From Paludibacterium sp. (GTDB lineage: Bacteria; Pseudomonadota; Gammaproteobacteria; Burkholderiales; Chromobacteriaceae), in assembly GCF_019232825.1 (NCBI RefSeq), contig NZ_JAFAND010000127.1:1-64000 (forward strand): a stretch of 64,000 nt of DNA, read 5' to 3'. This document shows positions 1 through 64,000 of the stretch, piece by piece. Below the pieces are notes generated by a model. It was not told where the DNA came from and ran no database searches. It saw nothing but the letters and a program-made list of their open reading frames with translations. Each line of letters opens with the position of its first letter. Position 1 is the first letter of the stretch. The position numbers and the translations under genes are program-made.

Positions 1-29
1 GGGCGTTTCGCGCCCGGAGCCTCGCCTGA
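1..29 (+). CDS. 3' end of an upstream gene (partial)
   Basis: An open frame enters from the left edge and ends in TGA at 27-29, which overlaps the ATG of the next gene (TGATG). Only about eight residues (ending AFRARSLA) are visible, so no product can be assigned. The stop/start overlap suggests translational coupling with the deacetylase gene that follows. Confidence 0.35.
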
Positions 30-811
30 TGCGCCGCCTGATCCTGTGCGCCGACGACTTTGCCCAATCCCCCGGCATCAGCCGCGGCATCCTGGCACTG
101 ATCGATGCCGGCAGGCTGTCCGCCACCAGCGTGTTCGCGCCCTCGCCCTGCTGGCCGGAATTCGCGACCGAGCTGGCGACACGGCCGGTCGACGCCGGTC
201 TGCACGTCAACCTGACCGAGGCGCTCGGTATGCCGACGCGCGGCCTGGGCTACTGGTTGCTTGCGAGCCAGCTGCGGCTGCTGTCCCGCGCGCGCCTGCG
301 CGACTGTATTCTCAACCAGATCGACGCTTTCACCGAACAGCTTGGCCGCCTGCCGGACTATCTGGATGGTCACCAGCACGTGCACGCGCTGCCGGTAGTG
401 CGCCAGGCGCTGACCGACGCCATCGCGCGACGCTGGCCCGAGAGCCACCGCCCGTACGTCCGCCGGCCGGACCGGCTGGCGAGCCTTGGCGATAGCGGTT
501 TCAAGGGCAAGGTGCTGCGAACCTGCGTGGCCGGCTTCAGCGCCCATTTACGGCGGCAGCATCTCGACGGCCCGGACTGGTTCGCGGGGCTTTACTCGCT
601 CACGCCCGGCGCCGATTTCGCCGCGCTCATGCGCCACTGGCTCGACATGGCGCCGGATGGCGCGCTGATCATGTGCCACCCCGGGCTTGCGGATCCCCTG
701 CCCGACCCCATCGCCGTCACGCGACCGTTGGAATACGCCTACCTGATGAGCGAGCGCTTCGCCGCCGACCGCGCCGCGTGCGACGTGCGGCTCGCGCGCT
801 ACCGCGACTGA
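29..811 (+). CDS. ChbG/HpnK-type carbohydrate deacetylase
   Basis: This 260-aa protein belongs to the YdjC/ChbG/HpnK family, metal-dependent enzymes that remove N-acetyl groups from sugars; HpnK members act in hopanoid head-group synthesis. Family marks are the N-terminal CADDF motif (Asp 9-10), a LHVNLTEA block near residue 57, DGHQHVH near residue 113 with metal-binding histidines, and CHPG near the C terminus. The exact substrate (chitooligosaccharide, hopanoid or lipid-linked sugar) cannot be told from sequence. The start overlaps the stop of a partly visible upstream gene, and its 3' end overlaps the convergent inositol-phosphate synthase gene by 13 bp. Confidence 0.85.
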   Translation: MRRLILCADDFAQSPGISRGILALIDAGRLSATSVFAPSPCWPEFATELATRPVDAGLHVNLTEALGMPTRGLGYWLLASQLRLLSRARLRDCILNQIDAFTEQLGRLPDYLDGHQHVHALPVVRQALTDAIARRWPESHRPYVRRPDRLASLGDSGFKGKVLRTCVAGFSAHLRRQHLDGPDWFAGLYSLTPGADFAALMRHWLDMAPDGALIMCHPGLADPLPDPIAVTRPLEYAYLMSERFAADRAACDVRLARYRD

Positions 812-1914
812 CCGCCATTTTCGTCTGACACGGATTCGGGGGACGGCCCGGCGGCGGACAACCATTGTTCCAGCAACGGCTTTTCGTCCGGTTCGGGTAC
901 CGCGCGCGGCGGCAGTTTGAACAAAAACGGCGCCGGTGCTTCGATGGCGCCGGACAGATGCCGGTCCCGCGCCAACTGCGCGCAGCGTATCGCATCGATC
1001 GCCACCCCGGCGGAATTCGGGCTGTCCTCCACGTCCAGCCGTACTTCGATGGAAAATGCCATATCCAGGCAGGCATTGCCCTCCAGGCGGATATACGCCA
1101 CTTTGCGGTCCTTGAGCAGCGGCAGGTAATCGGAGGGGCCGACGCTGATTTCCACCTGGGGCCCGAGCAGATCGGCAATGGCGTGGGACTTGGTGAACTT
1201 CTTCGAGGCGGCGCGACCGCGCTCGGCCATATTGTAAAAATCGGCATTGCCACCGACATTCAATTGATAGGTCGAGCGCACGCGCGCACCACGGTCGAGC
1301 AATGCCTGGCAGATTCGGCGATGCAACATCGTCGCGCCGATCTGGCTTTTGATGTCGTCGCCCAGCACCGGCACACCCGCCAACCGAAAACGCTCCGCCC
1401 AGGCCGAGTGGGTTGCCACGCGCTCGGGATTGCAATTGACGAACGCGCAACCGGCCAGCAAACTCGCCTCCGCATACAGATCGGTATCCTGGCGCGCACC
1501 TACCGGCAGATAGTTGACGACCACGTCGACGTGCCGCCCGCGCAGCAGCTCGACGATGCTGTCGACCGAGGTTTGCAGGCAGGCCGGATCGACTTCGATC
1601 TCCTGGCTCAAATTACTGCCGAGGCCATCCTGAAAGGCCCCCGGCGCCACGGTCACCCCCAACACCGGCACCGCCACATAGCGGGTGGTGCAGTTGGGGG
1701 CAGCGCCGATCGCCTCGGCCAAGTCCCGGCCGACCTTCTCGCGGTTAACGTCGAATGCCGCCACCACCTTGACCTGCCCGACGCCGTAGCCGCCGAGCGT
1801 CTGGTGCATGACGCCGACAAAGCCGTAATCGAACTGCTTGGATGCGTGGATGAGCTGAATCAGACTGGCGGCGCAATTGCCCACACCGACGATGGCCACA
1901 TGGATGTTCTTCAT
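799..1914 (-). CDS. inositol-3-phosphate synthase
   Basis: This 371-aa protein matches the short prokaryotic type of myo-inositol-1-phosphate synthase, which converts glucose 6-phosphate to inositol 3-phosphate with bound NAD. The N terminus has a Rossmann start (VAIVGVGNCAASLI). Later blocks such as GDDIKSQIGAT and LNVGGNADFYNM are typical of the family's NAD- and substrate-binding core. Its length is close to actinobacterial Ino1. The start is ATG with a GGAG-like site upstream. The gene is monocistronic by position, facing the deacetylase gene convergently. Inositol synthesis is unusual in betaproteobacteria, so the product probably feeds a specialised lipid or a compatible solute, which is inference. 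Confidence 0.87.
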   Translation of the reverse strand: MKNIHVAIVGVGNCAASLIQLIHASKQFDYGFVGVMHQTLGGYGVGQVKVVAAFDVNREKVGRDLAEAIGAAPNCTTRYVAVPVLGVTVAPGAFQDGLGSNLSQEIEVDPACLQTSVDSIVELLRGRHVDVVVNYLPVGARQDTDLYAEASLLAGCAFVNCNPERVATHSAWAERFRLAGVPVLGDDIKSQIGATMLHRRICQALLDRGARVRSTYQLNVGGNADFYNMAERGRAASKKFTKSHAIADLLGPQVEISVGPSDYLPLLKDRKVAYIRLEGNACLDMAFSIEVRLDVEDSPNSAGVAIDAIRCAQLARDRHLSGAIEAPAPFLFKLPPRAVPEPDEKPLLEQWLSAAGPSPESVSDENGGQSR

Positions 1915-2040
1915 TCATGACTCCTGATGGAAAGGGGAGAAATGAACCAACGGGCAGCAGGCTTGACGTTTTGGATTTTGAAATTTTGCACCGCCCATCG
2001 TAACGACGGCGTGACAAGACGGAAAGTTGGCGCGGCACGC

Positions 2041-2724
2041 TCACCAAGCGTCAGGCCGCCAGGCGGGTGCGTCAATCAGCGCACGGAAATCCGCGCGCAA
2101 GAATAGCGTCCCCTCTTGCGGCACACATTGAAAGGCGAAAGGCTCGTCCTCCAGCTGGAAACGAAGCTGCCAAGCATGCAGATAGCCCCGGTCCGCCGGC
2201 TCGCCGCCGGCGGGATGGTAGCGCTCATCGCCGATGATCGGCGCCCCCAGGCTCTTGAGCGCCACACGCAGCTGATGCGTGCGACCGGTCAACGGCTTGA
2301 GGAAAAACACCCGCAGCCCTGGCGCGAGCGACACGCTATGAAAATGGGTGACGGCAGGATTGTCCCGTGATGCCAGCAAGCGCCAGGAACCGCCTCGCCC
2401 CTTCTCCATATCCCCGCGCACCCAGCCCTGCTTCTTGGCCGGCTTGCGATCCGACAACGCCAGATAACGCTTGTCGATGCGCCGCTCGGCAAGCGCGGTG
2501 GACAGTTGCCGCGCCATATCGGGCGAACGCGCGAGCAACATGAGCCCCGACGTCATCCGGTCGAGCCGGTGCACCGGCCACATATCGCCAAGCTCAGCCC
2601 GCGCCAGCTCGATCAAACCCGGTTCCTCGTCTTGGCGATGAAAGCTGACACCGGGGCATTTGTCGATCACAAAAAATCGCGGATCTTGGTGTACCAGGCG
2701 GAACGCGCGCTCACTCCCCGGCAT
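2041..2724 (-). CDS. RluA-family pseudouridine synthase
   Basis: A 227-aa RNA pseudouridine synthase of the RluA family. The catalytic motif HRLDRMTSG is at residues 52-60, with Asp55 as the expected nucleophile. The later GRTHQLRVALKSLGAPIIGDERY block is the family's conserved motif III. There is no S4 domain, and the length fits the small TIGR01621-like group whose RNA target is not established. The first 14 bp overlap the end of the upstream oxidoreductase gene on the same strand, so the two are probably cotranscribed. Confidence 0.85.
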   Translation of the reverse strand: MPGSERAFRLVHQDPRFFVIDKCPGVSFHRQDEEPGLIELARAELGDMWPVHRLDRMTSGLMLLARSPDMARQLSTALAERRIDKRYLALSDRKPAKKQGWVRGDMEKGRGGSWRLLASRDNPAVTHFHSVSLAPGLRVFFLKPLTGRTHQLRVALKSLGAPIIGDERYHPAGGEPADRGYLHAWQLRFQLEDEPFAFQCVPQEGTLFLRADFRALIDAPAWRPDAW

Positions 2725-3694
2725 AGCGAAGCCCCAGCGTCGCGCGCGCCGCGTCCAGGATGGCGATCATGCGGCGCGAGTGGTCATGGCTGACCAGCGG
2801 GCTTTCCAGCGCGCCCTGGCGCAGCAGCTGGCAGAAGTGGGCGGTCTCGTAATTGAGGCCGCCGCCCTCGGCCGGTTCGTTGAGCTCGATGACACGGCCG
2901 TCGTTGTATTGGATGGTCGCATGCGCCGGATTCCACCACTTGTCGTGCAGGGTCACGTGGCCCAGCGTTCCGGCAAGCATCGCATCGCCCTTGCCGCTGA
3001 CGTCCAAGCCGCTAAAGAGCTGGGCCATACCCTGATCGAAGCGCACGTTCAGGCTGGCGAACAGATCGACGCCGCCATCGCTCATCCGTCCCAAGGTTTG
3101 CACCTCGCGCGCCTCGCCCAGCCAGTCGACCGCCAGGAACGCGCCATAGATGCCGATATCGAGCAGGCTGCCGCCGGCCTGGTCGTGTTGAAACAACGTG
3201 CTGTCGGCCGGGGCGGTCGAGGTGGAAAAACCCGCGCGCACGAGCCGAACCGGGCCGATCGGCGCCTGCGCCAGATGCTGGCGCAAGCGCTGGTAGAGTG
3301 GAAAAAACGGCGGTTTCATCGCTTCCATGAATAGCCGTCGATGGCGGCGCGCCTCTGCCAGCACGCCCTCCAGCTGCGCTGCGTTCAATGCCGCCGGTTT
3401 CTCGCACAGCACCGCCTTGCCGGCCGCGAGTGCGGCGCGGGCGTAATGTGCGTGGCTGTCGTGCAAGGTCGCGATGTACACGGCGTCGATGTCGCTGGCC
3501 AACAGCGCCTCGAGCGAATCGCAGGGACTGGCGTCGCCGGCGAGCGCCAGCGCGGCGGCAGCCTCCGGACGGCGCGCCCAAACATGCCGTAGACGCGCTT
3601 CGGGCACATGACGCAGCGAATCAACGAAGCGTTGGGCAATGCGCCCGGCGCCGATGATACCAAAGCGCACCGGGGCAGAAGGTTGTTGCGGCAT
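2711..3694 (-). CDS. Gfo/Idh/MocA family oxidoreductase
   Basis: A 327-aa NAD(P)-dependent oxidoreductase with an N-terminal Rossmann fold (FGIIGAGRIAQRF) and the family's CEKP motif (LCEKPAALN), whose lysine normally contacts substrate. Members oxidise or reduce sugars, inositols and related compounds; the substrate here is unknown. The chosen ATG at 3694 has a GGAAG site about eight bases upstream, while an in-frame ATG at 3724 would add ten residues but lacks a ribosome-binding site. Inositol dehydrogenases belong to this family and an inositol-phosphate synthase lies nearby, but that link is only suggestive. Confidence 0.82.
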   Translation of the reverse strand: MPQQPSAPVRFGIIGAGRIAQRFVDSLRHVPEARLRHVWARRPEAAAALALAGDASPCDSLEALLASDIDAVYIATLHDSHAHYARAALAAGKAVLCEKPAALNAAQLEGVLAEARRHRRLFMEAMKPPFFPLYQRLRQHLAQAPIGPVRLVRAGFSTSTAPADSTLFQHDQAGGSLLDIGIYGAFLAVDWLGEAREVQTLGRMSDGGVDLFASLNVRFDQGMAQLFSGLDVSGKGDAMLAGTLGHVTLHDKWWNPAHATIQYNDGRVIELNEPAEGGGLNYETAHFCQLLRQGALESPLVSHDHSRRMIAILDAARATLGLRYAGE

Positions 3695-3748
3695 GAAGGG
3701 CTTCCATGGAAGAAAGGCGCCCATTGTGCCCGCGTTTTTCAGCCGGAA

Positions 3749-4219
3749 TCAATCCACGTCCAGATCGCGCATGCGCGCCTCGGCCTCCATGCGCATCTTG
3801 CGGCGGATCTCGGCTTGGCGGAAGCGCTTTTTCTGCGCGTCGGTATCGAGCGAGAGCGCCGGCACCTTGACCGGCTTGCCATCCTCCAGCGCCACCATGG
3901 TGAAGTAACAGCTATTGGTATGGCGCACAGAGCGCTGCTGAATATTCTCGGCCACCACCTTGATACCGACCTCCATAGAGGTACGGCCGACATGATTGAC
4001 GCTGGCGAGAAACGTCACCAGTTCGCCGACATGGATCGCTTGCTTGAACAGCACTTGGTCGACCGACAATGTCACCACGTAACGGCCGGCGTAGCGGCTG
4101 GCGCAGGCATAGGCGACCTGATCGAGCAACTTAAGCAATACCCCGCCATGCACATTGCCGGAGAAATTCGCCATATCCGGCGTCATCAGCACCGACATCA
4201 CCAACTCGCGCTCTACCAT
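3749..4219 (-). CDS. YciA-like acyl-CoA thioesterase (hotdog fold)
   Basis: A 156-aa single-hotdog protein resembling YciA and related acyl-CoA thioesterases, which hydrolyse acyl-CoA to free acid and CoA. The segment NFSGNVHGGVLLKLLDQVAYACA (about residues 18-40) is the usual active-site helix with its HGG turn and conserved Asp. The charged C-terminal tail (about 30 residues) is somewhat longer than in minimal family members. It is separated by only about 50 bp from the Gfo/Idh gene downstream on the same strand, so it could head that transcript. Confidence 0.82.
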   Translation of the reverse strand: MVERELVMSVLMTPDMANFSGNVHGGVLLKLLDQVAYACASRYAGRYVVTLSVDQVLFKQAIHVGELVTFLASVNHVGRTSMEVGIKVVAENIQQRSVRHTNSCYFTMVALEDGKPVKVPALSLDTDAQKKRFRQAEIRRKMRMEAEARMRDLDVD

Positions 4220-4290
4220 GCCGCGTTCCTTATTCGTTTGAATTGACGGGAGTAACTGCTAAGATCATAACAGCATAAAGGCTTGTTTCC

Positions 4291-4818
4291 ATGTCGATTT
4301 CCTCGATCAGCGCCAGCAACTACACCAGCAGCAGCAGCCCCTTCCCGGGCAGCAGCCAAACGCTGACGCCCGCGCAGCAACAAGAAGTCGCCCAACTCCA
4401 GGCGACCGACCGCGACGTGCGCGCGCACGAACAAGCCCACCTTAACGCCGCCGGCGGACTTGCCACCAGCGGCGCCAACTTCACCTATGAAACCGGACCG
4501 GACGGTAAGCGCTACGCCATCGGCGGCGAAGTGTCGATCGACACCTCGCCGGGCCGCACGCCGCAAGAAACGCTGGACCGCGCGCGCCGGGTGGTGAAGG
4601 CCGCGCTGGCGCCGGCCGATCCGTCGGCGCAGGATCTGCGTGTGGCTGCCGAAGCCGAGCAGCAGATCAATCAGGCCGAGGCGCAACTGCGCGCACAACA
4701 GACCCAGCAACAAAAAACCGGCGGCGCGAACGCCGCCGGCCCTTCCGCTTATACCGCCAGCGGCGCCGGGGTAACCAGCAATACCCAGAACGGTGGTCTG
4801 GTCAACACCTACGCCTGA
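4291..4818 (+). CDS. putative SprA-type/CJM1_0395-family metalloprotease
   Basis: A 175-aa protein of the SprA-related family annotated as putative metalloproteases. Residues 46-50 read HEQAH, an HExxH zinc-binding motif, preceded by the conserved ATDRDVRAHEQAH context and followed by FTYETGPDGKRYAIGGEV, which is diagnostic of the family. The N terminus is Ser-rich and low-complexity, and the C-terminal third is Gln/Ala-rich and probably coiled or disordered. No signal peptide is evident. Its stop lies inside the end of the convergent efflux ATPase gene (10-bp overlap). Biochemical function is not established for the family. Confidence 0.75.
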   Translation: MSISSISASNYTSSSSPFPGSSQTLTPAQQQEVAQLQATDRDVRAHEQAHLNAAGGLATSGANFTYETGPDGKRYAIGGEVSIDTSPGRTPQETLDRARRVVKAALAPADPSAQDLRVAAEAEQQINQAEAQLRAQQTQQQKTGGANAAGPSAYTASGAGVTSNTQNGGLVNTYA

Positions 4819-7091
4819 GCCGGTTGATGCCGCGTCAGCCGAAGTCCATTTCCCACCACGATCAGACTGGCGCCGACATCGGCGAACACCGCCATCCATA
4901 ACGTGGCGACGCCGGAGAGCGCCAAGGCAAAGAACACCAGCTTGATCGCCAACGCCAAACCCAGGTTGAAACGCAGCACACGCATCGTGCGCCGCGCCAG
5001 CGACAGCATTTGCGGCAACTGGGCGAGGCGGTCGTCCATCAAAGCCACCGCCGCGGTTTCCAGCGCCGTGTCCGAGGCCGCGCCCACGGCAATGCCAAGG
5101 TCGGCGCGCGCCAGCGCCGGCGCATCGTTGACGCCGTCGCCGACCATGGCCACCACGCCGTAACGGTTTTGCAACCGCTCGATCTGCGTCAATTTGTCCT
5201 GCGGCAGCAAAGCGCCGTGCGCGTCCTCGATGCCGGCGATCCGTCCCAGGCTATCGACCACGCGCTGGTTATCGCCGGAGAGAATGGCGGCGTGCACGCC
5301 GAGCGCGCCCAGACGCGACACGGCCAGGGCGGCATCGGCGCGGGCGCTGTCGGCCACCGCGAAAATCGCCAATAGCCGCGCGCCGTCCAACAGCAGCAGC
5401 GTGGCTTGCCCTTGCTGTTCGATGTCGTCCAACTGTTGCTGCAGCTCGACATTCAGCGCGCCAGCCTCAAACGCCATGCGCCGGCTGCCGATGGCGAGTT
5501 CGCGGCCGTCGACCGTGCCGGTCACCCCGAGCCCCGCGCGCTCGCTAAGGTCGCCGGCAGCCGGCAAGACCAGCGAACGCGCTCGTGCCGCCTGTTGCAG
5601 CGCCAATGCCAGCGGATGGGTGGAATGGGCATCCAGCGCGGCGGCCAAGGTCAGCGCCTGCGTCTCGTCGATGCCTGGCATCGGCACGATGCGCGCCACC
5701 TGGGCCTGGCCGGTGGTCAGCGTTCCGGTCTTGTCGAAGGCCACGGCGCGCACGCGGGCTGCGGTCTCCAGCGCCTCGCCGCCCTTGATCAATAACCCAT
5801 GCCGCGCCGCCGCGGCCAGCGCGCTCACCAGCGTCACCGGCGTGGCGATCACCATCGCGCACGGGCAGGCGATCACCAGCAGCACCAGCGACTGATAGAA
5901 CGCGGCGCGCGCCGGCATCAGGCCGACGAGCGGCAGCAAGATCGCTGCGGCAACGGCCAACAGCACCACCACCGGGGTATAGGCGCGGGCGAAGCGGTCG
6001 ATGAACCGTTGCGTCGGCGCCTTCGATGCCTGCGCGTCGCGCACGCTGTCGATGATGCGCGCGAGCACCGAGCCATTGGCGGGCGCGCGGGCAACGATTT
6101 CCACCAGCCCCTGGCCGTTGATACTGCCGGCGAACACGGTGTCCCCCGCCTGCTTGTCACGCGGCAGGCTTTCACCGGTGATCGGCGCCTCGTTGAAGCT
6201 GCTCCGGCCGGCGGCCAGCTCGCCGTCGAGCGGTACGCGCTCGCCCGGACGCACTCGAAGCCGCGAACCCACCGGCACATCCGCCACCGGCACTTCGCGC
6301 CAGTCGCCCCCTGCATGCACCCAGGCGGTGGCCGGCGCCAAGTCCATCAGCGCCCGTACCGCATGGCCGACACGTGCGAGCGACAACGCTTCGAGCTTTT
6401 CCGCCAAACCAAACAGAAACAGCACCATCGCGGCCTCCGGCCACTGGCCGATCAGCAGCGCGCCGCCCACCGCCAGCGCCATAAGGAAATGAATGTTCAA
6501 CACGCGCGAGCGCAGCGCGATCCAGCCCTTTTTCAGCGTCGGCAAGCCACCGCAGAGAATCGACAACACGGCGAGCGCCATCACCAGCGGATGTTGATCG
6601 CCCGTCGCCCAGGCCACACCCTCGGCCGCCACCGCCGCCATGCCGGAAAACAGGAATACCCAAGACCGGGCCGGCGCGGCGGGCACGGTTGCCGCAGGCG
6701 CGTCGGCAGCGATCGGCTCGGCGCGCATGCCGACGTGCCCGACGGCGGCAATCAACTGCGGAATCTCCAGCGGCGCGTGCTCGACCGTCAGCACCCGTTC
6801 GAAGAAATCGAACTGCAGCCCGGTCACACCCGGCACGGCGGCCAAGGCCTTTTCGATCAGCCGGGCCTCGGTCGGACAATCCATCGCCTGAATGCGCAGC
6901 AGGGTGCGCTCGGCGCCGGCTTGATCGCTGAAGCGGGTGGCGTGCGCGCCGTGATCGTGATCGTGATCGCGGTCGTGACTGTGATCGTGCCCGTCATGCG
7001 GGGGGTGGCGGTGGCCGTGCGTGGGCGGCGTGGGCGCGCAGGCATGGCCGGCGCAACCGCAAGAGGTCTTGCGCAGGGTCGGTTCGCTCAT
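4809..7091 (-). CDS. Cd/Zn/Pb-translocating P1B-type ATPase
   Basis: A 760-aa heavy-metal efflux ATPase that pumps divalent soft metals out of the cytoplasm using ATP. An N-terminal Cys/His-rich tail (CGC at 11-13, then a His/Asp-rich run at about 25-50) precedes a heavy-metal-associated domain with MDCPTE at 70-75. The TGES actuator motif is near 305, the membrane metal site CPC is at 409-411, and the phosphorylated Asp453 lies in DKTGTLT. The His-rich tail and the MDCPTE form favour Zn/Cd/Pb over Cu. It is divergent from a CadR/PbrR-type regulator, and the MerR-type promoter between them reads into this gene. Confidence 0.93.
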   Translation of the reverse strand: MSEPTLRKTSCGCAGHACAPTPPTHGHRHPPHDGHDHSHDRDHDHDHGAHATRFSDQAGAERTLLRIQAMDCPTEARLIEKALAAVPGVTGLQFDFFERVLTVEHAPLEIPQLIAAVGHVGMRAEPIAADAPAATVPAAPARSWVFLFSGMAAVAAEGVAWATGDQHPLVMALAVLSILCGGLPTLKKGWIALRSRVLNIHFLMALAVGGALLIGQWPEAAMVLFLFGLAEKLEALSLARVGHAVRALMDLAPATAWVHAGGDWREVPVADVPVGSRLRVRPGERVPLDGELAAGRSSFNEAPITGESLPRDKQAGDTVFAGSINGQGLVEIVARAPANGSVLARIIDSVRDAQASKAPTQRFIDRFARAYTPVVVLLAVAAAILLPLVGLMPARAAFYQSLVLLVIACPCAMVIATPVTLVSALAAAARHGLLIKGGEALETAARVRAVAFDKTGTLTTGQAQVARIVPMPGIDETQALTLAAALDAHSTHPLALALQQAARARSLVLPAAGDLSERAGLGVTGTVDGRELAIGSRRMAFEAGALNVELQQQLDDIEQQGQATLLLLDGARLLAIFAVADSARADAALAVSRLGALGVHAAILSGDNQRVVDSLGRIAGIEDAHGALLPQDKLTQIERLQNRYGVVAMVGDGVNDAPALARADLGIAVGAASDTALETAAVALMDDRLAQLPQMLSLARRTMRVLRFNLGLALAIKLVFFALALSGVATLWMAVFADVGASLIVVGNGLRLTRHQPAQA

Positions 7092-7100
7092 GGTACTGTC

Positions 7101-7125
7101 CTACATAGTAAGGGGTGCTATGTAG
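7101..7125 (-). promoter_or_regulatory. inverted repeat in the ATPase leader
   Basis: CTACATAG at 7101-7108 and CTATGTAG at 7118-7125 form a perfect 8-bp inverted repeat in the 5' leader of the efflux ATPase, between its -10 region and its ribosome-binding site (AGGACAG). It could form a weak leader hairpin or be a second protein-binding site. No function is demonstrated. Confidence 0.45.
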
Positions 7126-7128
7126 CGC

Positions 7129-7159
7129 ATTTCAGACCCTGAAGCTACTATAGGGTCAA
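7129..7159 (-). promoter_or_regulatory. CadR/PbrR-type operator-promoter of the efflux ATPase
   Basis: On the minus strand a -35 box TTGACC (7159-7154) and a -10-like TGAAAT (7134-7129) are separated by 19 bp, the overlong spacer typical of MerR-family promoters. The spacer is filled by an imperfect dyad with arms ACCCT and AGGGT (7136-7156). This matches the known layout of lead- and cadmium-responsive operators, in which the metal-loaded activator untwists the DNA to align the two boxes. It lies between the divergent ATPase and regulator genes. Confidence 0.8.
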
Positions 7160-7181
7160 GGACTTTTTTGCGAGCAATAGG

Positions 7182-7637
7182 ATGCTGATCGGTGAACTAG
7201 CCAAAATGGCCGGCTGCGAAGTCGAAACCATCCGCTATTACGAAAAAGAAAAACTGCTGTCGGCGCCGGAACGCGGCACATCCGGCTACCGCCACTATCG
7301 CGGCGAGCACTTGGGCGAATTGAATTTCATCCTGCACTGCCGCTCGCTCGGCATTTCGCTGGCGGAAATCCGTCAACTGGCCGACTTCCGCGCCGATCCG
7401 TCATTGGCCTGCGAGGAAATCAATCAGCTGATCGACCGCCACATCAAGAGCGTGCATCAGCAACTGGAATCGCTGCGCCTGTTGGAACAGCAACTGCTGA
7501 CCTTACGCCAGCGCTGCCTGCATGCCAGCGACGCCGCGCACTGCGGGATCTTTCAGACCCTGGTGCAAGCCGCCGAGGGCGAAGGCTGCGCCTGCCACGA
7601 CGGCGTGCTGACCACGCCGTCGTCCAGACAGGACTAG
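7182..7637 (+). CDS. cadR: MerR-family Cd/Pb-responsive regulator (CadR/PbrR type)
   Basis: A 151-aa MerR-family activator. The N-terminal winged helix-turn-helix includes the RYYEKEKLL segment (residues 18-26). A dimerisation helix follows, and the metal-site cysteines are Cys77, Cys112 and Cys121, the same arrangement as in CadR and PbrR. A short C-terminal CACH cluster (136-139) may add ligands. It should sense Cd(II) or Pb(II) and activate the divergent ATPase gene through the 19-bp-spacer promoter. The stop codon TAG falls inside a relic of a mobile-element end (see 7634-7661). Confidence 0.9.
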   Translation: MLIGELAKMAGCEVETIRYYEKEKLLSAPERGTSGYRHYRGEHLGELNFILHCRSLGISLAEIRQLADFRADPSLACEEINQLIDRHIKSVHQQLESLRLLEQQLLTLRQRCLHASDAAHCGIFQTLVQAAEGEGCACHDGVLTTPSSRQD

Positions 7638-7661
7638 GGTCTATCTGCAGACAGGCCCTAA
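7634..7661. mobile_element. fused-end relic of a YTAR-target element
   Basis: CTAG, then GGTCTATCTGC joined directly to GCAGACAGGCC, then CTAA. The two 10-11 bp arms are near-perfect inverted copies of the terminal repeats of the full element at 49444-49708, with the whole interior missing. The flanking tetranucleotides fit the YTAR target rule. The left one contains the stop codon of cadR and the right one supplies (in reverse) the stop codon of the convergent regulator gene. As a hairpin between convergent genes it might also help terminate transcription. Confidence 0.55.
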
Positions 7662-7885
7662 TCGACAGGCTCGGCAGCCTCTTCCGCGGCATACTCCAGA
7701 ATGTCCCCCGGCTGGCACGCCAGCGCGCGGCAAATCGCGTCGAGCGTGCTCAGACGCAACCCTTTGACCTTACCCTGTTTCAGCAGCGACAGGTTCTGCT
7801 CGGTAATATCGATCATGGCGGCAAGATCCTTGGATTTGATCTTGCGGCGGGCAAGCATGACGTCCAATCGAATGACAATCGCCAT
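7658..7885 (-). CDS. small XRE-family (Cro/CI) transcriptional regulator
   Basis: A 75-aa protein that is almost entirely a helix-turn-helix domain (about residues 14-65: KIKSKDLAAMIDITEQNLSLLK). It is the YozG-like type that usually accompanies DUF2975 membrane proteins. The ATG at 7885 is preceded by AAAGGG. It lies 11 bp after the DUF2975 gene on the same strand, so the two should form an operon. It ends in a TAG supplied by a mobile-element relic. Confidence 0.85.
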   Translation of the reverse strand: MAIVIRLDVMLARRKIKSKDLAAMIDITEQNLSLLKQGKVKGLRLSTLDAICRALACQPGDILEYAAEEAAEPVD

Positions 7886-7896
7886 ACGGCGCCCTT

Positions 7897-8451
7897 TCAA
7901 ATGAATTGCTGGTTTTCCTGCTCGACCGCGACACCCGCGCGCAGCACGTGCGCAATCACCGCGAGGCAACCGGCCAAATACAGCGCAACCAGATCCGGCG
8001 ACCCCAACGACAGCGACACCACATGTCCGCCAGCGGGGGCGGTCGCGGTCAACCACATACTGAGCGCCGGTTCGGACACCAGCGACAGCCCCACCCACAG
8101 AGCGATGTAACGTGCGATGCGGCTCATCAGCTCGGCCGTATGCTCGGAGAAATACGCGCGCCTGCTAAATGCGTGGAACAACCCGCGCGAGCACCAGAAT
8201 GCGGCGGCAAGCGCGGTGAGTGGAATGCTGCTAATCGCGGCGGCACCGAACAACTGCCAACCGGCAAGGGAAGCCAAGTCGACGTGCCAACGGGCTGCAG
8301 CGCCTTCCGGCATGCCGAAGCGCAGACCGTATTGTTGCGCGATGTCGGGATTAAACCAGCACAACACGTTCAACAACAAGGTCGCGGCTACCAAAGCAGT
8401 TGATATCGCGGCCAACGCGGCGCTTAGCTTCGAGATTTGTTGCGAGGTCAT
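7897..8451 (-). CDS. DUF2975 membrane protein
   Basis: A 184-aa integral membrane protein with about four hydrophobic segments (roughly residues 10-30, 62-85, 110-135 and 150-175), fitting the DUF2975 family. These proteins typically pair with a small XRE regulator, as here. The function is unknown; a role in sensing membrane or nutritional state and controlling the partner regulator is inference. The ATG at 8451 was chosen because GGAGC lies just upstream; a longer frame to 8577 has no ribosome-binding site. Confidence 0.75.
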   Translation of the reverse strand: MTSQQISKLSAALAAISTALVAATLLLNVLCWFNPDIAQQYGLRFGMPEGAAARWHVDLASLAGWQLFGAAAISSIPLTALAAAFWCSRGLFHAFSRRAYFSEHTAELMSRIARYIALWVGLSLVSEPALSMWLTATAPAGGHVVSLSLGSPDLVALYLAGCLAVIAHVLRAGVAVEQENQQFI

Positions 8452-8577
8452 GTAAGCTCCGATTAAAGAGATAAATACATAAATTATCGTAGCACAATCA
8501 TTTATATTTACAAAAGGATAATTCTTAAACAAGAAAGCCGACGCAAAACGCCGGCCAGGTTGATTCGTGCGCGCCAA

Positions 8578-8676
8578 TTAGGATATGCCGCGGAAGACCG
8601 CACTCACCGTGTCAATGGCAATCGAGACCTGGATCATGGCCAGCGGCCGCAGCCGCTTGGCGATACTCAGGAGCAG
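8578..8676 (-). pseudogene. unrecognised membrane-protein fragment
   Basis: The minus strand reads LLLSIAKRLRPLAM and about 20 more mostly hydrophobic residues before a stop at 8578-8580; an in-frame stop precedes it. The pattern weakly resembles residues of the neighbouring DUF2975 protein around its third membrane segment, so it may be the remains of a second DUF2975 gene. The match is too short to be sure. Confidence 0.25.
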
Positions 8677-8788
8677 CGACTATTTTTTCCTGAAGATCAA
8701 AGCCGCCTTCCCCGGTAATCCGTGAAGAACATCGAGTAGGAGGCGGGGTCTCCCCGCCATCCTCGTGAGTGCGCCCTGCCGGGCGCGC

Positions 8789-8819
8789 AAAAAAAATGGG
8801 CCGGCTTGAAGGCCGGCCC
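8789..8819 (-). terminator. rho-independent terminator (minus strand)
   Basis: GGGCCGGC (8798-8805) and GCCGGCCC (8812-8819) form a perfect 8-bp stem. Read on the minus strand it is followed by a run of eight T (8796-8789). It would have ended transcription of the now decayed gene just upstream (8898-9091). Confidence 0.75.
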
Positions 8820-8897
8820 TAATCAACGCTCGTTATGGGACATACGGAGAAAACGTCTTCCGCAATGGTGCCCACACAGCACACAGGGAACTGGTTG

Positions 8898-9091
8898 CTA
8901 CAAATACATCACGACCGTGGTATCACCACAATCGCCAACAAAATCTTCAGACCGGCGGTTATAATCACGTCCGGAAACCCTTCGCCTGGAAGCCATCCCA
9001 GCCAGAGCACCCCGAGTACCAGGAACATCCCTAATACCCCGGCGGGTACCGCTGGCAGGAACTGACTCACAACACAACACAGGGAGAGTCG
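8898..9091 (-). pseudogene. decayed cidA/lrgA-like holin gene
   Basis: On the minus strand a frame without a normal start (or with GTG at 9070) reads LPAVPAGVLGMFLVLGVLWL, matching the conserved PxPG-x-VLGM first-membrane-segment motif of CidA/LrgA proteins. It continues through a second hydrophobic stretch to VVIPRS and a stop at 8909. One frame over, the sequence resumes as TTVVMYL with a stop at 8898, matching the family's FVPxxVGxM context. Both ends are missing compared with the usual ~120-aa protein, and a frameshift is present. The adjacent divergent LysR gene is of the kind that controls cid/lrg genes, supporting the assignment. Confidence 0.5.
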
Positions 9092-9166
9092 TTAGTATAG
9101 GGTCGCTGCTAATATTCTAAAAATGAATTAAAATTATAAAATCGATTCCAATTTAGAATGTGATAA

Positions 9167-10057
9167 ATGGACATCCGCGCCCTACGCTACTTCACCGAAG
9201 TCGTTCGCCAACAAAGCTTTACCCGTGCCGCCGAACGCTTGTTCGTCACCCAACCCACGATCAGCAAGATGATGAAACAGCTCGAGGACGAGCTGGGCGT
9301 GCCGCTCTTTATCCGCGAAGGCCGCAGTTTTCGTCTGACCGACGCCGGCCGGGTCGCCTTTGAACGCGGCCAGGATGTACTCTCGGCGATGACGCGCATG
9401 AAAACCGAACTCGCCGATCTGGTGTCGTTGGAACGGGGCGAGCTGATGGTGGGCCTGCCGCCGATGTCGGGCGGCGCCTTCTTGGCCCCGGTTGTCAGCA
9501 CATTCCGAGAACGCTATCCGAATATCGAACTCAAAGTAGTGGAAGACGGCGCGGTCGCGATCGAAAACAGTGTCAAGAGTGGCCAATTGGAAATCGGCGC
9601 CGCGGTGCTGCCGGTGGACACGCAAGTCTTCGAGCAATTCGGTTTCGCCCGCGACCCGCTGTGCGTGGTGGCGCCGGCCGGCTCGCCCTGGCACGGTAAG
9701 GCCTCGGTGCACCTGGCCGATGTGGCCGATTGGCCGATCGTGTTCTTCCCGGAGGACTTCACGTTGAGCCGGCGCATCCGCGCCGGCTTCGCCCGGCTCG
9801 GCGTGCCGATGCGCATCGCCGGCCGAAGCGCTCACTGGGACTTCATTGTCGCCATGGTCAACGCCAACCTGGGCATCGCGCTGCTGCCGCACTCGGTGGC
9901 GGAACGGCTCGACGCCCACGCCTTCGACGTGATCCTGCTCGACGAGGAGCAGATCGTGTGGAGCCTGGGGCTGATCTGGCAGAAAGACGTTTACTTATCG
10001 CACGCTGCGCGCGCCTGGATTCAGGTCACGCAGGAAATTTTAGGGAAATTGCCATGA
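9167..10057 (+). CDS. LysR-family regulator (CidR-like)
   Basis: A 296-aa LysR-type regulator. The N-terminal winged helix covers about residues 1-60 (SFTRAAERLFVTQPTISKMMKQLE), followed by a periplasmic-binding-like effector domain. Its pattern, including VNANLGIALLPHSVAERL, resembles the CynR/CidR branch that controls murein-hydrolase exporter genes in response to acetate or overflow metabolism. It is divergent from a decayed cidA/lrgA relic, so its original target seems to have been lost. Its stop overlaps the start of the next gene (ATGA). Confidence 0.82.
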   Translation: MDIRALRYFTEVVRQQSFTRAAERLFVTQPTISKMMKQLEDELGVPLFIREGRSFRLTDAGRVAFERGQDVLSAMTRMKTELADLVSLERGELMVGLPPMSGGAFLAPVVSTFRERYPNIELKVVEDGAVAIENSVKSGQLEIGAAVLPVDTQVFEQFGFARDPLCVVAPAGSPWHGKASVHLADVADWPIVFFPEDFTLSRRIRAGFARLGVPMRIAGRSAHWDFIVAMVNANLGIALLPHSVAERLDAHAFDVILLDEEQIVWSLGLIWQKDVYLSHAARAWIQVTQEILGKLP

Positions 10058-10509
10058 AAAACACCCTGCGCCGCCTCGCCCTACTGGCGACTTTGAGCCT
10101 GCTGGCCGCCTGTGGCAGCCTGAACTTGAAGAAACCCGAGGTGCAGGTGGCCGATATCCAGGCCGGCCACAGCACGCTGCTGCAACAGGATTTCACCGTG
10201 ACGCTGCGGGTACAGAACCCGAACGACCGCGAACTATCCGCCCGCGGTCTGGCGTTCGAGCTGAAGAGCCACGGCAAAACGTTGGCCACGGGGCTGAGCA
10301 ACCAAGCGATCTCGATCCCGGCGATGGGCGAAGGCACGGTACCGCTGACCGTGCACGCCTCGCTGCTCGACCTGATCCAGCTGGCGCAAAACGCGCTGGA
10401 GCAAGGCGACGGCACGCTGGACTACCAGATCAGCGGCTACCTCGACGGCGTCGAGGGCTGGGGACGTATCCCCTTCAAGCGCGAGGGAAATTTGAAAGTG
10501 CCGCATTGA
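10054..10509 (+). CDS. LEA14-like outer-membrane lipoprotein
   Basis: A 151-aa lipoprotein: a signal peptide ends in the lipobox LLAAC with Cys20 as the lipidated residue. The mature part is a single LEA type-2 (WHy-like) beta-sandwich domain with the motif VTLRVQNPNDRELSARGLAFEL. Bacterial members are small envelope proteins of unknown function, sometimes stress-linked. Its ATG overlaps the LysR stop by four bases (ATGA), so it is translationally coupled to the regulator. Confidence 0.82.
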   Translation: MKNTLRRLALLATLSLLAACGSLNLKKPEVQVADIQAGHSTLLQQDFTVTLRVQNPNDRELSARGLAFELKSHGKTLATGLSNQAISIPAMGEGTVPLTVHASLLDLIQLAQNALEQGDGTLDYQISGYLDGVEGWGRIPFKREGNLKVPH

Positions 10510-10530
10510 CGCAGCCTTCGGGCGAGGAGA

Positions 10531-11079
10531 ATGAGATTGCAAACCGCACTGCAGACCGAGCGGCTTTCGTTGCGCCAGGTGCAGCAACATGACTACCCGT
10601 TTTATCTGAGCCTCAACCAGATTCCGCAAGTCATGCACTTCATCGAACAGGGGCGTAGCGAGCAAAAAATCGCCGAATTGTTTGCCAAGAGCCTGCCGCC
10701 GTGGCATCAGCAGGCGGAACAGACGCTGCAATGGCTGATCGCCGAGAGAGAAACCGGCGCCTTGGTCGGTTTTTTTGGCGCTCGTTTACAAAACCCGCCG
10801 CAAGGCCCGGCCGAGATCGGCTACCGGCTGCACCCGGCCATGCAGGGCCACGGCTACGCGCAAGAGGCCGGCAGGGCCGTGCTGCGCTTTTTGTTCGAAA
10901 CCTGCGGGGTACACAAGGCGGAAGCGGTGGTCACCGGCGGCAACCAGGTGTCCAGCCGTTTGTTGGAACGGCTGGGCTTCCGCTTGGAGGGCATCCAGCG
11001 CCAGCACTATTGGATGGGCGGCGCCTGGCATGACGATTGGCACTATGGGCTGTTGGCGGATGACCCGCAGCCGGGTTAG
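10531..11079 (+). CDS. GNAT N-acetyltransferase (RimJ/RimL-like)
   Basis: A 182-aa acetyltransferase of the RimJ/RimL type, which transfers acetyl from acetyl-CoA to an amine (N-termini, small molecules). The opening TERLSLRQVQQHDY is typical. The pyrophosphate-binding loop lies in HPAMQGHGYAQEAGRAVLRFLFE (about residues 92-114), and the LLERLGFRLEG block follows. The substrate is unknown. It has a GAGGAG site directly before the ATG. The stop TTAGGG resembles an element-end signature seen at several gene ends here, and the 3' end overlaps the convergent gene by four bases. Confidence 0.82.
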   Translation: MRLQTALQTERLSLRQVQQHDYPFYLSLNQIPQVMHFIEQGRSEQKIAELFAKSLPPWHQQAEQTLQWLIAERETGALVGFFGARLQNPPQGPAEIGYRLHPAMQGHGYAQEAGRAVLRFLFETCGVHKAEAVVTGGNQVSSRLLERLGFRLEGIQRQHYWMGGAWHDDWHYGLLADDPQPG

Positions 11080-11783
11080 GGTTTATCCGGGTGCACCGGC
11101 CCCGCGGCAAAGCTGGTGCCGCCGCCGGTGGCATCCGGAATGAAGGTCATCGCCACGTCCTGCATTTTCCCGCACAGTCTGAACGTCCAGATTTCGTTCC
11201 AAACGCCCTTGAACGTTTTATCGCCTTCGACGACGTCGTGCGCCGGGGTCGTGACGCGCATATCGAAAACGTCGATTTGCCTGCAATCCTTCTGCCCGGT
11301 GCTCACGACGGCCGTCATCAGCGCGGACTTCATCGCATCCGCGACCAAAACCGGGCCCGCATTGGTCGAACCGGGGATGTAGGCTTTCGCCGCAGGCGCA
11401 TCGCCGTTGGCGTTGGCCAGGAAGAACGCGTTATAGAACTTGGCCTCGCCGCAACGCTCAAGCTGGTAGCGCGCCATCCACAAACCCTTGGTGGGGTTCG
11501 CTTTGCCGGCCTCAAAGCTTATCGGCTTTAACACCACGATGCTGAATGGCTTCACTTGATATTGCGATTTACAGTCCGGTTTCAGGCCGAATTTCTTGTC
11601 TTGCTCCACCCCAAACCGAAACATCTCCTCCGCCAGCGGCGGGGAAAAGACATAGTCGAGCGCCGGCTTATTATTGTGCAGATCGGCCGCCGTATTGATG
11701 ACCGTATCGGCCTGAGCAACACGCGCCAGCATGAACGTGGCAACAAAAACGGCGGCCAGCACCGCCAGATTTTTTTTGATCAT
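11076..11783 (-). CDS. hypothetical secreted protein
   Basis: A 235-aa protein with a clear N-terminal signal peptide (hydrophobic residues 6-20, probable cleavage after RVAQA at about residue 25). The mature part has four Cys residues that could form disulfides in the periplasm. It has no recognised catalytic motif. The gene stands alone between two + strand acetyltransferase genes. Function is unknown; it is probably a conserved exported protein, as composition and codon use match the neighbours. Confidence 0.65.
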   Translation of the reverse strand: MIKKNLAVLAAVFVATFMLARVAQADTVINTAADLHNNKPALDYVFSPPLAEEMFRFGVEQDKKFGLKPDCKSQYQVKPFSIVVLKPISFEAGKANPTKGLWMARYQLERCGEAKFYNAFFLANANGDAPAAKAYIPGSTNAGPVLVADAMKSALMTAVVSTGQKDCRQIDVFDMRVTTPAHDVVEGDKTFKGVWNEIWTFRLCGKMQDVAMTFIPDATGGGTSFAAGPVHPDKP

Positions 11784-11877
11784 GAAATGTCTTCGCTTTG
11801 ATCGTTAAAGTCGTCGAGCGGGCATTGTACGCGCACACAATGCTATCATCATTGTTTTTTGAAACCATATACTCACC

Positions 11878-12303
11878 ATGCAAGCCATCCTCGAATTAAC
11901 CGATCAGCCGGCGGACAGCGAGCTGGCGCAGATCTCCGATGCGCTCGACCAATTCAACATCCAGGTTTCCGGCGTTGCCGACCGCACGCCGCTCGCCATT
12001 CTCGTGCGCGATCCCGAAACGCACGCCGTGTTGGGCGGGCTGACCGGGCGCACCTCGCTAGGTTTGCTGTTCGTCGATATTTTCTATTTGCCCGAACAGC
12101 TGCGTGGACAAGGGATGGGGAGCCGCATGCTCAAGATGGCGGAAGACGAAGGGCGTCGGCGCGGCTGCAATGCGGCGGTGCTTTACACCATCAGCTTTCA
12201 GGCCCCGGAGTTTTATCAGCGCAACGGCTGGCAACGATTCGGTGAGATCCCCTGCCAGCCGGCCGGCACCAGCAGGGTGTTTATGAGCAAGCGCCTCGCC
12301 TAG
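11878..12303 (+). CDS. GNAT-family acetyltransferase
   Basis: A 141-aa single-domain GNAT protein. The acetyl-CoA loop is LPEQLRGQGMGSRMLKMAEDEGRRRGC (about residues 78-104), followed by the FYQRNGWQRFGEI helix-strand that closes the fold. The substrate is unknown. Upstream DNA is AT-rich with a plausible promoter. The stop TAG (12301-12303) is fused to GGTTTGTCTGC, an end-fragment of the YTAR-target element family found elsewhere in the window. Confidence 0.8.
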   Translation: MQAILELTDQPADSELAQISDALDQFNIQVSGVADRTPLAILVRDPETHAVLGGLTGRTSLGLLFVDIFYLPEQLRGQGMGSRMLKMAEDEGRRRGCNAAVLYTISFQAPEFYQRNGWQRFGEIPCQPAGTSRVFMSKRLA

Positions 12304-12314
12304 GGTTTGTCTGC
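12300..12314. mobile_element. single-end relic of the YTAR-target element
   Basis: CTAG followed by GGTTTGTCTGC matches the end of the full element at 49444-49708 (GGCCTGTCTGC) in all but two positions. It begins on the stop codon of the acetyltransferase gene. No matching second end was found downstream. Confidence 0.45.
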
Positions 12315-12616
12315 ACGCGGCGGGTGGTTTTAAAGAGGAGAAAACCCGTAGTTAATAACTGCATTGTTATTTTACAAATCCGCCATGCTGTTCACGATCA
12401 CCGTCACGGCACAGGCGATACGCAAGAGCACTAACGTTGTCACCTAAATGGCAACCAACGCCGTCCGTATGTTCTTATTTATGCATTTGTCCACATTCCA
12501 TTTATTCAACATCACGCTGAAATTGTGCAGCCAAGGCCATCTATGTAAAATAAATTACCGACGTAGCCTTATTTTTAAAAAGCAATAAAAACGGAAAATG
12601 AAGGAAACAATCATCA
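12315..12616. other. AT-rich intergenic region
   Basis: About 300 bp, much more AT-rich than the surroundings, with no credible reading frame. It must contain the promoter for the tandem CsgG-like genes, but no box pair was convincing enough to name. Confidence 0.5.
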
Positions 12617-13474
12617 ATGAAACGCCCATTGTTCTTCAGCTTGCTATGGCTATTTACCCATAGCGCCTGGGCAAGCCAACCGCTTGCATTGCTTCCAGTA
12701 ATCGATTCATCCGCCAATATCCCCCGGCCCCTGGTCGAGGATATGCTCGCCCAGGCTTTTACCGGTACCCATCAATTCTCCCTTGTCCAGCCAGCACAAG
12801 CACCGAGCCCCCTCGACCAGCTCAGAACGCCACCGGCGAAGTTACTTGATGCCAACCCCGCCACCGTGACTAGCATTGGCAGACAGGCCGGCGCCAGCAT
12901 GGTGGCGTTGATGAGTCTGGATCAGTACATCTATACAACCAAAGTATCAAAGTTCAACGAGGTTACTTTCCCTGGCTCGAACGAAATCATGTACTACCGA
13001 ACCACGGGATTCGCCTATCACGCCCAATTGACCCTCAACGTGAAATTGGCAAATGTTAAAACCGGTCGGATAGCTCAGTCATTCGATATCAAAAGCAACT
13101 GTGAAAATGGATTTACAAACGATGCCGTCGAATGTTCGCTGGAGCTTCTACAGGACAAACTGAAACGCGAGCTGAAGACTCACTATCCCACGGTTGCACA
13201 TATCGTCAAAGCCAAATCCGATACCGAATATATACTCGATATTGGCGCCGGCGAGGGAATTGAAATCGACGACAAAATGACCGTGTTCAACGAGGGTAAA
13301 AACGGCGCCGCTCGGTCAGTACTCGGAGAGGGGGTTATTACCCAATTATCTGGTGATATAGCCGTGCTGAAAGTCTCACAACTAAATGGGCCTATCGAGC
13401 TCGGAAAGACAAAAGTAGAATCGCACCCACCCGAGAAAAGCAGGCGTGAAAAATATAACGACGGCGAGTCTTAG
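12617..13474 (+). CDS. CsgG/FlgT-like secreted protein, copy 1
   Basis: A 285-aa protein with a signal peptide (cleavage after about residue 19, HSAWA). The first half resembles the nucleotide-free TolB/CsgG-type alpha/beta domain: a LLPVIDSS start, a middle helix LGRQAGASMVAL-like segment, and a strand LTLNVKLANVKTGRI. The C-terminal 90 residues, with YILDIGAGEGIEIDDKMTVF and later GEGVITQLSGDIAVLKV, resemble the FlgT C-terminal fold. It is probably periplasmic. The next gene is a paralogue of identical length, and neither has neighbours that reveal a pathway. Function is unknown. Confidence 0.65.
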   Translation: MKRPLFFSLLWLFTHSAWASQPLALLPVIDSSANIPRPLVEDMLAQAFTGTHQFSLVQPAQAPSPLDQLRTPPAKLLDANPATVTSIGRQAGASMVALMSLDQYIYTTKVSKFNEVTFPGSNEIMYYRTTGFAYHAQLTLNVKLANVKTGRIAQSFDIKSNCENGFTNDAVECSLELLQDKLKRELKTHYPTVAHIVKAKSDTEYILDIGAGEGIEIDDKMTVFNEGKNGAARSVLGEGVITQLSGDIAVLKVSQLNGPIELGKTKVESHPPEKSRREKYNDGES

Positions 13475-13504
13475 CCTCCAATAAACACGTCAAGGACATG
13501 AATC

Positions 13505-14362
13505 ATGAAACGCATTTTGTTGCCTGCAGCGCTTTGGCTATTCTGCCTCGGCGCACTTGCCGCCCCAACGCTCACGTTACTCCCGATCATTGAATCCTCA
13601 CCCAATCTGCCAACCGCCTCGGCCAGCGATACGTACACCCAGGCGTTTGCCGATGTGCATCGCTTCAGTCTTGCGGCAACCGGCAACCTCGCCAACACAC
13701 TGGATAGGCTTAAGCAGCTGCCTGCGGGGTTGCTCAATGCCGACCCGCGCGCCCTCGCCGATCTGGGCAAACAAGCAGGCGCGCAAATCGTGGCCGTTGG
13801 GCGCGTGAGAGGATCGGAAACCACACTGCAATTGGATGAGGACCGTTCTGCCAACAATACGCATGCCACAACCTACGCCACCGTCCTCATGCTGGAAGTC
13901 AGGCTCATCGATGTGCAGACCGGTGCGGTGATCAAGAACCTGTTTTTCAACGCGCGCAACTTTTCCGTCAAGAAAGACGACTGCTTGGATGACTCGTTTT
14001 CCGATCTTCAGGATGACCTGACGAAAGAACTCCAGACTATTTATCCACTGCAAGGCCATATTGTCCAAGCGAGCGGCAATTCGGAATACATGATCGACAT
14101 CGGCTCTGCGAGCGAGCTGAAATCCGGCAGCCACATGCTGATTTTTGAGGACGGTGCGCCGATTCCGGACCCAAGCACAGGCAAACTACTGATGGGCGAT
14201 CAAACCGTGCTTGGCGAAGGGGTCATCACCCACGTTGCGCACGATAGCGCCGTGCTGAAAGTCTCACATCTGAACGGCACGATCGAGGCGGGGAAGACAA
14301 AGGTGGAAGCGGCGCCCAAAGAGGCGGGATTCTGGTCGTCAATGGTCAAGAAAATACTCTGA
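13505..14362 (+). CDS. CsgG/FlgT-like secreted protein, copy 2
   Basis: A 285-aa paralogue of the preceding gene, 30 bp downstream on the same strand. It has the same layout: signal peptide to about residue 20 (LGALA), a LTLLPIIESS start, LADLGKQAGAQIVAV, LEVRLIDVQTGAVI, and a C-terminal YMIDIGSASELKSGSHMLIF block. The C-terminal phrase GEGVITHVAHDSAVLKVSHLNG is almost that of copy 1, while the middle is diverged. A tandem duplication followed by specialisation is the simplest reading. Both proteins may be secreted components of one complex. Confidence 0.65.
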   Translation: MKRILLPAALWLFCLGALAAPTLTLLPIIESSPNLPTASASDTYTQAFADVHRFSLAATGNLANTLDRLKQLPAGLLNADPRALADLGKQAGAQIVAVGRVRGSETTLQLDEDRSANNTHATTYATVLMLEVRLIDVQTGAVIKNLFFNARNFSVKKDDCLDDSFSDLQDDLTKELQTIYPLQGHIVQASGNSEYMIDIGSASELKSGSHMLIFEDGAPIPDPSTGKLLMGDQTVLGEGVITHVAHDSAVLKVSHLNGTIEAGKTKVEAAPKEAGFWSSMVKKIL

Positions 14363-14392
14363 GAGAACGCACGCTGTAACGCCGAGAGGGCG

Positions 14393-15421
14393 CTATCCGC
14401 GCTGCCGCGCCCACCCCCCTCTCAGCGAGGCCAACAGCGCTTCGCCCGGCCAGGATGGGCGGCTATCGGCCCGCTCCGCCTCGTGCACCCATTGGCATAG
14501 CAGCGCATTGACCGGCGCGGCCTGTCCCAGGCTGAGCGCGAGGCGCACGACCTCGCCGTTGATCCAATCGATCTCGGTGGCGCGCCCCGCGGCAAGGTCA
14601 TCGGACATCGACGAACGCGCCAACGGGTCGATCTGCAGCATGGCGCGGCCCAGCCACGCGAACACCGCGTCGGGCAAGCCGAGAACGGACGGAATCCAAG
14701 CGGCGGGCAGCGGCGTCATTCTGGCGGGACGGATGCCGGCTTGCTTGAGCAGCGCCAGCGCCTCTTGCTGCGCCAGCCCCAAGCAGCGACGGTAGGCGCG
14801 TTGCGACAGTTCTTGTTTCAGGGGAAGATCCGCCAGCGCATTGATGGCGTTGTTGAGGTTAAGCAGCAGCTTGGCCCACTGCACTGGCAACATATCGGCG
14901 TATTGCCGCAGCGGCAGCGCGGCTTTCATGAACATGTCGACAAATGGTCGCATCGCCGGCGCCTGTTGGACCGCCAATATCCCCGCAGAGCCTTGATGAA
15001 ATGCGCCCGGGCCGCGTTCGATGACATTGAATGGCACCATCCCCGCCAGCACGATATTGCCAGGCAAGGCGGCACGCAGCGCGTCGGCGTTGCCCAGGCC
15101 ATTTTGAAAGCTGACGACGATCGTTCCGGGACGCAACACTGCCGCCAGCTCGGCCGCTACCGTCTCGGTCGCGGCGGACTTGACGGTGACCAGCACCAGA
15201 TCCGCCGCCGCGGCCAGATCGGCCGCGGTCGACACTTCGACGCGCGCAGGCGCCACCTGCCAGCGCCGGCCATCGTAATGCGAAAGCGTCAGGCCATGCG
15301 CGCGAAGACGGTCCGCCATTCGCGCGCGGCCGACAAAACCAACGTCGCAGCCGCTGGCAAGCAGCCGGCCGCCAAGATAGCAACCAACCAGCCCCGCGCC
15401 ATAGACACAGATTTTTGCCAT
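14393..15421 (-). CDS. panE: 2-dehydropantoate 2-reductase
   Basis: A 342-aa ketopantoate reductase family protein (ApbA/PanE), which reduces 2-dehydropantoate to pantoate with NADPH in pantothenate/CoA synthesis. The N-terminal NADPH site GAGLVGCYLGG is at residues 8-18, VTVKSAAT contains the conserved lysine region, and SFQNGLGN near 105-112 is typical. It is about 40 residues longer than E. coli PanE, so it may be one of the broader-specificity paralogues. Confidence 0.82.
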   Translation of the reverse strand: MAKICVYGAGLVGCYLGGRLLASGCDVGFVGRARMADRLRAHGLTLSHYDGRRWQVAPARVEVSTAADLAAAADLVLVTVKSAATETVAAELAAVLRPGTIVVSFQNGLGNADALRAALPGNIVLAGMVPFNVIERGPGAFHQGSAGILAVQQAPAMRPFVDMFMKAALPLRQYADMLPVQWAKLLLNLNNAINALADLPLKQELSQRAYRRCLGLAQQEALALLKQAGIRPARMTPLPAAWIPSVLGLPDAVFAWLGRAMLQIDPLARSSMSDDLAAGRATEIDWINGEVVRLALSLGQAAPVNALLCQWVHEAERADSRPSWPGEALLASLRGGWARQRG

Positions 15422-15456
15422 AGCTCCCTCACGAGAGAACGACGGGACGCGATGAT

Positions 15457-15714
15457 TTATCGACGAGACGTGGACGCCCGGTTCGGGCCTCGCCCTTCAA
15501 TGAAGCGGAAAGTGATGCGCCCTTTCGTGATGTCATAGGGCGACAATTCCAGCGTTACCTTATCACCGGCAAGAATACGGATGTGATGCTGGCGCATTTT
15601 CCCTGCCGTGTAGGCAACGAGTTGATGCCCATTTTCAAGCGTCACGCGAAAACGGGCGTCGGGCAGGACTTCGTCAACCGTGCCCTGCATTTCGAGGTGT
15701 TCTTCCTTGGCCAA
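15457..15714 (-). CDS. infA: translation initiation factor IF-1
   Basis: An 85-aa IF-1, an OB-fold protein that binds the ribosomal A site during initiation. The family core [20 protein letters not shown] and the later [18 protein letters not shown] are plain. The TTG at 15714 gives the canonical MAKEE start and has GGAGA six to seven bases upstream; a longer frame to 15753 runs into a terminator. This looks like the extra, basic-tailed IF-1 (tail [12 protein letters not shown]) that many betaproteobacteria carry besides the ribosomal-operon copy. Confidence 0.88.
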
Positions 15715-15731
15715 GTTCACTCTCCATGAAA

Positions 15732-15763
15732 CCAAATAAAAAGCCCGGACCATCGGCCGGGCT
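15732..15763 (-). terminator. terminator between the cold-shock gene and infA
   Basis: AGCCCGG (15742-15748) and CCGGGCT (15757-15763) form a 7-bp stem; on the minus strand it is followed by TTTTTATTT. It should end the cold-shock transcript. It sits only 18 bp before the IF-1 start, so infA must depend on read-through or on a promoter overlapping this hairpin. Confidence 0.75.
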
Positions 15764-15803
15764 AGGGATGAACAGACCGCGTCAAAACGGCCTGTCGCAC
15801 TGC

Positions 15804-16007
15804 TTACTCTACGCGGATGTTGGACGCTTGGTCGCCCTTCGGGCCCTTGGTCACATCGAAGGTCACGCGTTGATTTTCTTGCAGCGACTTGAAGCCGTTG
15901 CCTTGAATGGCGGAGAAGTGAGCGAACAGATCGTTGCCGCCGTCATCCGGGGTGATGAAACCAAAACCCTTGGCGTCGTTAAACCACTTAACGGTACCAG
16001 TTGCCAT
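15804..16007 (-). CDS. cold-shock domain protein (CspA family)
   Basis: A 67-aa single cold-shock domain protein that binds single-stranded RNA/DNA and melts secondary structure. RNP-1 (KGFGFI) and RNP-2-like (DLFAHF) motifs are present. The ATG at 16007 fits the family start [10 protein letters not shown] and has GGAGA eight bases upstream. A long leader (about 100 nt of non-coding, A-rich DNA upstream) is consistent with the thermosensing 5' UTRs of csp genes, though it was not folded here. It is followed by a terminator. Confidence 0.92.
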
Positions 16008-16338
16008 ATCTTGAATCTCCAAAGAAAAATAAAGGTGGGAATATCCCAGAGCAGTCTTTAGTTAGACACCGACTCTGCGAAGCTCAAGACAGCGAGGTAA
16101 TGAAGGGTGAAACAACCAGGAAGACCGGGTGACGCCAGACAAAACTGAACATTGCTTGATGATCGCGCGCCTATCATGCGCGCATACCTCGGTTTTGGCA
16201 AATTTTTTATTCACCTGGCGTTGTTGCGCCTCTATCGCTTCGTCTACATCGCGCCACAGATCAGGCCTTTCCTATCGCAAAACCAGACCAAGTCCAACGG
16301 GCATCCACGCCTATGTTGTCGCGTGCGGCACATGTTTG
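16008..16338. other. csp leader/promoter and intergenic DNA
   Basis: This 331-bp stretch contains the 5' leader and promoter of the minus-strand cold-shock gene. Farther out, a GCGCGC/GCGCGC inverted repeat with a CTATCAT loop lies near 16167-16190. The remaining 150 bp up to the acetyltransferase stop shows no credible gene. Confidence 0.5.
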
Positions 16339-16869
16339 TTAGAGGCCCTCGCGCGCAGGAAGGATGTCAGGGGTAGCACGTTCATCGGGCGAATCAAGCA
16401 AGCCTTTCTTGTAGATCAAACTCTTGACCCCACCGATTGAAGCAACCGCCATCGGCACAAATCCAAACGATTCGTAGAGCTTTTGCGCCGCGTATTGTTT
16501 AACGGACGTGTCCAACACCACCGCCTCCCCGCCGCGTTCACATGCAACAGACAAAAGACGACGTAATAATTCCGCGGCAATCCCACAACGTCGATACTCG
16601 GCGGCCACCCGCATTCGCTTGATTTCGAATTGCCTGCCATCGATATATCTCAGCGCCCCCATCCCCACCACTTTGCCGGCGGGATCAACGGCCAATAAAT
16701 AAACGCCGCCCTTCGCAAAATAATTTGCCTCGACGTCATCTAGATCCGCATCGAGGCCAGGCTCTAAAGAGAAGCTGCCGGATTCCATCAATCCCGCAAC
16801 GTGCAGTGCCTTGATTTGATCAATGTATGTATTCACAGCAGGGATAATGTTAAATCTTCCGTCCACCAT
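16339..16869 (-). CDS. GNAT-family acetyltransferase
   Basis: A 176-aa GNAT protein. The acetyl-CoA loop is in MRVAAEYRRCGIAAELLRRLL (about residues 86-106), followed by VLDTSVKQYAAQKLYESFGFVP, the usual C-terminal part of the fold. It probably acetylates a small amine or amino-acid-like substrate. It lies downstream of the broken DJ-1 gene and the VOC gene on the same strand, and all three may have formed one operon. Confidence 0.78.
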   Translation of the reverse strand: MVDGRFNIIPAVNTYIDQIKALHVAGLMESGSFSLEPGLDADLDDVEANYFAKGGVYLLAVDPAGKVVGMGALRYIDGRQFEIKRMRVAAEYRRCGIAAELLRRLLSVACERGGEAVVLDTSVKQYAAQKLYESFGFVPMAVASIGGVKSLIYKKGLLDSPDERATPDILPAREGL

Positions 16870-16899
16870 CGCCGCCCCCTCGCTTAGCCACGTCGGAGT

Positions 16900-17771
16900 T
16901 TATAGATAAGGCGTGATATTTTTCAGCGCCTGCTCGACATACGCATCTTTTTCCCCGACCGGGGCGACGTAATGCAGCGCGCTCGCCGCCGCGTCGACAC
17001 CCTCCCGCTTCGCCATCACCCACGCGGCCAGATAGACCGAGGACAGACAGCCACCAGCCGTCGCCAGATTGTCGCGGGCGTAGAACGGCTGGTTGAGCAC
17101 CTCGACGCCGGCCTCCTGCACCCAGGGCTTGGTGGTCAAGTCGGTACAGGCGGGCATCGCCGACAGCAAACCCAACTTGGCCAGGATCAAGGTGCCGGAG
17201 CACTGCGCGCCGAGCAGTTGGCGGCTGGGGTCCAGTTGCAGTTGCCGCATTAATACGGGGTTGGCGGCAACGTCGCGCGTCTGTATGCCGCTGCCGACAA
17301 TGACCGCATCGGCATGGCACGCCTCGGTGAGCAGCGACTGCGCCTCCACGGTCACACCGTTCATCGAAGTCACCCTTAGGGACCCTCTGAACAAGTTATT
17401 TACCGCTGCGGCGGCCCCTGGCGGGATGGGATGCGCGGCGTGGGGCGTAGTGGATGGTCATTCCATCCACAAGCCGCGCAACAAAGCAGACCGACCGCCA
17501 GGCGCCGCCCCCAAGGGTTTGGCCAACAACAGGCCGCCTGACGGCGTTGCGCTCCTTGGCATCGCAGAATGACTGCGACCAGCGTCGCGCGCCTTGCATC
17601 CGGTCTGTTGTTGACCAAACGCAGTGGCAGATAACTTGTTCAGAGGGTCCTTAGCTCCGGACAGCAAATCGACACGCGCCAATCGGGCTTTTTGATGCGG
17701 TTGAGAAGACTCAAGGCGATGAACGAATCCAGCTCGTTAAATCCTTGAAACGTCAGAATCGCGATATCCAT
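16900..17771 (-). pseudogene. DJ-1/PfpI-family gene interrupted by a 271-bp element
   Basis: Residues MDIAILTFQGFNELDSF start at ATG 17771 (AAAGGG upstream), and the reading frame runs 40 residues to CCPEL. There it meets the element at 17380-17650, whose terminal repeat supplies a TGA. Beyond the element the same frame resumes with RVTSMNGVTVEAQS and runs to the stop at 16900, including the GAQCSGTLILA nucleophile-elbow block of the DJ-1/PfpI fold (ThiJ, putative deglycase or isonitrile hydratase-like). Removing the element plus one TTAG copy restores exactly 199 codons. The break is therefore a recent clean insertion. Confidence 0.88.
17380..17650. mobile_element. 271-bp non-autonomous element (MITE), copy 1
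   Basis: Perfect 20-bp terminal inverted repeats beginning GGACCCTCTGAACAAGTTAT, flanked by a TTAG duplication (17376-17379 and 17651-17654), as expected of an IS5-type (YTAR target) transposase acting in trans. There is no transposase gene inside. Two internal hairpins are present: GTGGATGG-TCATT-CCATCCAC (17450-17470) and TCGCAG-AATGA-CTGCGA (17562-17578). The interior layout matches the element at 49444-49708. It interrupts a DJ-1/PfpI gene. Confidence 0.88.
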
Positions 17772-17814
17772 CCAGACCCTTTCGATTAACCGATTGCATG
17801 CGTTTATCCAGCCG

Positions 17815-18201
17815 CTACGCCCATTGCGCCCTCTGTATCACCACGCGATAACCGTCGTGGTCTGCGAAGGTCCGCCCTTTCACTTGCCAATACGGATTGA
17901 ACGGCGAGGTTTCCACGAATCCCGCCTGCAGTAATGCCGCACATTGCTGCTGCCACGCCATTTCGTCAGGGACGTAGAAAACCAGCAGATCCTCAGGCGT
18001 CGGCGCGGGTTTTACCGGATGGCTGCGACAATAGGTGAACTCAAAGTGATAGTTCTCGCCAGGACGGCCCAGCATGATGCCGTCGAAGCCCGCATGGTCC
18101 TCGAACCGGCCCAGCTCGATGAAGCCGAGCGCCGTCGTGTACATGGCCGCGGATTTCGCCAGCGCGCTGACTGGGCGGGCAATGCGGATTTTGGTCTGCA
18201 T
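17815..18201 (-). CDS. VOC/glyoxalase-fold protein
   Basis: A 128-aa protein of the vicinal-oxygen-chelate superfamily (glyoxalase/bleomycin-resistance/dioxygenase fold). Two beta-alpha-beta-beta-beta modules are visible; the end NPYWQVKGRTFADHDGYRVVIQ is a typical YgfC/PhnB-like C-terminal module. Substrate unknown. It lies 43 bp before the start of the broken DJ-1 gene on the same strand, so both may once have been a detoxification operon, but that is inference. Confidence 0.78.
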   Translation of the reverse strand: MQTKIRIARPVSALAKSAAMYTTALGFIELGRFEDHAGFDGIMLGRPGENYHFEFTYCRSHPVKPAPTPEDLLVFYVPDEMAWQQQCAALLQAGFVETSPFNPYWQVKGRTFADHDGYRVVIQRAQWA

Positions 18202-18239
18202 CGTGAGGCGGTGCTTTCAAGCGTCAAATAATGCATTCA

Positions 18240-19172
18240 TCATATCAGAATCGGGTCGTTCATACAGTCACCACAGGCCGTTAACCGGTTCTTCAGCCGC
18301 GGCGCGGCGAAATCGAGAAAAGCGCGCAACTTCAGCGGCAAAATACCCTGCCCGGTGTGTACCAAACTGACGGGCCACGGCGCGGGTTCAAACGGCGCAA
18401 GCACGATGTCGAGATCGCCAGCCTGCAGTGCATTCGCCATTTGGTAAGACAACACGCGCGTGAAACCCACCCCGGCCACCGCGGCGTCGACCGCCGCTTC
18501 CGCCGTACTGACGGCCAGCCGCGAACGCACAGGCACCGAGATTTCCGACTTGCCCGACAAGAAACGCCAATCATGCCGCGAGGTCATCTGTTCGAACGTC
18601 ACACAGGCCTCGGCGGAGAGGTCTTGCGGATGCATCGGCACGCCGTGCGCGGCCAAATAGGCCGGACTGGCGCACACCACCCGGCGCACGGCGCCCACGC
18701 GCGTGGCGATGAAACTGCTGTCTGGCAGCTCGCCGATCCGCAAGGCGATGTCCACATGCTCTTCCAGCAACGACACCACGCGGTCGGTCAATATCATGCG
18801 CACGTCGATGTCCGGATAGGTTTTAAGGAAATCCGCCACCACGGGCAACACGTGCAGACGGCCGAACACCATCGGCGCGGTAAGAACCAGCTCTCCCTTG
18901 GGCGCGGCATACTCCCCCGCCGCGGCGCGCTCCGCCTCGCCAAGTTCCTCCAAAATACGCCTGCAGGCGACGACATACGATTGACCAGCCTCTGTCAGCG
19001 AGAGTTGGCGCGTCGAACGGTGCAGCAACCGCGTTTTGAGGTGCGCCTCCAGGTCGCCGATCTTGCGGCTGACCGTAGCCAACGGCATGTTGCGTAGGCG
19101 CGCCGCCGCGGAAAAACTGCCCGCCTCCACCACAGCCAGCAGCAACGACATCGATTCGAATCGATCGACCAT
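18240..19172 (-). CDS. LysR-family regulator
   Basis: A 310-aa LysR regulator with an N-terminal helix-turn-helix (SFSAAARLRNMPLATVSRKIGDLE) and an effector-binding domain, of the type close to DmlR/AaeR-like aldehyde or aromatic regulators. The ATG at 19172 follows GGTGAGA. It is divergent from the SLAC1-type channel gene with a short AT-rich gap, and so probably controls that gene. The ligand is unknown. Confidence 0.82.
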   Translation of the reverse strand: MVDRFESMSLLLAVVEAGSFSAAARLRNMPLATVSRKIGDLEAHLKTRLLHRSTRQLSLTEAGQSYVVACRRILEELGEAERAAAGEYAAPKGELVLTAPMVFGRLHVLPVVADFLKTYPDIDVRMILTDRVVSLLEEHVDIALRIGELPDSSFIATRVGAVRRVVCASPAYLAAHGVPMHPQDLSAEACVTFEQMTSRHDWRFLSGKSEISVPVRSRLAVSTAEAAVDAAVAGVGFTRVLSYQMANALQAGDLDIVLAPFEPAPWPVSLVHTGQGILPLKLRAFLDFAAPRLKNRLTACGDCMNDPILI

Positions 19173-19265
19173 ATTCTCACCAATTGGAATGATGATTATC
19201 AATTAAGGGTAATTATCTTAAATGATGGGAATAAATACAATTTGGCCAATGATTTTGGAGAATGC

Positions 19266-20258
19266 ATGATGTCGATCGTCTCAACCGCCCCGGCGCCCAC
19301 TGAGCGCAAAACCGCTTCCATCAGGAACCTGCCCGTCAACCTGTTCGCCTCGGTCATTGGCCTTGCCGGGCTTTCCATTGCCTGGCGCCAAGCCAGCCAC
19401 GAGTTTGGGGTGAGTCCGATAGTCGCCAACGGGGCTGGCCTGCTGGCCTTCGCCGCTTTCTTCGCACTGAGCGCGGGCTATCTGATGAAGTGGGTCAAAC
19501 ATCCCGATGCCGTCATGGGCGAATACCAGCACCCCATCGTTGGCAATTTCTTTGGCACGATTTTTATCGGCATGCTGCTGTTGTCCGCGGTGGCGGCCCC
19601 GGTCAGCGCGCCGCTGGCCGAGATCATCTGGACCATCGCCAGCTTGGCGACGTTGACACTGTGCTTCGCGATTTCGAGCCGTTTGCTGCGAGGCCAAATC
19701 GACGTTACCCACGTCGCTCCGGCCTGGTTCATTCCCGGGGTGGCTACCTTGGATATCGCCGTGACCGGCGGCGACATGCCCATGGCGTGGGCACATGAGG
19801 TCAATCTATTCGCGTTGGCGATTGGGACGGTCATTGCGCTGTTATTCTTTACCATGATCATGGCGCGCATCATTCACCATGCGCCGTTGCCTAGCGGCAT
19901 GGTGCCGTCGCTGCTGATCCTGATGGCGCCGTTTGAAGTGGGCTTTCTCGCCTATGGCAGCCTATTGCACCGTATCGACACCTTCTCCGCCATGCTGTTC
20001 TACTTCGGCCTGTTCATCTTTCTGACGCTAGCACCAAAGGTGTTTCGCGGCGGCATACCGTTCACCACCAGTTGGTGGTCGATCAGCTTTCCGATGGCGG
20101 TGCTGGCCATTGCCGCGCTGAAGTATTCGATGTTCGTTCAAGCTTGGCCGATGAAGGCGATCGCCGCCATCCTGCTTGCCTTGCTCAGCCTGGCGATTGC
20201 CGTGCTCTTGGTCAGGACGCTGCGTCATCTCGCCACGGGCAAGCTGCTGGCCGGTTAG
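19266..20258 (+). CDS. SLAC1/TehA-family anion channel
   Basis: A 330-aa integral membrane protein with about ten hydrophobic segments, of the SLAC1/TehA family (C4-dicarboxylate/tellurite-resistance type anion channels). The pore-family region includes FIPGVATLDIAVTGG and later GFLAYGSLLHRID. The ATG at 19266 has TTGGAGA upstream; the frame also opens earlier at a TTG (19242) that lacks such a site. Transported ion unknown. It is divergent from a LysR gene and followed after 19 bp by mug. Confidence 0.82.
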   Translation: MMSIVSTAPAPTERKTASIRNLPVNLFASVIGLAGLSIAWRQASHEFGVSPIVANGAGLLAFAAFFALSAGYLMKWVKHPDAVMGEYQHPIVGNFFGTIFIGMLLLSAVAAPVSAPLAEIIWTIASLATLTLCFAISSRLLRGQIDVTHVAPAWFIPGVATLDIAVTGGDMPMAWAHEVNLFALAIGTVIALLFFTMIMARIIHHAPLPSGMVPSLLILMAPFEVGFLAYGSLLHRIDTFSAMLFYFGLFIFLTLAPKVFRGGIPFTTSWWSISFPMAVLAIAALKYSMFVQAWPMKAIAAILLALLSLAIAVLLVRTLRHLATGKLLAG

Positions 20259-20277
20259 CAGTATGAGAGAGGAATCG

Positions 20278-20799
20278 ATGCCACCGTTGGCTGACGTGAT
20301 CGCACCGGATTTGGCCGTCGTGTTCTGCGGCATCAACCCCGGCTTGAAAGCCGCGGCCAGTGGCCACCACTTTGCCGGCCAGGGCAACCGCTTCTGGCCG
20401 GTGCTGCATCGCGCGGGCTTTACCCCTCGACGTCTACAGCCGGAAAACGACAACGACCTACTCGCCTACCGTTGCGGGCTCACCACGGCGGTAGCCCGGC
20501 CGACGGCTCGCGCCGACCAACTCCACCAACAGGAATTTCTTGCGGCGGCAACGACGTTGCGACAGAAAATCGAGCACTATCGCCCGCGCTATCTCGCCTT
20601 CTTAGGGAAGAGCGCGTATGCCACGCTGTCGGGACAGCGGCAGCTGGCGTGGGGTCATCAGAACGCCCTGTTCGGCGGCGCGCGCGTATGGCTGCTGCCC
20701 AACCCGAGCGGCTTGAACCGCTCGTTTCGCCTCGACGATCTGGTTGCGGCGTATCGCGCGCTCTATCTGGAAATCGCGGAAAACTCGCTCAACACATAA
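20278..20799 (+). CDS. mug: G/U mismatch-specific DNA glycosylase
   Basis: A 173-aa mismatch uracil-DNA glycosylase of the Mug family, which removes uracil and ethenocytosine opposite G. The motifs GINPG (residues 19-23) with the catalytic Asn, and NPSGLNR near residue 140 that inserts into the DNA, are both present. The ATG at 20278 has GAGAGGA upstream; a second ATG at 20263 is less well placed. A GC-rich hairpin (20807-20834) follows and may be its terminator, though without a T run. Confidence 0.88.
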   Translation: MPPLADVIAPDLAVVFCGINPGLKAAASGHHFAGQGNRFWPVLHRAGFTPRRLQPENDNDLLAYRCGLTTAVARPTARADQLHQQEFLAAATTLRQKIEHYRPRYLAFLGKSAYATLSGQRQLAWGHQNALFGGARVWLLPNPSGLNRSFRLDDLVAAYRALYLEIAENSLNT

Positions 20800-20991
20800 G
20801 CGCCCAGGCCCCGGGGGCAAAGCCCCCGGCCTCCAGGTTAACGCCTTACGCGGCGGTTAAGATCATGCATCCCGCCACCCGCCGGGTACGCACGGTGTCT
20901 GGCAAATACATCCAAGAACGCTCCGAATCGACGCGCAGCGACGACCACGGCAAACGTCGGGGTCGGTGCGGAAGGCATCCGCACAAGTCTT

Positions 20992-21069
20992 GTAGCGTGC
21001 ATTCGCCGCAGGCAATGCACGTCTTAAGCGAGTCCTAAAGCCGTGCGTTACTTCGCGAACGCACGCTAC
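20992..21069. repeat. REP-like inverted repeat with two inner hairpins
   Basis: Outer arms GTAGCGTGC (20992-21000) and GCACGCTAC (21061-21069) are perfect inverted copies. Inside are two alternative hairpins: CGTGCATT/AATGCACG around the loop CGCCGCAGGC, and CGTGCGTT/AACGCACG around ACTTCGCG. The same outer arms recur at 29020-29064, and the first loop recurs with a different stem at 31124-31149. Confidence 0.7.
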
Positions 21070-21083
21070 CCAACCGCGAAATG

Positions 21084-21101
21084 TGTTCAGAGGGTCCTTA
21101 G
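21084..21101. mobile_element. single end of the 271-bp element with TTAG
   Basis: TGTTCAGAGGGTCC followed by TTAG is identical to the right end of the element at 17380-17650 with its target tetranucleotide. No left partner was found nearby, so this is a solo end left by deletion or internal rearrangement. Confidence 0.6.
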
Positions 21102-21134
21102 AGTTCTTTGCCACGAGAACACTCCGTCCATTCG

Positions 21135-21425
21135 CTACGAGGCACGGCTGCACATCGACACCAGCGCGCGAATCAGCCCGCCGATCATACCGAGGCCAAT
21201 CAACAACCCGCCGGTAGGCAGCAACACAAACGGCTCGCGCAGAATCCCCTGTTCATCGATTTCCGATCCGATGGCGGCAAAGGCCAGCCAGCAAGCCAGC
21301 CCCGCGACCATGAACCCCGCGCAAGTTGCCCAATAGCGGCGGCGCTTTGCTTCTTTGACCGCCATCAGGATGGTCAAAACCAGCGCCGCCAGCGCAACGG
21401 TCAGAGTGATCAGTGGCATCATCAT
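21135..21425 (-). CDS. DUF3955-like small membrane protein
   Basis: A 96-aa protein with two to three membrane segments (residues 5-20, 33-51, 67-88). The segment IGSEIDEQGILREPFVLLPTG is the signature of DUF3955. Function unknown. AGGAG precedes a run of three ATG codons at the start, so the exact start among them is uncertain. Confidence 0.7.
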   Translation of the reverse strand: MMMPLITLTVALAALVLTILMAVKEAKRRRYWATCAGFMVAGLACWLAFAAIGSEIDEQGILREPFVLLPTGGLLIGLGMIGGLIRALVSMCSRAS

Positions 21426-21508
21426 GCGCTCCTGTTCTGGCTGTTCACCGGAAGTTAGAGCCGCATGCCGATTGTTCCGTTCTTATTCCTGACCGGCCGC
21501 GCCGCCAA

Positions 21509-22057
21509 TCACTTCAGCAAAACCGACCCCAACGGCGTCTGCAAGCGCTCGGCAAACGCCGCCTGGAAGGTGGCCAGCGTTTCCGGGCTCGCGCCCACCG
21601 CGCCATAGAACGCCAGCGGCTGGTTGTATTTCATGCCGACGTAGTAGGCGCTGGCCTTCATCGGCGTCAGCACCTCGTCCATCGAGCTGCGGATCAACCC
21701 TTGTTCACTGTAGGTCAACGCATTGGCGCCGGCCGTGACCACCACCTGCATCTCCTTGTCCTTCAGCGCCGTACCATTCGGACCGAAACTCCAGCCGTAA
21801 GACCACACCTGATTCAAGTAGGCCTTAAGCATCGGGGTGAGATTGAACCAGTGGATCGGAAACAGATAGACGATGCGGTCAGCGGCTTCGTGCGCCTTTT
21901 GTTCCGCGGCGATATCGAAGCGAGCCAGATCGTTTTGATACAGCGTCTCCAGGTGGCGCACGGTCACGTCGGCGGTCTGTTCGGCGATCTGCTGCAGCGA
22001 CTTGATCGCGACCGATTGTTCCGGGTACGGATGAGAAACGATAACCAGGGTCTGCAT
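21509..22057 (-). CDS. flavodoxin-like NAD(P)H oxidoreductase (KefF/NQO type)
   Basis: A 182-aa flavodoxin-fold quinone reductase. Typical blocks are IVSHPYPEQSVAIKSL at the FMN-phosphate loop, DRIVYLFPIHWFNLTPMLKAYLNQVW in the middle, and VVVTAGANA. Members reduce quinones or azo dyes with NAD(P)H. The ATG at 22057 gives the family start; the longer frame lacks support. It is preceded by a DUF1330 gene on the same strand with a divergent LysR regulator, suggesting an electrophile-inducible operon. Confidence 0.85.
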   Translation of the reverse strand: MQTLVIVSHPYPEQSVAIKSLQQIAEQTADVTVRHLETLYQNDLARFDIAAEQKAHEAADRIVYLFPIHWFNLTPMLKAYLNQVWSYGWSFGPNGTALKDKEMQVVVTAGANALTYSEQGLIRSSMDEVLTPMKASAYYVGMKYNQPLAFYGAVGASPETLATFQAAFAERLQTPLGSVLLK

Positions 22058-22098
22058 GTTGAATTCTTTCTGAATCGTGGGATGTATCAGCTGCGGGT

Positions 22099-22398
22099 TC
22101 ACAGCGCGACGCCTTCGAGCAGGAAGGCGATGCATTCCGCCGCCGCCAGGCGATAACCGATGATTGCTTGATAATCGGGCGAGTCGTACCAGGCGCGGGC
22201 GTCCGCCATGCTGTCAAAGCGCACGATGAAAATCTTGCCTTGCGGCGCGGCGCCTTCACGGGACTCCACCGCTCCGCCGGCCACAACGACGGTGCCGCGA
22301 TAAGCCTGCAGGGTACCGTGCACCCGTTGCTGATAGGGTTTCATCCCTTCGACATCGTTGATGGTGGCTTGAAAGACAAAATAGGCAGGTTGGCTCAT
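22099..22398 (-). CDS. DUF1330 domain protein
   Basis: A 99-aa dimeric alpha-beta barrel-type protein of the DUF1330 family (AYFVFQATINDVEGMKPYQQRV; RFDSMADARAWYDSPDYQAI). Function unknown, but such genes often accompany small oxidoreductases. It heads the probable two-gene operon with the flavodoxin-like reductase 42 bp downstream. An AGGAGAG site precedes its ATG. Confidence 0.85.
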   Translation of the reverse strand: MSQPAYFVFQATINDVEGMKPYQQRVHGTLQAYRGTVVVAGGAVESREGAAPQGKIFIVRFDSMADARAWYDSPDYQAIIGYRLAAAECIAFLLEGVAL

Positions 22399-22447
22399 GG
22401 CGCTCTCCTTAGAGGGGTGACTGAGCCAGGATTATCGCCATTGACAC

Positions 22448-22499
22448 AATCAACTATAAGTAGGTATATGGTTGATTAATTATTAACTTTAAGTTGATT
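22448..22499. promoter_or_regulatory. probable LysR operator with three GTTGATT copies
   Basis: AATCAAC (22448-22454) and GTTGATT (22471-22477) form a 7-bp inverted repeat with a 16-bp spacer, and a further GTTGATT is at 22493-22499, just upstream of the LysR start. The intergenic position between divergent genes and the symmetry fit a LysR recognition and activation site pair. Confidence 0.55.
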
Positions 22500-22509
22500 T
22501 GTGAGCGCC

Positions 22510-23466
22510 ATGGACTTATCGCAACGCACGCGGGCCATTCTCTCTTTTGTACAGACGACCGAGGCCGGCAGCTTTGCCGGCGCCGCGCGCGGTCTGGGGA
22601 TCAGCACCGCCGCGGTAAGCAAGAATGTGGCCGGCCTGGAAAAAGCGCTGGGAGTGCGCCTGATCAACCGTACCACCCGCCAGCTAAAACTGACCGAAGA
22701 GGGCCAAGCGTTTCTCAAACAAGCCCGCATCGCGCTGGATGCGCTCGACGCCGCTGTCGACGCGGTGGCGGCCAAGCGCGTCGAGATCAGCGGTCAAGTG
22801 CGCATCTCCACCAGCGCGGGGTTCGGCCGTGATCACTTAATGCCGGCTCTACCCAGGCTCATGGCGCGCTACCCGGCGCTCTCGGTCGAAATCGATTTTG
22901 ACGACCGGCTGATCGACCTGGTGGGAGACGGTTACGACTTGGCGCTTCGCGGCGGACAGATTGCCGACTCCGCGTTGGTGGCCCGCCCGGTATGCCATTT
23001 GAGCATGGTGCTGGTCGCTTCGCCCGACTATCTGGCGCGGCATGGGGTGCCGCGCGCGCCGCAAGACCTGCAGACGCACCGGTTGATCGTGCGGCGTTTT
23101 CTCGGCGGCAAAGCGGCGCCGTGGCATTTCCGATGGGACGACGGCGCGATCTCCACGCTGGATCTATCCACCGCGAGCGTTTCCCTGTCCGCGCCGGAGA
23201 CGCTGACGCAGGCGGCGTGCATGGGCATGGGGGTGGCGCAGGTGGGCGTACATCACGCCTGGGCGCATTTGAAGGCCGGCCGCTTGAAAACGGTGTTGCT
23301 GGGGATGCACGATCCGGGAGGCTACGAGATGGTCATCCAATACCCGCACCGCGCGCTGGTGGCCCCTCGCGTCAAAGCCACCATCGACTATCTGCTCGAC
23401 GTCTTTGCCCGCGACGAAGCCCTGCATGTGCCACTGGCGAGCTTGCAGGCTTTTGCCGCGGAATAG
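22510..23466 (+). CDS. LysR-family regulator
   Basis: A 318-aa LysR regulator (helix-turn-helix SFAGAARGLGISTAAVSKNVAGLE; effector domain to the C terminus). It is divergent from the DUF1330-reductase pair and shares an intergenic region with three GTTGATT repeats, so it most likely controls that operon and itself. A GTG nine bases earlier (22501) is an alternative start; neither has a strong ribosome-binding site. Confidence 0.82.
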   Translation: MDLSQRTRAILSFVQTTEAGSFAGAARGLGISTAAVSKNVAGLEKALGVRLINRTTRQLKLTEEGQAFLKQARIALDALDAAVDAVAAKRVEISGQVRISTSAGFGRDHLMPALPRLMARYPALSVEIDFDDRLIDLVGDGYDLALRGGQIADSALVARPVCHLSMVLVASPDYLARHGVPRAPQDLQTHRLIVRRFLGGKAAPWHFRWDDGAISTLDLSTASVSLSAPETLTQAACMGMGVAQVGVHHAWAHLKAGRLKTVLLGMHDPGGYEMVIQYPHRALVAPRVKATIDYLLDVFARDEALHVPLASLQAFAAE

Positions 23467-23468
23467 AC

Positions 23469-23543
23469 CTAGCGCCCCTCTGCCATGGCGATCGGCAGTG
23501 CGGTGCGGGTGCCGATAAACACCATCGGCACCGCGAGGGCATA
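23469..23543 (-). pseudogene. short membrane-protein tail fragment
   Basis: On the minus strand a frame reads LYALAVPMVFIGTRTALPIA to a stop at 23467-23469. It looks like the last hydrophobic segment of a lost membrane protein, possibly TMEM175-like. It is too short to identify. Confidence 0.2.
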
Positions 23544-23544
23544 G

Positions 23545-23571
23545 AGAAAAAAGCACCCGCCGTCGGGTGCT
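23545..23571 (-). terminator. rho-independent terminator of the lipoprotein gene
   Basis: AGCACCCG (23552-23559) and CGGGTGCT (23564-23571) form an 8-bp stem with loop CCGT. On the minus strand it is followed by TTTTTTCTC, and it lies 17 bp after the stop of the lipoprotein gene. Confidence 0.85.
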
Positions 23572-23588
23572 CATAGTGACATCAAACG

Positions 23589-25049
23589 TCAATGCACTCC
23601 CACAGGAAACCAGACCTTACCATCGTCGATCGATTTCCAGAAGGCGCCTTGATTACTGACCGCGTAGACCGTCGTGCCGGTCGGCGCGTAGAACATCTGC
23701 GCAAGCGGATCATCGAAAGCCTGCCCTTCCAACCACGTTTTACCACCGTCCTCGGTGCGGAACACCGAGAACTTGGCAAAAAAAGGCCCTCCTCGGAAAG
23801 TCAGTCCATGCAGGGCATCACGCATGATCGGCAAGGCAAGAAAATGAGTTCCGTCCGGACTTTGCCAGGTCTGCCCCAGATCGCGGCTTTCAAAGGTTTG
23901 CATAGCGATCGTGGCAACGCATTTGCAACGTGCGACCCCGTCACCACCGAAAGCAGCGACGAATATATCTCCTGGGTACTTGCGCATCGCGGTCGCACCC
24001 GTTTTCAGGTCCAACACGGCCAAGTCGTCTGCCGGCAGCGCCACCAACAATTGATCACCGAACATCCCACTCGCGGGCCCAACGCCTTTGGGACCCAGCA
24101 GCGAATAGTGCAGCGTATAGCGTGCTAGCTGCTGCCAATGGTCGCTACCTTCTCCCGCAGAAAACACCATCACATCTAGATTTTGCCGCAGGGTAACAAT
24201 GATTCTGTCGTGCCATTGGAACAAACCGAAGATTTGGCCAAAAGGCAGATTGCCGCGTTGCGAATGCCACGACAGTCCATTGTCGTCCGACTGCATCAGC
24301 GTGGAAAATTCGCCGCCAGCCAGCCAGTGTCCCTTGGCTGTGATCAGCGTGTTATCTAAAGAAACGTGCTCGCCCAAGTAAGCCTGCACTCGTTCGCCAT
24401 TGGTGGTCACATGGGACACATTGCCAAACCGAGTGCCATAAATGAAACTGCCATCGCTGGCAAAAGCAGGCGAGTAAACGCCGGCAAGAAGCATGTGCGG
24501 ATCTTCATCGCGGCCAAGGGGGGGATGCAGCGGGTCCCAGGACAAGGTTTGCCCGTGTAATTGCGTCACCATTTCCGGTACCGTGCTTGACGCGATTTCA
24601 CGGTTGTTGCCGGTATGGGAGTGCTGAATGTAACGATGCAGCTCGTTATCCATCCCTCTTTCCAACGAAAACGACAGTAACCCCAGATCGGTCATCTGCC
24701 GCGGCTTAATATCGAACTCGCCAAACTGCTCGTTCAGAATTTTGCTCTCCATGGCATTCGCAAAATGATCGATGCGATAGTGCCCGGCGGGCAATGTCCC
24801 CACAAAGACCAGTGAATTCGAGCTTGCCTCGTTGGAAAAATCAATCTGATAGTATCCCAACGCGTTTTCATTCATATTGCGCACCACCATGGATCCATGC
24901 TTGCCATAAACGTCATCAAATACGTAGGCGGTACGCACGACCACGGCACCATCATCCGGCTTTTCAAATTGGGAGGAACGCTTAAAGGGGTCGTTGGCAC
25001 AGGCAGTCAGCAATGCCAGCAGGGCGATGGAAAGACAGGTTTTGAACAT
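23589..25049 (-). CDS. lipoprotein with BNR/sialidase-type repeats
   Basis: A 486-aa lipoprotein: signal peptide with lipobox LLTAC, Cys17. An N-terminal domain of about 130 residues is followed by a beta-propeller-like region with Asp-box/BNR motifs (SDDNGLSWHSQRG; ESRDLGQTWQSPDG; TEDGGKTWLEG; SIDDGKVWFPVG), spaced roughly 50-130 residues apart. Such domains occur in sialidases and in non-enzymatic YCF48-like assembly factors, and no sialidase catalytic residues were seen. Start chosen at the lipoprotein Met. It is AT-richer than most neighbours, so it may be acquired. Own terminator downstream. Confidence 0.72.
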   Translation of the reverse strand: MFKTCLSIALLALLTACANDPFKRSSQFEKPDDGAVVVRTAYVFDDVYGKHGSMVVRNMNENALGYYQIDFSNEASSNSLVFVGTLPAGHYRIDHFANAMESKILNEQFGEFDIKPRQMTDLGLLSFSLERGMDNELHRYIQHSHTGNNREIASSTVPEMVTQLHGQTLSWDPLHPPLGRDEDPHMLLAGVYSPAFASDGSFIYGTRFGNVSHVTTNGERVQAYLGEHVSLDNTLITAKGHWLAGGEFSTLMQSDDNGLSWHSQRGNLPFGQIFGLFQWHDRIIVTLRQNLDVMVFSAGEGSDHWQQLARYTLHYSLLGPKGVGPASGMFGDQLLVALPADDLAVLDLKTGATAMRKYPGDIFVAAFGGDGVARCKCVATIAMQTFESRDLGQTWQSPDGTHFLALPIMRDALHGLTFRGGPFFAKFSVFRTEDGGKTWLEGQAFDDPLAQMFYAPTGTTVYAVSNQGAFWKSIDDGKVWFPVGVH

Positions 25050-25204
25050 GGGGAAGCCAAACAGATCCAAAACAAATATATTAATTGTTTAAATATATTT
25101 CGTCACCATCCGTCACAAAAAGAAAACATATGACCGCCAGGTACGGTCCGTCCACCCAAAGCACGGGCCTCAAGGCAGACATGACGAAAACGCCTCCCGC
25201 CAGC

Positions 25205-25915
25205 TCAGCCCATCACCCGATCGGCGATAGCGGCCTGAAGCGCGGCTTCGGCGTGCAACACGGCGGTGTCGAAGAGAGGAATGTCGCAGCTTTGCTGATC
25301 GACCAATAAGGGAATTTCCGTGCAGCCCAGAACAATGCCTTCTGCGCCACTGCCAATGAGCTGTTGAATCACGCTGAGATATTTGGCTTTGGATGCGGTA
25401 AGGAACGTTCCTCTTACCAACTCGTTCACGATAATACTGTGAACGAGTTCTTGTTCTTCAATACAGGGAACAAGCGCGCTGATACCGTGCCGGGCCAGGT
25501 AGTCGCGATAGAAGTGCTCACCCATGGTGAATTGGGTGCCGAGCACGCCCACCTTGGATAAGCCCGCCTTTTTAATCTCGGCGATCGTCGCGTCGAGAAT
25601 ATGCAAAAGCGGAAGGCGGGTGCCTTGCTGCACTTGGTAAAAGACCTTGTGCATAGTATTGGTGGCAATCAAACCGATATCCGCCCCCGCCTGCAGCAAT
25701 TTGTTGGCGATATCGATCATTTCCGCCGCGATCAGATCCCAGCGGTTGATCGCGCGCCACTGATGGTATTTTTCCAGGTTAACGCTGTAGATGATGATTT
25801 CCGGGTAGCCATCGCTGCCGAACTGCCGCACAAACGAACGGGTCATGTGCAGGTAGTAACTCGCCGTCGACTCCGGGCTCAAGCCACCGATGATCCCGAT
25901 CTTTTTAAACCCCAT
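25205..25915 (-). CDS. aspartate/glutamate racemase family (YgeA type)
   Basis: A 236-aa amino-acid racemase-family protein. Instead of the usual two cysteines the catalytic pair appears to be Thr85 (ATNTMHK) and Cys198 (LGCTE). The same Thr/Cys arrangement is known for the E. coli L-aspartate/glutamate racemase YgeA, so activity is plausible and specificity may be for L-isomers. The opening GIIGGLSPEST matches the family. It is monocistronic by position, between a lipoprotein gene and a LysR gene. Confidence 0.83.
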   Translation of the reverse strand: MGFKKIGIIGGLSPESTASYYLHMTRSFVRQFGSDGYPEIIIYSVNLEKYHQWRAINRWDLIAAEMIDIANKLLQAGADIGLIATNTMHKVFYQVQQGTRLPLLHILDATIAEIKKAGLSKVGVLGTQFTMGEHFYRDYLARHGISALVPCIEEQELVHSIIVNELVRGTFLTASKAKYLSVIQQLIGSGAEGIVLGCTEIPLLVDQQSCDIPLFDTAVLHAEAALQAAIADRVMG

Positions 25916-25945
25916 TCTCTACACCCATTTGACTGAAGCGAGAGA

Positions 25946-26920
25946 TCATTCTACGCCAAACATCGCCCCCGCTTCGGCGCGGACGATATCGATGAAACGG
26001 CGCAGCCGCGCCGGGTAAAAGCGGGCGTAGGGATAGACCAGATTGACCGGCAATGGTGCGGCTTGCCACGCCGGGGTCAACTGTATCAGTTGCCCGCTCT
26101 TGAGCGCCTCGGTCATGACCCAGCGCGAGCCCAAACCGACGCCCAGGCCTTGGATGGCGGCGCTGCGCAGCGCGTAGAGGCTGTCCGTGCTGAAGCGCGG
26201 CTTGATCGGAATGCGCTTGCGCTTGTGGCTGGTGGCATGCGTCAACAGCACTTCATTGCGATAGAAAGTGCGCAGCGCGAGCCACGGCAAGTCGATCAGC
26301 TCGGCCGCGTCTTGCGGCACGGGCCGCCCCGCCAGCAGTTCCGGCGAGGCCACGACGATGCGCGGCACCTGCCCGAGCGGAATCGCCACCATCCCCGGAT
26401 CGGTCAATTCGCCCACTTGAATGGCACAGTCGATGCCGGCGGCAATGTAATCTTGAATAGCACGGTCATCGTGTAGCAGCCACTCCACCGCCATGCCGGC
26501 ATGCTGTTGCAAGTAGCGGGACAGCGGGCCAATCAACCGCTCCTGGCCAAACGCGTGCGGCACGATCACTCGCAGGATACCCTCCGGTTCCTCGCGCGCG
26601 CCCTTCAATTCCGACTCGAAGCGCGCCCAGCCCGCCAGCAATTCCTTGGCGCGCTCGTAGCAACGCTCGCCGTCGTGCGTCAAACGCATGGTATGGGTGG
26701 TGCGTTGGAGCAAACGCAAACCGAGCGCGCGTTCCAGCATTTGCAGCCGGCGGCTGACGGTGGGCTGGGTAGTGCCTAGTTGCGAAGCGGCGGCGGAGAG
26801 GCTGCCGGCTTCGACAATACGCAAAAACGTCAGCATCAGCTCGATGCGTTCGCCGGTGCCGGGCAACAAGGGCAGCGTCGCGTTGAGGGAAGGTTCCAGG
26901 GGGGCATCATCGGTCATCAA
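25946..26920 (-). CDS. LysR-family regulator
   Basis: A 324-aa LysR regulator, somewhat extended at its N terminus (about 25 residues before the helix-turn-helix SLSAAASQLGTTQPTVSRRLQMLE). It is divergent from a MFS transporter gene across a 118-bp AT-rich gap and probably controls it. The effector is unknown. A start at the internal Met29 (LMLTFLRIVEAG) is possible. Confidence 0.82.
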   Translation of the reverse strand: MMTDDAPLEPSLNATLPLLPGTGERIELMLTFLRIVEAGSLSAAASQLGTTQPTVSRRLQMLERALGLRLLQRTTHTMRLTHDGERCYERAKELLAGWARFESELKGAREEPEGILRVIVPHAFGQERLIGPLSRYLQQHAGMAVEWLLHDDRAIQDYIAAGIDCAIQVGELTDPGMVAIPLGQVPRIVVASPELLAGRPVPQDAAELIDLPWLALRTFYRNEVLLTHATSHKRKRIPIKPRFSTDSLYALRSAAIQGLGVGLGSRWVMTEALKSGQLIQLTPAWQAAPLPVNLVYPYARFYPARLRRFIDIVRAEAGAMFGVE

Positions 26921-27038
26921 GATCGGCTCGGCTTTACTTATACGCTACATGTATAACAAATCTACATTTCATTCGTCTACACATACGCTTTGCGAACAGC
27001 CATCATGCAGCCATCACCAACATGCCTAGAGGTTGATC

Positions 27039-28271
27039 ATGGCCACTACCGATATCTTGCCGGCGAACACCGCGCCGGCTACCCACCCAGCGACCGCACA
27101 GGGGCTGTCGCGCGCGCTGATTTTATTGCTGGCCATCGGCGCCGGCCTGTCCGTTGCCTGCTTGTACTACAGCCAGCCGATGCTCGGCGTGCTGGCAAGC
27201 GATATCGGCGCCTCCGATCGCGCCGTCGGTTTGATCCCCACCCTCAACCAGCTGGGCTACGCGCTGGGCATTCTGCTGCTGGCGCCGCTGGGCGACCGCC
27301 ACGACCGGCGCAACATCATGCTGGTCAAGGCGGTGCTGCTGATCGCCGCCCTGGTGCTGGCGGGCCTCTCCCACTCGCTCGCCGCGCTGTTGCCGGCCTC
27401 GCTGATCATCGGGCTGATGGCGACATTGGCGCAGGACATCGTGCCGGCGGCCGCGGCGCTCGCGCCGGAAGCGCAGCGCGGCAAGGTGGTGGGCACCATC
27501 ATGACGGGACTGCTCACCGGCATTCTGCTCTCGCGCGTGGTCAGCGGCTTGGTCGCCGAGCAATTCGGCTGGCGGGCGATGTTTTTCATCGCCGCCGCCA
27601 CCATTCTGTTGATCGGCGCGGCGATTCGGCGCTTCCTGCCCCACGTGCGGCCGACGACCACGCTGCCCTATCACGCCTTGCTCGCCTCGCTGTGGACGCT
27701 GTGGCGGCAGCATGATGCGCTGCGCCGCGCCGCGATCGCTCAGGGCTTGCTGTCGTTGGGTTTCAGCGCCTTCTGGTCGACATTGGCCATCATGCTGCAC
27801 GCTGCGCCTTTCCATCTGGGCAGCGCCGTGGCGGGCGGCTTTGGCCTCGCAGGCGCCGCCGGGGCGCTGGCCGCGCCACTGGCCGGCCATCTGGCTGACC
27901 GCCGCGGGCCGGAAGTGGTCACGCGTTTCGGCGCGGGCCTTGCCACCGTGGCCTTCGTACTGCTGAGCGTGGCCACGGCCTGGCCCATGCAAGCGCAACT
28001 GATCATGCTCGGCGTCGGCGCGGTGCTGTTCGACCTGGGCGTGCAAGCCAGCCTGATCGCGCACCAATCGGTGATCTATCGGATCGATCCCGCCGCGCGC
28101 AGCCGGCTCAACGCCGTACTGTTCGTCGGCATGTTCATCGGCATGGCGGCGGGCTCGGTGATCGGCAGCGCCTTGCTGGCGAGCCACGGCTGGATCGGCG
28201 TGACAACACTCGCGGCGGCCGCGTCGCTGGGAGCGCTGGCGGTTCGCTGTTGGAAAGGCGCAAAGGCATGA
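27039..28271 (+). CDS. MFS transporter (drug or sugar efflux type)
   Basis: A 410-aa major facilitator with 12 predicted membrane segments. The loop LGDRHDRRNIM is the usual cytoplasmic A motif. The pattern CLYYSQPMLGVLASDIG after the first helix resembles the YgaY/AraJ group of inner-membrane exporters. The substrate is unknown. The ATG at 27039 follows AGAGGT. It is divergent from a LysR gene. Confidence 0.83.
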   Translation: MATTDILPANTAPATHPATAQGLSRALILLLAIGAGLSVACLYYSQPMLGVLASDIGASDRAVGLIPTLNQLGYALGILLLAPLGDRHDRRNIMLVKAVLLIAALVLAGLSHSLAALLPASLIIGLMATLAQDIVPAAAALAPEAQRGKVVGTIMTGLLTGILLSRVVSGLVAEQFGWRAMFFIAAATILLIGAAIRRFLPHVRPTTTLPYHALLASLWTLWRQHDALRRAAIAQGLLSLGFSAFWSTLAIMLHAAPFHLGSAVAGGFGLAGAAGALAAPLAGHLADRRGPEVVTRFGAGLATVAFVLLSVATAWPMQAQLIMLGVGAVLFDLGVQASLIAHQSVIYRIDPAARSRLNAVLFVGMFIGMAAGSVIGSALLASHGWIGVTTLAAAASLGALAVRCWKGAKA

Positions 28272-28324
28272 TTAGCGCGTTGCACCCCGCGTCATTTGAT
28301 TTTTCCGTTACGCTCCACCATTAT

Positions 28325-28346
28325 GACCATAGTGTACGACCATAGT
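28325..28346. promoter_or_regulatory. direct-repeat operator of the toxin-antitoxin pair
   Basis: GACCATAGT occurs twice (28325-28333 and 28338-28346), 13 bp apart, immediately before the antitoxin ribosome-binding site (GGAG). Repeated sites in this place are typical of autoregulation by Phd/YefM-type antitoxins. Confidence 0.55.
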
Positions 28347-28356
28347 CGGAGTAGTT

Positions 28357-28584
28357 ATGGAAACCATCGTTGGCGCGGGGGAGTTCAAAACCCACTGCCT
28401 AAAGCTGCTGGACGAGGTAGCCGCCACCAGGGCTCCCCTCGTCATCACCAAGCATGGCAAGGCGGTAGCCAAGCTGGTGCCCATGCCTGAGAAAATCGAC
28501 TTGTTCGGTGCACTCAAAGGCACCGTCTTGCATCAAGAGGACATCATTTCCCCACTGGAAAATGAATGGGAGGCCGCGCTTTGA
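28357..28584 (+). CDS. Phd/YefM-family antitoxin
   Basis: A 75-aa antitoxin. The N-terminal DNA-binding domain of the Phd/YefM type (METIVGAGEFKTHCLKLLDEV; PLVITKHGKAVAKLVPM) is followed by a C-terminal part that should cover the toxin's active site. It should neutralise the PIN toxin encoded next and repress its own promoter through the repeats at 28325-28346. Its stop overlaps the toxin start. Confidence 0.88.
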   Translation: METIVGAGEFKTHCLKLLDEVAATRAPLVITKHGKAVAKLVPMPEKIDLFGALKGTVLHQEDIISPLENEWEAAL

Positions 28585-29000
28585 ATGGCCTGCTGATGGA
28601 TACTCACGTCCTGGTTTGGCTGCTCAACGGTGAAGATAGGCTATCCGCTAAAACCATCGAATCGATCACGCACGCGGCCGAGCACGATATGCTCTATGTT
28701 TCCGCCATCAGTGTTTGGGAGATTGCCATGTTGGTTAGCAAGGGACGGCTATCCTTGGACCGAGATGTGGGAGAGTGGATACAGCAAGCGCTCTCTCAGC
28801 CGGGGATCCACTTGGCATCACTGACGCCTGATATTTCGGTGGCGAGCACACGTCTTCCTTGGGAATGTCATCCCGATCCAGCCGATCGAATCATCGTGGC
28901 AACCGCGCGCCATCTTGGCGTGACGCTGGTCACCGAGGATTTGTTGCTGCTGGGCTATGCGACGCACGGGCACTTTCAGGCAAGACAAGCTAGCCGCTGA
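28581..29000 (+). CDS. vapC: VapC-family PIN-domain toxin
   Basis: A 139-aa PIN-domain ribonuclease toxin. Acidic active-site residues lie in MDTHVLVWLL (Asp7), SVWEIAML, and DPADRIIVATA. The start is TTG at 28581, which overlaps the antitoxin stop (TTGA) and gives the usual MNGLLMDTH beginning; an ATG at 28596 is possible. It probably cuts RNA when free of antitoxin. A REP-like repeat follows. Confidence 0.88.
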   Translation: MNGLLMDTHVLVWLLNGEDRLSAKTIESITHAAEHDMLYVSAISVWEIAMLVSKGRLSLDRDVGEWIQQALSQPGIHLASLTPDISVASTRLPWECHPDPADRIIVATARHLGVTLVTEDLLLLGYATHGHFQARQASR

Positions 29001-29019
29001 GCAGCGTCACGTTCTTCGT

Positions 29020-29064
29020 GTAGCGTGCACCGAGGCCGTGCGTTGCTTCGCGAATGCACGCTAC
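29020..29064. repeat. REP-like inverted repeat
   Basis: Outer arms GTAGCGTGC (29020-29028) and GCACGCTAC (29056-29064) are identical to those at 20992-21069. Inside, CGTGCGTT and AATGCACG pair (with one G-T) around GCTTCGCG. It is a shorter version of the same repeat, placed between the toxin gene and the convergent oxidoreductase gene. Confidence 0.7.
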
Positions 29065-29077
29065 CCAAAGCGCAGGC

Positions 29078-30046
29078 TCACTGGGGCAAACACCCCAAAC
29101 CGCGCAGCGTCGCCTCCACCGCCTCATCCAGCGGCGTCAGCCATTCCCGCCCCTGCACCGCGCATAGCTTGCTGTTGTCGAGCCGCACCGGCCGGCGCCA
29201 CAAGTAACGCATCTCCATCATTTCGCGCAGCGTGGTGTTAAACGGCGCGATCAGCCGGATCAGCCACCAAGGGAAAGCGGTCACCTTGGCATCGGTGCCG
29301 TGGCGTTGCAGCACCCGGCGGATCGTCTGCGCCATCAGCGTACCATCCTCGTCCCAATGCCCCCCTAGGTGAAAGGTAGCGAAAGCCGGCAAGGATTCAC
29401 GCCTGACCAACAGCGCAACGATATTGCGCGCCACATCCGGCAAATAGGCCCATTGATGCCCCACGCCCGCTTTCGCCGGGTTTTGGATACGCTTGATCGT
29501 CTTGCCCGGCGTAATCAGCCCCTGTGAGAACCAGTTGTTGCCCGCCTTGGGGCCAAAAAAGTCGCCGGCGCGCACGATCAGCACCTTGCCGCCGTCGGCG
29601 GCGTAAGCATGCAAGCGCGCCTCCATCTCCGCCCGGATCGCGCCTTTCCGCGTGACGGGGTGCTGCGGCGCGGTTTCCGTCAGCAGCGGAAAAGCATCCG
29701 GCCCATAGTTGTAGACCGTGCCCGGCAACACGATGGTCGCGCCAGCCAGCCGCGCCGCGGCGATGGTGTTGTCGATCATCGGCAGCACCAGCTCGGCCCA
29801 GCGTCGATACCCCGGCGGGTTGACGGCATGCACGATCACTTCGCACCCCTGGGCCGCCCACGCCACATCCTCCGCGCGCATGGCGTCGCCCCTGACCCAG
29901 GTGATGCCGTCGCGATGCTGCGTCGGCTGCTCCAGGCGGCGCACCATGCCTTGCACCATCCAGCCGGCATCATGCAACTGCCGCGTCAGCTCACCGCCGA
30001 TACCGCCAGCCGCCCCCACCACCAATACCTTCGGCTTCGTCTCCAT
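29078..30046 (-). CDS. NAD-dependent epimerase/dehydratase-fold protein
   Basis: A 322-aa extended SDR-fold protein. The Rossmann motif GAAGGIGG is at residues 11-18, and the LPGTVYNYGP block (about 107-116) contains a Tyr in a YxxxK-like position, but the Lys is not where expected, so activity as a classic dehydrogenase is uncertain. It resembles the NmrA/epimerase group in proteobacteria. It is divergent from a LysR gene. Confidence 0.75.
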   Translation of the reverse strand: METKPKVLVVGAAGGIGGELTRQLHDAGWMVQGMVRRLEQPTQHRDGITWVRGDAMRAEDVAWAAQGCEVIVHAVNPPGYRRWAELVLPMIDNTIAAARLAGATIVLPGTVYNYGPDAFPLLTETAPQHPVTRKGAIRAEMEARLHAYAADGGKVLIVRAGDFFGPKAGNNWFSQGLITPGKTIKRIQNPAKAGVGHQWAYLPDVARNIVALLVRRESLPAFATFHLGGHWDEDGTLMAQTIRRVLQRHGTDAKVTAFPWWLIRLIAPFNTTLREMMEMRYLWRRPVRLDNSKLCAVQGREWLTPLDEAVEATLRGLGCLPQ

Positions 30047-30142
30047 GGCCCTACCCTTTCGTTGATATGAATGACCTCATCATAGAGAGAGAACCAACAA
30101 TACAAAATTGACTAAAAAGGCAGACTGTCCATACATTTATGC

Positions 30143-31042
30143 ATGGACACCTCGATCGACTGGCAACTCTACCGTTCTTTTCTCGCCGTACTGCGCGAAG
30201 GCTCACTCTCCGCCGCCGCGCGCGCGCTCGGCCTGGCCCAGCCCACCCTTGGGCGCCATATCGATACGCTTGAGACCACCCTTGGCATTTCCCTCTTCAC
30301 CCGCTCTCAGGGTGGACTGATGCCGACGGATGCGGCCGATGCGTTGCGCCCCTATGCCGAGGCCATGGCCAGCCAGGCTGCGGCGCTGGAACGCATGGCA
30401 TCCCGCCAAGGCGATGCGCCGCATGGCGTGGTGCGGGTGACGGCGAGCGAAGTCATTGGCGTAGAGGTGTTGCCGCCCATACTGGCCTTGCTGCGCCGCC
30501 GCTACCCCGCCATCACGATCGAACTGGTGCTGAGCAACCGCATGCAAGACTTGTTGCAACGCGAGGCGGATATCGCCGTGCGCATGCTGCAGCCGCAACA
30601 GGCACAATTGATCGCCCGTCCCGTCGGCACCATCGCCATCGGGCTGCACGCCGCGCCGGACTATCTCGCCGAATATGGCGAACCCGGTACCGTGGCCGCG
30701 TTGGAGAGCCATCGCTTGATCGGCTTCGACCAGCCCAGCGCCTTCGTGCGCGAAGCCGCTAAGCGGATGCCGGCCCTGTCGCGCGAACGTTTTGGCATGC
30801 GCAGCGATAGCGATTTGGCGCAACTGGCGCTGCTGCGGGCCGGCGCCGGCATCGGCTTCTGCCAGCTGCAGCTGGCACAGCGCTACGGCCTGCGGCGGGT
30901 ACTACCCGAGCAGTACGCGCTCGCCATGGATACCTGGATCGCCATGCACGAAGACTTGCGCCATAACCCCGCCTGCAAGGCGGTGTTCGACGGGCTGGTG
31001 GAGGGAATGCTGCGCTACGCGGGACATCAGGCGATGCGCTAG
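30143..31042 (+). CDS. LysR-family regulator
   Basis: A 299-aa LysR regulator (helix-turn-helix SLSAAARALGLAQPTLGRHIDTLE). It is divergent from the epimerase-like gene with a 96-bp gap, and an imperfect palindrome (CCATACATTTATGCATGG, 30130-30147) spans its own start. It probably controls the neighbour. Its stop TAG is fused to GGTCTGTCTTC, an end-fragment signature of the YTAR-target element. Confidence 0.82.
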   Translation: MDTSIDWQLYRSFLAVLREGSLSAAARALGLAQPTLGRHIDTLETTLGISLFTRSQGGLMPTDAADALRPYAEAMASQAAALERMASRQGDAPHGVVRVTASEVIGVEVLPPILALLRRRYPAITIELVLSNRMQDLLQREADIAVRMLQPQQAQLIARPVGTIAIGLHAAPDYLAEYGEPGTVAALESHRLIGFDQPSAFVREAAKRMPALSRERFGMRSDSDLAQLALLRAGAGIGFCQLQLAQRYGLRRVLPEQYALAMDTWIAMHEDLRHNPACKAVFDGLVEGMLRYAGHQAMR

Positions 31043-31149
31043 GGTCTGTCTTCAGGTATTCGGCGCAATGCCGCGCGTTGCGCGGCGATTGCACCCTACG
31101 TAACTGGACTCACATTCGCGTAGGGCGCACTCGCCGAAGGCAGTGCGCC
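31039..31149. repeat. element-end relic and REP-like hairpins
   Basis: CTAG followed by GGTCTGTC (31039-31050) begins on the LysR stop. After it come GCCGCGC/GCGCGGC (near 31070-31086) and GGCGCACT/AGTGCGCC around the loop CGCCGAAGGC (31124-31149). The last hairpin has the same loop as the one at 20996-21021 (CGCCGCAGGC) with one change, but a different stem. Confidence 0.6.
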
Positions 31150-31177
31150 GCCATCTTATGACGACACGACCTAGGCA

Positions 31178-31209
31178 AACAAAAAGCGCCGACATCGAGC
31201 CGGCGCTTT
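31178..31209 (-). terminator. terminator of the TCA operon
   Basis: AAAGCGCCG (31183-31191) and CGGCGCTTT (31201-31209) form a 9-bp stem; on the minus strand it is followed by T-rich DNA (TTTTTGTTTG). It lies 22 bp after the sucD stop and should close the sdh-suc transcript. Confidence 0.85.
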
Positions 31210-31231
31210 GTCATGGCTAAAACCGGCGAGC

Positions 31232-32119
<888 letters not shown>

Positions 32120-32142
32120 TCTTCAATCCTTTGTGTGCTGGG

Positions 32143-33309
<1,167 letters not shown>

Positions 33310-33381
33310 CTATGGTTTCCTTTTCATTGAGACGGCGGCTGACGCCGCCGCGCCCGATGGTGGCTGATTTGCAGCTTCTTT

Positions 33382-33404
33382 CCGGGCGGGGGTCGCCCGC
33401 CCGG
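33382..33404 (-). promoter_or_regulatory. intercistronic hairpin, lpdA-sucC
   Basis: CCGGGCGGG (33382-33390) and CCCGCCCGG (33396-33404) form a perfect 9-bp stem with a five-base loop, in the 112-bp gap between lpdA and sucC. It lacks a T run, so mRNA processing or stabilisation is more likely than termination. Confidence 0.6.
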
Positions 33405-33421
33405 CGTTTCCTTGACGGCGG

Positions 33422-34852
33422 CTAGCCGTGCAGCGCGCGCTTGTCGCACGCCAGCGCCGCTTCGTGCACCGCCTCGGACAAGCTCGGGTGCGCATGCACG
33501 ATGCGGGCGATGTCTTCGCTCGCGGCCTTGAACTCCAGCGACAGCACGCCTTCGGTGATCAGCTCGGACGCCATCGGTCCGATCACGTGCATGCCGAGGA
33601 TGCGGTCGGTCTCGGCATCGGCCAGAATCTTGACCGTGCCTTGCGCCTGACCCATGCCAAGCGCGCGGCCATTGGGCGCGAACGGCGCGGTGCCCTTCTT
33701 GTAGGCCACCCCTTCCTTCTTGAGCTGATCTTCGGTCTTGCCGACCCAGGCGATTTCCGGCGAGGTGTAGATCACCCACGGAATCGAACCGAAGTCGACG
33801 TGCGGCTTCTGACCGGCGATACGCTCAGCCACGGCCACGCCCTCTTCCATCGCCTTGTGCGCCAGCATCGGCCCGCGCACCACGTCGCCGATCGCCCAGA
33901 CGTTGGGCAGATTGGTATGGCAGCTGTCGTCGACGACGACGAAGCCGCGCTCGTCCATCTGCAGGTTCACCGCCTCGCCGCCAAGGCCGTCGGTGTTCGG
34001 CACGCGGCCGACGGCGACGATCAGCTTGTCCACGGTCAGGGTCTCCGCCTTGCCGTCCTTTTCGTATTCCAGCGTCACGGTCTTGCCGACCTTGACGCTG
34101 CCGATCTTGACGCCGGTATGGATGGTCAGCCCGGTGTCCTTGGTCAGCGTGCGCAGCGCCTCGCGCGCGATTTGGCTGTCGGCGGCGCCGAGGAAGGTCG
34201 GCAGCGCTTCCAGAATGGTCACCTGGCTGCCCACGCGGGCCCAGACCGAGCCCATTTCAAGGCCGATGACGCCGGCGCCGATCACGCCTAGGCGTTTGGG
34301 CGTGCTGGTCATCGCCAGCGCGCCGGTGTTGTCCAGCACGGTTTGGTTGTCGATCTCGACACCCGGCAGCGGACGCGGACGCGAACCGGTGGCGATGATC
34401 ACGTGGCTCGCGGACACGGTGTCCACCACCTTGCCGCCGTCGCGCACTTCGATCTGCCATTTTTCGTTGTCGCGGCCCTTCAGACTACCCAAGCCATGCA
34501 GGCTCGTCACCTTGTTCTTTTTGAACAGGAAAGCCACGCCGGAAGTCAGCTTCTGCACGATGCCGTCTTTGCGCGCGATCATTTGCGCCGCATCGAAGCT
34601 CGGGCTCTTCACGTTGATACCATGTTCGGCGAAGCTGTGCTTGACCGCGTGGAAGTGTTCGGAGGATTGCAACAGCGCCTTGGACGGGATGCAGCCCACG
34701 TTCAAGCAGGTGCCGCCCAGCGCGGGCTGGCCGTCCGAACCTTTGAAGGCATCGATACACGCGGTCTTGAAACCGAGTTGCGCGGCGCGGATGGCGGCGA
34801 TGTAACCGCCGGGGCCGGCGCCGATCACTACGACATCAAATTCCTGACTCAT
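33422..34852 (-). CDS. lpdA: dihydrolipoyl dehydrogenase (E3)
   Basis: A 476-aa FAD-dependent E3 subunit that reoxidises the lipoyl groups of the 2-oxoglutarate dehydrogenase complex using NAD. FAD site [10 protein letters not shown]; redox disulfide Cys49-Cys54 in [16 protein letters not shown] site [14 protein letters not shown]-terminal HAHPSLSEA with the catalytic His-Glu pair. ATG at 34852 with AAGGA upstream. In-operon position after sucB confirms the role. Confidence 0.95.
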
Positions 34853-34885
34853 CACTTTTCCTTGAGGGCGAAACGCAAATCTTGA

Positions 34886-34928
34886 GGCATGGCCCGGCGA
34901 GAGGGATCTCCCCTCGCCGGGCCATGCC
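34886..34928 (-). promoter_or_regulatory. intercistronic hairpin, sucB-lpdA
   Basis: Two 16-bp arms (34886-34901 and 34913-34928, GGCATGGCCCGGCGAG and its exact complement) pair perfectly around an 11-base loop, filling half of the 87-bp sucB-lpdA gap. No T run follows. Such a stem could protect the upstream mRNA from 3' decay or cause partial attenuation. Confidence 0.7.
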
Positions 34929-34939
34929 GCCGGTCCGAA

Positions 34940-36199
34940 TTACAGGTCGAGAATCAGACGGGCGGGGTCTTCCAGCAAGTCCTTGATGGTCACCAGCGTC
35001 AGCACGGCTTCGCGGCCGTCGATGATGCGGTGGTCGTAGGACAGCGCCAGATACATCATCGGCCGCACCACCACCTGACCGTTCTCGACCACCGCGCGCT
35101 CCTTGGTGGCGTGCATGCCGAGAATCGCCGATTGCGGCGGATTGATGATCGGCGTCGACATCATCGAGCCGAAGGTGCCGCCGTTGGTGACGGAGAAGGT
35201 GCCGCCGGTCAACTCTTCCAGCGACAGCTTACCGTCCTTGGCCTTGACGGCAAAATCGGCGATCTGGCGTTCGATTTCGGCGATCGACATTTGGTCGGCA
35301 TTGCGCAAAATCGGCACCACCAAACCGCGCGGACTGCCGACGGCGATGCCGATGTCGAAGTAGCCGTGATAGATGATGTCGTTGCCGTCGACCGAGGCGT
35401 TGACCACCGGGTACTTCTTCAGCGCCGCCACCGCCGCCTTGACGAAGAACGACATGAAGCCGAGCTTGATGCCGTGCTCCTTCTCGAACTTCTCCTTGTA
35501 CTTGTTGCGCAGATCCATCACCGGCTTCATGTTGACTTCGTTGAAGGTGGTCAGGATCGCGTTGGTCTGCTGCGACATGATCAAGCGTTCGGCCACGCGC
35601 TGGCGCAAGCGCGACATCGGCACGCGCTGTTCGGGGCGGTCGGCCAGAAGGCTTGCGACATTGACCGCGGGCGGGGTCGAGGCAAGCGCCGCGCCGCCGG
35701 CCGGGCTGCTTACCGCCAGCACCGGGCCCGCTTGCGCCGGGGCCACCGCCGGCGCGGTCTTGGCCGCGGCCTGCACGTCTTCCTTCAGGATACGGCCGTC
35801 GCGGCCACTGCCCGAAACTTTGCTCAAGTCGACGCCGGCCTCGGCGGCAAGCTTGGCGGCCGACGGCATCGCGGCGCCGCCCGGGGCGGCTGCTGCGGCA
35901 GCCGGTGCCGGCGCTGCGGCGGGCGCCGCCGGGGCGGAAGCCGACACGCTGCCCGCGGCAGCCTCGGTATCGATCTGCGCCAGCAGTTGACCGGATACCA
36001 CCGTGGCGCCGTCGGCCTCGACGATCTTGACGATCACACCGGCCTGGGGCGCCGGCAGCTCCAGCACCACCTTATCGGTTTCCAGGTCGATCAGATTCTC
36101 GTCACGGTTGACGGCTTCCCCCACCTTCTTGTGCCAGGTCATGAGCGTGGCTTCGGAAACAGACTCCGGCAACTGCGGGACTTTGACTTCGATCAGCAT
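34940..36199 (-). CDS. sucB: dihydrolipoamide succinyltransferase (E2o)
   Basis: A 419-aa E2 subunit of 2-oxoglutarate dehydrogenase. The N-terminal lipoyl domain carries Lys43 in [10 protein letters not shown]. An Ala/Pro-rich linker and an E3-binding domain (about residues 115-150) follow, and then the catalytic domain ending in [12 protein letters not shown], whose His is catalytic. The ATG at 36199 has GGAGAA upstream. It forms the complex core with SucA and LpdA encoded on either side. Confidence 0.95.
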
Positions 36200-36213
36200 C
36201 TTCTTCTCCGTTT

Positions 36214-36233
36214 CGCGGGGCACGAACCCCGCG
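36214..36233 (-). promoter_or_regulatory. intercistronic hairpin, sucA-sucB
   Basis: CGCGGGG (36214-36220) and CCCCGCG (36227-36233) pair perfectly around a six-base loop in the 54-bp sucA-sucB gap, just upstream of the sucB ribosome-binding site (GGAGAA). Confidence 0.6.
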
Positions 36234-36253
36234 GGTTATTCTTGTCCGGTGCC

Positions 36254-39082
36254 TTACTTGGCAAGGGTCATGGCCTCATCGATGAAGGCCTTGAGCTGCG
36301 CGACGTGCTTGCTCATATAGCCCACGGCCGGCGAGGCGGACGACGGCCGACCGGCGAACGCCAGCGATTGCTTGCCGATCAGGAGCCCCTCCAGACGGTG
36401 GCGGATCTGGTACCACGCGCCTTGGTTGCGCGGCTCTTCCTGCACCCACAGCACTTCGCGCGCCGCCGTGTAGCGGGCGAGCTCGGCGGCCACCTGCTCG
36501 GTCGGGAACGGGTAGAGCTGCTCGATGCGCACGATGGCGATGTCCTTCTCCAGGCCGCGGTCGCGGCGGGCGTTGAACAGGTCGTAGTACACCTGACCGG
36601 CGCACAACAACACGCGCTTGACCTTCTTGGCATCCGGCACCGTGCTGTCGCCGATCACCGGACGGAAGCCGCCGGACGTCAGCGATTCGATCGGGCTCAT
36701 CGCGTCCTTGTAGCGCAGCAGGCGCTTGGACAGGAAGATGATCAACGGCTTGCGGTACGGGCGCAGCACTTGGCGGCGCAGCAGGTGGAACATCTGGCCG
36801 GCCTCGGACGGCATGATCACCTGGATGTTGTGCTCGGCGCACAGCTGCAGCCAGCGTTCCACGCGGGCGGACGAGTGTTCCGGCCCCTGACCGTCGTAGC
36901 CGTGCGGCAGAATCAAGCCCAGACCGCACAGGCGGCCCCACTTGGTTTCGCCCGAGGAAATGAACTGGTCGATGGCGACTTGGGCGCCGTTGGCGAAGTC
37001 GCCGAACTGGGCTTCCCAGATCACCAAGTCGTTCGGCGACGAGCAGGCATAGCCGTATTCGTAGGCCAGCACCGCTTCTTCGTTGAGGATGGAGTCGATC
37101 ACCAGGAAATTGCCCTGGTTGTCGGCCATGTTGCGCAGCGGCACGTAGACGCCCTGGTCCCAGCGCTCGCGGTTCTGGTCATGCATCACGGCGTGGCGAT
37201 GGGCGAAAGTGCCGCGGCCGGAGTCCTCGCCCGACAAGCGCACGGCGTAGCCGTTGGTCACCAGCGACGCGTAGGCCAGCGTTTCCGCCATGCCCCAGTC
37301 GACGTCCTGCTTGCCCTCGGCCATCGCGCGGCGGGCGTTGATCACCTTTTCCACCGTCGGATGCAGCTTGAAGCCCTCCGGCATCGTGGTGAACTTCTCC
37401 GCGAGACGCTGCAAGTCCGCCAGCGGCAACGAGGTGTCGGTCGGGTGCGCCCAGTGGGTGCCGATGAAGCTGCTCCAGTCGTTGGCGTGTTCGCGCTTGT
37501 AGTTGGACAGCACCGTCTGCTCGACGTGTTCACCCTTATCGAGCGCGTCGCGGTAGGCGGTGATCAGGCGATCGGCCTCGTCCTTGCCGATCACGCCCTC
37601 GGCCGCCAGGCGGTTGGCGTAGACCGCGCGCACGCCCTCGTGCTTGGCGATCCGCTTGTACATCATCGGCTGGGTCAGGAACGGATCGTCGCCCTCGTTA
37701 TGGCCGAGCTTGCGATAGCAGACCATATCGATGACCACGTCCTTGTGGAACGCCATGCGGTAATCGAGCGCGAGCTGGGTGACGTAGCAAACCGCTTCCG
37801 GATCGTCGCCGTTGACGTGGAAGATCGGCGCCTCGACCATCTTGGCCACGTCGGTACAGTACAGCGTCGAACGCACGTCGCGCGTGTCCGAAGTGGTGAA
37901 ACCCACTTGGTTGTTGATCACCAGGTGGATCGTGCCGCCGGTGCCGTAGCCGCGCGTCTGCGACAGGTTGAACGTGCCTTGGTTGACGCCGAGACCCGAG
38001 AAGGCCGAGTCGCCGTGGATCAGAATCGGCACGACCTGGTTGCGCTCGGTGTCGTTGCGGTGCTCCTGGCGGGAGCGTACCGAACCTTCGACCACCGGGT
38101 TGACGATTTCCAGGTGCGACGGGTTGAACGCCAGCGATACGTGCATCGGGCCCGACGGCGTCGGAATGTCGCTGGAGAAGCCCATGTGGTATTTGACGTC
38201 GCCCGAGGCCAGGTCGGTGGTCTTCTTGCCTTCGAATTCGGCGAACAGATCGCGCGGCAGCTTGCCGAGCGTGTTGACCAGCACGTTCAAGCGGCCGCGG
38301 TGGGCCATGCCGATGATCAGCTCTTGCGTGCCGTGCTGGCCGGCATTCTGAATCAGGTGGTCGAGCGCGGCGATTGCGCTCTCGCCGCCTTCGAGCGAGA
38401 AGCGCTTTTGGCCGACGTATTTGGTGTGCAGATAACGCTCCAGCGTTTCCGCGGCGGTGATCTGCTTGAGGATGCGCGTCTTGCGCGCGACATCGAAGCG
38501 CGGCGTCGACAGATCGGCCTCGAAGCGGTTCTGCAGCCAATGCTTCTCCGACGACTCGGTCAGATGCATGTACTCGAAACCGATGTTACCGCAGTAGGTC
38601 TGCTTCAGCCGCGCCAGAATCTCCGACAAAGGCAGGCGCTGCGGGCCGACCAGCGAGCCGACGTTGAACTGTACCGCCATGTCGGCGTCGCCCAAGCCGT
38701 GACTGGCCAGGTCGAGTTCCGGCACCGCGTGCTGGTCCATGCGCATCAGCGGATCCAGATTGGCCTGACGTGCCCCCAACACGCGATAGGCCGAGATCAG
38801 CTTGAGCACGCCGACCTGTTTCTGCATCGATTCCCATTCGGCGACGGCGCTTCTGCCCTTTGAGCCAGTTGGCTGTTTCGCCAATTGGATGAACGATTCC
38901 TGAATGGGAAGGTGCGGTACGTCGCGCTCGCTGGCGCCGGGCGCCTGCGCGAGCTTGTCGAAGTAGGCGCGCCACTCTACATCGATAGCGTTCGGATCGG
39001 TCAGATACTGTTCGTACAGTTCCTCGATGAACGGTGCATTCCCACCGAACAGGTAGGAATGACTGTACATGCTTTGCATCAT
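36254..39082 (-). CDS. sucA: 2-oxoglutarate dehydrogenase E1
   Basis: A 942-aa thiamine-diphosphate E1 that decarboxylates 2-oxoglutarate and passes the succinyl group to SucB. It has the E1o N-terminal peptide region (SYLFGGNAPFIEELYEQYL), GMAHRGRLNVLVNTLGK, the ThDP-binding GDSAFSGLGVNQGTFNLS area, and the normal full length. The start is a double ATG with AAGGG upstream. It is the head of the odh part of the operon. Confidence 0.96.
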   Translation of the reverse strand: MMQSMYSHSYLFGGNAPFIEELYEQYLTDPNAIDVEWRAYFDKLAQAPGASERDVPHLPIQESFIQLAKQPTGSKGRSAVAEWESMQKQVGVLKLISAYRVLGARQANLDPLMRMDQHAVPELDLASHGLGDADMAVQFNVGSLVGPQRLPLSEILARLKQTYCGNIGFEYMHLTESSEKHWLQNRFEADLSTPRFDVARKTRILKQITAAETLERYLHTKYVGQKRFSLEGGESAIAALDHLIQNAGQHGTQELIIGMAHRGRLNVLVNTLGKLPRDLFAEFEGKKTTDLASGDVKYHMGFSSDIPTPSGPMHVSLAFNPSHLEIVNPVVEGSVRSRQEHRNDTERNQVVPILIHGDSAFSGLGVNQGTFNLSQTRGYGTGGTIHLVINNQVGFTTSDTRDVRSTLYCTDVAKMVEAPIFHVNGDDPEAVCYVTQLALDYRMAFHKDVVIDMVCYRKLGHNEGDDPFLTQPMMYKRIAKHEGVRAVYANRLAAEGVIGKDEADRLITAYRDALDKGEHVEQTVLSNYKREHANDWSSFIGTHWAHPTDTSLPLADLQRLAEKFTTMPEGFKLHPTVEKVINARRAMAEGKQDVDWGMAETLAYASLVTNGYAVRLSGEDSGRGTFAHRHAVMHDQNRERWDQGVYVPLRNMADNQGNFLVIDSILNEEAVLAYEYGYACSSPNDLVIWEAQFGDFANGAQVAIDQFISSGETKWGRLCGLGLILPHGYDGQGPEHSSARVERWLQLCAEHNIQVIMPSEAGQMFHLLRRQVLRPYRKPLIIFLSKRLLRYKDAMSPIESLTSGGFRPVIGDSTVPDAKKVKRVLLCAGQVYYDLFNARRDRGLEKDIAIVRIEQLYPFPTEQVAAELARYTAAREVLWVQEEPRNQGAWYQIRHRLEGLLIGKQSLAFAGRPSSASPAVGYMSKHVAQLKAFIDEAMTLAK

Positions 39083-39240
39083 GGTTCGGCCCTTTGTCTT
39101 GTCTTGGTGCAGCGTGGTAAAAGCGTTATGGCGATGGCGGGCGGCCCTGCGATCGCCATAAAGCTCTCAAAGCGGCGAGAGCGATCCGCAGCATCTTCGC
39201 CCTGGCATTTATTTGCTCCCGTCATTTTGGTCGGCTGCCG

Positions 39241-39333
39241 CGGGAGTAACGGCAACACCTTTAAAGCGGGAGTGGGGGCGAGCTTTTACTGCCGCCGTTA
39301 AGGTTTTCGCTCCTCCCCCACTCCGTACTCCCG
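39241..39333 (-). promoter_or_regulatory. nested hairpin in the gltA-sucA gap
   Basis: Outer arms CGGGAGTA (39241-39248) and TACTCCCG (39326-39333) are perfect complements, and inside them lies a 14-bp stem with a small bulge (39269-39283 with 39309-39324, core GGAGTGGGGG/CCCCCACTCC). The outer arm ends one base before the gltA stop. It occupies a 252-bp gap that is otherwise gene-free. It could attenuate or stabilise the gltA transcript, or mark an RNA-processing site. Confidence 0.6.
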
Positions 39334-39334
39334 G

Positions 39335-40624
<1,290 letters not shown>

Positions 40625-40669
40625 TAGCGTAACTCCCAGTTGTTATGGTGTTTGTTTGCAGCCCATCGA

Positions 40670-40685
40670 CCGCCCTCGCGGGCGG
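40670..40685 (-). promoter_or_regulatory. intercistronic hairpin, sdhE-gltA
   Basis: CCGCCC (40670-40675) and GGGCGG (40680-40685) pair around a four-base loop in the 77-bp gap between sdhE and gltA. It is the weakest of the operon's intercistronic stems. Confidence 0.45.
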
Positions 40686-40701
40686 CTTTCCCCTACCTCA
40701 T

Positions 40702-40950
40702 TCAAACGGCGCGCAATAGCCGCACGATCGCCATCAGCGCGGGATCGTCCAAATCGGCTTTGCCGTTGACGACATCCAAAAAATCGTTGTCGTCCAACGC
40801 CAGCAGGCGGCGATAATCCGCCAACTGGTCCTGATCGAGTTCGTCGAACCCGCGCGCGAGGAACCGTTCGAGCACGATATCAAGTTCCAGCAATCCGCGC
40901 CGCGAGCGCCAGCGAATCCGCTTCTTTTCCGTGGCGTCGATCAGGGTCAT
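40702..40950 (-). CDS. sdhE: succinate dehydrogenase assembly factor SdhE
   Basis: An 82-aa SdhE/Sdh5-family protein (formerly YgfY) that promotes covalent attachment of FAD to SdhA. The conserved RGxxE motif is visible as RRGLLELD near residue 17-24. The ATG at 40950 overlaps the sdhB stop by four bases (ATGA), which fixes the start. Position directly after sdhB is typical. Confidence 0.9.
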   Translation of the reverse strand: MTLIDATEKKRIRWRSRRGLLELDIVLERFLARGFDELDQDQLADYRRLLALDDNDFLDVVNGKADLDDPALMAIVRLLRAV

Positions 40951-41651
40951 ACCGCGCGCTTCACCATCAGGTCCTTGATCTTGCCGATCGCGCGGGTCGG
41001 GTTCAGATGCTTCGGACAAACGTCGACGCAATTCATGATGGTATGGCAGCGGAACAGGCGATACGGGTCTTCCAAGTTATCCAGGCGCTCGCTGGTGATC
41101 TCGTCGCGCGTGTCGGCGATGAACCGGTAGGCGGCCAGAAGGCCGGCCGGGCCGACGAACTTGTCGGGGTTCCACCAGAACGACGGGCACGACGTCGAAC
41201 AGCAGGCGCACAGGATGCATTCGTACAAGCCGTCGAGTTCCTTGCGGTCCTCCGGCGACTGCAGGCGCTCACGCTCCGGCGCCGGCGTGTTGTTGACCAC
41301 GTACGGCTTGATCGAATGGTATTGCTTGAAGAACTGGGTCATGTCGACGATCAGGTCGCGCACCACCGGCAGGCCCGGCAGCGGACGCAGCGTCACCGGC
41401 TCGGCCAAGGTCGCCACGTCGGTCAGGCAGGCGAGCCCGTTCTTGCCGTTGATGTTCATGCCGTCGGAGCCGCAGATACCTTCGCGGCACGAGCGGCGGA
41501 ACGACACCGTATCGTCCATGGCCTTGAGCTTGGTCAGCACGTCCAGCAACTTGATGTCCTTCGGACCGATCTCCACCTCGTAGTCCTGCATGTAAGGCTT
41601 GGCATCGGTCTCCGGGTTGTAGCGGTAGATCGAGAAACGCATTTTCTTCAT
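40947..41651 (-). CDS. sdhB: succinate dehydrogenase iron-sulfur subunit
   Basis: A 234-aa SdhB carrying three Fe-S clusters between SdhA and the quinone site. The [2Fe-2S] cluster uses cysteines in SCREGICGSDG (residues ~55-65) and GLAC; CILCACCSTSCP and later CHTIMNCVDVCPKHLNP bind the [4Fe-4S] and [3Fe-4S] clusters. Length is normal. It lies 14 bp after sdhA and overlaps sdhE. Confidence 0.96.
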   Translation of the reverse strand: MKKMRFSIYRYNPETDAKPYMQDYEVEIGPKDIKLLDVLTKLKAMDDTVSFRRSCREGICGSDGMNINGKNGLACLTDVATLAEPVTLRPLPGLPVVRDLIVDMTQFFKQYHSIKPYVVNNTPAPERERLQSPEDRKELDGLYECILCACCSTSCPSFWWNPDKFVGPAGLLAAYRFIADTRDEITSERLDNLEDPYRLFRCHTIMNCVDVCPKHLNPTRAIGKIKDLMVKRAV

Positions 41652-41665
41652 GGCTCGGCTCCGGG

Positions 41666-43432
41666 TCAGAAAGTCCGCTCTTTCGGCGGGATGTAATCCA
41701 CCGAAAGCGGCTTGGTGTGCACCGGCTTGTAGCGCAGGCTGCGGTCAGAACCGAAGTACAGCGAGTGCTTCATCCAGTTTTCGTCATCACGCGTCGGATA
41801 ATCGTCGTGCGCGTGCGCGCCGCGCGACTCCTTGCGTGCCTCGGCCGCCACCAGCGTGGCCACGGCCACCTCGATCAGGTTTTCCACCTCCAGCGCCTCG
41901 ACGCGCGCGGTGTTGAACACCTTGGACTTGTCCTTGATCTGCAACAGACGGGCGCGTTCGGCCACTTGCGCGATCTCGTCCACGCCGAGCTTGAGGTTGG
42001 CGCCGTTGCGGAACACCCCGGCGCGCGACTGCACGGTGCGCTGCATCGCGGCGCGCACGTCGGCCACTTCCTCGCCGTTGGTCTGGCCATCCAGACGCGC
42101 CACACGGGCGAGCGAACGGTCGGCGGCGTCGGCCGGCAGATCCTTCCAGGTCGGCATTTCGTCACGGATGTACTTGATCATGCTGTCGCCAGCCGACTTG
42201 CCGAACACCACCAGGTCCAGCAGCGAGTTGGTGCCCAGGCGGTTGGCGCCGTGCACCGAGGCGCAGGCGCACTCGCCGGCGGCGTAGAAGCCGTTGACGC
42301 GCGCTTCCGGGTTGTCCCCCTGAGGCGCGACCACTTCGCCTCGGTAGTTGGTCGGAATGCCGCCCATCATGTAATGACAGGTCGGAATCACCGGGATCGG
42401 CTCCTTGATCGGGTCGACGCCGGCGAACTTGATGGCGATCTCGCGGATGCCCGGCAGACGCTGATTGATGATGTCCGGACCGAGGTGGTCGAGCTTGAGC
42501 AGCACGTGATCCTTGTGCGGACCGCAGCCGCGCCCCTCCAGCACCTCGAGCTCCATCGAGCGCGAGACGAAGTCGCGCGGCGCCAGGTCCTTCAGGTTCG
42601 GCGCGTAGCGTTCCATGAAACGCTCGCCATTGGCGTTAAGCAGAATACCGCCCTCGCCGCGCACGCCCTCGGTAATCAGCACACCGGCGCCGGCCACGCC
42701 GGTCGGGTGGAACTGCCAGAACTCCATGTCTTCCAGCGGCAGGCCGGCGCGCACGCACATGCCCAGGCCGTCGCCAGTATTGATGAAGGCGTTGGTCGAC
42801 GCGGCATAGATACGGCCCGCGCCGCCGGTGGCGAACAACACCGCCTTGGCGTGCAGGATGTAGATATCGCCGGTCTCCATCTCCAGCGCGGTGACGCCGA
42901 CCACGTCGCCGTCGGCGTCGCGGATCAGGTCGAGCGCCATCCACTCGACGAAGAACTGGGTATTGGCGCGCACGTTGCGCTGATAAAGCGTGTGCAGCAT
43001 GGCATGGCCGGTACGGTCGGCCGCGGCGCAGGCGCGCTGCACCGGCGTCTTGCCGTTATGCTGGGTGTGGCCGCCGAACGGACGCTGATAGATCTTGCCG
43101 TTCTCCAGCCGGTCGAACGGCATGCCGAAATGCTCCAGCTCGACCACCGCGTCAGGCGCGGTGCGGCACATGAACTCGATGGCATCCTGGTCGCCCAACC
43201 AATCCGACCCCTTGACGGTATCGTACATATGCCACTGCCAATGGTCTTCCTGGACGTTGCCCAGCGAAGCGGAAATCCCGCCTTGCGCCGCCACGGTGTG
43301 CGAACGGGTCGGGAATACCTTGGAAAGCACGGCGGTCTTGAGGCCGGCCTCGGACAATTGCAGCGCGGCACGCAAACCGGCGCCGCCGCCACCAACAATT
43401 ACTGCATCGAAACGACGAACAGGTACGCCCAT
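41666..43432 (-). CDS. sdhA: succinate dehydrogenase flavoprotein subunit
   Basis: A 588-aa SdhA that oxidises succinate to fumarate. The FAD site is VIVGGGGAGLRAA, and His45 in SHTVAAQGG is the covalent FAD attachment site. The substrate-site HPTGVAGAGVLITEGVRGEGG and active-site Arg/His blocks are present. The ATG at 43432 overlaps the sdhD stop (TAATG), giving MGVPVRRFDA; a longer frame to 43483 runs into sdhD. Confidence 0.96.
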   Translation of the reverse strand: MGVPVRRFDAVIVGGGGAGLRAALQLSEAGLKTAVLSKVFPTRSHTVAAQGGISASLGNVQEDHWQWHMYDTVKGSDWLGDQDAIEFMCRTAPDAVVELEHFGMPFDRLENGKIYQRPFGGHTQHNGKTPVQRACAAADRTGHAMLHTLYQRNVRANTQFFVEWMALDLIRDADGDVVGVTALEMETGDIYILHAKAVLFATGGAGRIYAASTNAFINTGDGLGMCVRAGLPLEDMEFWQFHPTGVAGAGVLITEGVRGEGGILLNANGERFMERYAPNLKDLAPRDFVSRSMELEVLEGRGCGPHKDHVLLKLDHLGPDIINQRLPGIREIAIKFAGVDPIKEPIPVIPTCHYMMGGIPTNYRGEVVAPQGDNPEARVNGFYAAGECACASVHGANRLGTNSLLDLVVFGKSAGDSMIKYIRDEMPTWKDLPADAADRSLARVARLDGQTNGEEVADVRAAMQRTVQSRAGVFRNGANLKLGVDEIAQVAERARLLQIKDKSKVFNTARVEALEVENLIEVAVATLVAAEARKESRGAHAHDDYPTRDDENWMKHSLYFGSDRSLRYKPVHTKPLSVDYIPPKERTF

Positions 43433-43776
43433 TACAGCCCCCAGACTACCTTGACGGAATAGATGAGACAGGACACCAGCCACAGAATGGTCAACACGTG
43501 CAGCGTCAGGCGCACGCCAACCGGCTTAACGTAGTCCATCCAGATATCGCGCACGCCCACCCAGGCATGCAGCAGCAGCGCCAACACGGTGACCTGGGTC
43601 AGCAAGCGCACCCAGGTGCAGGCGAACAACGCCTTCCAGCCCGCGAAGCCCGACGGCATCACCAGCAGGAACAACACCAGCGCCAGCGTGTAGGCCAGCA
43701 TCACCACCGCGGTGACGCGCTGCGCCAGCCAATCGCGCAGACCATAGTGAGCGCCGACAACAATACGGTTCACCAT
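43432..43776 (-). CDS. sdhD: succinate dehydrogenase membrane anchor SdhD
   Basis: A 114-aa protein with three membrane helices (residues 16-40, 48-72, 88-110). The second half has HAWVGVRDIWMDYVKP, with a His-x11-Asp-Tyr pattern typical of SdhD heme-b and quinone-site residues. It is coupled to sdhA (TAATG) and overlaps the sdhC stop by seven bases. Confidence 0.9.
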   Translation of the reverse strand: MVNRIVVGAHYGLRDWLAQRVTAVVMLAYTLALVLFLLVMPSGFAGWKALFACTWVRLLTQVTVLALLLHAWVGVRDIWMDYVKPVGVRLTLHVLTILWLVSCLIYSVKVVWGL

Positions 43777-44144
43777 ACCGCCACCCCCAGAATCACGGTC
43801 AGCGCCAGGCTGACGACCAGCACGGTCTTGGCGGTCGCTCGCGCGGTGGCGAGTTCCAGACCCTTGTGCATGTCAAGGAACAAAAAGCGAATGCCGGCGC
43901 AGGCATGATGCAGGAAGGCCCACAACAGGCCGATCAACACCAGCTTGACGAGCGGATTGGCAATCAGGATACGGAAAGAATCGAAGGACTCGGCCGAGCT
44001 CAAAGAGCCCTGGAGGAGATAGATCAGGACAGGCAGGAACAGGAACAGCGCCACCCCGCTGACCCGATGCAAGATCGAGACGATGCCGGGCACCGGCAGC
44101 CTGATCTTGGCCACGTCCAGATGCTTGGGTCTTTGCTTCTGCAT
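43770..44144 (-). CDS. sdhC: succinate dehydrogenase cytochrome b556 subunit
   Basis: A 124-aa SdhC with three membrane helices. The signature SILHRVSGVALFLFLP (about residues 24-39) and the heme-ligand region HHACAGIRFLFLDMH (77-91) are plain. The ATG at 44144 follows TGGAAA; a TTG start at 44168 is less likely. First gene of the TCA operon. Confidence 0.9.
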   Translation of the reverse strand: MQKQRPKHLDVAKIRLPVPGIVSILHRVSGVALFLFLPVLIYLLQGSLSSAESFDSFRILIANPLVKLVLIGLLWAFLHHACAGIRFLFLDMHKGLELATARATAKTVLVVSLALTVILGVAVW

Positions 44145-44321
44145 TTGGTTTTCCACTTTGTTGAGCAATATGTCTTAGCCACGCACGCCTGGACAGGCGG
44201 GAGGCCTGAGCACGCCGGCTCTTTTGTGTTACGGCCGGCTGGGCTCCCTTTTTGTCACATACTTAATACTTCTGGCATATGACTGATGAATTCTATCAAA
44301 TGCGGGCACTCCCCGCCCGCT

Positions 44322-45053
44322 TCATGGCTGCCGCCCGGTGGTGTAGGCAAGCGCATCGGTCAGGCACACACGCTGACGCCATTCCAGCGGTTCACCCTCC
44401 ATGGTGGTCGATACCCGCAACTGCGACAGCGTCGGCTGATCGGGCGCCACGCCCAACATCGCGGCGTCCTCGCGCGACAGCGCCACCGCGCGCCATTGCT
44501 CCACCGCCACCCGAGGCCGCACGCCAAAACGCCGCTGCAACGTCACATAGACGTCACCGCCGCACTGCCGGATCGACCGCGCATCCAAGCCGTCAAACGA
44601 CTCGGCCGGCAAATAGGCGTCGTCCAAGGCCACCGCCATGCCGCGCAGGCGCCACAGCTGCCGCACGCGGATCACCGCCTCGCCGCGCCGCAGCCCCAGC
44701 GTCTGAGCCACATCTTCCGGCGCGTTGCCGCGCGAGCAGCCCAACAACTCCAACACCAGCATGTCCGGTTTTTCATCCAGAAAGCCGGGGGTGACCAAAT
44801 AACCAGCCCCCCAGTCGCTGGCGACTTCGGCCACGAAGGTGCCGCGCCCCTGGCGCCGGTATAACACCCCCTGCGCCACCAGTTCGCCCAGTGCCTTGCG
44901 GACGGTTCCCTGGCTCACATCCAGCTGCGCCGCGAGTTCCCACTCGCTTGGCAAGGCCTGATTGGCTTGCCATTCGCCTTCGCCGATGCGCCGGATCAAA
45001 ACCGACTTGATTTGTGCATAAAGCGGCAGGCGCCGCAGCGTGTTTCTCATCAT
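44322..45053 (-). CDS. GntR/HutC-family regulator of the TCA locus
   Basis: A 243-aa regulator: N-terminal winged helix (LPSEWELAAQLDVSQGTVRKALGELVAQGVLYRRQGRGTFV, about residues 34-73) and a C-terminal UTRA ligand domain, so HutC subfamily. It sits between sdhC and mdh, and palindromes in the gntR-mdh gap (45088-45108) look like its operators. It likely senses a TCA or amino-acid intermediate, which is inference. A second ATG at 45050 is possible. Confidence 0.85.
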   Translation of the reverse strand: MMRNTLRRLPLYAQIKSVLIRRIGEGEWQANQALPSEWELAAQLDVSQGTVRKALGELVAQGVLYRRQGRGTFVAEVASDWGAGYLVTPGFLDEKPDMLVLELLGCSRGNAPEDVAQTLGLRRGEAVIRVRQLWRLRGMAVALDDAYLPAESFDGLDARSIRQCGGDVYVTLQRRFGVRPRVAVEQWRAVALSREDAAMLGVAPDQPTLSQLRVSTTMEGEPLEWRQRVCLTDALAYTTGRQP

Positions 45054-45087
45054 CCCCGTCTTTTTATCACCAAACAAATCAAGCGTA

Positions 45088-45108
45088 AAGACTAGTCTTA
45101 TATAAGAC
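45088..45108. promoter_or_regulatory. overlapping palindromes, probable GntR operator
   Basis: AAGACTAGTCTT (45088-45099, perfect 12-bp palindrome) and GTCTTATATAAGAC (45095-45108, perfect 14-bp palindrome) overlap in the gap between the divergent gntR and mdh genes. A related half-site TGTCTTA is at 44170-44176, just upstream of sdhC. They are good candidates for GntR binding. Confidence 0.6.
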
Positions 45109-45237
45109 ATAAGTTTAAAGCCGGGATATTTCGCCAAGTCGGACATTTCCGAACACATTACTAATTCTGCGTGCTACACTCAGTCATCCTGACGCAAACG
45201 CAGCACCAAAACGGACACACAAAGGAGAGTCAGTCAT

Positions 45238-46218
45238 ATGAAAGCCCCCGTACGCGTAGCCGTAACCGGCGCCGCCGGCCAGATTGGTTACAGCCTGCTG
45301 TTCCGCATCGCCAGCGGCGAAATGCTCGGCAAGGATCAGCCCGTCATCCTGCAACTGCTCGATCTGCCGCAAGCGCAGACCGCGGTCAAAGGCGTGATGA
45401 TGGAACTGGAAGACTGTGCCTTCCCGCTGTTGGCCGGCATGGTCGCCACCGACGATCCCAACGTGGCGTTCAAAGACGTGCAAGTCGCCATCCTGGTGGG
45501 CGCCCGTCCGCGCTCGAAGGGCATGGAGCGCAAGGATCTGCTCGAAGCCAACGGCGCCATCTTCACCGTGCAAGGCAAGGCGCTGAACGACCACGCCGCG
45601 CGCGACGTCAAGGTGCTGGTGGTCGGCAACCCGGCCAACACCAACGCCTACATCGCCATGAAGAGCGCGCCGGATTTGAATCCGCGCCAATTCACCGCCA
45701 TGTTGCGTCTTGACCACAACCGCGCCCTGTCCCAAGTGGCGGCCAAGGCCGGCAAGCCGGTGTCCGCCATCCGCCACATGGCCGTCTGGGGCAACCACTC
45801 GCCGACCATGTACGCCGACTACCGCTTCGCCTCCGTCGACGGCAAGAGCGTCAAGGATCTGATCAACGACGAGGCCTGGAACCGCGAAGTGTTCCTGCCG
45901 ACCGTGGGCAAGCGCGGCGCCGCCATCATCGAAGCGCGCGGCCTGTCCTCGGCCGCTTCGGCCGCCAACGCCGCCATCGATCACATCCACGACTGGTGGC
46001 TCGGCACCGACGGCGAATGGGTCACCATGGGGGTGGTGTCCGACGGCTCCTACGGCATCCCGGAAGGCCTGATGTACGGTTTCCCGGTGGTGTGCGAAAA
46101 TGGCGACTACAAGATCGTGCAAGGTCTTGCCATTGACGACTTCAGCCGCGAACGGATGACGCTGACCCAGAACGAACTGGAAGAAGAACGCGCCGCGATT
46201 CTTCCCCTGCTGGGCTAA
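45238..46218 (+). CDS. mdh: malate dehydrogenase (NAD)
   Basis: A 326-aa malate dehydrogenase of the type-1 (cytosolic-like) group that oxidises malate to oxaloacetate. NAD site [18 protein letters not shown]; substrate Arg in [12 protein letters not shown]; catalytic His in [12 protein letters not shown] strong AAAGGAGAG site precedes the ATG. It is divergent from the GntR regulator and TCA operon and is followed by a good terminator. Confidence 0.96.
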
Positions 46219-46259
46219 AGCACTCGCCGTTTCGCCAGTGGCGCAACGGCAGCCGACCG

Positions 46260-46295
46260 AAGCGCACCCTCATCACGGGTGCGCTTTGTCTTTGT
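46260..46295 (+). terminator. terminator after mdh
   Basis: AAGCGCACCC (46260-46269) and GGGTGCGCTT (46277-46286) form a 10-bp stem with a seven-base loop, followed by TTTGTCTTTG. It separates mdh from prfB. Confidence 0.85.
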
Positions 46296-46335
46296 CGATA
46301 CGCGTTTTTTGATTCTTTATTTGGAGTAGCAACAG

Positions 46336-47443
46336 ATGATCGAAGCCGAGGTATTGAACCAGATCACGGCCAAAATGGATGACATGGCCAGCCGATTGAC
46401 CGATATCCGGGGGTATCTTTGACTACGCCGGGAAAAAAGACCGGCTGGAAGAAGTCGTCCGTCTGAGCGAGGATCCGGACGTCTGGAACGACCAGAAGCG
46501 CGCTCAGGATCTGGGCCGCGAACGCAAGCTGCTCGAAGACGTCGTCCTGACGCTGGAAGCGCTGACCGCCGGCATCGGCGACAGCCGTGATCTATTCGAC
46601 ATGGCGTGCGAGGAAGGCGACGACGATACCGTCCTGGCGGTAGAGGCCGATCTTACTGCCATCGAGGCGAGCCTGGCGCAACTCGAATTCCGCCGCATGT
46701 TCAACGACCCGATGGACCCGCGCCCCTGTTTCCTGGATATCCAGGCCGGCGCCGGCGGCACCGAGGCGCAGGACTGGGCCGGCATGCTGCTGCGCATGTA
46801 CACCCGCTACGCCGAACGCAAAGGGTTCAAGGTCGATGTACTGGAAGAGTCGGAAGGCGAAGTCGCCGGCATCACCAGCGCCACGTTGAAAATCGAGGGC
46901 GACTACGCCTACGGCCTGTTGCGCACCGAGACCGGCGTGCACCGCCTGGTACGGGTTTCGCCGTTCGATTCCAACGCCCGCCGCCACACGTCGTTCTCTT
47001 CGGTATTCGTCTATCCCGAGGTCGACGACTCGATCGAAATCGACATCAATCCGGCCGATCTCAGAATAGATACCTACCGCGCTTCCGGCGCGGGCGGTCA
47101 GCACATCAACAAAACTGACTCTGCGGTTCGCATTACCCACAACCCTACCGGCATTGTGGTACAGTGTCAGAACGACCGATCACAGCATCGCAACCGCGAC
47201 GAAGCCATGCAGATGCTGCGTGCCAAGCTATATGAGCTAGAGCTTAAAAAGCGCAATGCGGCCAAGCAGGCACTGGAGGACAGCAAAACCGACGTGGGCT
47301 GGGGACACCAGATCCGTTCCTATGTGTTCGACCAGTCGCGCATCAAGGATCTGCGCACCAGCCACGAAGTGGGCAATATCAAAGCCGTGATGGATGGCGA
47401 CCTCGACGGTTTCATCGAGGCCAGCCTGAAGCAAGGCGTATAA
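46336..47443 (+). CDS. prfB: peptide chain release factor 2, with programmed +1 frameshift
   Basis: RF-2, which recognises UAA/UGA and releases the peptide. The first 28 codons (46336-46419) end at CTT followed by an in-frame TGA at 46420-46422. The ribosome slips +1 and continues with GAC at 46421, giving 368 aa. The slip site and its Shine-Dalgarno-like GGGGGTATCTTTGAC are the classic RF-2 autoregulation signal. The GGQ motif is in [15 protein letters not shown] near residue 255. The coding sequence is join(46336..46419,46421..47443). Confidence 0.95.
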
Positions 47444-47551
47444 ATTACCGGGGATGGTCCCCGGTTGCAGTAAGGGGAGCCCTCCTCCCGGCGTACACTA
47501 CCCCACGCGCGCCGACAGCGGCTTCCCTCTTCCGTAGCTAATGGAGCTTTT

Positions 47552-49054
47552 ATGTCTGAACACGAACAAACCTCTGCGATTCAGGACGAAAACCAAATCA
47601 TGGCGGAGCGCCGCCTGAAGCTGAAAGCCATCCGCGAAAAAGGCGTCGCCTATCCGAACGATTTCAAACGCACCGCGTTTGCCAAAGATCTGCAGGATAA
47701 ACACGCCGGTAAACCGGGTGATGCGCTGGAAGCCGAAAAGATCGAGGTCGCCGTCGCTGGTCGCATGATGCTTAAACGTGTGATGGGCAAGGCATCATTT
47801 GCCACGCTGCAGGATTACACCGGCGCGATCCAGATCTTCGTCGCCAGCGACGACATTCCGGCCGACATCTACGACGACTTCAAGCGTTGGGACATCGGCG
47901 ACATCCTGGGGGTGAAGGGCACGCTGTTCGTGACCAAGACCGGCGAGCTGACCGTGCGCGCGAGCGAAATTCGCCTGCTGTCGAAGGCGATTCGCCCGCT
48001 GCCGGACAAATTCCACGGCCTGGCCGACCAAGAGCAGAAATACCGCCAGCGCTACGTCGACCTGGTCATGCACGAAGACTCGCGCAGCGTCTTCATGAAG
48101 CGCTCGCAGATCATTCAGGGCATCCGCCAAGTGATGATCGGCGAACGCTACCTGGAAGTGGAAACCCCGATGATGCACCCGATTCCGGGTGGCGCGGCGG
48201 CGCGTCCGTTCAAGACGCACCACAACGCGCTCGACATGCCGCTGTTTCTGCGCATCGCGCCGGAGCTGTATCTGAAGCGTCTGGTCGTCGGCGGCTTCGA
48301 GCGCGTGTTCGAGATCAACCGCAACTTCCGTAACGAAGGGATGAGCACCCGCCACAACCCCGAGTTCACCATGATGGAGTTCTACGAGGCTTATTCGGAT
48401 TACCATCGCATGATGGAAATGACCGAAAAAGTCATCCAGGACGCCGCCATGCGTGTTTGCGGCTCGTTGCAGATCCCGTACCAGGGCAAGACCGTCGATC
48501 TGTCGAAATTCGACCGGCTGACCATCGTGCAGGCGATCAAGAAGTACAACCCGCAATACACCGATGCGCAATTGAACGACGAAGCCTGGGTGGCGGCGGA
48601 AATCCAGCGTCTGGGCGGCAAGCTGCCGCCGGCCAAGGGGCTGGGCAGCCTGCATCTGGCACTGTTCGAAGAGTGCGCCGAGGGCCTGTTGTGGAATCCG
48701 ACCTTCATCATCGACTATCCGGTGGAAGTGTCGCCGCTGGCACGAGCCTCGGACAAGCACGCGGGCATCACCGAACGCTTCGAGCTGTTCTGCGTCGGCC
48801 GCGAACTGGCCAACGGCTATTCCGAGTTGAACGACCCGGAAGACCAAGCCGACCGCTTCATGCAGCAGGTCAAGCAGATGGAAAGCGGCGACGACGAAGC
48901 CATGCACTATGACGCCGACTACGTGCGCGCGCTGGAATACGGCCTGCCGCCGACCGGCGGCTGCGGCATCGGCATCGACCGCCTGGTGATGCTGTTGACC
49001 GACTCGGCCTCGATCCGCGACGTGATCCTGTTCCCGCACATGCGTCCGGAATAA
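47552..49054 (+). CDS. lysS: lysyl-tRNA synthetase (class II)
   Basis: A 500-aa class II lysyl-tRNA synthetase. An N-terminal OB-fold anticodon domain (to about residue 160) precedes the catalytic domain: motif 2 [23 protein letters not shown] and motif 3 [14 protein letters not shown]. Length normal. It is 108 bp after prfB, an arrangement common in beta- and gammaproteobacteria, and is followed by a terminator. Confidence 0.97.
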
Positions 49055-49074
49055 GCGTAACCGGCTTCACCACA

Positions 49075-49108
49075 AGCCGCGCAGCCCTTGGGTTGCGCGG
49101 CTTTTTTA
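49075..49108 (+). terminator. terminator after lysS
   Basis: AGCCGCGCA (49075-49083) and TGCGCGGCT (49094-49102) form a 9-bp stem, followed by a T-rich tail (TTTTTATT). Confidence 0.9.
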
Positions 49109-49198
49109 TTGCCATGTTGATAAGAGGGGCATCATCGACCAAACCACGTGTCGTTCGATACGGAACACGCGCAGGCCGCTAGGGACCCGCGCGCGTTG

Positions 49199-49381
49199 TC
49201 ATGGCCGGGCAAGGCACTTGCCGCGAATGCCCAACACGTATTGGGCCGCGACATGCGACCAGGCAATCAGCTGCCGCGCCAGTAGCGCCTCGGCCACCGC
49301 CTGCGGGATCTCCTCGTCCCCCAGTTGATCATCGATGATCCGCTGCAGCCAGTACCGCTCTTCCTCGCTGAGATTATCCAT
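49199..49381 (-). CDS. small hypothetical protein
   Basis: A 60-aa mostly helical, acidic protein (MDNLSEEERYWLQRIIDDQLG) with a basic tail. GGAGGG lies just before the ATG, which supports real translation. No family was recognised. It is between lysS and the second mobile element, on the opposite strand to both neighbours. Confidence 0.55.
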   Translation of the reverse strand: MDNLSEEERYWLQRIIDDQLGDEEIPQAVAEALLARQLIAWSHVAAQYVLGIRGKCLARP

Positions 49382-49443
49382 ACCCGCCCTCCCTGGGGCC
49401 TGAGAGTTTGCTCGCCTCCCCCGATCCTAACCCTTGGTTCTAG

Positions 49444-49708
49444 GGCCTGTCTGCAAACTATTTGCGGCTGCGGCCAGTGTCCGCCGGATGCAGCGCGAGG
49501 AGTGCGCCCCGCCGCAGTGTCATTCACTGCCAGGGGCAAACGACAAAGCGATGCGCCGGCAGACGCCGGCCCCGAAGGGCTGGTCTGGCAAACGGCCATC
49601 TGCGTCGTTGCGCGGCTTGGCCTTAGAATGACTAAGGCCGGCGCCCCCCGCCTAGCATCTGGCCGTTTGTCAGGCCAGCGCAGTTCACAAATAGTTTGCA
49701 GACAGGCC
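49444..49708. mobile_element. 265-bp non-autonomous element (MITE), copy 2
   Basis: 21-bp perfect terminal inverted repeats beginning GGCCTGTCTGCAAACTATTT, flanked by CTAG on both sides (49440-49443 and 49709-49712), again a YTAR target. No transposase gene. Internal hairpins: GCAGTG-TCATT-CACTGC (49514-49530) and GGCCTTAG-AATGA-CTAAGGCC (49619-49639). The first begins 70 bp from the left end, exactly as in the element at 17380. The interiors share the GTTGCGC...CTTGGC...AGAATGACT framework but not the stems. Confidence 0.85.
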
Positions 49709-49754
49709 CTAGTCCGAGGCGAGGTTCTCACCCCTGTCAATTCAATACGGGTTG

Positions 49755-49760
49755 TATAAT
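49755..49760 (+). promoter_or_regulatory. probable -10 box of the RiPP operon
   Basis: A perfect TATAAT lies 91 bp before the precursor gene, inside an AT-rich patch directly after the MITE. A convincing -35 box at the right distance was not found. Confidence 0.45.
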
Positions 49761-49850
49761 TGATATAACAATTTTTTTGTCATAGTGTTCGAGGGCCGCC
49801 GCGTCAGGCGGTTTCCCCTCACTGTAGTTCCCATCTGAAAGGGCATCACT

Positions 49851-50075
49851 ATGACGACCAAACCCGTTGTCGACCTCAGCAATGCCAGCAACGAGGATTT
49901 GAAACAAATCCACAGCGCGGTATTGCAGCAATTGACCTCGCGCGCCATGAATCCCGCCACGCTGGCAGACGGCTACGACCGCCACGGCAGTGGCCACTCG
50001 CGTTCCGGCGGCAATCCGATGACTCAGCAGCAAGTCGTCGATCCCGCCAACGTCGCTGCCGCGCGCGGAGGCTGA
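49851..50075 (+). CDS. RiPP precursor peptide
   Basis: A 74-aa peptide encoded directly before a radical SAM maturase and read on the same strand. Residues 1-40 are a typical Asn/Leu/Gln-rich leader (NEDLKQIHSAVLQQL is helical). The likely modified core is GYDRHGSGHSRSGGN (41-55), unusually rich in Gly, Ser, His and Arg with a single Tyr42, and it is followed by a tail ending ARGG. Tyr42-Asp43-Arg44 is a three-residue unit of the kind joined by cyclophane-forming enzymes. AAGGG precedes the ATG. It has no signal peptide. Assignment rests on context and composition, not on a recognised sequence family. Confidence 0.7.
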   Translation: MTTKPVVDLSNASNEDLKQIHSAVLQQLTSRAMNPATLADGYDRHGSGHSRSGGNPMTQQQVVDPANVAAARGG

Positions 50076-50079
50076 GATC

Positions 50080-51261
50080 GTGAGCACAGTGGCTCGGGGG
50101 GCCGCCCAAGCGCTCGACTGGATCGTGCTGAAGGTGGTGCAGCGCTGCAATCTCAACTGCACCTACTGCTACGTCTATAACCGCGGCGACGATTCGTGGA
50201 AGTCGCGTCCGCCGATCATTACCGATGCCGTCGTCGACCAACTGGCCGCGCGCATCGTCGCGCATTGCGCCCGGCATGGCTTGAACGCCTTCGTCATCGA
50301 ACTGCACGGCGGCGAACCGCTGCTGTTGGGCAAGCGGCGCATGCAGCGCCTGATCGACACGCTGCGCGCGCGCACGGCGCCGATCACCTTGCGCTTCATC
50401 CTGCAAACCAACGGGCTGCTGCTGGACCAGGAATGGCTGGCGCTGTTCGACCGCAACGCCATGTCTTTCGGCATCAGCCTAGACGGCCCGCCGGAAGTGG
50501 CCGACCGTTTCCGCATCCAGCGCAATGGCCGCGGGTCGACACAGAAGCTCCTCGACAAAATTCGCACGCTGCGCGCGGCCGGACCGGACTTCGACCGGCT
50601 CATGGGCAGCATTCTATGCGTCGTCAACCCGGCCTTGCATGGCGGCAAACTCGTGCAGTGGTTTATTGACAATGGCTTTGACGCCTTTGAGTTTTTGCTG
50701 CCGGACGGCAATTACGCCAACTACCCGCAAGGTTGGACCGGCGTCGCGCCCTATCGCCGCTTTCTACTCGAAGCGTTCGACGCCTGGTATGCGCTGGGGA
50801 GCCACGCGCCGCAGATTCGCTTGTTCGAAATGATGATGCTGGGATTCATGGGAATCAAATCGCCGCTTGACGCGCTGGGCGGGGATTTGCGCCGGCTGTG
50901 CGTGGTCGAGTCGGACGGCTCGATCGGCATCAGCGACGTGGTGCGCATGTGCGGCGGCGAATTTGCCAACGACAAGCTGAACATTTTCCGGCATCCGCTC
51001 GATCTGCATGCATCGGTCTATCAACTGTCGCAACTGCAGCGCCCCTGCGCGCAATGCCAAGCCTGCCCGCACCTGGCGAGCTGCGGCGGCGGCTACTTGC
51101 CGCACCGTTTCGACGGCAGCGGCTTCGATCACCCGTCGATTTATTGCCAAGCGCTGTACGCGCTGGCCGAGCGCATGTTGCGCGCGATCCGGCGCGACCT
51201 GCCGCCGACGCTGCTCAGCGATCCGACCTGCAGCCTTTGGACAGCCGACCTGGCTGAATGA
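50080..51261 (+). CDS. FxsB-like radical SAM/SPASM peptide maturase
   Basis: A 393-aa radical SAM protein. The CxxxCxxC motif binding the SAM [4Fe-4S] cluster is CNLNCTYC (Cys23, 27, 30), HGGEPLLLGK follows, and the C terminus has a SPASM-type set of cysteines (CVVE, CGGE, CAQCQACPHLASCGGGYLPHRF, IYCQ). The whole pattern follows FxsB maturases, which join an aromatic side chain to a nearby backbone or side-chain carbon to make cyclophanes. A GTG start at 50080 lies five bases after the precursor stop, with GGAGG upstream. Unlike many FxsB proteins it has no fused HExxH part; that part is encoded separately downstream. Confidence 0.87.
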   Translation: MSTVARGAAQALDWIVLKVVQRCNLNCTYCYVYNRGDDSWKSRPPIITDAVVDQLAARIVAHCARHGLNAFVIELHGGEPLLLGKRRMQRLIDTLRARTAPITLRFILQTNGLLLDQEWLALFDRNAMSFGISLDGPPEVADRFRIQRNGRGSTQKLLDKIRTLRAAGPDFDRLMGSILCVVNPALHGGKLVQWFIDNGFDAFEFLLPDGNYANYPQGWTGVAPYRRFLLEAFDAWYALGSHAPQIRLFEMMMLGFMGIKSPLDALGGDLRRLCVVESDGSIGISDVVRMCGGEFANDKLNIFRHPLDLHASVYQLSQLQRPCAQCQACPHLASCGGGYLPHRFDGSGFDHPSIYCQALYALAERMLRAIRRDLPPTLLSDPTCSLWTADLAE

Positions 51262-52472
51262 CCATGCCGATAGAAACGCACGAAAACCGCTACCGTCAAT
51301 TCGCCAACCCGCAGACCCCATTCGATCCGGCGCTGTTCGACGCCGTGGTGCAATGCCATGCGCAAGCGGTGCTGGACCTATTTCTCGAACGGCGAGCGGC
51401 GCAGATCGCCGAGCAGAGCGACGGCGTCGCGCCGCTGATTGCGCGCTGGCGCCAAATCGCGCGCACAGCCGAGGCGGCGACGCATATCGCCTGGGACATG
51501 GCGTTTGGCCGGGTGCAATGGGCACTGGAAACCGACGAGGTCGATCCGGCGGATGTCGCTTTGCACCTGGCGCTTCATCTGTCGGCGCAAGGCCTGCCCG
51601 GGCAGTGGCATGGCCGGCTGCGGGCGGGAGGCGTCATGCGCTGGGGGCGCTGGCTCTTGCCCGTCGCGCAGGATATCGCGGTTGACAGCGATGGCCGCGT
51701 GGCGCGGGTGACGTTTATCGACGCCGAACGCGGCGAGCCATGCGAAAGCGTATTTCACGCCCACGCCGATGGCTGGCGCTGCGACAGGCCGCCCATGTTG
51801 CAGCAAACCGGCACGCGCCAACCGATCCTGCTCTTGCCCGAGCGGGCCATCCGCGGCCAACTGACGTTAGAGGATCAGTTCGGCAGCATCGTCGGCTATC
51901 CCGAACCGACGGCGGCCATGGCCGACACGCTGACACAGGCGCTCGGCCTGCTCGCGCGCTATGCGCCAGACTATTTGGTTTGGGTCGAGCGCGTGATTCG
52001 CGGCGTAGTGATCTGCCAGTGCCGGGAAACACGCACGCGCAGCAGCACCTGGTCCGAGGCGCCCGGCATCATCCTGCTGTCACACACCACCGATGCGGTG
52101 ACGGTGGCCGAGATGCTGGTTCATGAGGCCTCGCACCAGTACTACCATGTGGTCGGGCGCGTCGGCAAAGTCGACGACGGCAGCGATACACGGCTGTATT
52201 TCTCGCCGGCGGTGGCGCGCGAGCGGCCCCTCTCGCGCGTGTTGATCGCCTATCATGCCTTTGCCAACATTCTGCTGATGTATCGTGCCTTCCGCCAAAA
52301 TGGTCTGCCCGAGGCCGGCACCGAATGGGCGCGGACCGCCGAGCGCATGGAAAGCGACGTCGGCGTGCTGGAGGCCCCGCTCATCGGCAATCCGGCATTG
52401 ACGGGCTATGGCAGGGCGCTGTTCACGTCCCTCTCCCAACGGGTTCACCGGCGGGAGGCCATCGATGGCTGA
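51258..52472 (+). CDS. HExxH-type peptide beta-hydroxylase-like protein 1
   Basis: A 404-aa protein with the metal-binding motif HEASH (His289, Glu290, His293) in a LVHEASHQYYHVV context, followed by LYFSPAVARERPLSRVLIAYHAFANILL, with a later His333. This is the pattern of the alpha-ketoglutarate-type HExxH proteins that accompany cyclophane RiPP maturases and hydroxylate the peptide. The first 180 residues have no recognised domain and may bind the leader. The ATG overlaps the radical SAM stop (ATGA). Family assignment is from motif and context, and activity is inference. Confidence 0.75.
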   Translation: MTMPIETHENRYRQFANPQTPFDPALFDAVVQCHAQAVLDLFLERRAAQIAEQSDGVAPLIARWRQIARTAEAATHIAWDMAFGRVQWALETDEVDPADVALHLALHLSAQGLPGQWHGRLRAGGVMRWGRWLLPVAQDIAVDSDGRVARVTFIDAERGEPCESVFHAHADGWRCDRPPMLQQTGTRQPILLLPERAIRGQLTLEDQFGSIVGYPEPTAAMADTLTQALGLLARYAPDYLVWVERVIRGVVICQCRETRTRSSTWSEAPGIILLSHTTDAVTVAEMLVHEASHQYYHVVGRVGKVDDGSDTRLYFSPAVARERPLSRVLIAYHAFANILLMYRAFRQNGLPEAGTEWARTAERMESDVGVLEAPLIGNPALTGYGRALFTSLSQRVHRREAIDG

Positions 52473-53484
52473 TCCCCCGGCGGTGGCCCTCACGGACCTA
52501 CCGTCTCTGCTCGCCTGGGAAGCGTCGCCCGGCGCATGGCGCCCATGGCGGACGATGTACGATGCCTTCTTGTGGCGGCGTGCCCGCGCCTTGTGCGCAC
52601 AAAACCCCGACGATGCCTGCATCGCCCTGGCGCTGCAGGCGTTACCGCCGGCCAAGCGGCGGCGCTTCTTGCGCACGCCGCAGGTCGCCCGCCTGCTCTA
52701 CCGTCAAGATGGCGAACACCCGTGGCGCGGCGGCGCGACCTTTGCGCGCGAACTCCTGGCGGAGCTCGGCTCCGCGCTCCCGCGCGATCGCGGCAACACC
52801 TTGCTGCCCGCCGCCTTGACGCTGGACATCGATGGCGACGCCCCTTTTCCTGACGAGGACGACGGCTTTGCCACCCTTTGCTATCGGCCAGGCGAGTGCG
52901 ACCGGGTCGTGAGCAAATTGCGCGATGCCATGATGGCGCTAAGACGGCTGTCGCCGACAATCGCGGCGCTCGTGACCTCCTGGATCTCTGTGCTGGCGTT
53001 GCGCCGCCAGCCAGGCAAACCCAATGCGCTCTTTTCCAGCACCTTCAGCCATGCCGTGGGTCTGGTGCGCATTACCAACGCCCATTTGGCCGAAGCCGAC
53101 AGGACCTCGCTGATGGACGCGCTGGTCCACGAGGCGATTCACAGCCTGCTGTATGGCTACGAGGAGTCGCGCGCACCGTTTCAGACGGAGCCGGCCTGGC
53201 GGGTGCCCATCCGTTCACCGTGGACCGGTGCCACTTTGGCCCTGCCATCGTATCTGCAAGCTTGCTTGGTCTGGTACGGCCTCTATCATTTATGGCGCCT
53301 CGCCCAGCGTGCCGGATTCGGGCCTGCCGAACGCGTGGCAGCGCTCGCCGGGCGCGCGCGCACCGGCTTTCATCACCGGCCGGTATCCCAGGGGCTGGCC
53401 GATTATCACGCCTGGGTCGCCCCCGATTGCCTAGCGCTGCTGTACACGATCGAGGGGCGGATGTTGAACGAAGTCTGGGTATGA
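52465..53484 (+). CDS. HExxH-type protein 2
   Basis: A 339-aa protein with a second, different HExxH site, HEAIH (His222, Glu223, His226), followed by an aromatic-rich segment with SPWTGATLALPSYLQACLVWYGL and a final His-rich part (GFHHRPVSQGLADYHAW) that could supply a third metal ligand. Outside the motif it has little visible similarity to the preceding protein. It may be a peptidase, a second hydroxylase or a partner of the first. The start ATG at 52465 overlaps the end of the first HExxH gene by eight bases and has GGGAGG upstream. Confidence 0.7.
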   Translation: MADPPAVALTDLPSLLAWEASPGAWRPWRTMYDAFLWRRARALCAQNPDDACIALALQALPPAKRRRFLRTPQVARLLYRQDGEHPWRGGATFARELLAELGSALPRDRGNTLLPAALTLDIDGDAPFPDEDDGFATLCYRPGECDRVVSKLRDAMMALRRLSPTIAALVTSWISVLALRRQPGKPNALFSSTFSHAVGLVRITNAHLAEADRTSLMDALVHEAIHSLLYGYEESRAPFQTEPAWRVPIRSPWTGATLALPSYLQACLVWYGLYHLWRLAQRAGFGPAERVAALAGRARTGFHHRPVSQGLADYHAWVAPDCLALLYTIEGRMLNEVWV

Positions 53485-53501
53485 GGCCACGACATAAAAA
53501 G

Positions 53502-53519
53502 GCCCCCTCAAGAGGGGGC
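53502..53519 (-). terminator. terminator between RiPP operon and minus-strand small gene
   Basis: GCCCCC (53502-53507) and GGGGGC (53514-53519) form the core of a hairpin 17 bp after the last RiPP-cassette stop. On the minus strand it is followed by TTTTTATG, so it can serve the converging small gene as well as the + strand operon. Confidence 0.7.
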
Positions 53520-53561
53520 AAGTTCAATGAAATCACACTTCACGTTGCAGCTATCGCCGCA

Positions 53562-53723
53562 CTACCGTTTACGCCACCATCGCAGAAGCCCATGCCCTTT
53601 CGGGCGCGTAAACGCCAGGTAGCGTGCCAGCAGCAGTTGCTGGCGCCGCGCCCACGCATCCTGCGGCACCATAGCGGTTTGCTCGGGTGCATCGTGATTC
53701 AGCAAATGGCTATAAAGGCCCAT
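53562..53723 (-). CDS. small basic hypothetical protein
   Basis: A 53-aa protein with a helical middle and a strongly basic, Trp-rich end (LLRWWRKR). AGGAGA before the ATG at 53723 supports translation. No family was recognised. It faces the RiPP operon convergently, and there is no evidence that it belongs to it. Confidence 0.55.
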   Translation of the reverse strand: MGLYSHLLNHDAPEQTAMVPQDAWARRQQLLLARYLAFTRPKGHGLLRWWRKR

Positions 53724-53885
53724 GGTCTTCTCCTCATCATGCCGTCTACAAACGGCAGTCTCTTGAGCATAGAAGACAAAATATAAAATATGCATAAATC
53801 CGTATAGGCGCCCCCGCTGGCCTTGACCGATTTTTGTCATCTATTTACGGTAAGCTCGGCCATAGTTAAGTGGCATAATAACCAT

Positions 53886-53900
53886 ACCAATAAAATTGGT
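53886..53900 (+). promoter_or_regulatory. perfect dyad upstream of the phosphoesterase
   Basis: ACCAATAAAATTGGT is a perfect inverted repeat (six-base arms, AAA centre) 20 bp before the phosphoesterase start. It could be an operator; which regulator binds is unknown. Confidence 0.45.
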
Positions 53901-53919
53901 ATTAGCGGAGTCCTTGCTT

Positions 53920-55599
53920 ATGACATCGAAGCCCGACAACAAACAAATCGATCTTTCCACTGAACAGCCCGCCGATCCGTCGCGGCGCAAATTATTCGAA
54001 ACCGCCGCCGCATTAGGCGTGGCGAGCGTCATGCCGGCCGTCTGGTCGCAAGACGCCGAGGCCGCCGCGGCGCCGGCCATCGTCGCCGGCGGCGCGCTTG
54101 ACGCGCGCCTCAAAGCGCACGTCAAGAATATCGTGGTGATCTATCTGGAAAACCGCAGCTTCAACAACCTGTTCGGCGATTTTCCCGGCGTGCGCCATCC
54201 GTTGTCCGCCGTGCCCACCGAGGTCTATCAGCAAAAAGACCGCGATGGCGTCACCGTGCTGCCGACCTTGCCGAAAATCTGGGGCGGTTTGGTGCAGAAG
54301 GGGCAAACGGTCGCCGGCAAGTACTATTTGATCGGCGAGGATAAGATCACCGGCCTCGCCAATGCGCCGTTCCCGCTCAAGGACGCCGAGGGCGCGCTCT
54401 TGCCGCAGGCGGTGGTCACCCGCGATTTGTGGCACGTGTTCTACCAAAACCAGATGCAGATCAACGGCGGCAAGAACGACGGCTTCGTCGCCTGGGCCGA
54501 CTCCGGCGCGCTGACGATGGGTTATTACGCCGATAGCGCCCAAAATCTCAACCAGTGGCGCATCGCGCAGGAATACACGCTGTGCGACAACTTCTTCATG
54601 GCGGCTTTCGGCGGCTCGTTTCTCAACCACCAGTTCCTTGCTTGTGCTCGCGCGCCGGTCTACCCCAATGCCGCCAATAGTCCGGCCAAAGGCAAGATCG
54701 CGGTGCTGGAGGACGGCCCGACCGGCTGGCATCTGAAACCGGCGGCCGACAGCCCGGCCTCGGCGCTCGGCGGCCAGCCCAAATTCGTCAACAACGGCGC
54801 CATCTCGCCGGACGACTACGCCGTCAACACCATGGCGCCGCCCTACCAGCCGAGCTACATCCCGCCGGCCCAAGGCGGCGACCCCAAGCTTGCCGATCCG
54901 CAAAACCCCAATACCCTGCCGCCGCAGACGCACGACACCATCGGCGATCTGCTGTCGCATAAGGGCGTCAGCTGGACCTGGTACGCCGGCGCCTGGCAAG
55001 CCGCGCTGGATGGCAAGGGCGGACCGGACGCGCCGAATTTCCAATACCATCACCAGCCGTTCAACTATTTCCAGCGCTACGCCCCCGGCACCGCGGCGCG
55101 CGCCCAGCATCTGCGCGATGCCGGCCTAGGCGACAGCCCGATGTCGAATCATTTCCTGGCCGACATCGAAGCCGGCAAACTGCCGGCCGTGGCCTTCTAT
55201 AAGCCGCAGGGCAACCTCAACCTGCACGCCGGCTACTCGGACGTCGAATCGGGCGACCGCCACGTCGCCAACGTGCTCGGCTATCTGAAGAACAGCCCGC
55301 AATGGAAGCACATGGTGGTTGTGATCACCTACGACGAAAATGGCGGCTGGTGGGACCACGTCGCGCCGCCGAAAGGCGATCGCTTCGGTCCCGGCTCGCG
55401 CATTCCGGCCATCGTCGTGTCGCCGTTCGCGCGCAAAGGCCACGTTGACCACACCTTCTACGACACCACGTCGATCCTGCGCCTGATCACGCGCGTGTTC
55501 GATCTGCCGAAGCTGGAAGGCATCAAGCTGCGTGACGAGGCATTCGCCGCGCAAGGCAAACCCGGGCCGGGCGATTTGACCAACGCGCTGTCGATCTGA
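53920..55599 (+). CDS. Tat-exported phosphoesterase (AcpA/phospholipase C family)
   Basis: A 559-aa member of the AcpA/phospholipase C phosphoesterase family, which cleaves phosphate esters or phospholipid head groups. It has an N-terminal twin-arginine signal (SRRKLF, residues 21-26, then a hydrophobic stretch to about residue 45). The catalytic centre is ENRSFNNLFG (about 89-98), and the metal site is in DENGGWWDHVAPPKGDRFGPGSRIPAIVVSP near the C terminus. The ATG at 53920 has GGAG upstream. Substrate (phospholipid or small phosphate ester) is not predictable. Confidence 0.87.
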   Translation: MTSKPDNKQIDLSTEQPADPSRRKLFETAAALGVASVMPAVWSQDAEAAAAPAIVAGGALDARLKAHVKNIVVIYLENRSFNNLFGDFPGVRHPLSAVPTEVYQQKDRDGVTVLPTLPKIWGGLVQKGQTVAGKYYLIGEDKITGLANAPFPLKDAEGALLPQAVVTRDLWHVFYQNQMQINGGKNDGFVAWADSGALTMGYYADSAQNLNQWRIAQEYTLCDNFFMAAFGGSFLNHQFLACARAPVYPNAANSPAKGKIAVLEDGPTGWHLKPAADSPASALGGQPKFVNNGAISPDDYAVNTMAPPYQPSYIPPAQGGDPKLADPQNPNTLPPQTHDTIGDLLSHKGVSWTWYAGAWQAALDGKGGPDAPNFQYHHQPFNYFQRYAPGTAARAQHLRDAGLGDSPMSNHFLADIEAGKLPAVAFYKPQGNLNLHAGYSDVESGDRHVANVLGYLKNSPQWKHMVVVITYDENGGWWDHVAPPKGDRFGPGSRIPAIVVSPFARKGHVDHTFYDTTSILRLITRVFDLPKLEGIKLRDEAFAAQGKPGPGDLTNALSI

Positions 55600-55882
55600 C
55601 CCACGCGGCATCCTAAGCCCGCCGGTTTGAGCCCGCCCGATGGCGGGCTCAGGCTGTTGATTTAGTGGTTTGCAGCGGTTGCGGAGGACCCGGCAAAGCC
55701 GGGCCTTAGTGGCAACTGACTGATTTCGCAGCCTGCCCATCGATTCCCTCTCCCCTCGCCCTCTCCCTGAGAGGGGGTGCTCGCTTCGCGAGCAAGGGTT
55801 TGTCAACACCCTCAGCCCGCCCTATGGCAGGCTTTTTATTTTTTCCACTATATTCAATTCATCAGTATCAAGATAAAACACG
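55600..55882. other. intergenic hairpins and terminator
   Basis: The region holds GAGCCCGCC/GGCGGGCTC (55629-55650) without a T run, a GCTCGCTTCGCGAGC hairpin near 55777-55791, and a terminator AGCCCGCC...GGCAGGCT followed by TTTTTATTTTTT (55814-55845) just before the REC-HPt gene. A stretch of CCCTCTCC repeats lies between. No gene seen. Confidence 0.6.
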
Positions 55883-56656
55883 ATGACGAACGAATTGGAC
55901 ATGCCATCCGCCGTGGGCAGGCTGGCGGGGCTGACGCTCCTGGTCGCGGAAGACAACCAGATCAACCAAATGGTGCTGGAGGACATGCTGCACAGCGAGG
56001 GCGCGCGCTGGGAGCTGGCGGCCGACGGCCGCGAGGCGGTCGAACGGCTGCGTCAACATGGCGCCGGCTATTTCGACTTGGCATTGATCGACATTCAGAT
56101 GCCGGTCATGGACGGTTTGGAAGCGGCGCGCCAACTGCGCGCCCTCGCCCCCGCCCTGCCGATCGTCGGCCAAACCGCCGGCGATCAGCCGGAAGACCGC
56201 GCCCGCTGTCTGGCGGCGGGCATGGTCGACCACATCGCCAAACCGATCGAGCGCGAGCTGATGGTCGCCCGCATCCTGCGCCATGCCCGCAAGACCCAGG
56301 CCCCACCCTCGCAGGAGAGGGCGCCCGCGTCGCCTTGGCAGGCCTTGGAGGAACGGTACGCCAGCCAGCCGGTCTTCGTCGGCCAACTGTTGCGCACGTT
56401 TCTGCACAGCAACAGCGGTCTCCCCCGTGAACTGCGCGCGGCTCTCGCGCAACAAGACCTTTCCACGCTGGCTGGCCTCGCGCATAGCCTCAAAGGCATG
56501 GCGGCCAGCATTGCCGCCCGCGGCCTGCACGCGCGGAGCCTCGCGGTGGAACAAGCCGCGCGGCAGGCTGCGCCGGACCTGTCGGACTTGACCGATAGAC
56601 TCATCGCCGACTTGGAGGAAACACTGGGACAGATCCAGAAACGTCTCGATCTGTAA
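55883..56656 (+). CDS. REC-HPt phosphorelay protein
   Basis: A 257-aa protein with a receiver domain (phosphoacceptor Asp70 in LIDIQMPVMDG, Lys119 in IAKP) and a C-terminal HPt domain (His200 in AHSLKG). It has no kinase or DNA-binding part, so it most likely relays phosphate between a sensor kinase elsewhere and a downstream receiver. It precedes a diguanylate cyclase gene by 56 bp and may belong to the same signalling chain. Confidence 0.88.
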   Translation: MTNELDMPSAVGRLAGLTLLVAEDNQINQMVLEDMLHSEGARWELAADGREAVERLRQHGAGYFDLALIDIQMPVMDGLEAARQLRALAPALPIVGQTAGDQPEDRARCLAAGMVDHIAKPIERELMVARILRHARKTQAPPSQERAPASPWQALEERYASQPVFVGQLLRTFLHSNSGLPRELRAALAQQDLSTLAGLAHSLKGMAASIAARGLHARSLAVEQAARQAAPDLSDLTDRLIADLEETLGQIQKRLDL

Positions 56657-56712
56657 CAAATTCGAAACTCTCCTATACTGCCCTTATGTTCAATGCCGAC
56701 TAGGCCTCGACC

Positions 56713-58008
56713 ATGACCACCTCCGGCGATCAATCGATCCAGGCATTGAACCCCGAGCTATACGACGCCCTGTTCCGCGCCATCGCCGAGCACTCGATCA
56801 ACGTCATCGGCGTGAAAGACCTGGACGGCCGCTATCTTTACGTCAATCCGCAATACGGCCAGCTGTTTCACCACCCGCTCGCCCACTTCATCGGCCATAC
56901 CGACGCCGAGCTCTTCCCCTCCGACATCGCCACCGCCTTTCGCGCCAACGATCTGCGGGTGCAACAGCAAGGCCAGGCGCTGACCGTCGAGGAAATGGCC
57001 TGGGTGGATGGACAAAAGCGGCATTTCCTCTCGGTCAAGTTCCCGATACGCGACCATCACGGCCATCTGTACGCCACGGGACTCATCGCCATCGATATTC
57101 ACGCGCGCAAAACCACCGAGCAGCAGTTATGGGCCAGCGAGGAGCGCTTCCGCTTGGCGTTCGAACACGCCACGGCCGGCATGGCGATGATCGACATCAA
57201 CGGCATCATCCTGCGCATCAATCCCCATGGCAGCCATCTGCTCGGCTATGAGCGCGCCGAGCTGGAAGGCAAGCGGCTGAGCACCGTCACCCATCCGCAG
57301 GACCGCGCGCGCATGACGAGGCTGATCCGCATGGCCGTGCGCCGCGGCCTCCATCAAGCCAACATCGAGAAGCGCTATTTACACAAGGACGGCCGCGTCC
57401 TGCGCTGCCGCGTCGCCATCTCGCTGGTACGTGACGACATGGGCCAGCCGCTGTATTTCATCGCCCACATCAACGACATCACCGAAACCCTGCGCATCGA
57501 GGAAGAACTCACCCGGCTCGCCAACACCGACCCGCTCACCAGTGTGGCCAACCGCCGGCCGTTTCTGGAACGCATGCAGCAGGAACTGGCGCGCGTGCGG
57601 CGCTATGGCACGCAGGCATGCTGCCTGATGCTCGATTTCGACCACTTCAAGCACATCAACGATCACTGGGGACACAGCACCGGCGACGCCGTGCTGCAGT
57701 ATTTCAGCCGAGCGTGCCAGCAGCGCCTGCGCGCAACCGACTTGCTGGGAAGGCTGGGGGGGGAGGAGTTCGCCATTCTGATGCCGGACACGCCGCTGGA
57801 AGGCGCGCGCGAACTGGGCGAGCAACTGCGTAGCTGGGTGGAGACGCATCCGCTGGAAATCGGCAAACAGCGCATCCCCTTCAGCATCAGCCTGGGGCTC
57901 ACCACGCTGCGCGCGGATGACAAAAACCCGGACCAGGTGCTATCGCGCACCGACGAAGCGCTTTACCGCGCCAAAGACCGCGGCCGCAATCGTTTGGAGA
58001 CCGTTTAG
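56713..58008 (+). CDS. PAS-PAS-GGDEF diguanylate cyclase
   Basis: A 431-aa soluble protein with two PAS domains (about 20-130 and 145-260) and a GGDEF domain that makes cyclic di-GMP. The active site is GGEEF (349-353), and the inhibitory I-site RATD (340-343) is present at the correct five-residue spacing, so the enzyme should be feedback-controlled. No membrane segment. It follows the REC-HPt gene. The stop lies in TTTAGGG, similar to the element-end signature, and is convergent with the EAL gene. Confidence 0.93.
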   Translation: MTTSGDQSIQALNPELYDALFRAIAEHSINVIGVKDLDGRYLYVNPQYGQLFHHPLAHFIGHTDAELFPSDIATAFRANDLRVQQQGQALTVEEMAWVDGQKRHFLSVKFPIRDHHGHLYATGLIAIDIHARKTTEQQLWASEERFRLAFEHATAGMAMIDINGIILRINPHGSHLLGYERAELEGKRLSTVTHPQDRARMTRLIRMAVRRGLHQANIEKRYLHKDGRVLRCRVAISLVRDDMGQPLYFIAHINDITETLRIEEELTRLANTDPLTSVANRRPFLERMQQELARVRRYGTQACCLMLDFDHFKHINDHWGHSTGDAVLQYFSRACQQRLRATDLLGRLGGEEFAILMPDTPLEGARELGEQLRSWVETHPLEIGKQRIPFSISLGLTTLRADDKNPDQVLSRTDEALYRAKDRGRNRLETV

Positions 58009-58014
58009 GGTCTC

Positions 58015-60834
58015 CTAAGCCACCGTGTCCTTGGTCGGCATCAGCACCCCTTGTCCAAGCAGCACGGCAAACTCGGCCGCGGGCAGCGGCTTGGCCAGCA
58101 AGTAGCCTTGCACCAGATCGCACCCCTCGGCCAGCAGGAACTGCCACTGCTCGATGGTTTCCACCCCTTCGGCCACCACCTTCATATTCAGCGTCTGGGC
58201 CATGTTGATGACCGCCTTGGCGATTTCGCAATCGTCGCTGTCTTCCGGAATATCCAGCACGAAGGAGCGGTCGATCTTCAGCTTATCGGCCTTGAAGCGC
58301 TTGAGGTAGGACAGACTGGAGTAACCGGTGCCGAAATCGTCAATCGACAATTGCATGCCCATGCGCTTGATGGCATCGATGGTTTGCTCGGTGGAATCGA
58401 CGTCCTCCATCACCACGCTTTCGGTCACCTCGATATCCAACGCCCGCCCGGGCAGGCCGTTGGCCGATACCGCACGCTCCAGCGTCGACACGAGCTCGGC
58501 TTGGCGGAACTGTAGCGCCGACAGGTTGATCGCTAGCGAAATTTCCGGCAGGTCCGCGGAGCGCCAAGCGGCCAGTTGCCGGCACGCCTCGCGAATCACC
58601 CAATTGCCCAGTTGCACGATAAAGCCGCGTTCCTCGGCCACGTCGATGAAGCGGTTCGGTCCGAGCAAGCCCAGCGCGGGGTGGTTCCAGCGGATCAGCG
58701 CCTCGGCGCCGACGATGCGCCCGGAGCGCATATCGACCTGCGGCTGGTAATGCAACATAAATTCGTTGCGGTCGAGCGCGAAGCGCAGCTGACTCTCGAT
58801 CGCCAGAATCTCGTGCGCCCGGGCATTGAGGTCGGCGGTATAGAACTTGAAGCTGTTGCGGCCGAACGACTTGGCGTGATACATCGCCGCGTCGGCGTTG
58901 CGCACCAACATGTCGAAGTCGTGGCCGTCCTCCGGGTAGATGCTGATGCCGATCGACGGGGTGATGCTGATCGAATGATTATGCAGATCGACCGGCGGCG
59001 CGAAGGCATGGATGATGCGTTCGGCCACCACGGCCGCCTCGCCGGGATCGACGATCGCGGGCAGCATGATAATGAATTCGTCGCCCCCCTGGCGCGCCAC
59101 CATCTGCCCCGGCGCCAGCACCGACTTGATGCGGTCGGCGGCGACCTGCAGCAGCGTGTCGCCGGCCGAGTGGCCGAGCGACTCGTTGATGGTCTTGAAG
59201 CGGTCCAGGTCGAGCAACAAGAGCGCCAGGTGCAGGTTGTCGCGCCCGGCGGCGGTGATGGCGAGTTCTGTGCGGTCTTGCAATTGGGCGCGGTTGGGCA
59301 GACCAGTGAGCACATCGAAGTGCGCCAGGAACTGGATGCGTTCGTCGGCGGCGCGCCGTTCCGACTGATCGCTGAATATCGCCACGTAATGGGTCAGCTC
59401 GCCCAACGCGCTCTTCACCACATTGATTGCCAGCCATTCGGGGTAGATTTCGCCGTTCTTGCGCCGGTTCCATATCTCGCCCTGCCAGAACCCCTGGCTG
59501 CCCAACTGCTGCCACATCTGTGTGTAGAAAGCGTTCTCATGCCGCCCCGACGACAAAATGCTCGGCTTTTGCCCCAGCACTTCCTGCTGGCTGTACCCGG
59601 TGATATCGCTGAACGCGCGGTTGACGATGCGAATGCGCAAATCGCCATCGGTGATCATGATGCCTTCGGTCGTGTTCTCGAACACCTTGGCCGCCAGCTG
59701 CATGCGTTCCTCGGCGCTCCGACGTTCGGAAATGTCGCGCACCATGCGCCATACCGCGTTGATGCGGCCGCTCGAATCGCGCATCGCCACCGTCTTGACG
59801 CTCACCGGCACCGGGTTGCCGAAACGGTTCAGATAGGAGGCCTCGAATTCGTCGCAGTAGCCGAAGCGCAGCACCTTGTTGTCCAGGTTGAAGTGTTCGA
59901 GCGCCTCGCTCTCTTGCGCCACCAACGACCAGAAATTTTGCAGCTTGAGCTGGTCGAGGCTGTAACACATCAGATTGAGAAAAGCCGGATTGGCATCGAT
60001 GACCTGGCCATCGAGGGAACTGATGACGATGCCGTCGAGATTGGACCAGAACAACTCGCGGTATTTGGTTTCCGAGCGGCGCAACGCCTCTTCCATTTCG
60101 CGCCGGCGCGCGATATCGGCCTCAAGCGCGATGGTCTTGGCACGCAACTCATCGAACAGACGCTTGAGCTCGGAGCGCGTCCATTCCAAATGGCGTCCCA
60201 AACGGCCGATTTCGTCGCCGCGCGCCCAATCGAAATGCCCCTCGAGCTTGAGCTCGGCCAGCTGGGTGGCTTGGTGCGTCAATTCACGGATCGGTCGCAG
60301 GAAACGGGAATGCAACAACGCCATGATCAACAGCATCGACAACACGATCTGCGCCAACAGCGTCATCACCATGTGCTGCAGGTCGCTCTTGAGCTGATTG
60401 GCCAAATGCTCGGTATCGAAGACGATGGTGACGAGGCCGATTTCCTCCCCACGGTAGATCACCGGCTTTTGCAGCACCGATACCGAGCCGATGGCGCGGT
60501 CGCTGCGCATGGAAGAGAGGAAAACGGTGTTCGACTGGGTATCGGTCACGCGGATCGACACCACGCGCGGATCGTCCATGACCGATTCGATCAGCGGCGC
60601 GCCCGACTGCCGGCTGAGGTTCCATAACGGCTCCTGCATGCCAAGCGCCAAAATATCCAGCACGCGGCGCTCATCGGTGGCCAGCGCCGCGGTGGCTGTT
60701 TCGCGCTGCAAATTCAAGGTCAGGGCGCCGATCAACACCACCGGGATCAACACCCCCAGCAGGACCGCGATCAGAAATACAGTGCGCAACGACAGTACGG
60801 CGGAAAAACCGGCTTTTACGTTCGACGTTGTCAT
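58015..60834 (-). CDS. PAS-GGDEF-EAL cyclic-di-GMP protein
   Basis: A 939-aa inner-membrane protein: a membrane helix at about 15-37, a periplasmic sensor domain to about 160, a second helix at about 160-180, a HAMP-like region, two PAS domains, GGDEF and EAL. The cyclase motif GGDEF is intact but there is no RxxD I-site before it. The phosphodiesterase has GAEALIRW, NLSALQF, DDFGTG and KIDRSFV intact. It may therefore be bifunctional, though such proteins are often mainly phosphodiesterases. It converges on the neighbouring cyclase. Confidence 0.93.
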   Translation of the reverse strand: MTTSNVKAGFSAVLSLRTVFLIAVLLGVLIPVVLIGALTLNLQRETATAALATDERRVLDILALGMQEPLWNLSRQSGAPLIESVMDDPRVVSIRVTDTQSNTVFLSSMRSDRAIGSVSVLQKPVIYRGEEIGLVTIVFDTEHLANQLKSDLQHMVMTLLAQIVLSMLLIMALLHSRFLRPIRELTHQATQLAELKLEGHFDWARGDEIGRLGRHLEWTRSELKRLFDELRAKTIALEADIARRREMEEALRRSETKYRELFWSNLDGIVISSLDGQVIDANPAFLNLMCYSLDQLKLQNFWSLVAQESEALEHFNLDNKVLRFGYCDEFEASYLNRFGNPVPVSVKTVAMRDSSGRINAVWRMVRDISERRSAEERMQLAAKVFENTTEGIMITDGDLRIRIVNRAFSDITGYSQQEVLGQKPSILSSGRHENAFYTQMWQQLGSQGFWQGEIWNRRKNGEIYPEWLAINVVKSALGELTHYVAIFSDQSERRAADERIQFLAHFDVLTGLPNRAQLQDRTELAITAAGRDNLHLALLLLDLDRFKTINESLGHSAGDTLLQVAADRIKSVLAPGQMVARQGGDEFIIMLPAIVDPGEAAVVAERIIHAFAPPVDLHNHSISITPSIGISIYPEDGHDFDMLVRNADAAMYHAKSFGRNSFKFYTADLNARAHEILAIESQLRFALDRNEFMLHYQPQVDMRSGRIVGAEALIRWNHPALGLLGPNRFIDVAEERGFIVQLGNWVIREACRQLAAWRSADLPEISLAINLSALQFRQAELVSTLERAVSANGLPGRALDIEVTESVVMEDVDSTEQTIDAIKRMGMQLSIDDFGTGYSSLSYLKRFKADKLKIDRSFVLDIPEDSDDCEIAKAVINMAQTLNMKVVAEGVETIEQWQFLLAEGCDLVQGYLLAKPLPAAEFAVLLGQGVLMPTKDTVA

Positions 60835-61071
60835 GCGATCTCAGTCCGTCCAAATCACCCATCAAGGCGGGTGGTTGAATAATGTCGATCATCTTTCAGT
60901 AAATTATACACATACATCATTATTTAACTTAGTTTGTCGTTATGTCTTTTTATTTATAACTTGACGAAATTTCCGCAAAGACAGAAATACCGTCGTATTG
61001 ACAGGCCATTGGATTGCCTTGCTTTAGGCTAATGCCTACAATCGGTTCATTTTCTATTCTGGATCGATAAC
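60835..61071. other. divergent promoter region
   Basis: A 237-bp AT-rich gap between the divergent EAL and deaminase genes. A TTGACA at 60998-61003 may be the -35 of the deaminase promoter, but no good -10 box follows. No gene seen. Confidence 0.4.
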
Positions 61072-62394
61072 ATGGCTGACAAGACTTATGACCTTGTAGT
61101 GACAGCGCGCTGGATGATCACCGTCGAAAAAGACGGCGAGGTGCTGGAGAACCATGCTCTGGCCATCCGCGATGGCGTGATCGAGGCGATTCTACCCGCC
61201 GCGCAGGCCGCCTCGCTGCCCGCCACCCGTCACGTCAAGCTCGACAGCCATGTCCTGATGCCCGGTCTGATCAACCTGCATGGCCACTCCGCCATGACGC
61301 TTTTGCGCGGCCTGGCCGACGACATGGCGCTGATGGACTGGTTGACCGGCTATATCTGGCCGGCCGAAGGCAAACACGTGCGCGACGACTTCGTGTTCGA
61401 CGGCGCAAGGCTTGCCATGGCGGAAATGATCCGCTGCGGCACCACCACCATCAACGACATGTATTTTTTCCACGGCGCCATGGCGCGCGCCGGGCTGGCC
61501 GCGGGGGTACGTACTTTCGTCGGCTGCTCGATTCTGGAATTCCCCACCAACTACGCCGTCACCGCCGATGATTATCTGAGCAAGGCGCTGGCGGAACGGC
61601 GCGAATTCCTTGGCGAGGAGCTGGTGACGTTCACCCTGGCGCCGCACGCGCCCTACACGGTCAGCGACGAAACCTTCCAAAAAGTGGTCACCCTGGCCGA
61701 ACAGGAAGACATGCTGATCCACTGCCATATCCACGAAACCGGCGGCGAGGTGGACACCAGCCTCAAGGAATATCATCAGCGGCCGCTGTCGCGCCTCAAA
61801 GCGCTGGGCTTGTTGTCGCCGCGCCTGATCGCCGCGCACATGGTGCACCTGTCGCCCGAAGAGATCGAGCTCGCCGCCAGCCATGGCATTTCGGTGGCGC
61901 ACAATCCGTCGTCCAATATGAAACTCGCCTCCGGCATCGCGCCGATCCCGCAAATGCTGGCCGCCGGGGTCAATGTCGGCATTGGCACCGACGGCGCCGC
62001 CTCCAACAACAAGCTCGATATGCTGGCCGAGACACGGCTGGCCGCGCTGCTGGCCAAAGTCGGCACGCTCGATCCGACGGCGGTGCCCGCCGCGGTGGCG
62101 TTGCGCATGGCCACGCTCAACGGCGCCAAGGCGCTCGGCATCGACGATCGCACGGGCAGCCTGAAAGCCGGTAAGCAGGCCGACGTCATCGCCATCGATC
62201 TATCGGCACTGGAAACCGCGCCGGCCTTCGACCCCATCTCGCATGTGGTATATGCCGCTGGCCGCGAACAAGTCAGCCACGTATGGGTCAAAGGACAATC
62301 GCTGATGAGCGAGCGTAAACTGCTGACTCTGGATGAAAGCGCGCTGAAGGCCAAGGCAGAGGACTGGCGCCACCGTATCGTGAGTACCAAATGA
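61072..62394 (+). CDS. mtaD: 5'-methylthioadenosine/S-adenosylhomocysteine deaminase
   Basis: A 440-aa amidohydrolase of the TRZ/ATZ family that deaminates methylthioadenosine and adenosylhomocysteine. Metal ligands are visible in [19 protein letters not shown], and the C-terminal GTDGAASNN Asp. It overlaps ubiG (ATGA), a link that makes sense because UbiG releases adenosylhomocysteine. The function has been shown for homologues only. Confidence 0.87.
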
Positions 62395-63098
62395 GCATGG
62401 ATATCAACGTCGACGAAAGCGAGCTGGAGAAATTCAGCGAGCTGGCACACAAGTGGTGGGACCGCGAGAGCGAGTTCAAACCGTTGCACGACATCAACCC
62501 GCTGCGGCTCGGTTTTATCGACGGCCACGCGAAACTTGCCGGCAAGCAGGTGCTGGATGTCGGCTGCGGCGGGGGCATTTTGGCCGAGAGCATGGCGCAG
62601 GCGGGGGCATCGGTGTGCGGCATCGACCTGGCGAAAAAATCGCTCAAGGTGGCGCAGCTGCACAGTCTGGAGTCCGGCGTGGCGGTCGATTACCGCTGCG
62701 TGCCGGTCGAGGCGCTGGCGGCGGCCGAACCGGCGCAGTACGACGTGGTCACCTGCATGGAAATGCTTGAGCACGTGCCGTCGCCGTCAAGCGTGATCGC
62801 CAGTTGCGCCCAATTGGTCAAACCCGGCGGCTGGGTATTCTTTTCCACGCTCAACCGTCACCCGATGGCCTATATGCAAGCGATCATCGGCGCCGAATAC
62901 CTGCTAGGCATGCTGCCGCGCGGGACGCATGATTATGCACGCTTCATCAAGCCGTCCGAGCTGTCGCGGATGCTGCGTCAGCAAGACCTGGAGCTGGTCG
63001 AGCTGACCGGCATGCATTACAACCCGCTCGCCAAGATCTATTCGCTTGGCGGCGACACCATGGTCAACTATCTGATCGCCACGCGCCGCGCGGTCTAA
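62391..63098 (+). CDS. ubiG: ubiquinone biosynthesis O-methyltransferase
   Basis: A 235-aa SAM-dependent methyltransferase that performs both O-methylations of ubiquinone synthesis. SAM motif I is [17 protein letters not shown] (about residues 57-73), and the N-terminal [12 protein letters not shown] and later [14 protein letters not shown] blocks are typical. The start ATG overlaps the deaminase stop by four bases. An AT-rich gap with the next gene's operator follows. Confidence 0.94.
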
Positions 63099-63252
63099 TT
63101 TCCGCCGCGTCGGTTTGGGCGTATTCGCCACCGGCAATACGCCCAAACCCGCCTCCTCGCGCCATCTTCCCTTGCGCCAGATCACACGCGGGCGCGCATC
63201 GCCGATTTTTCGCTCGCCCTATCAGTTGTCATCCAGGTAGAATGATTGTCCA

Positions 63253-63267
63253 TTGTTTGACAAACAA
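63253..63267 (+). promoter_or_regulatory. FadR-type GntR operator
   Basis: TTGTTTGACAAACAA is a perfect palindrome (seven-base arms). Its core TTGT-N3-ACAA is the consensus for FadR-subfamily GntR regulators. It covers a -35-like TTGACA (63257-63262) 70-80 bp before the regulator gene, pointing to autorepression. Confidence 0.6.
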
Positions 63268-63336
63268 ACAATATAATTTTATTTAATATATTATAAATAA
63301 ACTGCATTGCACCACGACCTGTAAGCGGGAGCCGTT

Positions 63337-64000
63337 ATGTCATTCAAGGCCAACGATTCGCTGACCGAACAAATTGCCCAATACCTCGAACAACGCATCA
63401 TCTTGGGAGAAATGAAGCCCAGCGAACGGATTCAAGAGCTGCGCATCGCCGCCGAGCTGGAAGTCAGCCGCGGTTCTGTGCGCGAGGCCTTGCTGATCTT
63501 GCAGCGGCGGCACCTGGTGGATATTTTTCCGCGCCGCGGCGCCGTGGTGGCCAGCATCACCCCGCGCGACGTCAAAGATTTCTTCGAACTGTGGCTCATG
63601 CTGTTCGATCACGTGGTGTGCAATCTGGCGCAGAATTGGAAGAACGACGACCTGGCCGGTTTTTTCGAGCTGATGACGCAGATGGACCAGTGCCAGCGCC
63701 AAGGCGATCTGCAAGGTTTCTATCAGCACGGCATGGACTTCCTGCGCACGCTTTACCTCTATGCCGACAACCGCTATCTGAGCAACGCGCTTGCCGATCT
63801 ATTCCCGCTGACGCAACGTTGCCTGTACGCCATCCTGCGCGCCGGCCAGACGCAAATCGCCCGCACCCACCGTTTCCTGGAAGACCTGCTCAAAGTGGTG
63901 ATCGAACGCGATGTGGCGCGGCTGCACCGCATGGTGACCGACTTCGGCGCCGGCTATAGCCAGTTGGCGCAGGCGTCGGCCGAGGCGCTGCAAGGCCGCG
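63337..64000 (+). CDS. FadR-subfamily GntR regulator (partial)
   Basis: A GntR regulator of the FadR/FCD type, cut by the window end after 221 residues. The winged helix (RIQELRIAAELEVSRGSVREALLILQRRHLV, about 27-58) is followed by an all-helical FCD ligand-binding domain (DVKDFFELWLMLFDHV onward). The target and ligand are unknown. A matching palindromic operator lies upstream. GGGAG precedes the ATG. Confidence 0.85.
   Translation, partial: MSFKANDSLTEQIAQYLEQRIILGEMKPSERIQELRIAAELEVSRGSVREALLILQRRHLVDIFPRRGAVVASITPRDVKDFFELWLMLFDHVVCNLAQNWKNDDLAGFFELMTQMDQCQRQGDLQGFYQHGMDFLRTLYLYADNRYLSNALADLFPLTQRCLYAILRAGQTQIARTHRFLEDLLKVVIERDVARLHRMVTDFGAGYSQLAQASAEALQGR

Follow-up and report, generated by a model that had tools for sequence, protein, structure and literature searches.

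Among the described systems closest to the locus reported here, the YhhB enzyme links C3 of tyrosine, and C2 of histidine, to the C-beta of arginine (PMC11002830, in the text available). The accessible part of PMC12636437 states that ChlBH hydroxylates aspartate and histidine, and that it needs a ring formed beforehand. For the alphaKG-HExxH enzymes of the PflC/PosC, PesO and BpmH pathways, the targets listed in the available sections of the reports include glutamine, proline, phenylalanine and the peptide backbone (PMC12636437, PMC13060819). The nitrilobacillin authors remark, in the accessible portion of their paper, that alphaKG-HExxH and MNIO transformations "at present cannot be predicted" (PMC13060819).

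The sequence analysed here (the window) is a stretch of 64,000 nucleotides from Paludibacterium sp. It exhibits, on the forward strand, four genes that overlap or almost abut: a 74-aa peptide, a SPASM radical SAM protein with the motif CNLNCTYC, and two proteins, HExxH-A (HEASH) and HExxH-B (HEAIH), just as a preliminary description had stated (Table 1). Our reading, to which we give a probability of about 0.66, is that of a triceptide-like RiPP cassette, in which the radical SAM enzyme would close small rings in a short peptide rich in His and Tyr, and A and B would hydroxylate the ringed core.

Table 1. Features of the cassette (window positions)
Feature	Position	Strand	Description
RiPP precursor	49851..50075	+	74 aa; leader ~1-40, core GYDRHGSGHSRSGG 41-54, variable tail
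SPASM radical SAM peptide maturase	50080..51261	+	393 aa, CNLNCTYC; 3-CyFE/YhhB/ChlB-like
HExxH-A (HEASH)	51258..52472	+	404 aa; TIGR04267, clade A
HExxH-B (HEAIH)	52465..53484	+	339 aa; TIGR04267, clade B
Tandem candidate cyclophane motifs	49974..50003	+	Tyr42-Asp-Arg44, His45-Gly-Ser47, (Gly48), His49-Ser-Arg51; putative ring sites

The precursor gene starts with ATG and has a Shine-Dalgarno-like GAAAGGG. Its end is separated by 4 nt from the GTG start of the radical SAM gene, which in turn overlaps the HExxH-A gene by 4 nt. When the starts of the HExxH-B gene were compared, the best was the one listed, overlapping HExxH-A; a longer frame runs from 52408. The radical SAM and HExxH proteins are encoded by separate ORFs, not by a fused gene of the ChlBH type. 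In a Pfam scan of the seven flanking proteins (two of them without any match) and of the phosphoesterase, neither a transporter nor a peptidase family came up, in agreement with the earlier remark that no exporter or peptidase is obvious here. The precursor had no match in plasmid records. A defence role was set aside as a mere remark, the scan having covered eight hand-picked neighbours of five loci, without a control.

The preliminary description had called for conserved co-occurrence in relatives, and had held that a lack of conservation of the 74-aa frame or its core would refute it. Paludibacterium purpuratum (L007) and Collimonas (L008) both carry the four genes in this order, and frame and core are both conserved in related genomes. 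A, B and the radical SAM gene also co-occur, in another order, at locus L023; this combination is thus not confined to the window's genome. In P. purpuratum the cassette is inverted relative to its flanks. A double acquisition of the cassette, considered from this inversion, was rejected, since the dS values against P. purpuratum of six flanking genes (0.27-1.46) overlap those of the cassette (0.84-1.50); a single old cassette with an inversion in place suffices.

The core, rightly placed at residues 41-55 in the preliminary description, is identical (GYDRHGSGHSRSGG) in the window, P. purpuratum and Collimonas. The 13-residue stretch YDRHGSGHSRSGG is unchanged in the three species despite codon differences, 7 of the 13 codons differing between the window and P. 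purpuratum. With a dS of 1.14 and a dN of 0.066 against the latter, the precursor is under purifying selection. The leader element DLSNASNEDLKQIHSAVLQQL is partly conserved. An alignment of seven precursors (the window's and six relatives') keeps only His45, Ser47 and His49 unchanged in every row; core motifs one and three vary in their last residue. Position 42 is tyrosine in five rows, the Pantoea precursor (L010) exhibiting an alanine there and a histidine one place earlier; position 43 is aspartate in six. Position 44 is arginine in four, and otherwise lysine (Rhodococcus), serine (a Chloroflexi MAG) or aspartate (Pantoea). From these alignments the core can be divided into three tandem aromatic-X-X motifs, YDR-HGS-G-HSR, of the kind by which triceptide precursors are recognised, and up to three rings would be expected from them. 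No NCBIfam model matched the window precursor at E-values up to 1, including the YhhA model NF041705, which was likewise absent from all five relatives' precursors scanned (E-value up to 0.1); as a control, it matched the YhhA of locus L025 at 57 bits. Pfam gave no match for the precursor, HExxH-A or HExxH-B.

The best curated model for the radical SAM enzyme is YhhB (NF041707; 295.2 bits, E-value = 6e-88, below the cut-off of 445), followed by FxsB (TIGR04269; 274.2 bits, E-value = 1.5e-81, below the cut-off of 370). Among solved structures, ChlB (9gm3, E-value = 3.1e-58) comes closest in sequence; the CxxxCxxC motif lines up with it, as do several cysteines of the C-terminal part. The label "FxsB-like" used previously is a loose one: YhhB scores higher, ChlB is the nearest structure, and both cut-offs are missed, the last being a point against the triceptide-like reading. 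The enzyme is homologous to known three-residue cyclophane formers (3-CyFE), which supports the earlier proposal of a RiPP cassette with a cyclophane-type radical SAM enzyme, and it is probably a multiple-cyclophane synthase. The Tyr-Arg and His-Arg links reported for YhhB match YDR and HSR of the window core, in support of the triceptide-like reading.

Both HExxH proteins exceed the cut-off of 40 bits of TIGR04267 (alphaKG-HExxH peptide beta-hydroxylase), A with 94.1 bits and B with 47.9-48.1 bits. The predicted model of B matches ChlH (8s5f) with Z = 26.5 over 310 residues and SjiH (22ob) with Z = 23.6; for the predicted model of A these values are 24.1 and 23.3. Both models are thus of the ChlH fold, and the top Foldseek match is SjiH for A and ChlH for B. 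Beyond ChlH and SjiH, the following rows of the fold search drop to Z of about 6 to 7. These families and folds support the suggestion that the HExxH neighbours are peptide hydroxylases, and with it the prediction that A and B, although carrying HExxH, are alphaKG hydroxylases rather than peptidases. A and B form two separate clades, of different subfamilies. A single-sequence search with A did not find ChlH, which was matched weakly by B alone (E-value = 0.89) and by a three-row B profile (E-value = 0.96). Of 13 B proteins, nine (including the window's) have glutamine in the column that is histidine in ChlH, and those of L023, L047, L048 and L049 have histidine. The idea that B has lost a metal ligand was dropped: SjiH also exhibits glutamine in this column and four B proteins keep the histidine, so that nothing can be inferred from the column either way.

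The distribution of B follows a motif in the precursors. An aromatic-Ser-Arg/Lys/Glu motif is present at all 12 B loci counted, versus 2 of 30 loci without B (L022 and L046). The count omits the thirteenth B locus, L049, for want of a recognisable precursor, and also L027, where the contig ends within the radical SAM gene and whose precursor contains HSK. The Fisher value of 8e-9 is not a true probability, as the motif was picked post hoc, the precursors were hand-picked (those of Rhizobium being long) and the rows are related, L011-L014 being very similar. This association suggests that B may recognise the aromatic-Ser-Arg/Lys/Glu motif.

Several other explanations deserve attention. Of six genus members examined, counting the window's genome, two carry the radical SAM gene, as might be expected if the cassette were a decayed or unexpressed relic and the 74-aa frame an ORF arisen by chance. 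The identical core in three species, the intact frames and, in the comparison with P. purpuratum, dN values far under dS for each of the four genes make such a relic extremely improbable. It is also unlikely that the radical SAM enzyme forms a single cyclophane, at Tyr42-Asp-Arg44. YDR is common to most YhhA-type precursors (YDRxHNRHNR and variants), for whose enzyme the available text of PMC11002830 reports a Tyr-Arg ring, and the ring that the preliminary description had drawn at this site is indeed plausible; it does not, however, lie in the most conserved part of the core. The alanine at column 42 in Pantoea and the substitutions of Arg44 speak against a sole ring there, as does the invariance of His45-X-Ser47-X-His49 in all seven rows.

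As regards the two HExxH proteins, it might be that a single one hydroxylates, the second serving it as a recognition subunit or as a silent partner without catalysis of its own. CorB-CorD provides a precedent for a pseudo-enzyme partner (accessible part of PMC13060819), and B carries the glutamine mentioned above. Moreover, within the stretch examined, the same-clade loci L009 (B), L010 (A) and L045 (A) have a lone HExxH gene, that of L010 scoring 36.4 bits with TIGR04267, under the cut-off, so that A and B are not always both required. We nevertheless consider a silent partner doubtful. B occurs without A in L009, L011-L014, L018, L047 and L048, the glutamine is shared by SjiH, both predicted folds match ChlH, and A and B are both constrained. 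Their orthologues in P. purpuratum and Collimonas, the two in which this was counted, the remaining rows having been selected by the HExxH pattern, also retain HExxH. Even less likely is a release of the product by one of the HExxH proteins, acting as a peptidase or cleaving the backbone oxidatively. This would account for the lack of a peptidase gene in the flanks, and oxidative cleavage of the backbone is described for the family members PflC/PosC, of which PflC can hydrolyse it too (PMC12636437, available sections). On the other hand, solved zinc peptidases match the predicted models at Z of about 6 or less, against 23-27 for ChlH and SjiH, and in the accessible parts of the sources backbone cleavage is reported solely for the Pseudomonas PflC/PosC pair. 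A further variant is a long shot: the cassette would be a self-sufficient maturation unit whose two oxygenases split the labour, B taking the aromatic-Ser-Arg/Lys/Glu ring and A another site, with one of them possibly cleaving the backbone oxidatively. Such cleavage, if true, would replace the missing peptidase and yield a trimmed tri-cyclophane that ends in an amide.

In the triceptide-like pathway that we favour, the radical SAM enzyme would recognise the peptide by its leader and link the aromatic side chain of Tyr42, His45 and/or His49 to the C-beta two residues on (Arg44, Ser47, Arg51), giving up to three tandem three-residue cyclophanes (-2 Da each). A and B, as two different iron enzymes, would afterwards install beta-hydroxyl groups on the ringed core (+16 Da each). 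The site of B is most likely the His49-Ser-Arg51 unit, because B-type genes track precursors with aromatic-Ser-Arg/Lys/Glu; A would act away from this unit, and the residues hydroxylated by ChlBH point first to Asp43 or His45 as its target. If the leader is removed and the product exported, proteins encoded elsewhere would do so. Being small and expressible, the cassette would allow a direct comparison of the rules of two alphaKG-HExxH enzymes that belong to unlike clades and would work on one precursor. If B reads the aromatic-Ser-Arg ring, the tailoring enzyme would become predictable from the precursor sequence. No published description of the cassette was found among the matches listed, which does not in itself show its absence from print.

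FxsA-type precursors end in the motif FxSxx, which is absent from the end of the window precursor; FxsB is a relative of the window enzyme, yet one scoring below its cut-off. PflC/PosC, PesO and BpmH belong to the same alphaKG-HExxH family as A and B and likewise occur in RiPP clusters, but according to the available parts of the reports their pathways differ in employing MNIO enzymes too and other precursors. SjiH resembles A and B in fold, and is known here from PDB titles alone (22ob is SjiH-Ni, 22nu bears the name of a radical SAM domain); among the matches listed, no paper dealt with SjiH. YhhAB(C) (NF041705/NF041707) shares the radical SAM/SPASM family of the window enzyme, and the tandem aromatic-X-Arg units of YhhA precursors (YDR, HNR, HNR) resemble the window core. 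The window precursor, however, misses the YhhA model and exhibits YDR-HGS-G-HSR plus a C-terminal tail. In 11 of 14 unfused YhhA-type loci an HE[AS]MH gene lies about 0.5 kb downstream of the radical SAM gene; the one such protein tested, from L025, passes TIGR04267 with 78 bits, and the YhhAB-linked HE[AS]MH proteins form a clade separate from A and B. Both enzyme kinds and folds of the window cassette are shared with ChlB/ChlH of Chlorogloeopsis (9gm3, 8s5f), which are fused, whereas the window enzymes are separate genes, with two HExxH proteins of unlike clades. The peptide and its two-enzyme HExxH pairing look like an undescribed branch near the known triceptides.

The four genes of the Paludibacterium sp. 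cassette constitute a real gene set. All four are present, in the order of the window, in Paludibacterium purpuratum (L007, radical SAM protein 84% identical) and Collimonas (L008, 70%), and YDRHGSGHSRSGG is unchanged across these three loci despite codon differences. Between the window and P. purpuratum, dS and dN are 1.14 and 0.066 for the precursor, 0.84 and 0.092 for the radical SAM gene, 1.25 and 0.207 for the HExxH-A gene, and 1.50 and 0.292 for the HExxH-B gene. For HExxH-B, the start at 52465 (339 aa) is preferred to a longer frame beginning at 52408, because GGGAGG lies upstream of it. When genomes were scanned for the radical SAM protein, 36 of 48 pattern matches proved to be relatives. 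A radical SAM search of 200 "relatives" genomes gave three matches at E <= 1e-40 (the window's own genome, genus mate G003 at 84% and G152 at 33%), and a sample of 369 genomes from the class contained one at 1e-75, again the window's own. The cassette is thus rare and patchy in the sample.

Coordinates of the cassette, the upstream repeat and features of relatives' loci
Feature	Locus	Position	Strand	Content
Four-gene cassette	window	49851-53484	+	head to tail: 74-aa peptide; 393-aa SPASM radical SAM enzyme; HExxH-A (HEASH, 404 aa); HExxH-B (HEAIH, 339 aa)
Repeat element	window	49440-49712		273 bp, just upstream of precursor gene
Shared site	window; L007	49773-53396; 7706-11368		lysS/phosphoesterase gene
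Septu-like PtuA/PtuB	Pantoea L010	10463-12362		defence genes adjoining cassette
Short-Argonaute pair	Novosphingobium L051	1181-4089		next to yhhAB
Caspase-like protein, kinase	Rhodococcus L045	2507-4399, 8249-9301		flanking cassette
Consecutive genes	Candidatus Paracaedibacter symbiosus L023	6626-10233		candidate precursor, A-type HExxH, radical SAM, B-type HExxH
Multi-core precursors	Rhizobium plasmids L047; L048	4742-5884; 4001-5899		many MHDQTHSEGGG-like repeats; immediately before radical SAM and B-type HExxH genes

The cassette lies between lysS, whose product is 96% identical to LysS of G003, and a short unassigned frame on the minus strand, beyond which is a phosphoesterase gene. These flanks are syntenic in P. 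purpuratum, where the cassette is opposite in orientation to them; the sequences indicate that an in-place inversion separates the two arrangements. Genus mate G002 also has lysS and the phosphoesterase gene, separated by about 1.7 kb of sequence without a cassette match. No export or leader-removal families were found among the flanking genes scanned; the pfl cluster is likewise described as lacking a nearby protease gene (PMC12636437). The neighbours listed for L051 and L045 are individual cases.

The repeat element is bounded by terminal inverted repeats of 25 bp that match perfectly (CTAGGGCCTGTCTGCAAACTATTTG), with a second, imperfect pair nested inside them. With 40 of 80 candidates scored, the window's genome holds at least 52 matches and at least 11 near-full-length copies, itself counted (89-100% identity); none was found in five genus mates. 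The element is a MITE-like repeat expanded in this genome.

The radical SAM enzyme scores below cut-off with its two best curated models, YhhB (295 bits, cut-off 445) and FxsB (274 bits, cut-off 370), and matches the ChlB crystal structure sequence at 3.1e-58. A 23-row tree places the window with L007 and L008 (branch supports 100/99); Rhodococcus L045, Pantoea L010 and Mesorhizobium L009 join this group at 98/95, and the resulting clade is separate from the YhhA-type rows.

HExxH-A and HExxH-B both exceed the cut-off of the alphaKG-HExxH hydroxylase family (TIGR04267), and are its only two matches in the window's genome at E 0.001. Their AlphaFold2 models (mean pLDDT 74.8 and 84.4, respectively) align with ChlH (8s5f) at Z 24.1 over 297 residues (rmsd 3.1) for HExxH-A and Z 26.5 over 310 residues (rmsd 4.2) for HExxH-B. 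SjiH (22ob) follows with Z 23.3 and 23.6, and the next structures reach only Z 6 to 7. A single-sequence search with HExxH-A did not find ChlH, which was weakly matched by HExxH-B alone (0.89) and by a three-row B profile (0.96); larger profiles of five A proteins (1.6e-9) and ten B proteins (8.2e-8) found it.

A tree of 26 catalytic domains resolves B (11 rows, 99/97), YhhA-associated HE[AS]MH (7 rows, 97/94), fused YhhB-HExxH (2 rows, 100/99) and A (6 rows including the long branches L010 and L023, 89/78). A and B fall in separate clades and therefore do not stem from a recent duplication. The window shares with L007, L008 and L023 the presence of both alongside a radical SAM gene, L023 having the order A-radical SAM-B. 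Within the locus stretches compared, B occurs without A in L009, L011-L014, L018 and L047-L049, and A without B in L045 and L010, whose A-type protein (36.4 bits) is below the TIGR04267 cut-off.

An aromatic-Ser-Arg/Lys/Glu triplet occurs in the C-terminal half of the precursor at 12/12 B loci counted and at 2/30 loci without B (L022, L046), L027, whose precursor has HSK, being set aside and L049 not entered. Examples are HSR (window), HSK (L009, L023), FSR (L011-L014), WSR twice (Tenacibaculum L018) and HSE, repeated within the Rhizobium multi-core precursors. The rule was framed after inspecting the sequences, the precursors were hand-picked and the rows are related; the association is thus a lead to what HExxH-B may recognise. 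The flavobacterial candidate precursors (L011-L014, L018; 52-61 aa, with FSRSTWERS or WSRSSWSRSS) adjoin genes for a radical SAM enzyme and a B-type HExxH protein.

No NCBIfam model matched the window precursor or the five relatives' precursors scanned; a YhhA control matched at 57 bits. Across seven aligned precursors (window, L007, L008, L045, L027, L009, L010) only His45, Ser47 and His49 are invariant. The window core, YDR-HGS-G-HSR, can be read as three aromatic-X-X units in tandem; YDR-x-HNR-HNR is found in most YhhA-type precursors, and YhhB is reported to link Arg C-beta to C3 of Tyr and C2 of His (PMC11002830). Up to three rings are therefore expected. YDR and HSR have the strongest precedents, and conservation is highest at HGS.

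Gene order, selection, family, predicted fold and conserved residues are direct observations; we infer the chemical steps. The leader would guide the peptide, the radical SAM enzyme would form the rings, and HExxH-A and HExxH-B would then carry out alphaKG-dependent beta-hydroxylation, the latter probably at His49-Ser-Arg51 and the former perhaps at Asp43 or His45. Rings are placed before hydroxylation because Asp and His hydroxylation by ChlBH requires a ring formed beforehand (PMC12636437). The backbone might conceivably also be cut oxidatively, as by PflC. We infer that the cassette functions in the manner of a triceptide pathway tailored by alphaKG-HExxH enzymes, and by the tests applied it falls outside YhhAB, FxsB and fused ChlBH.
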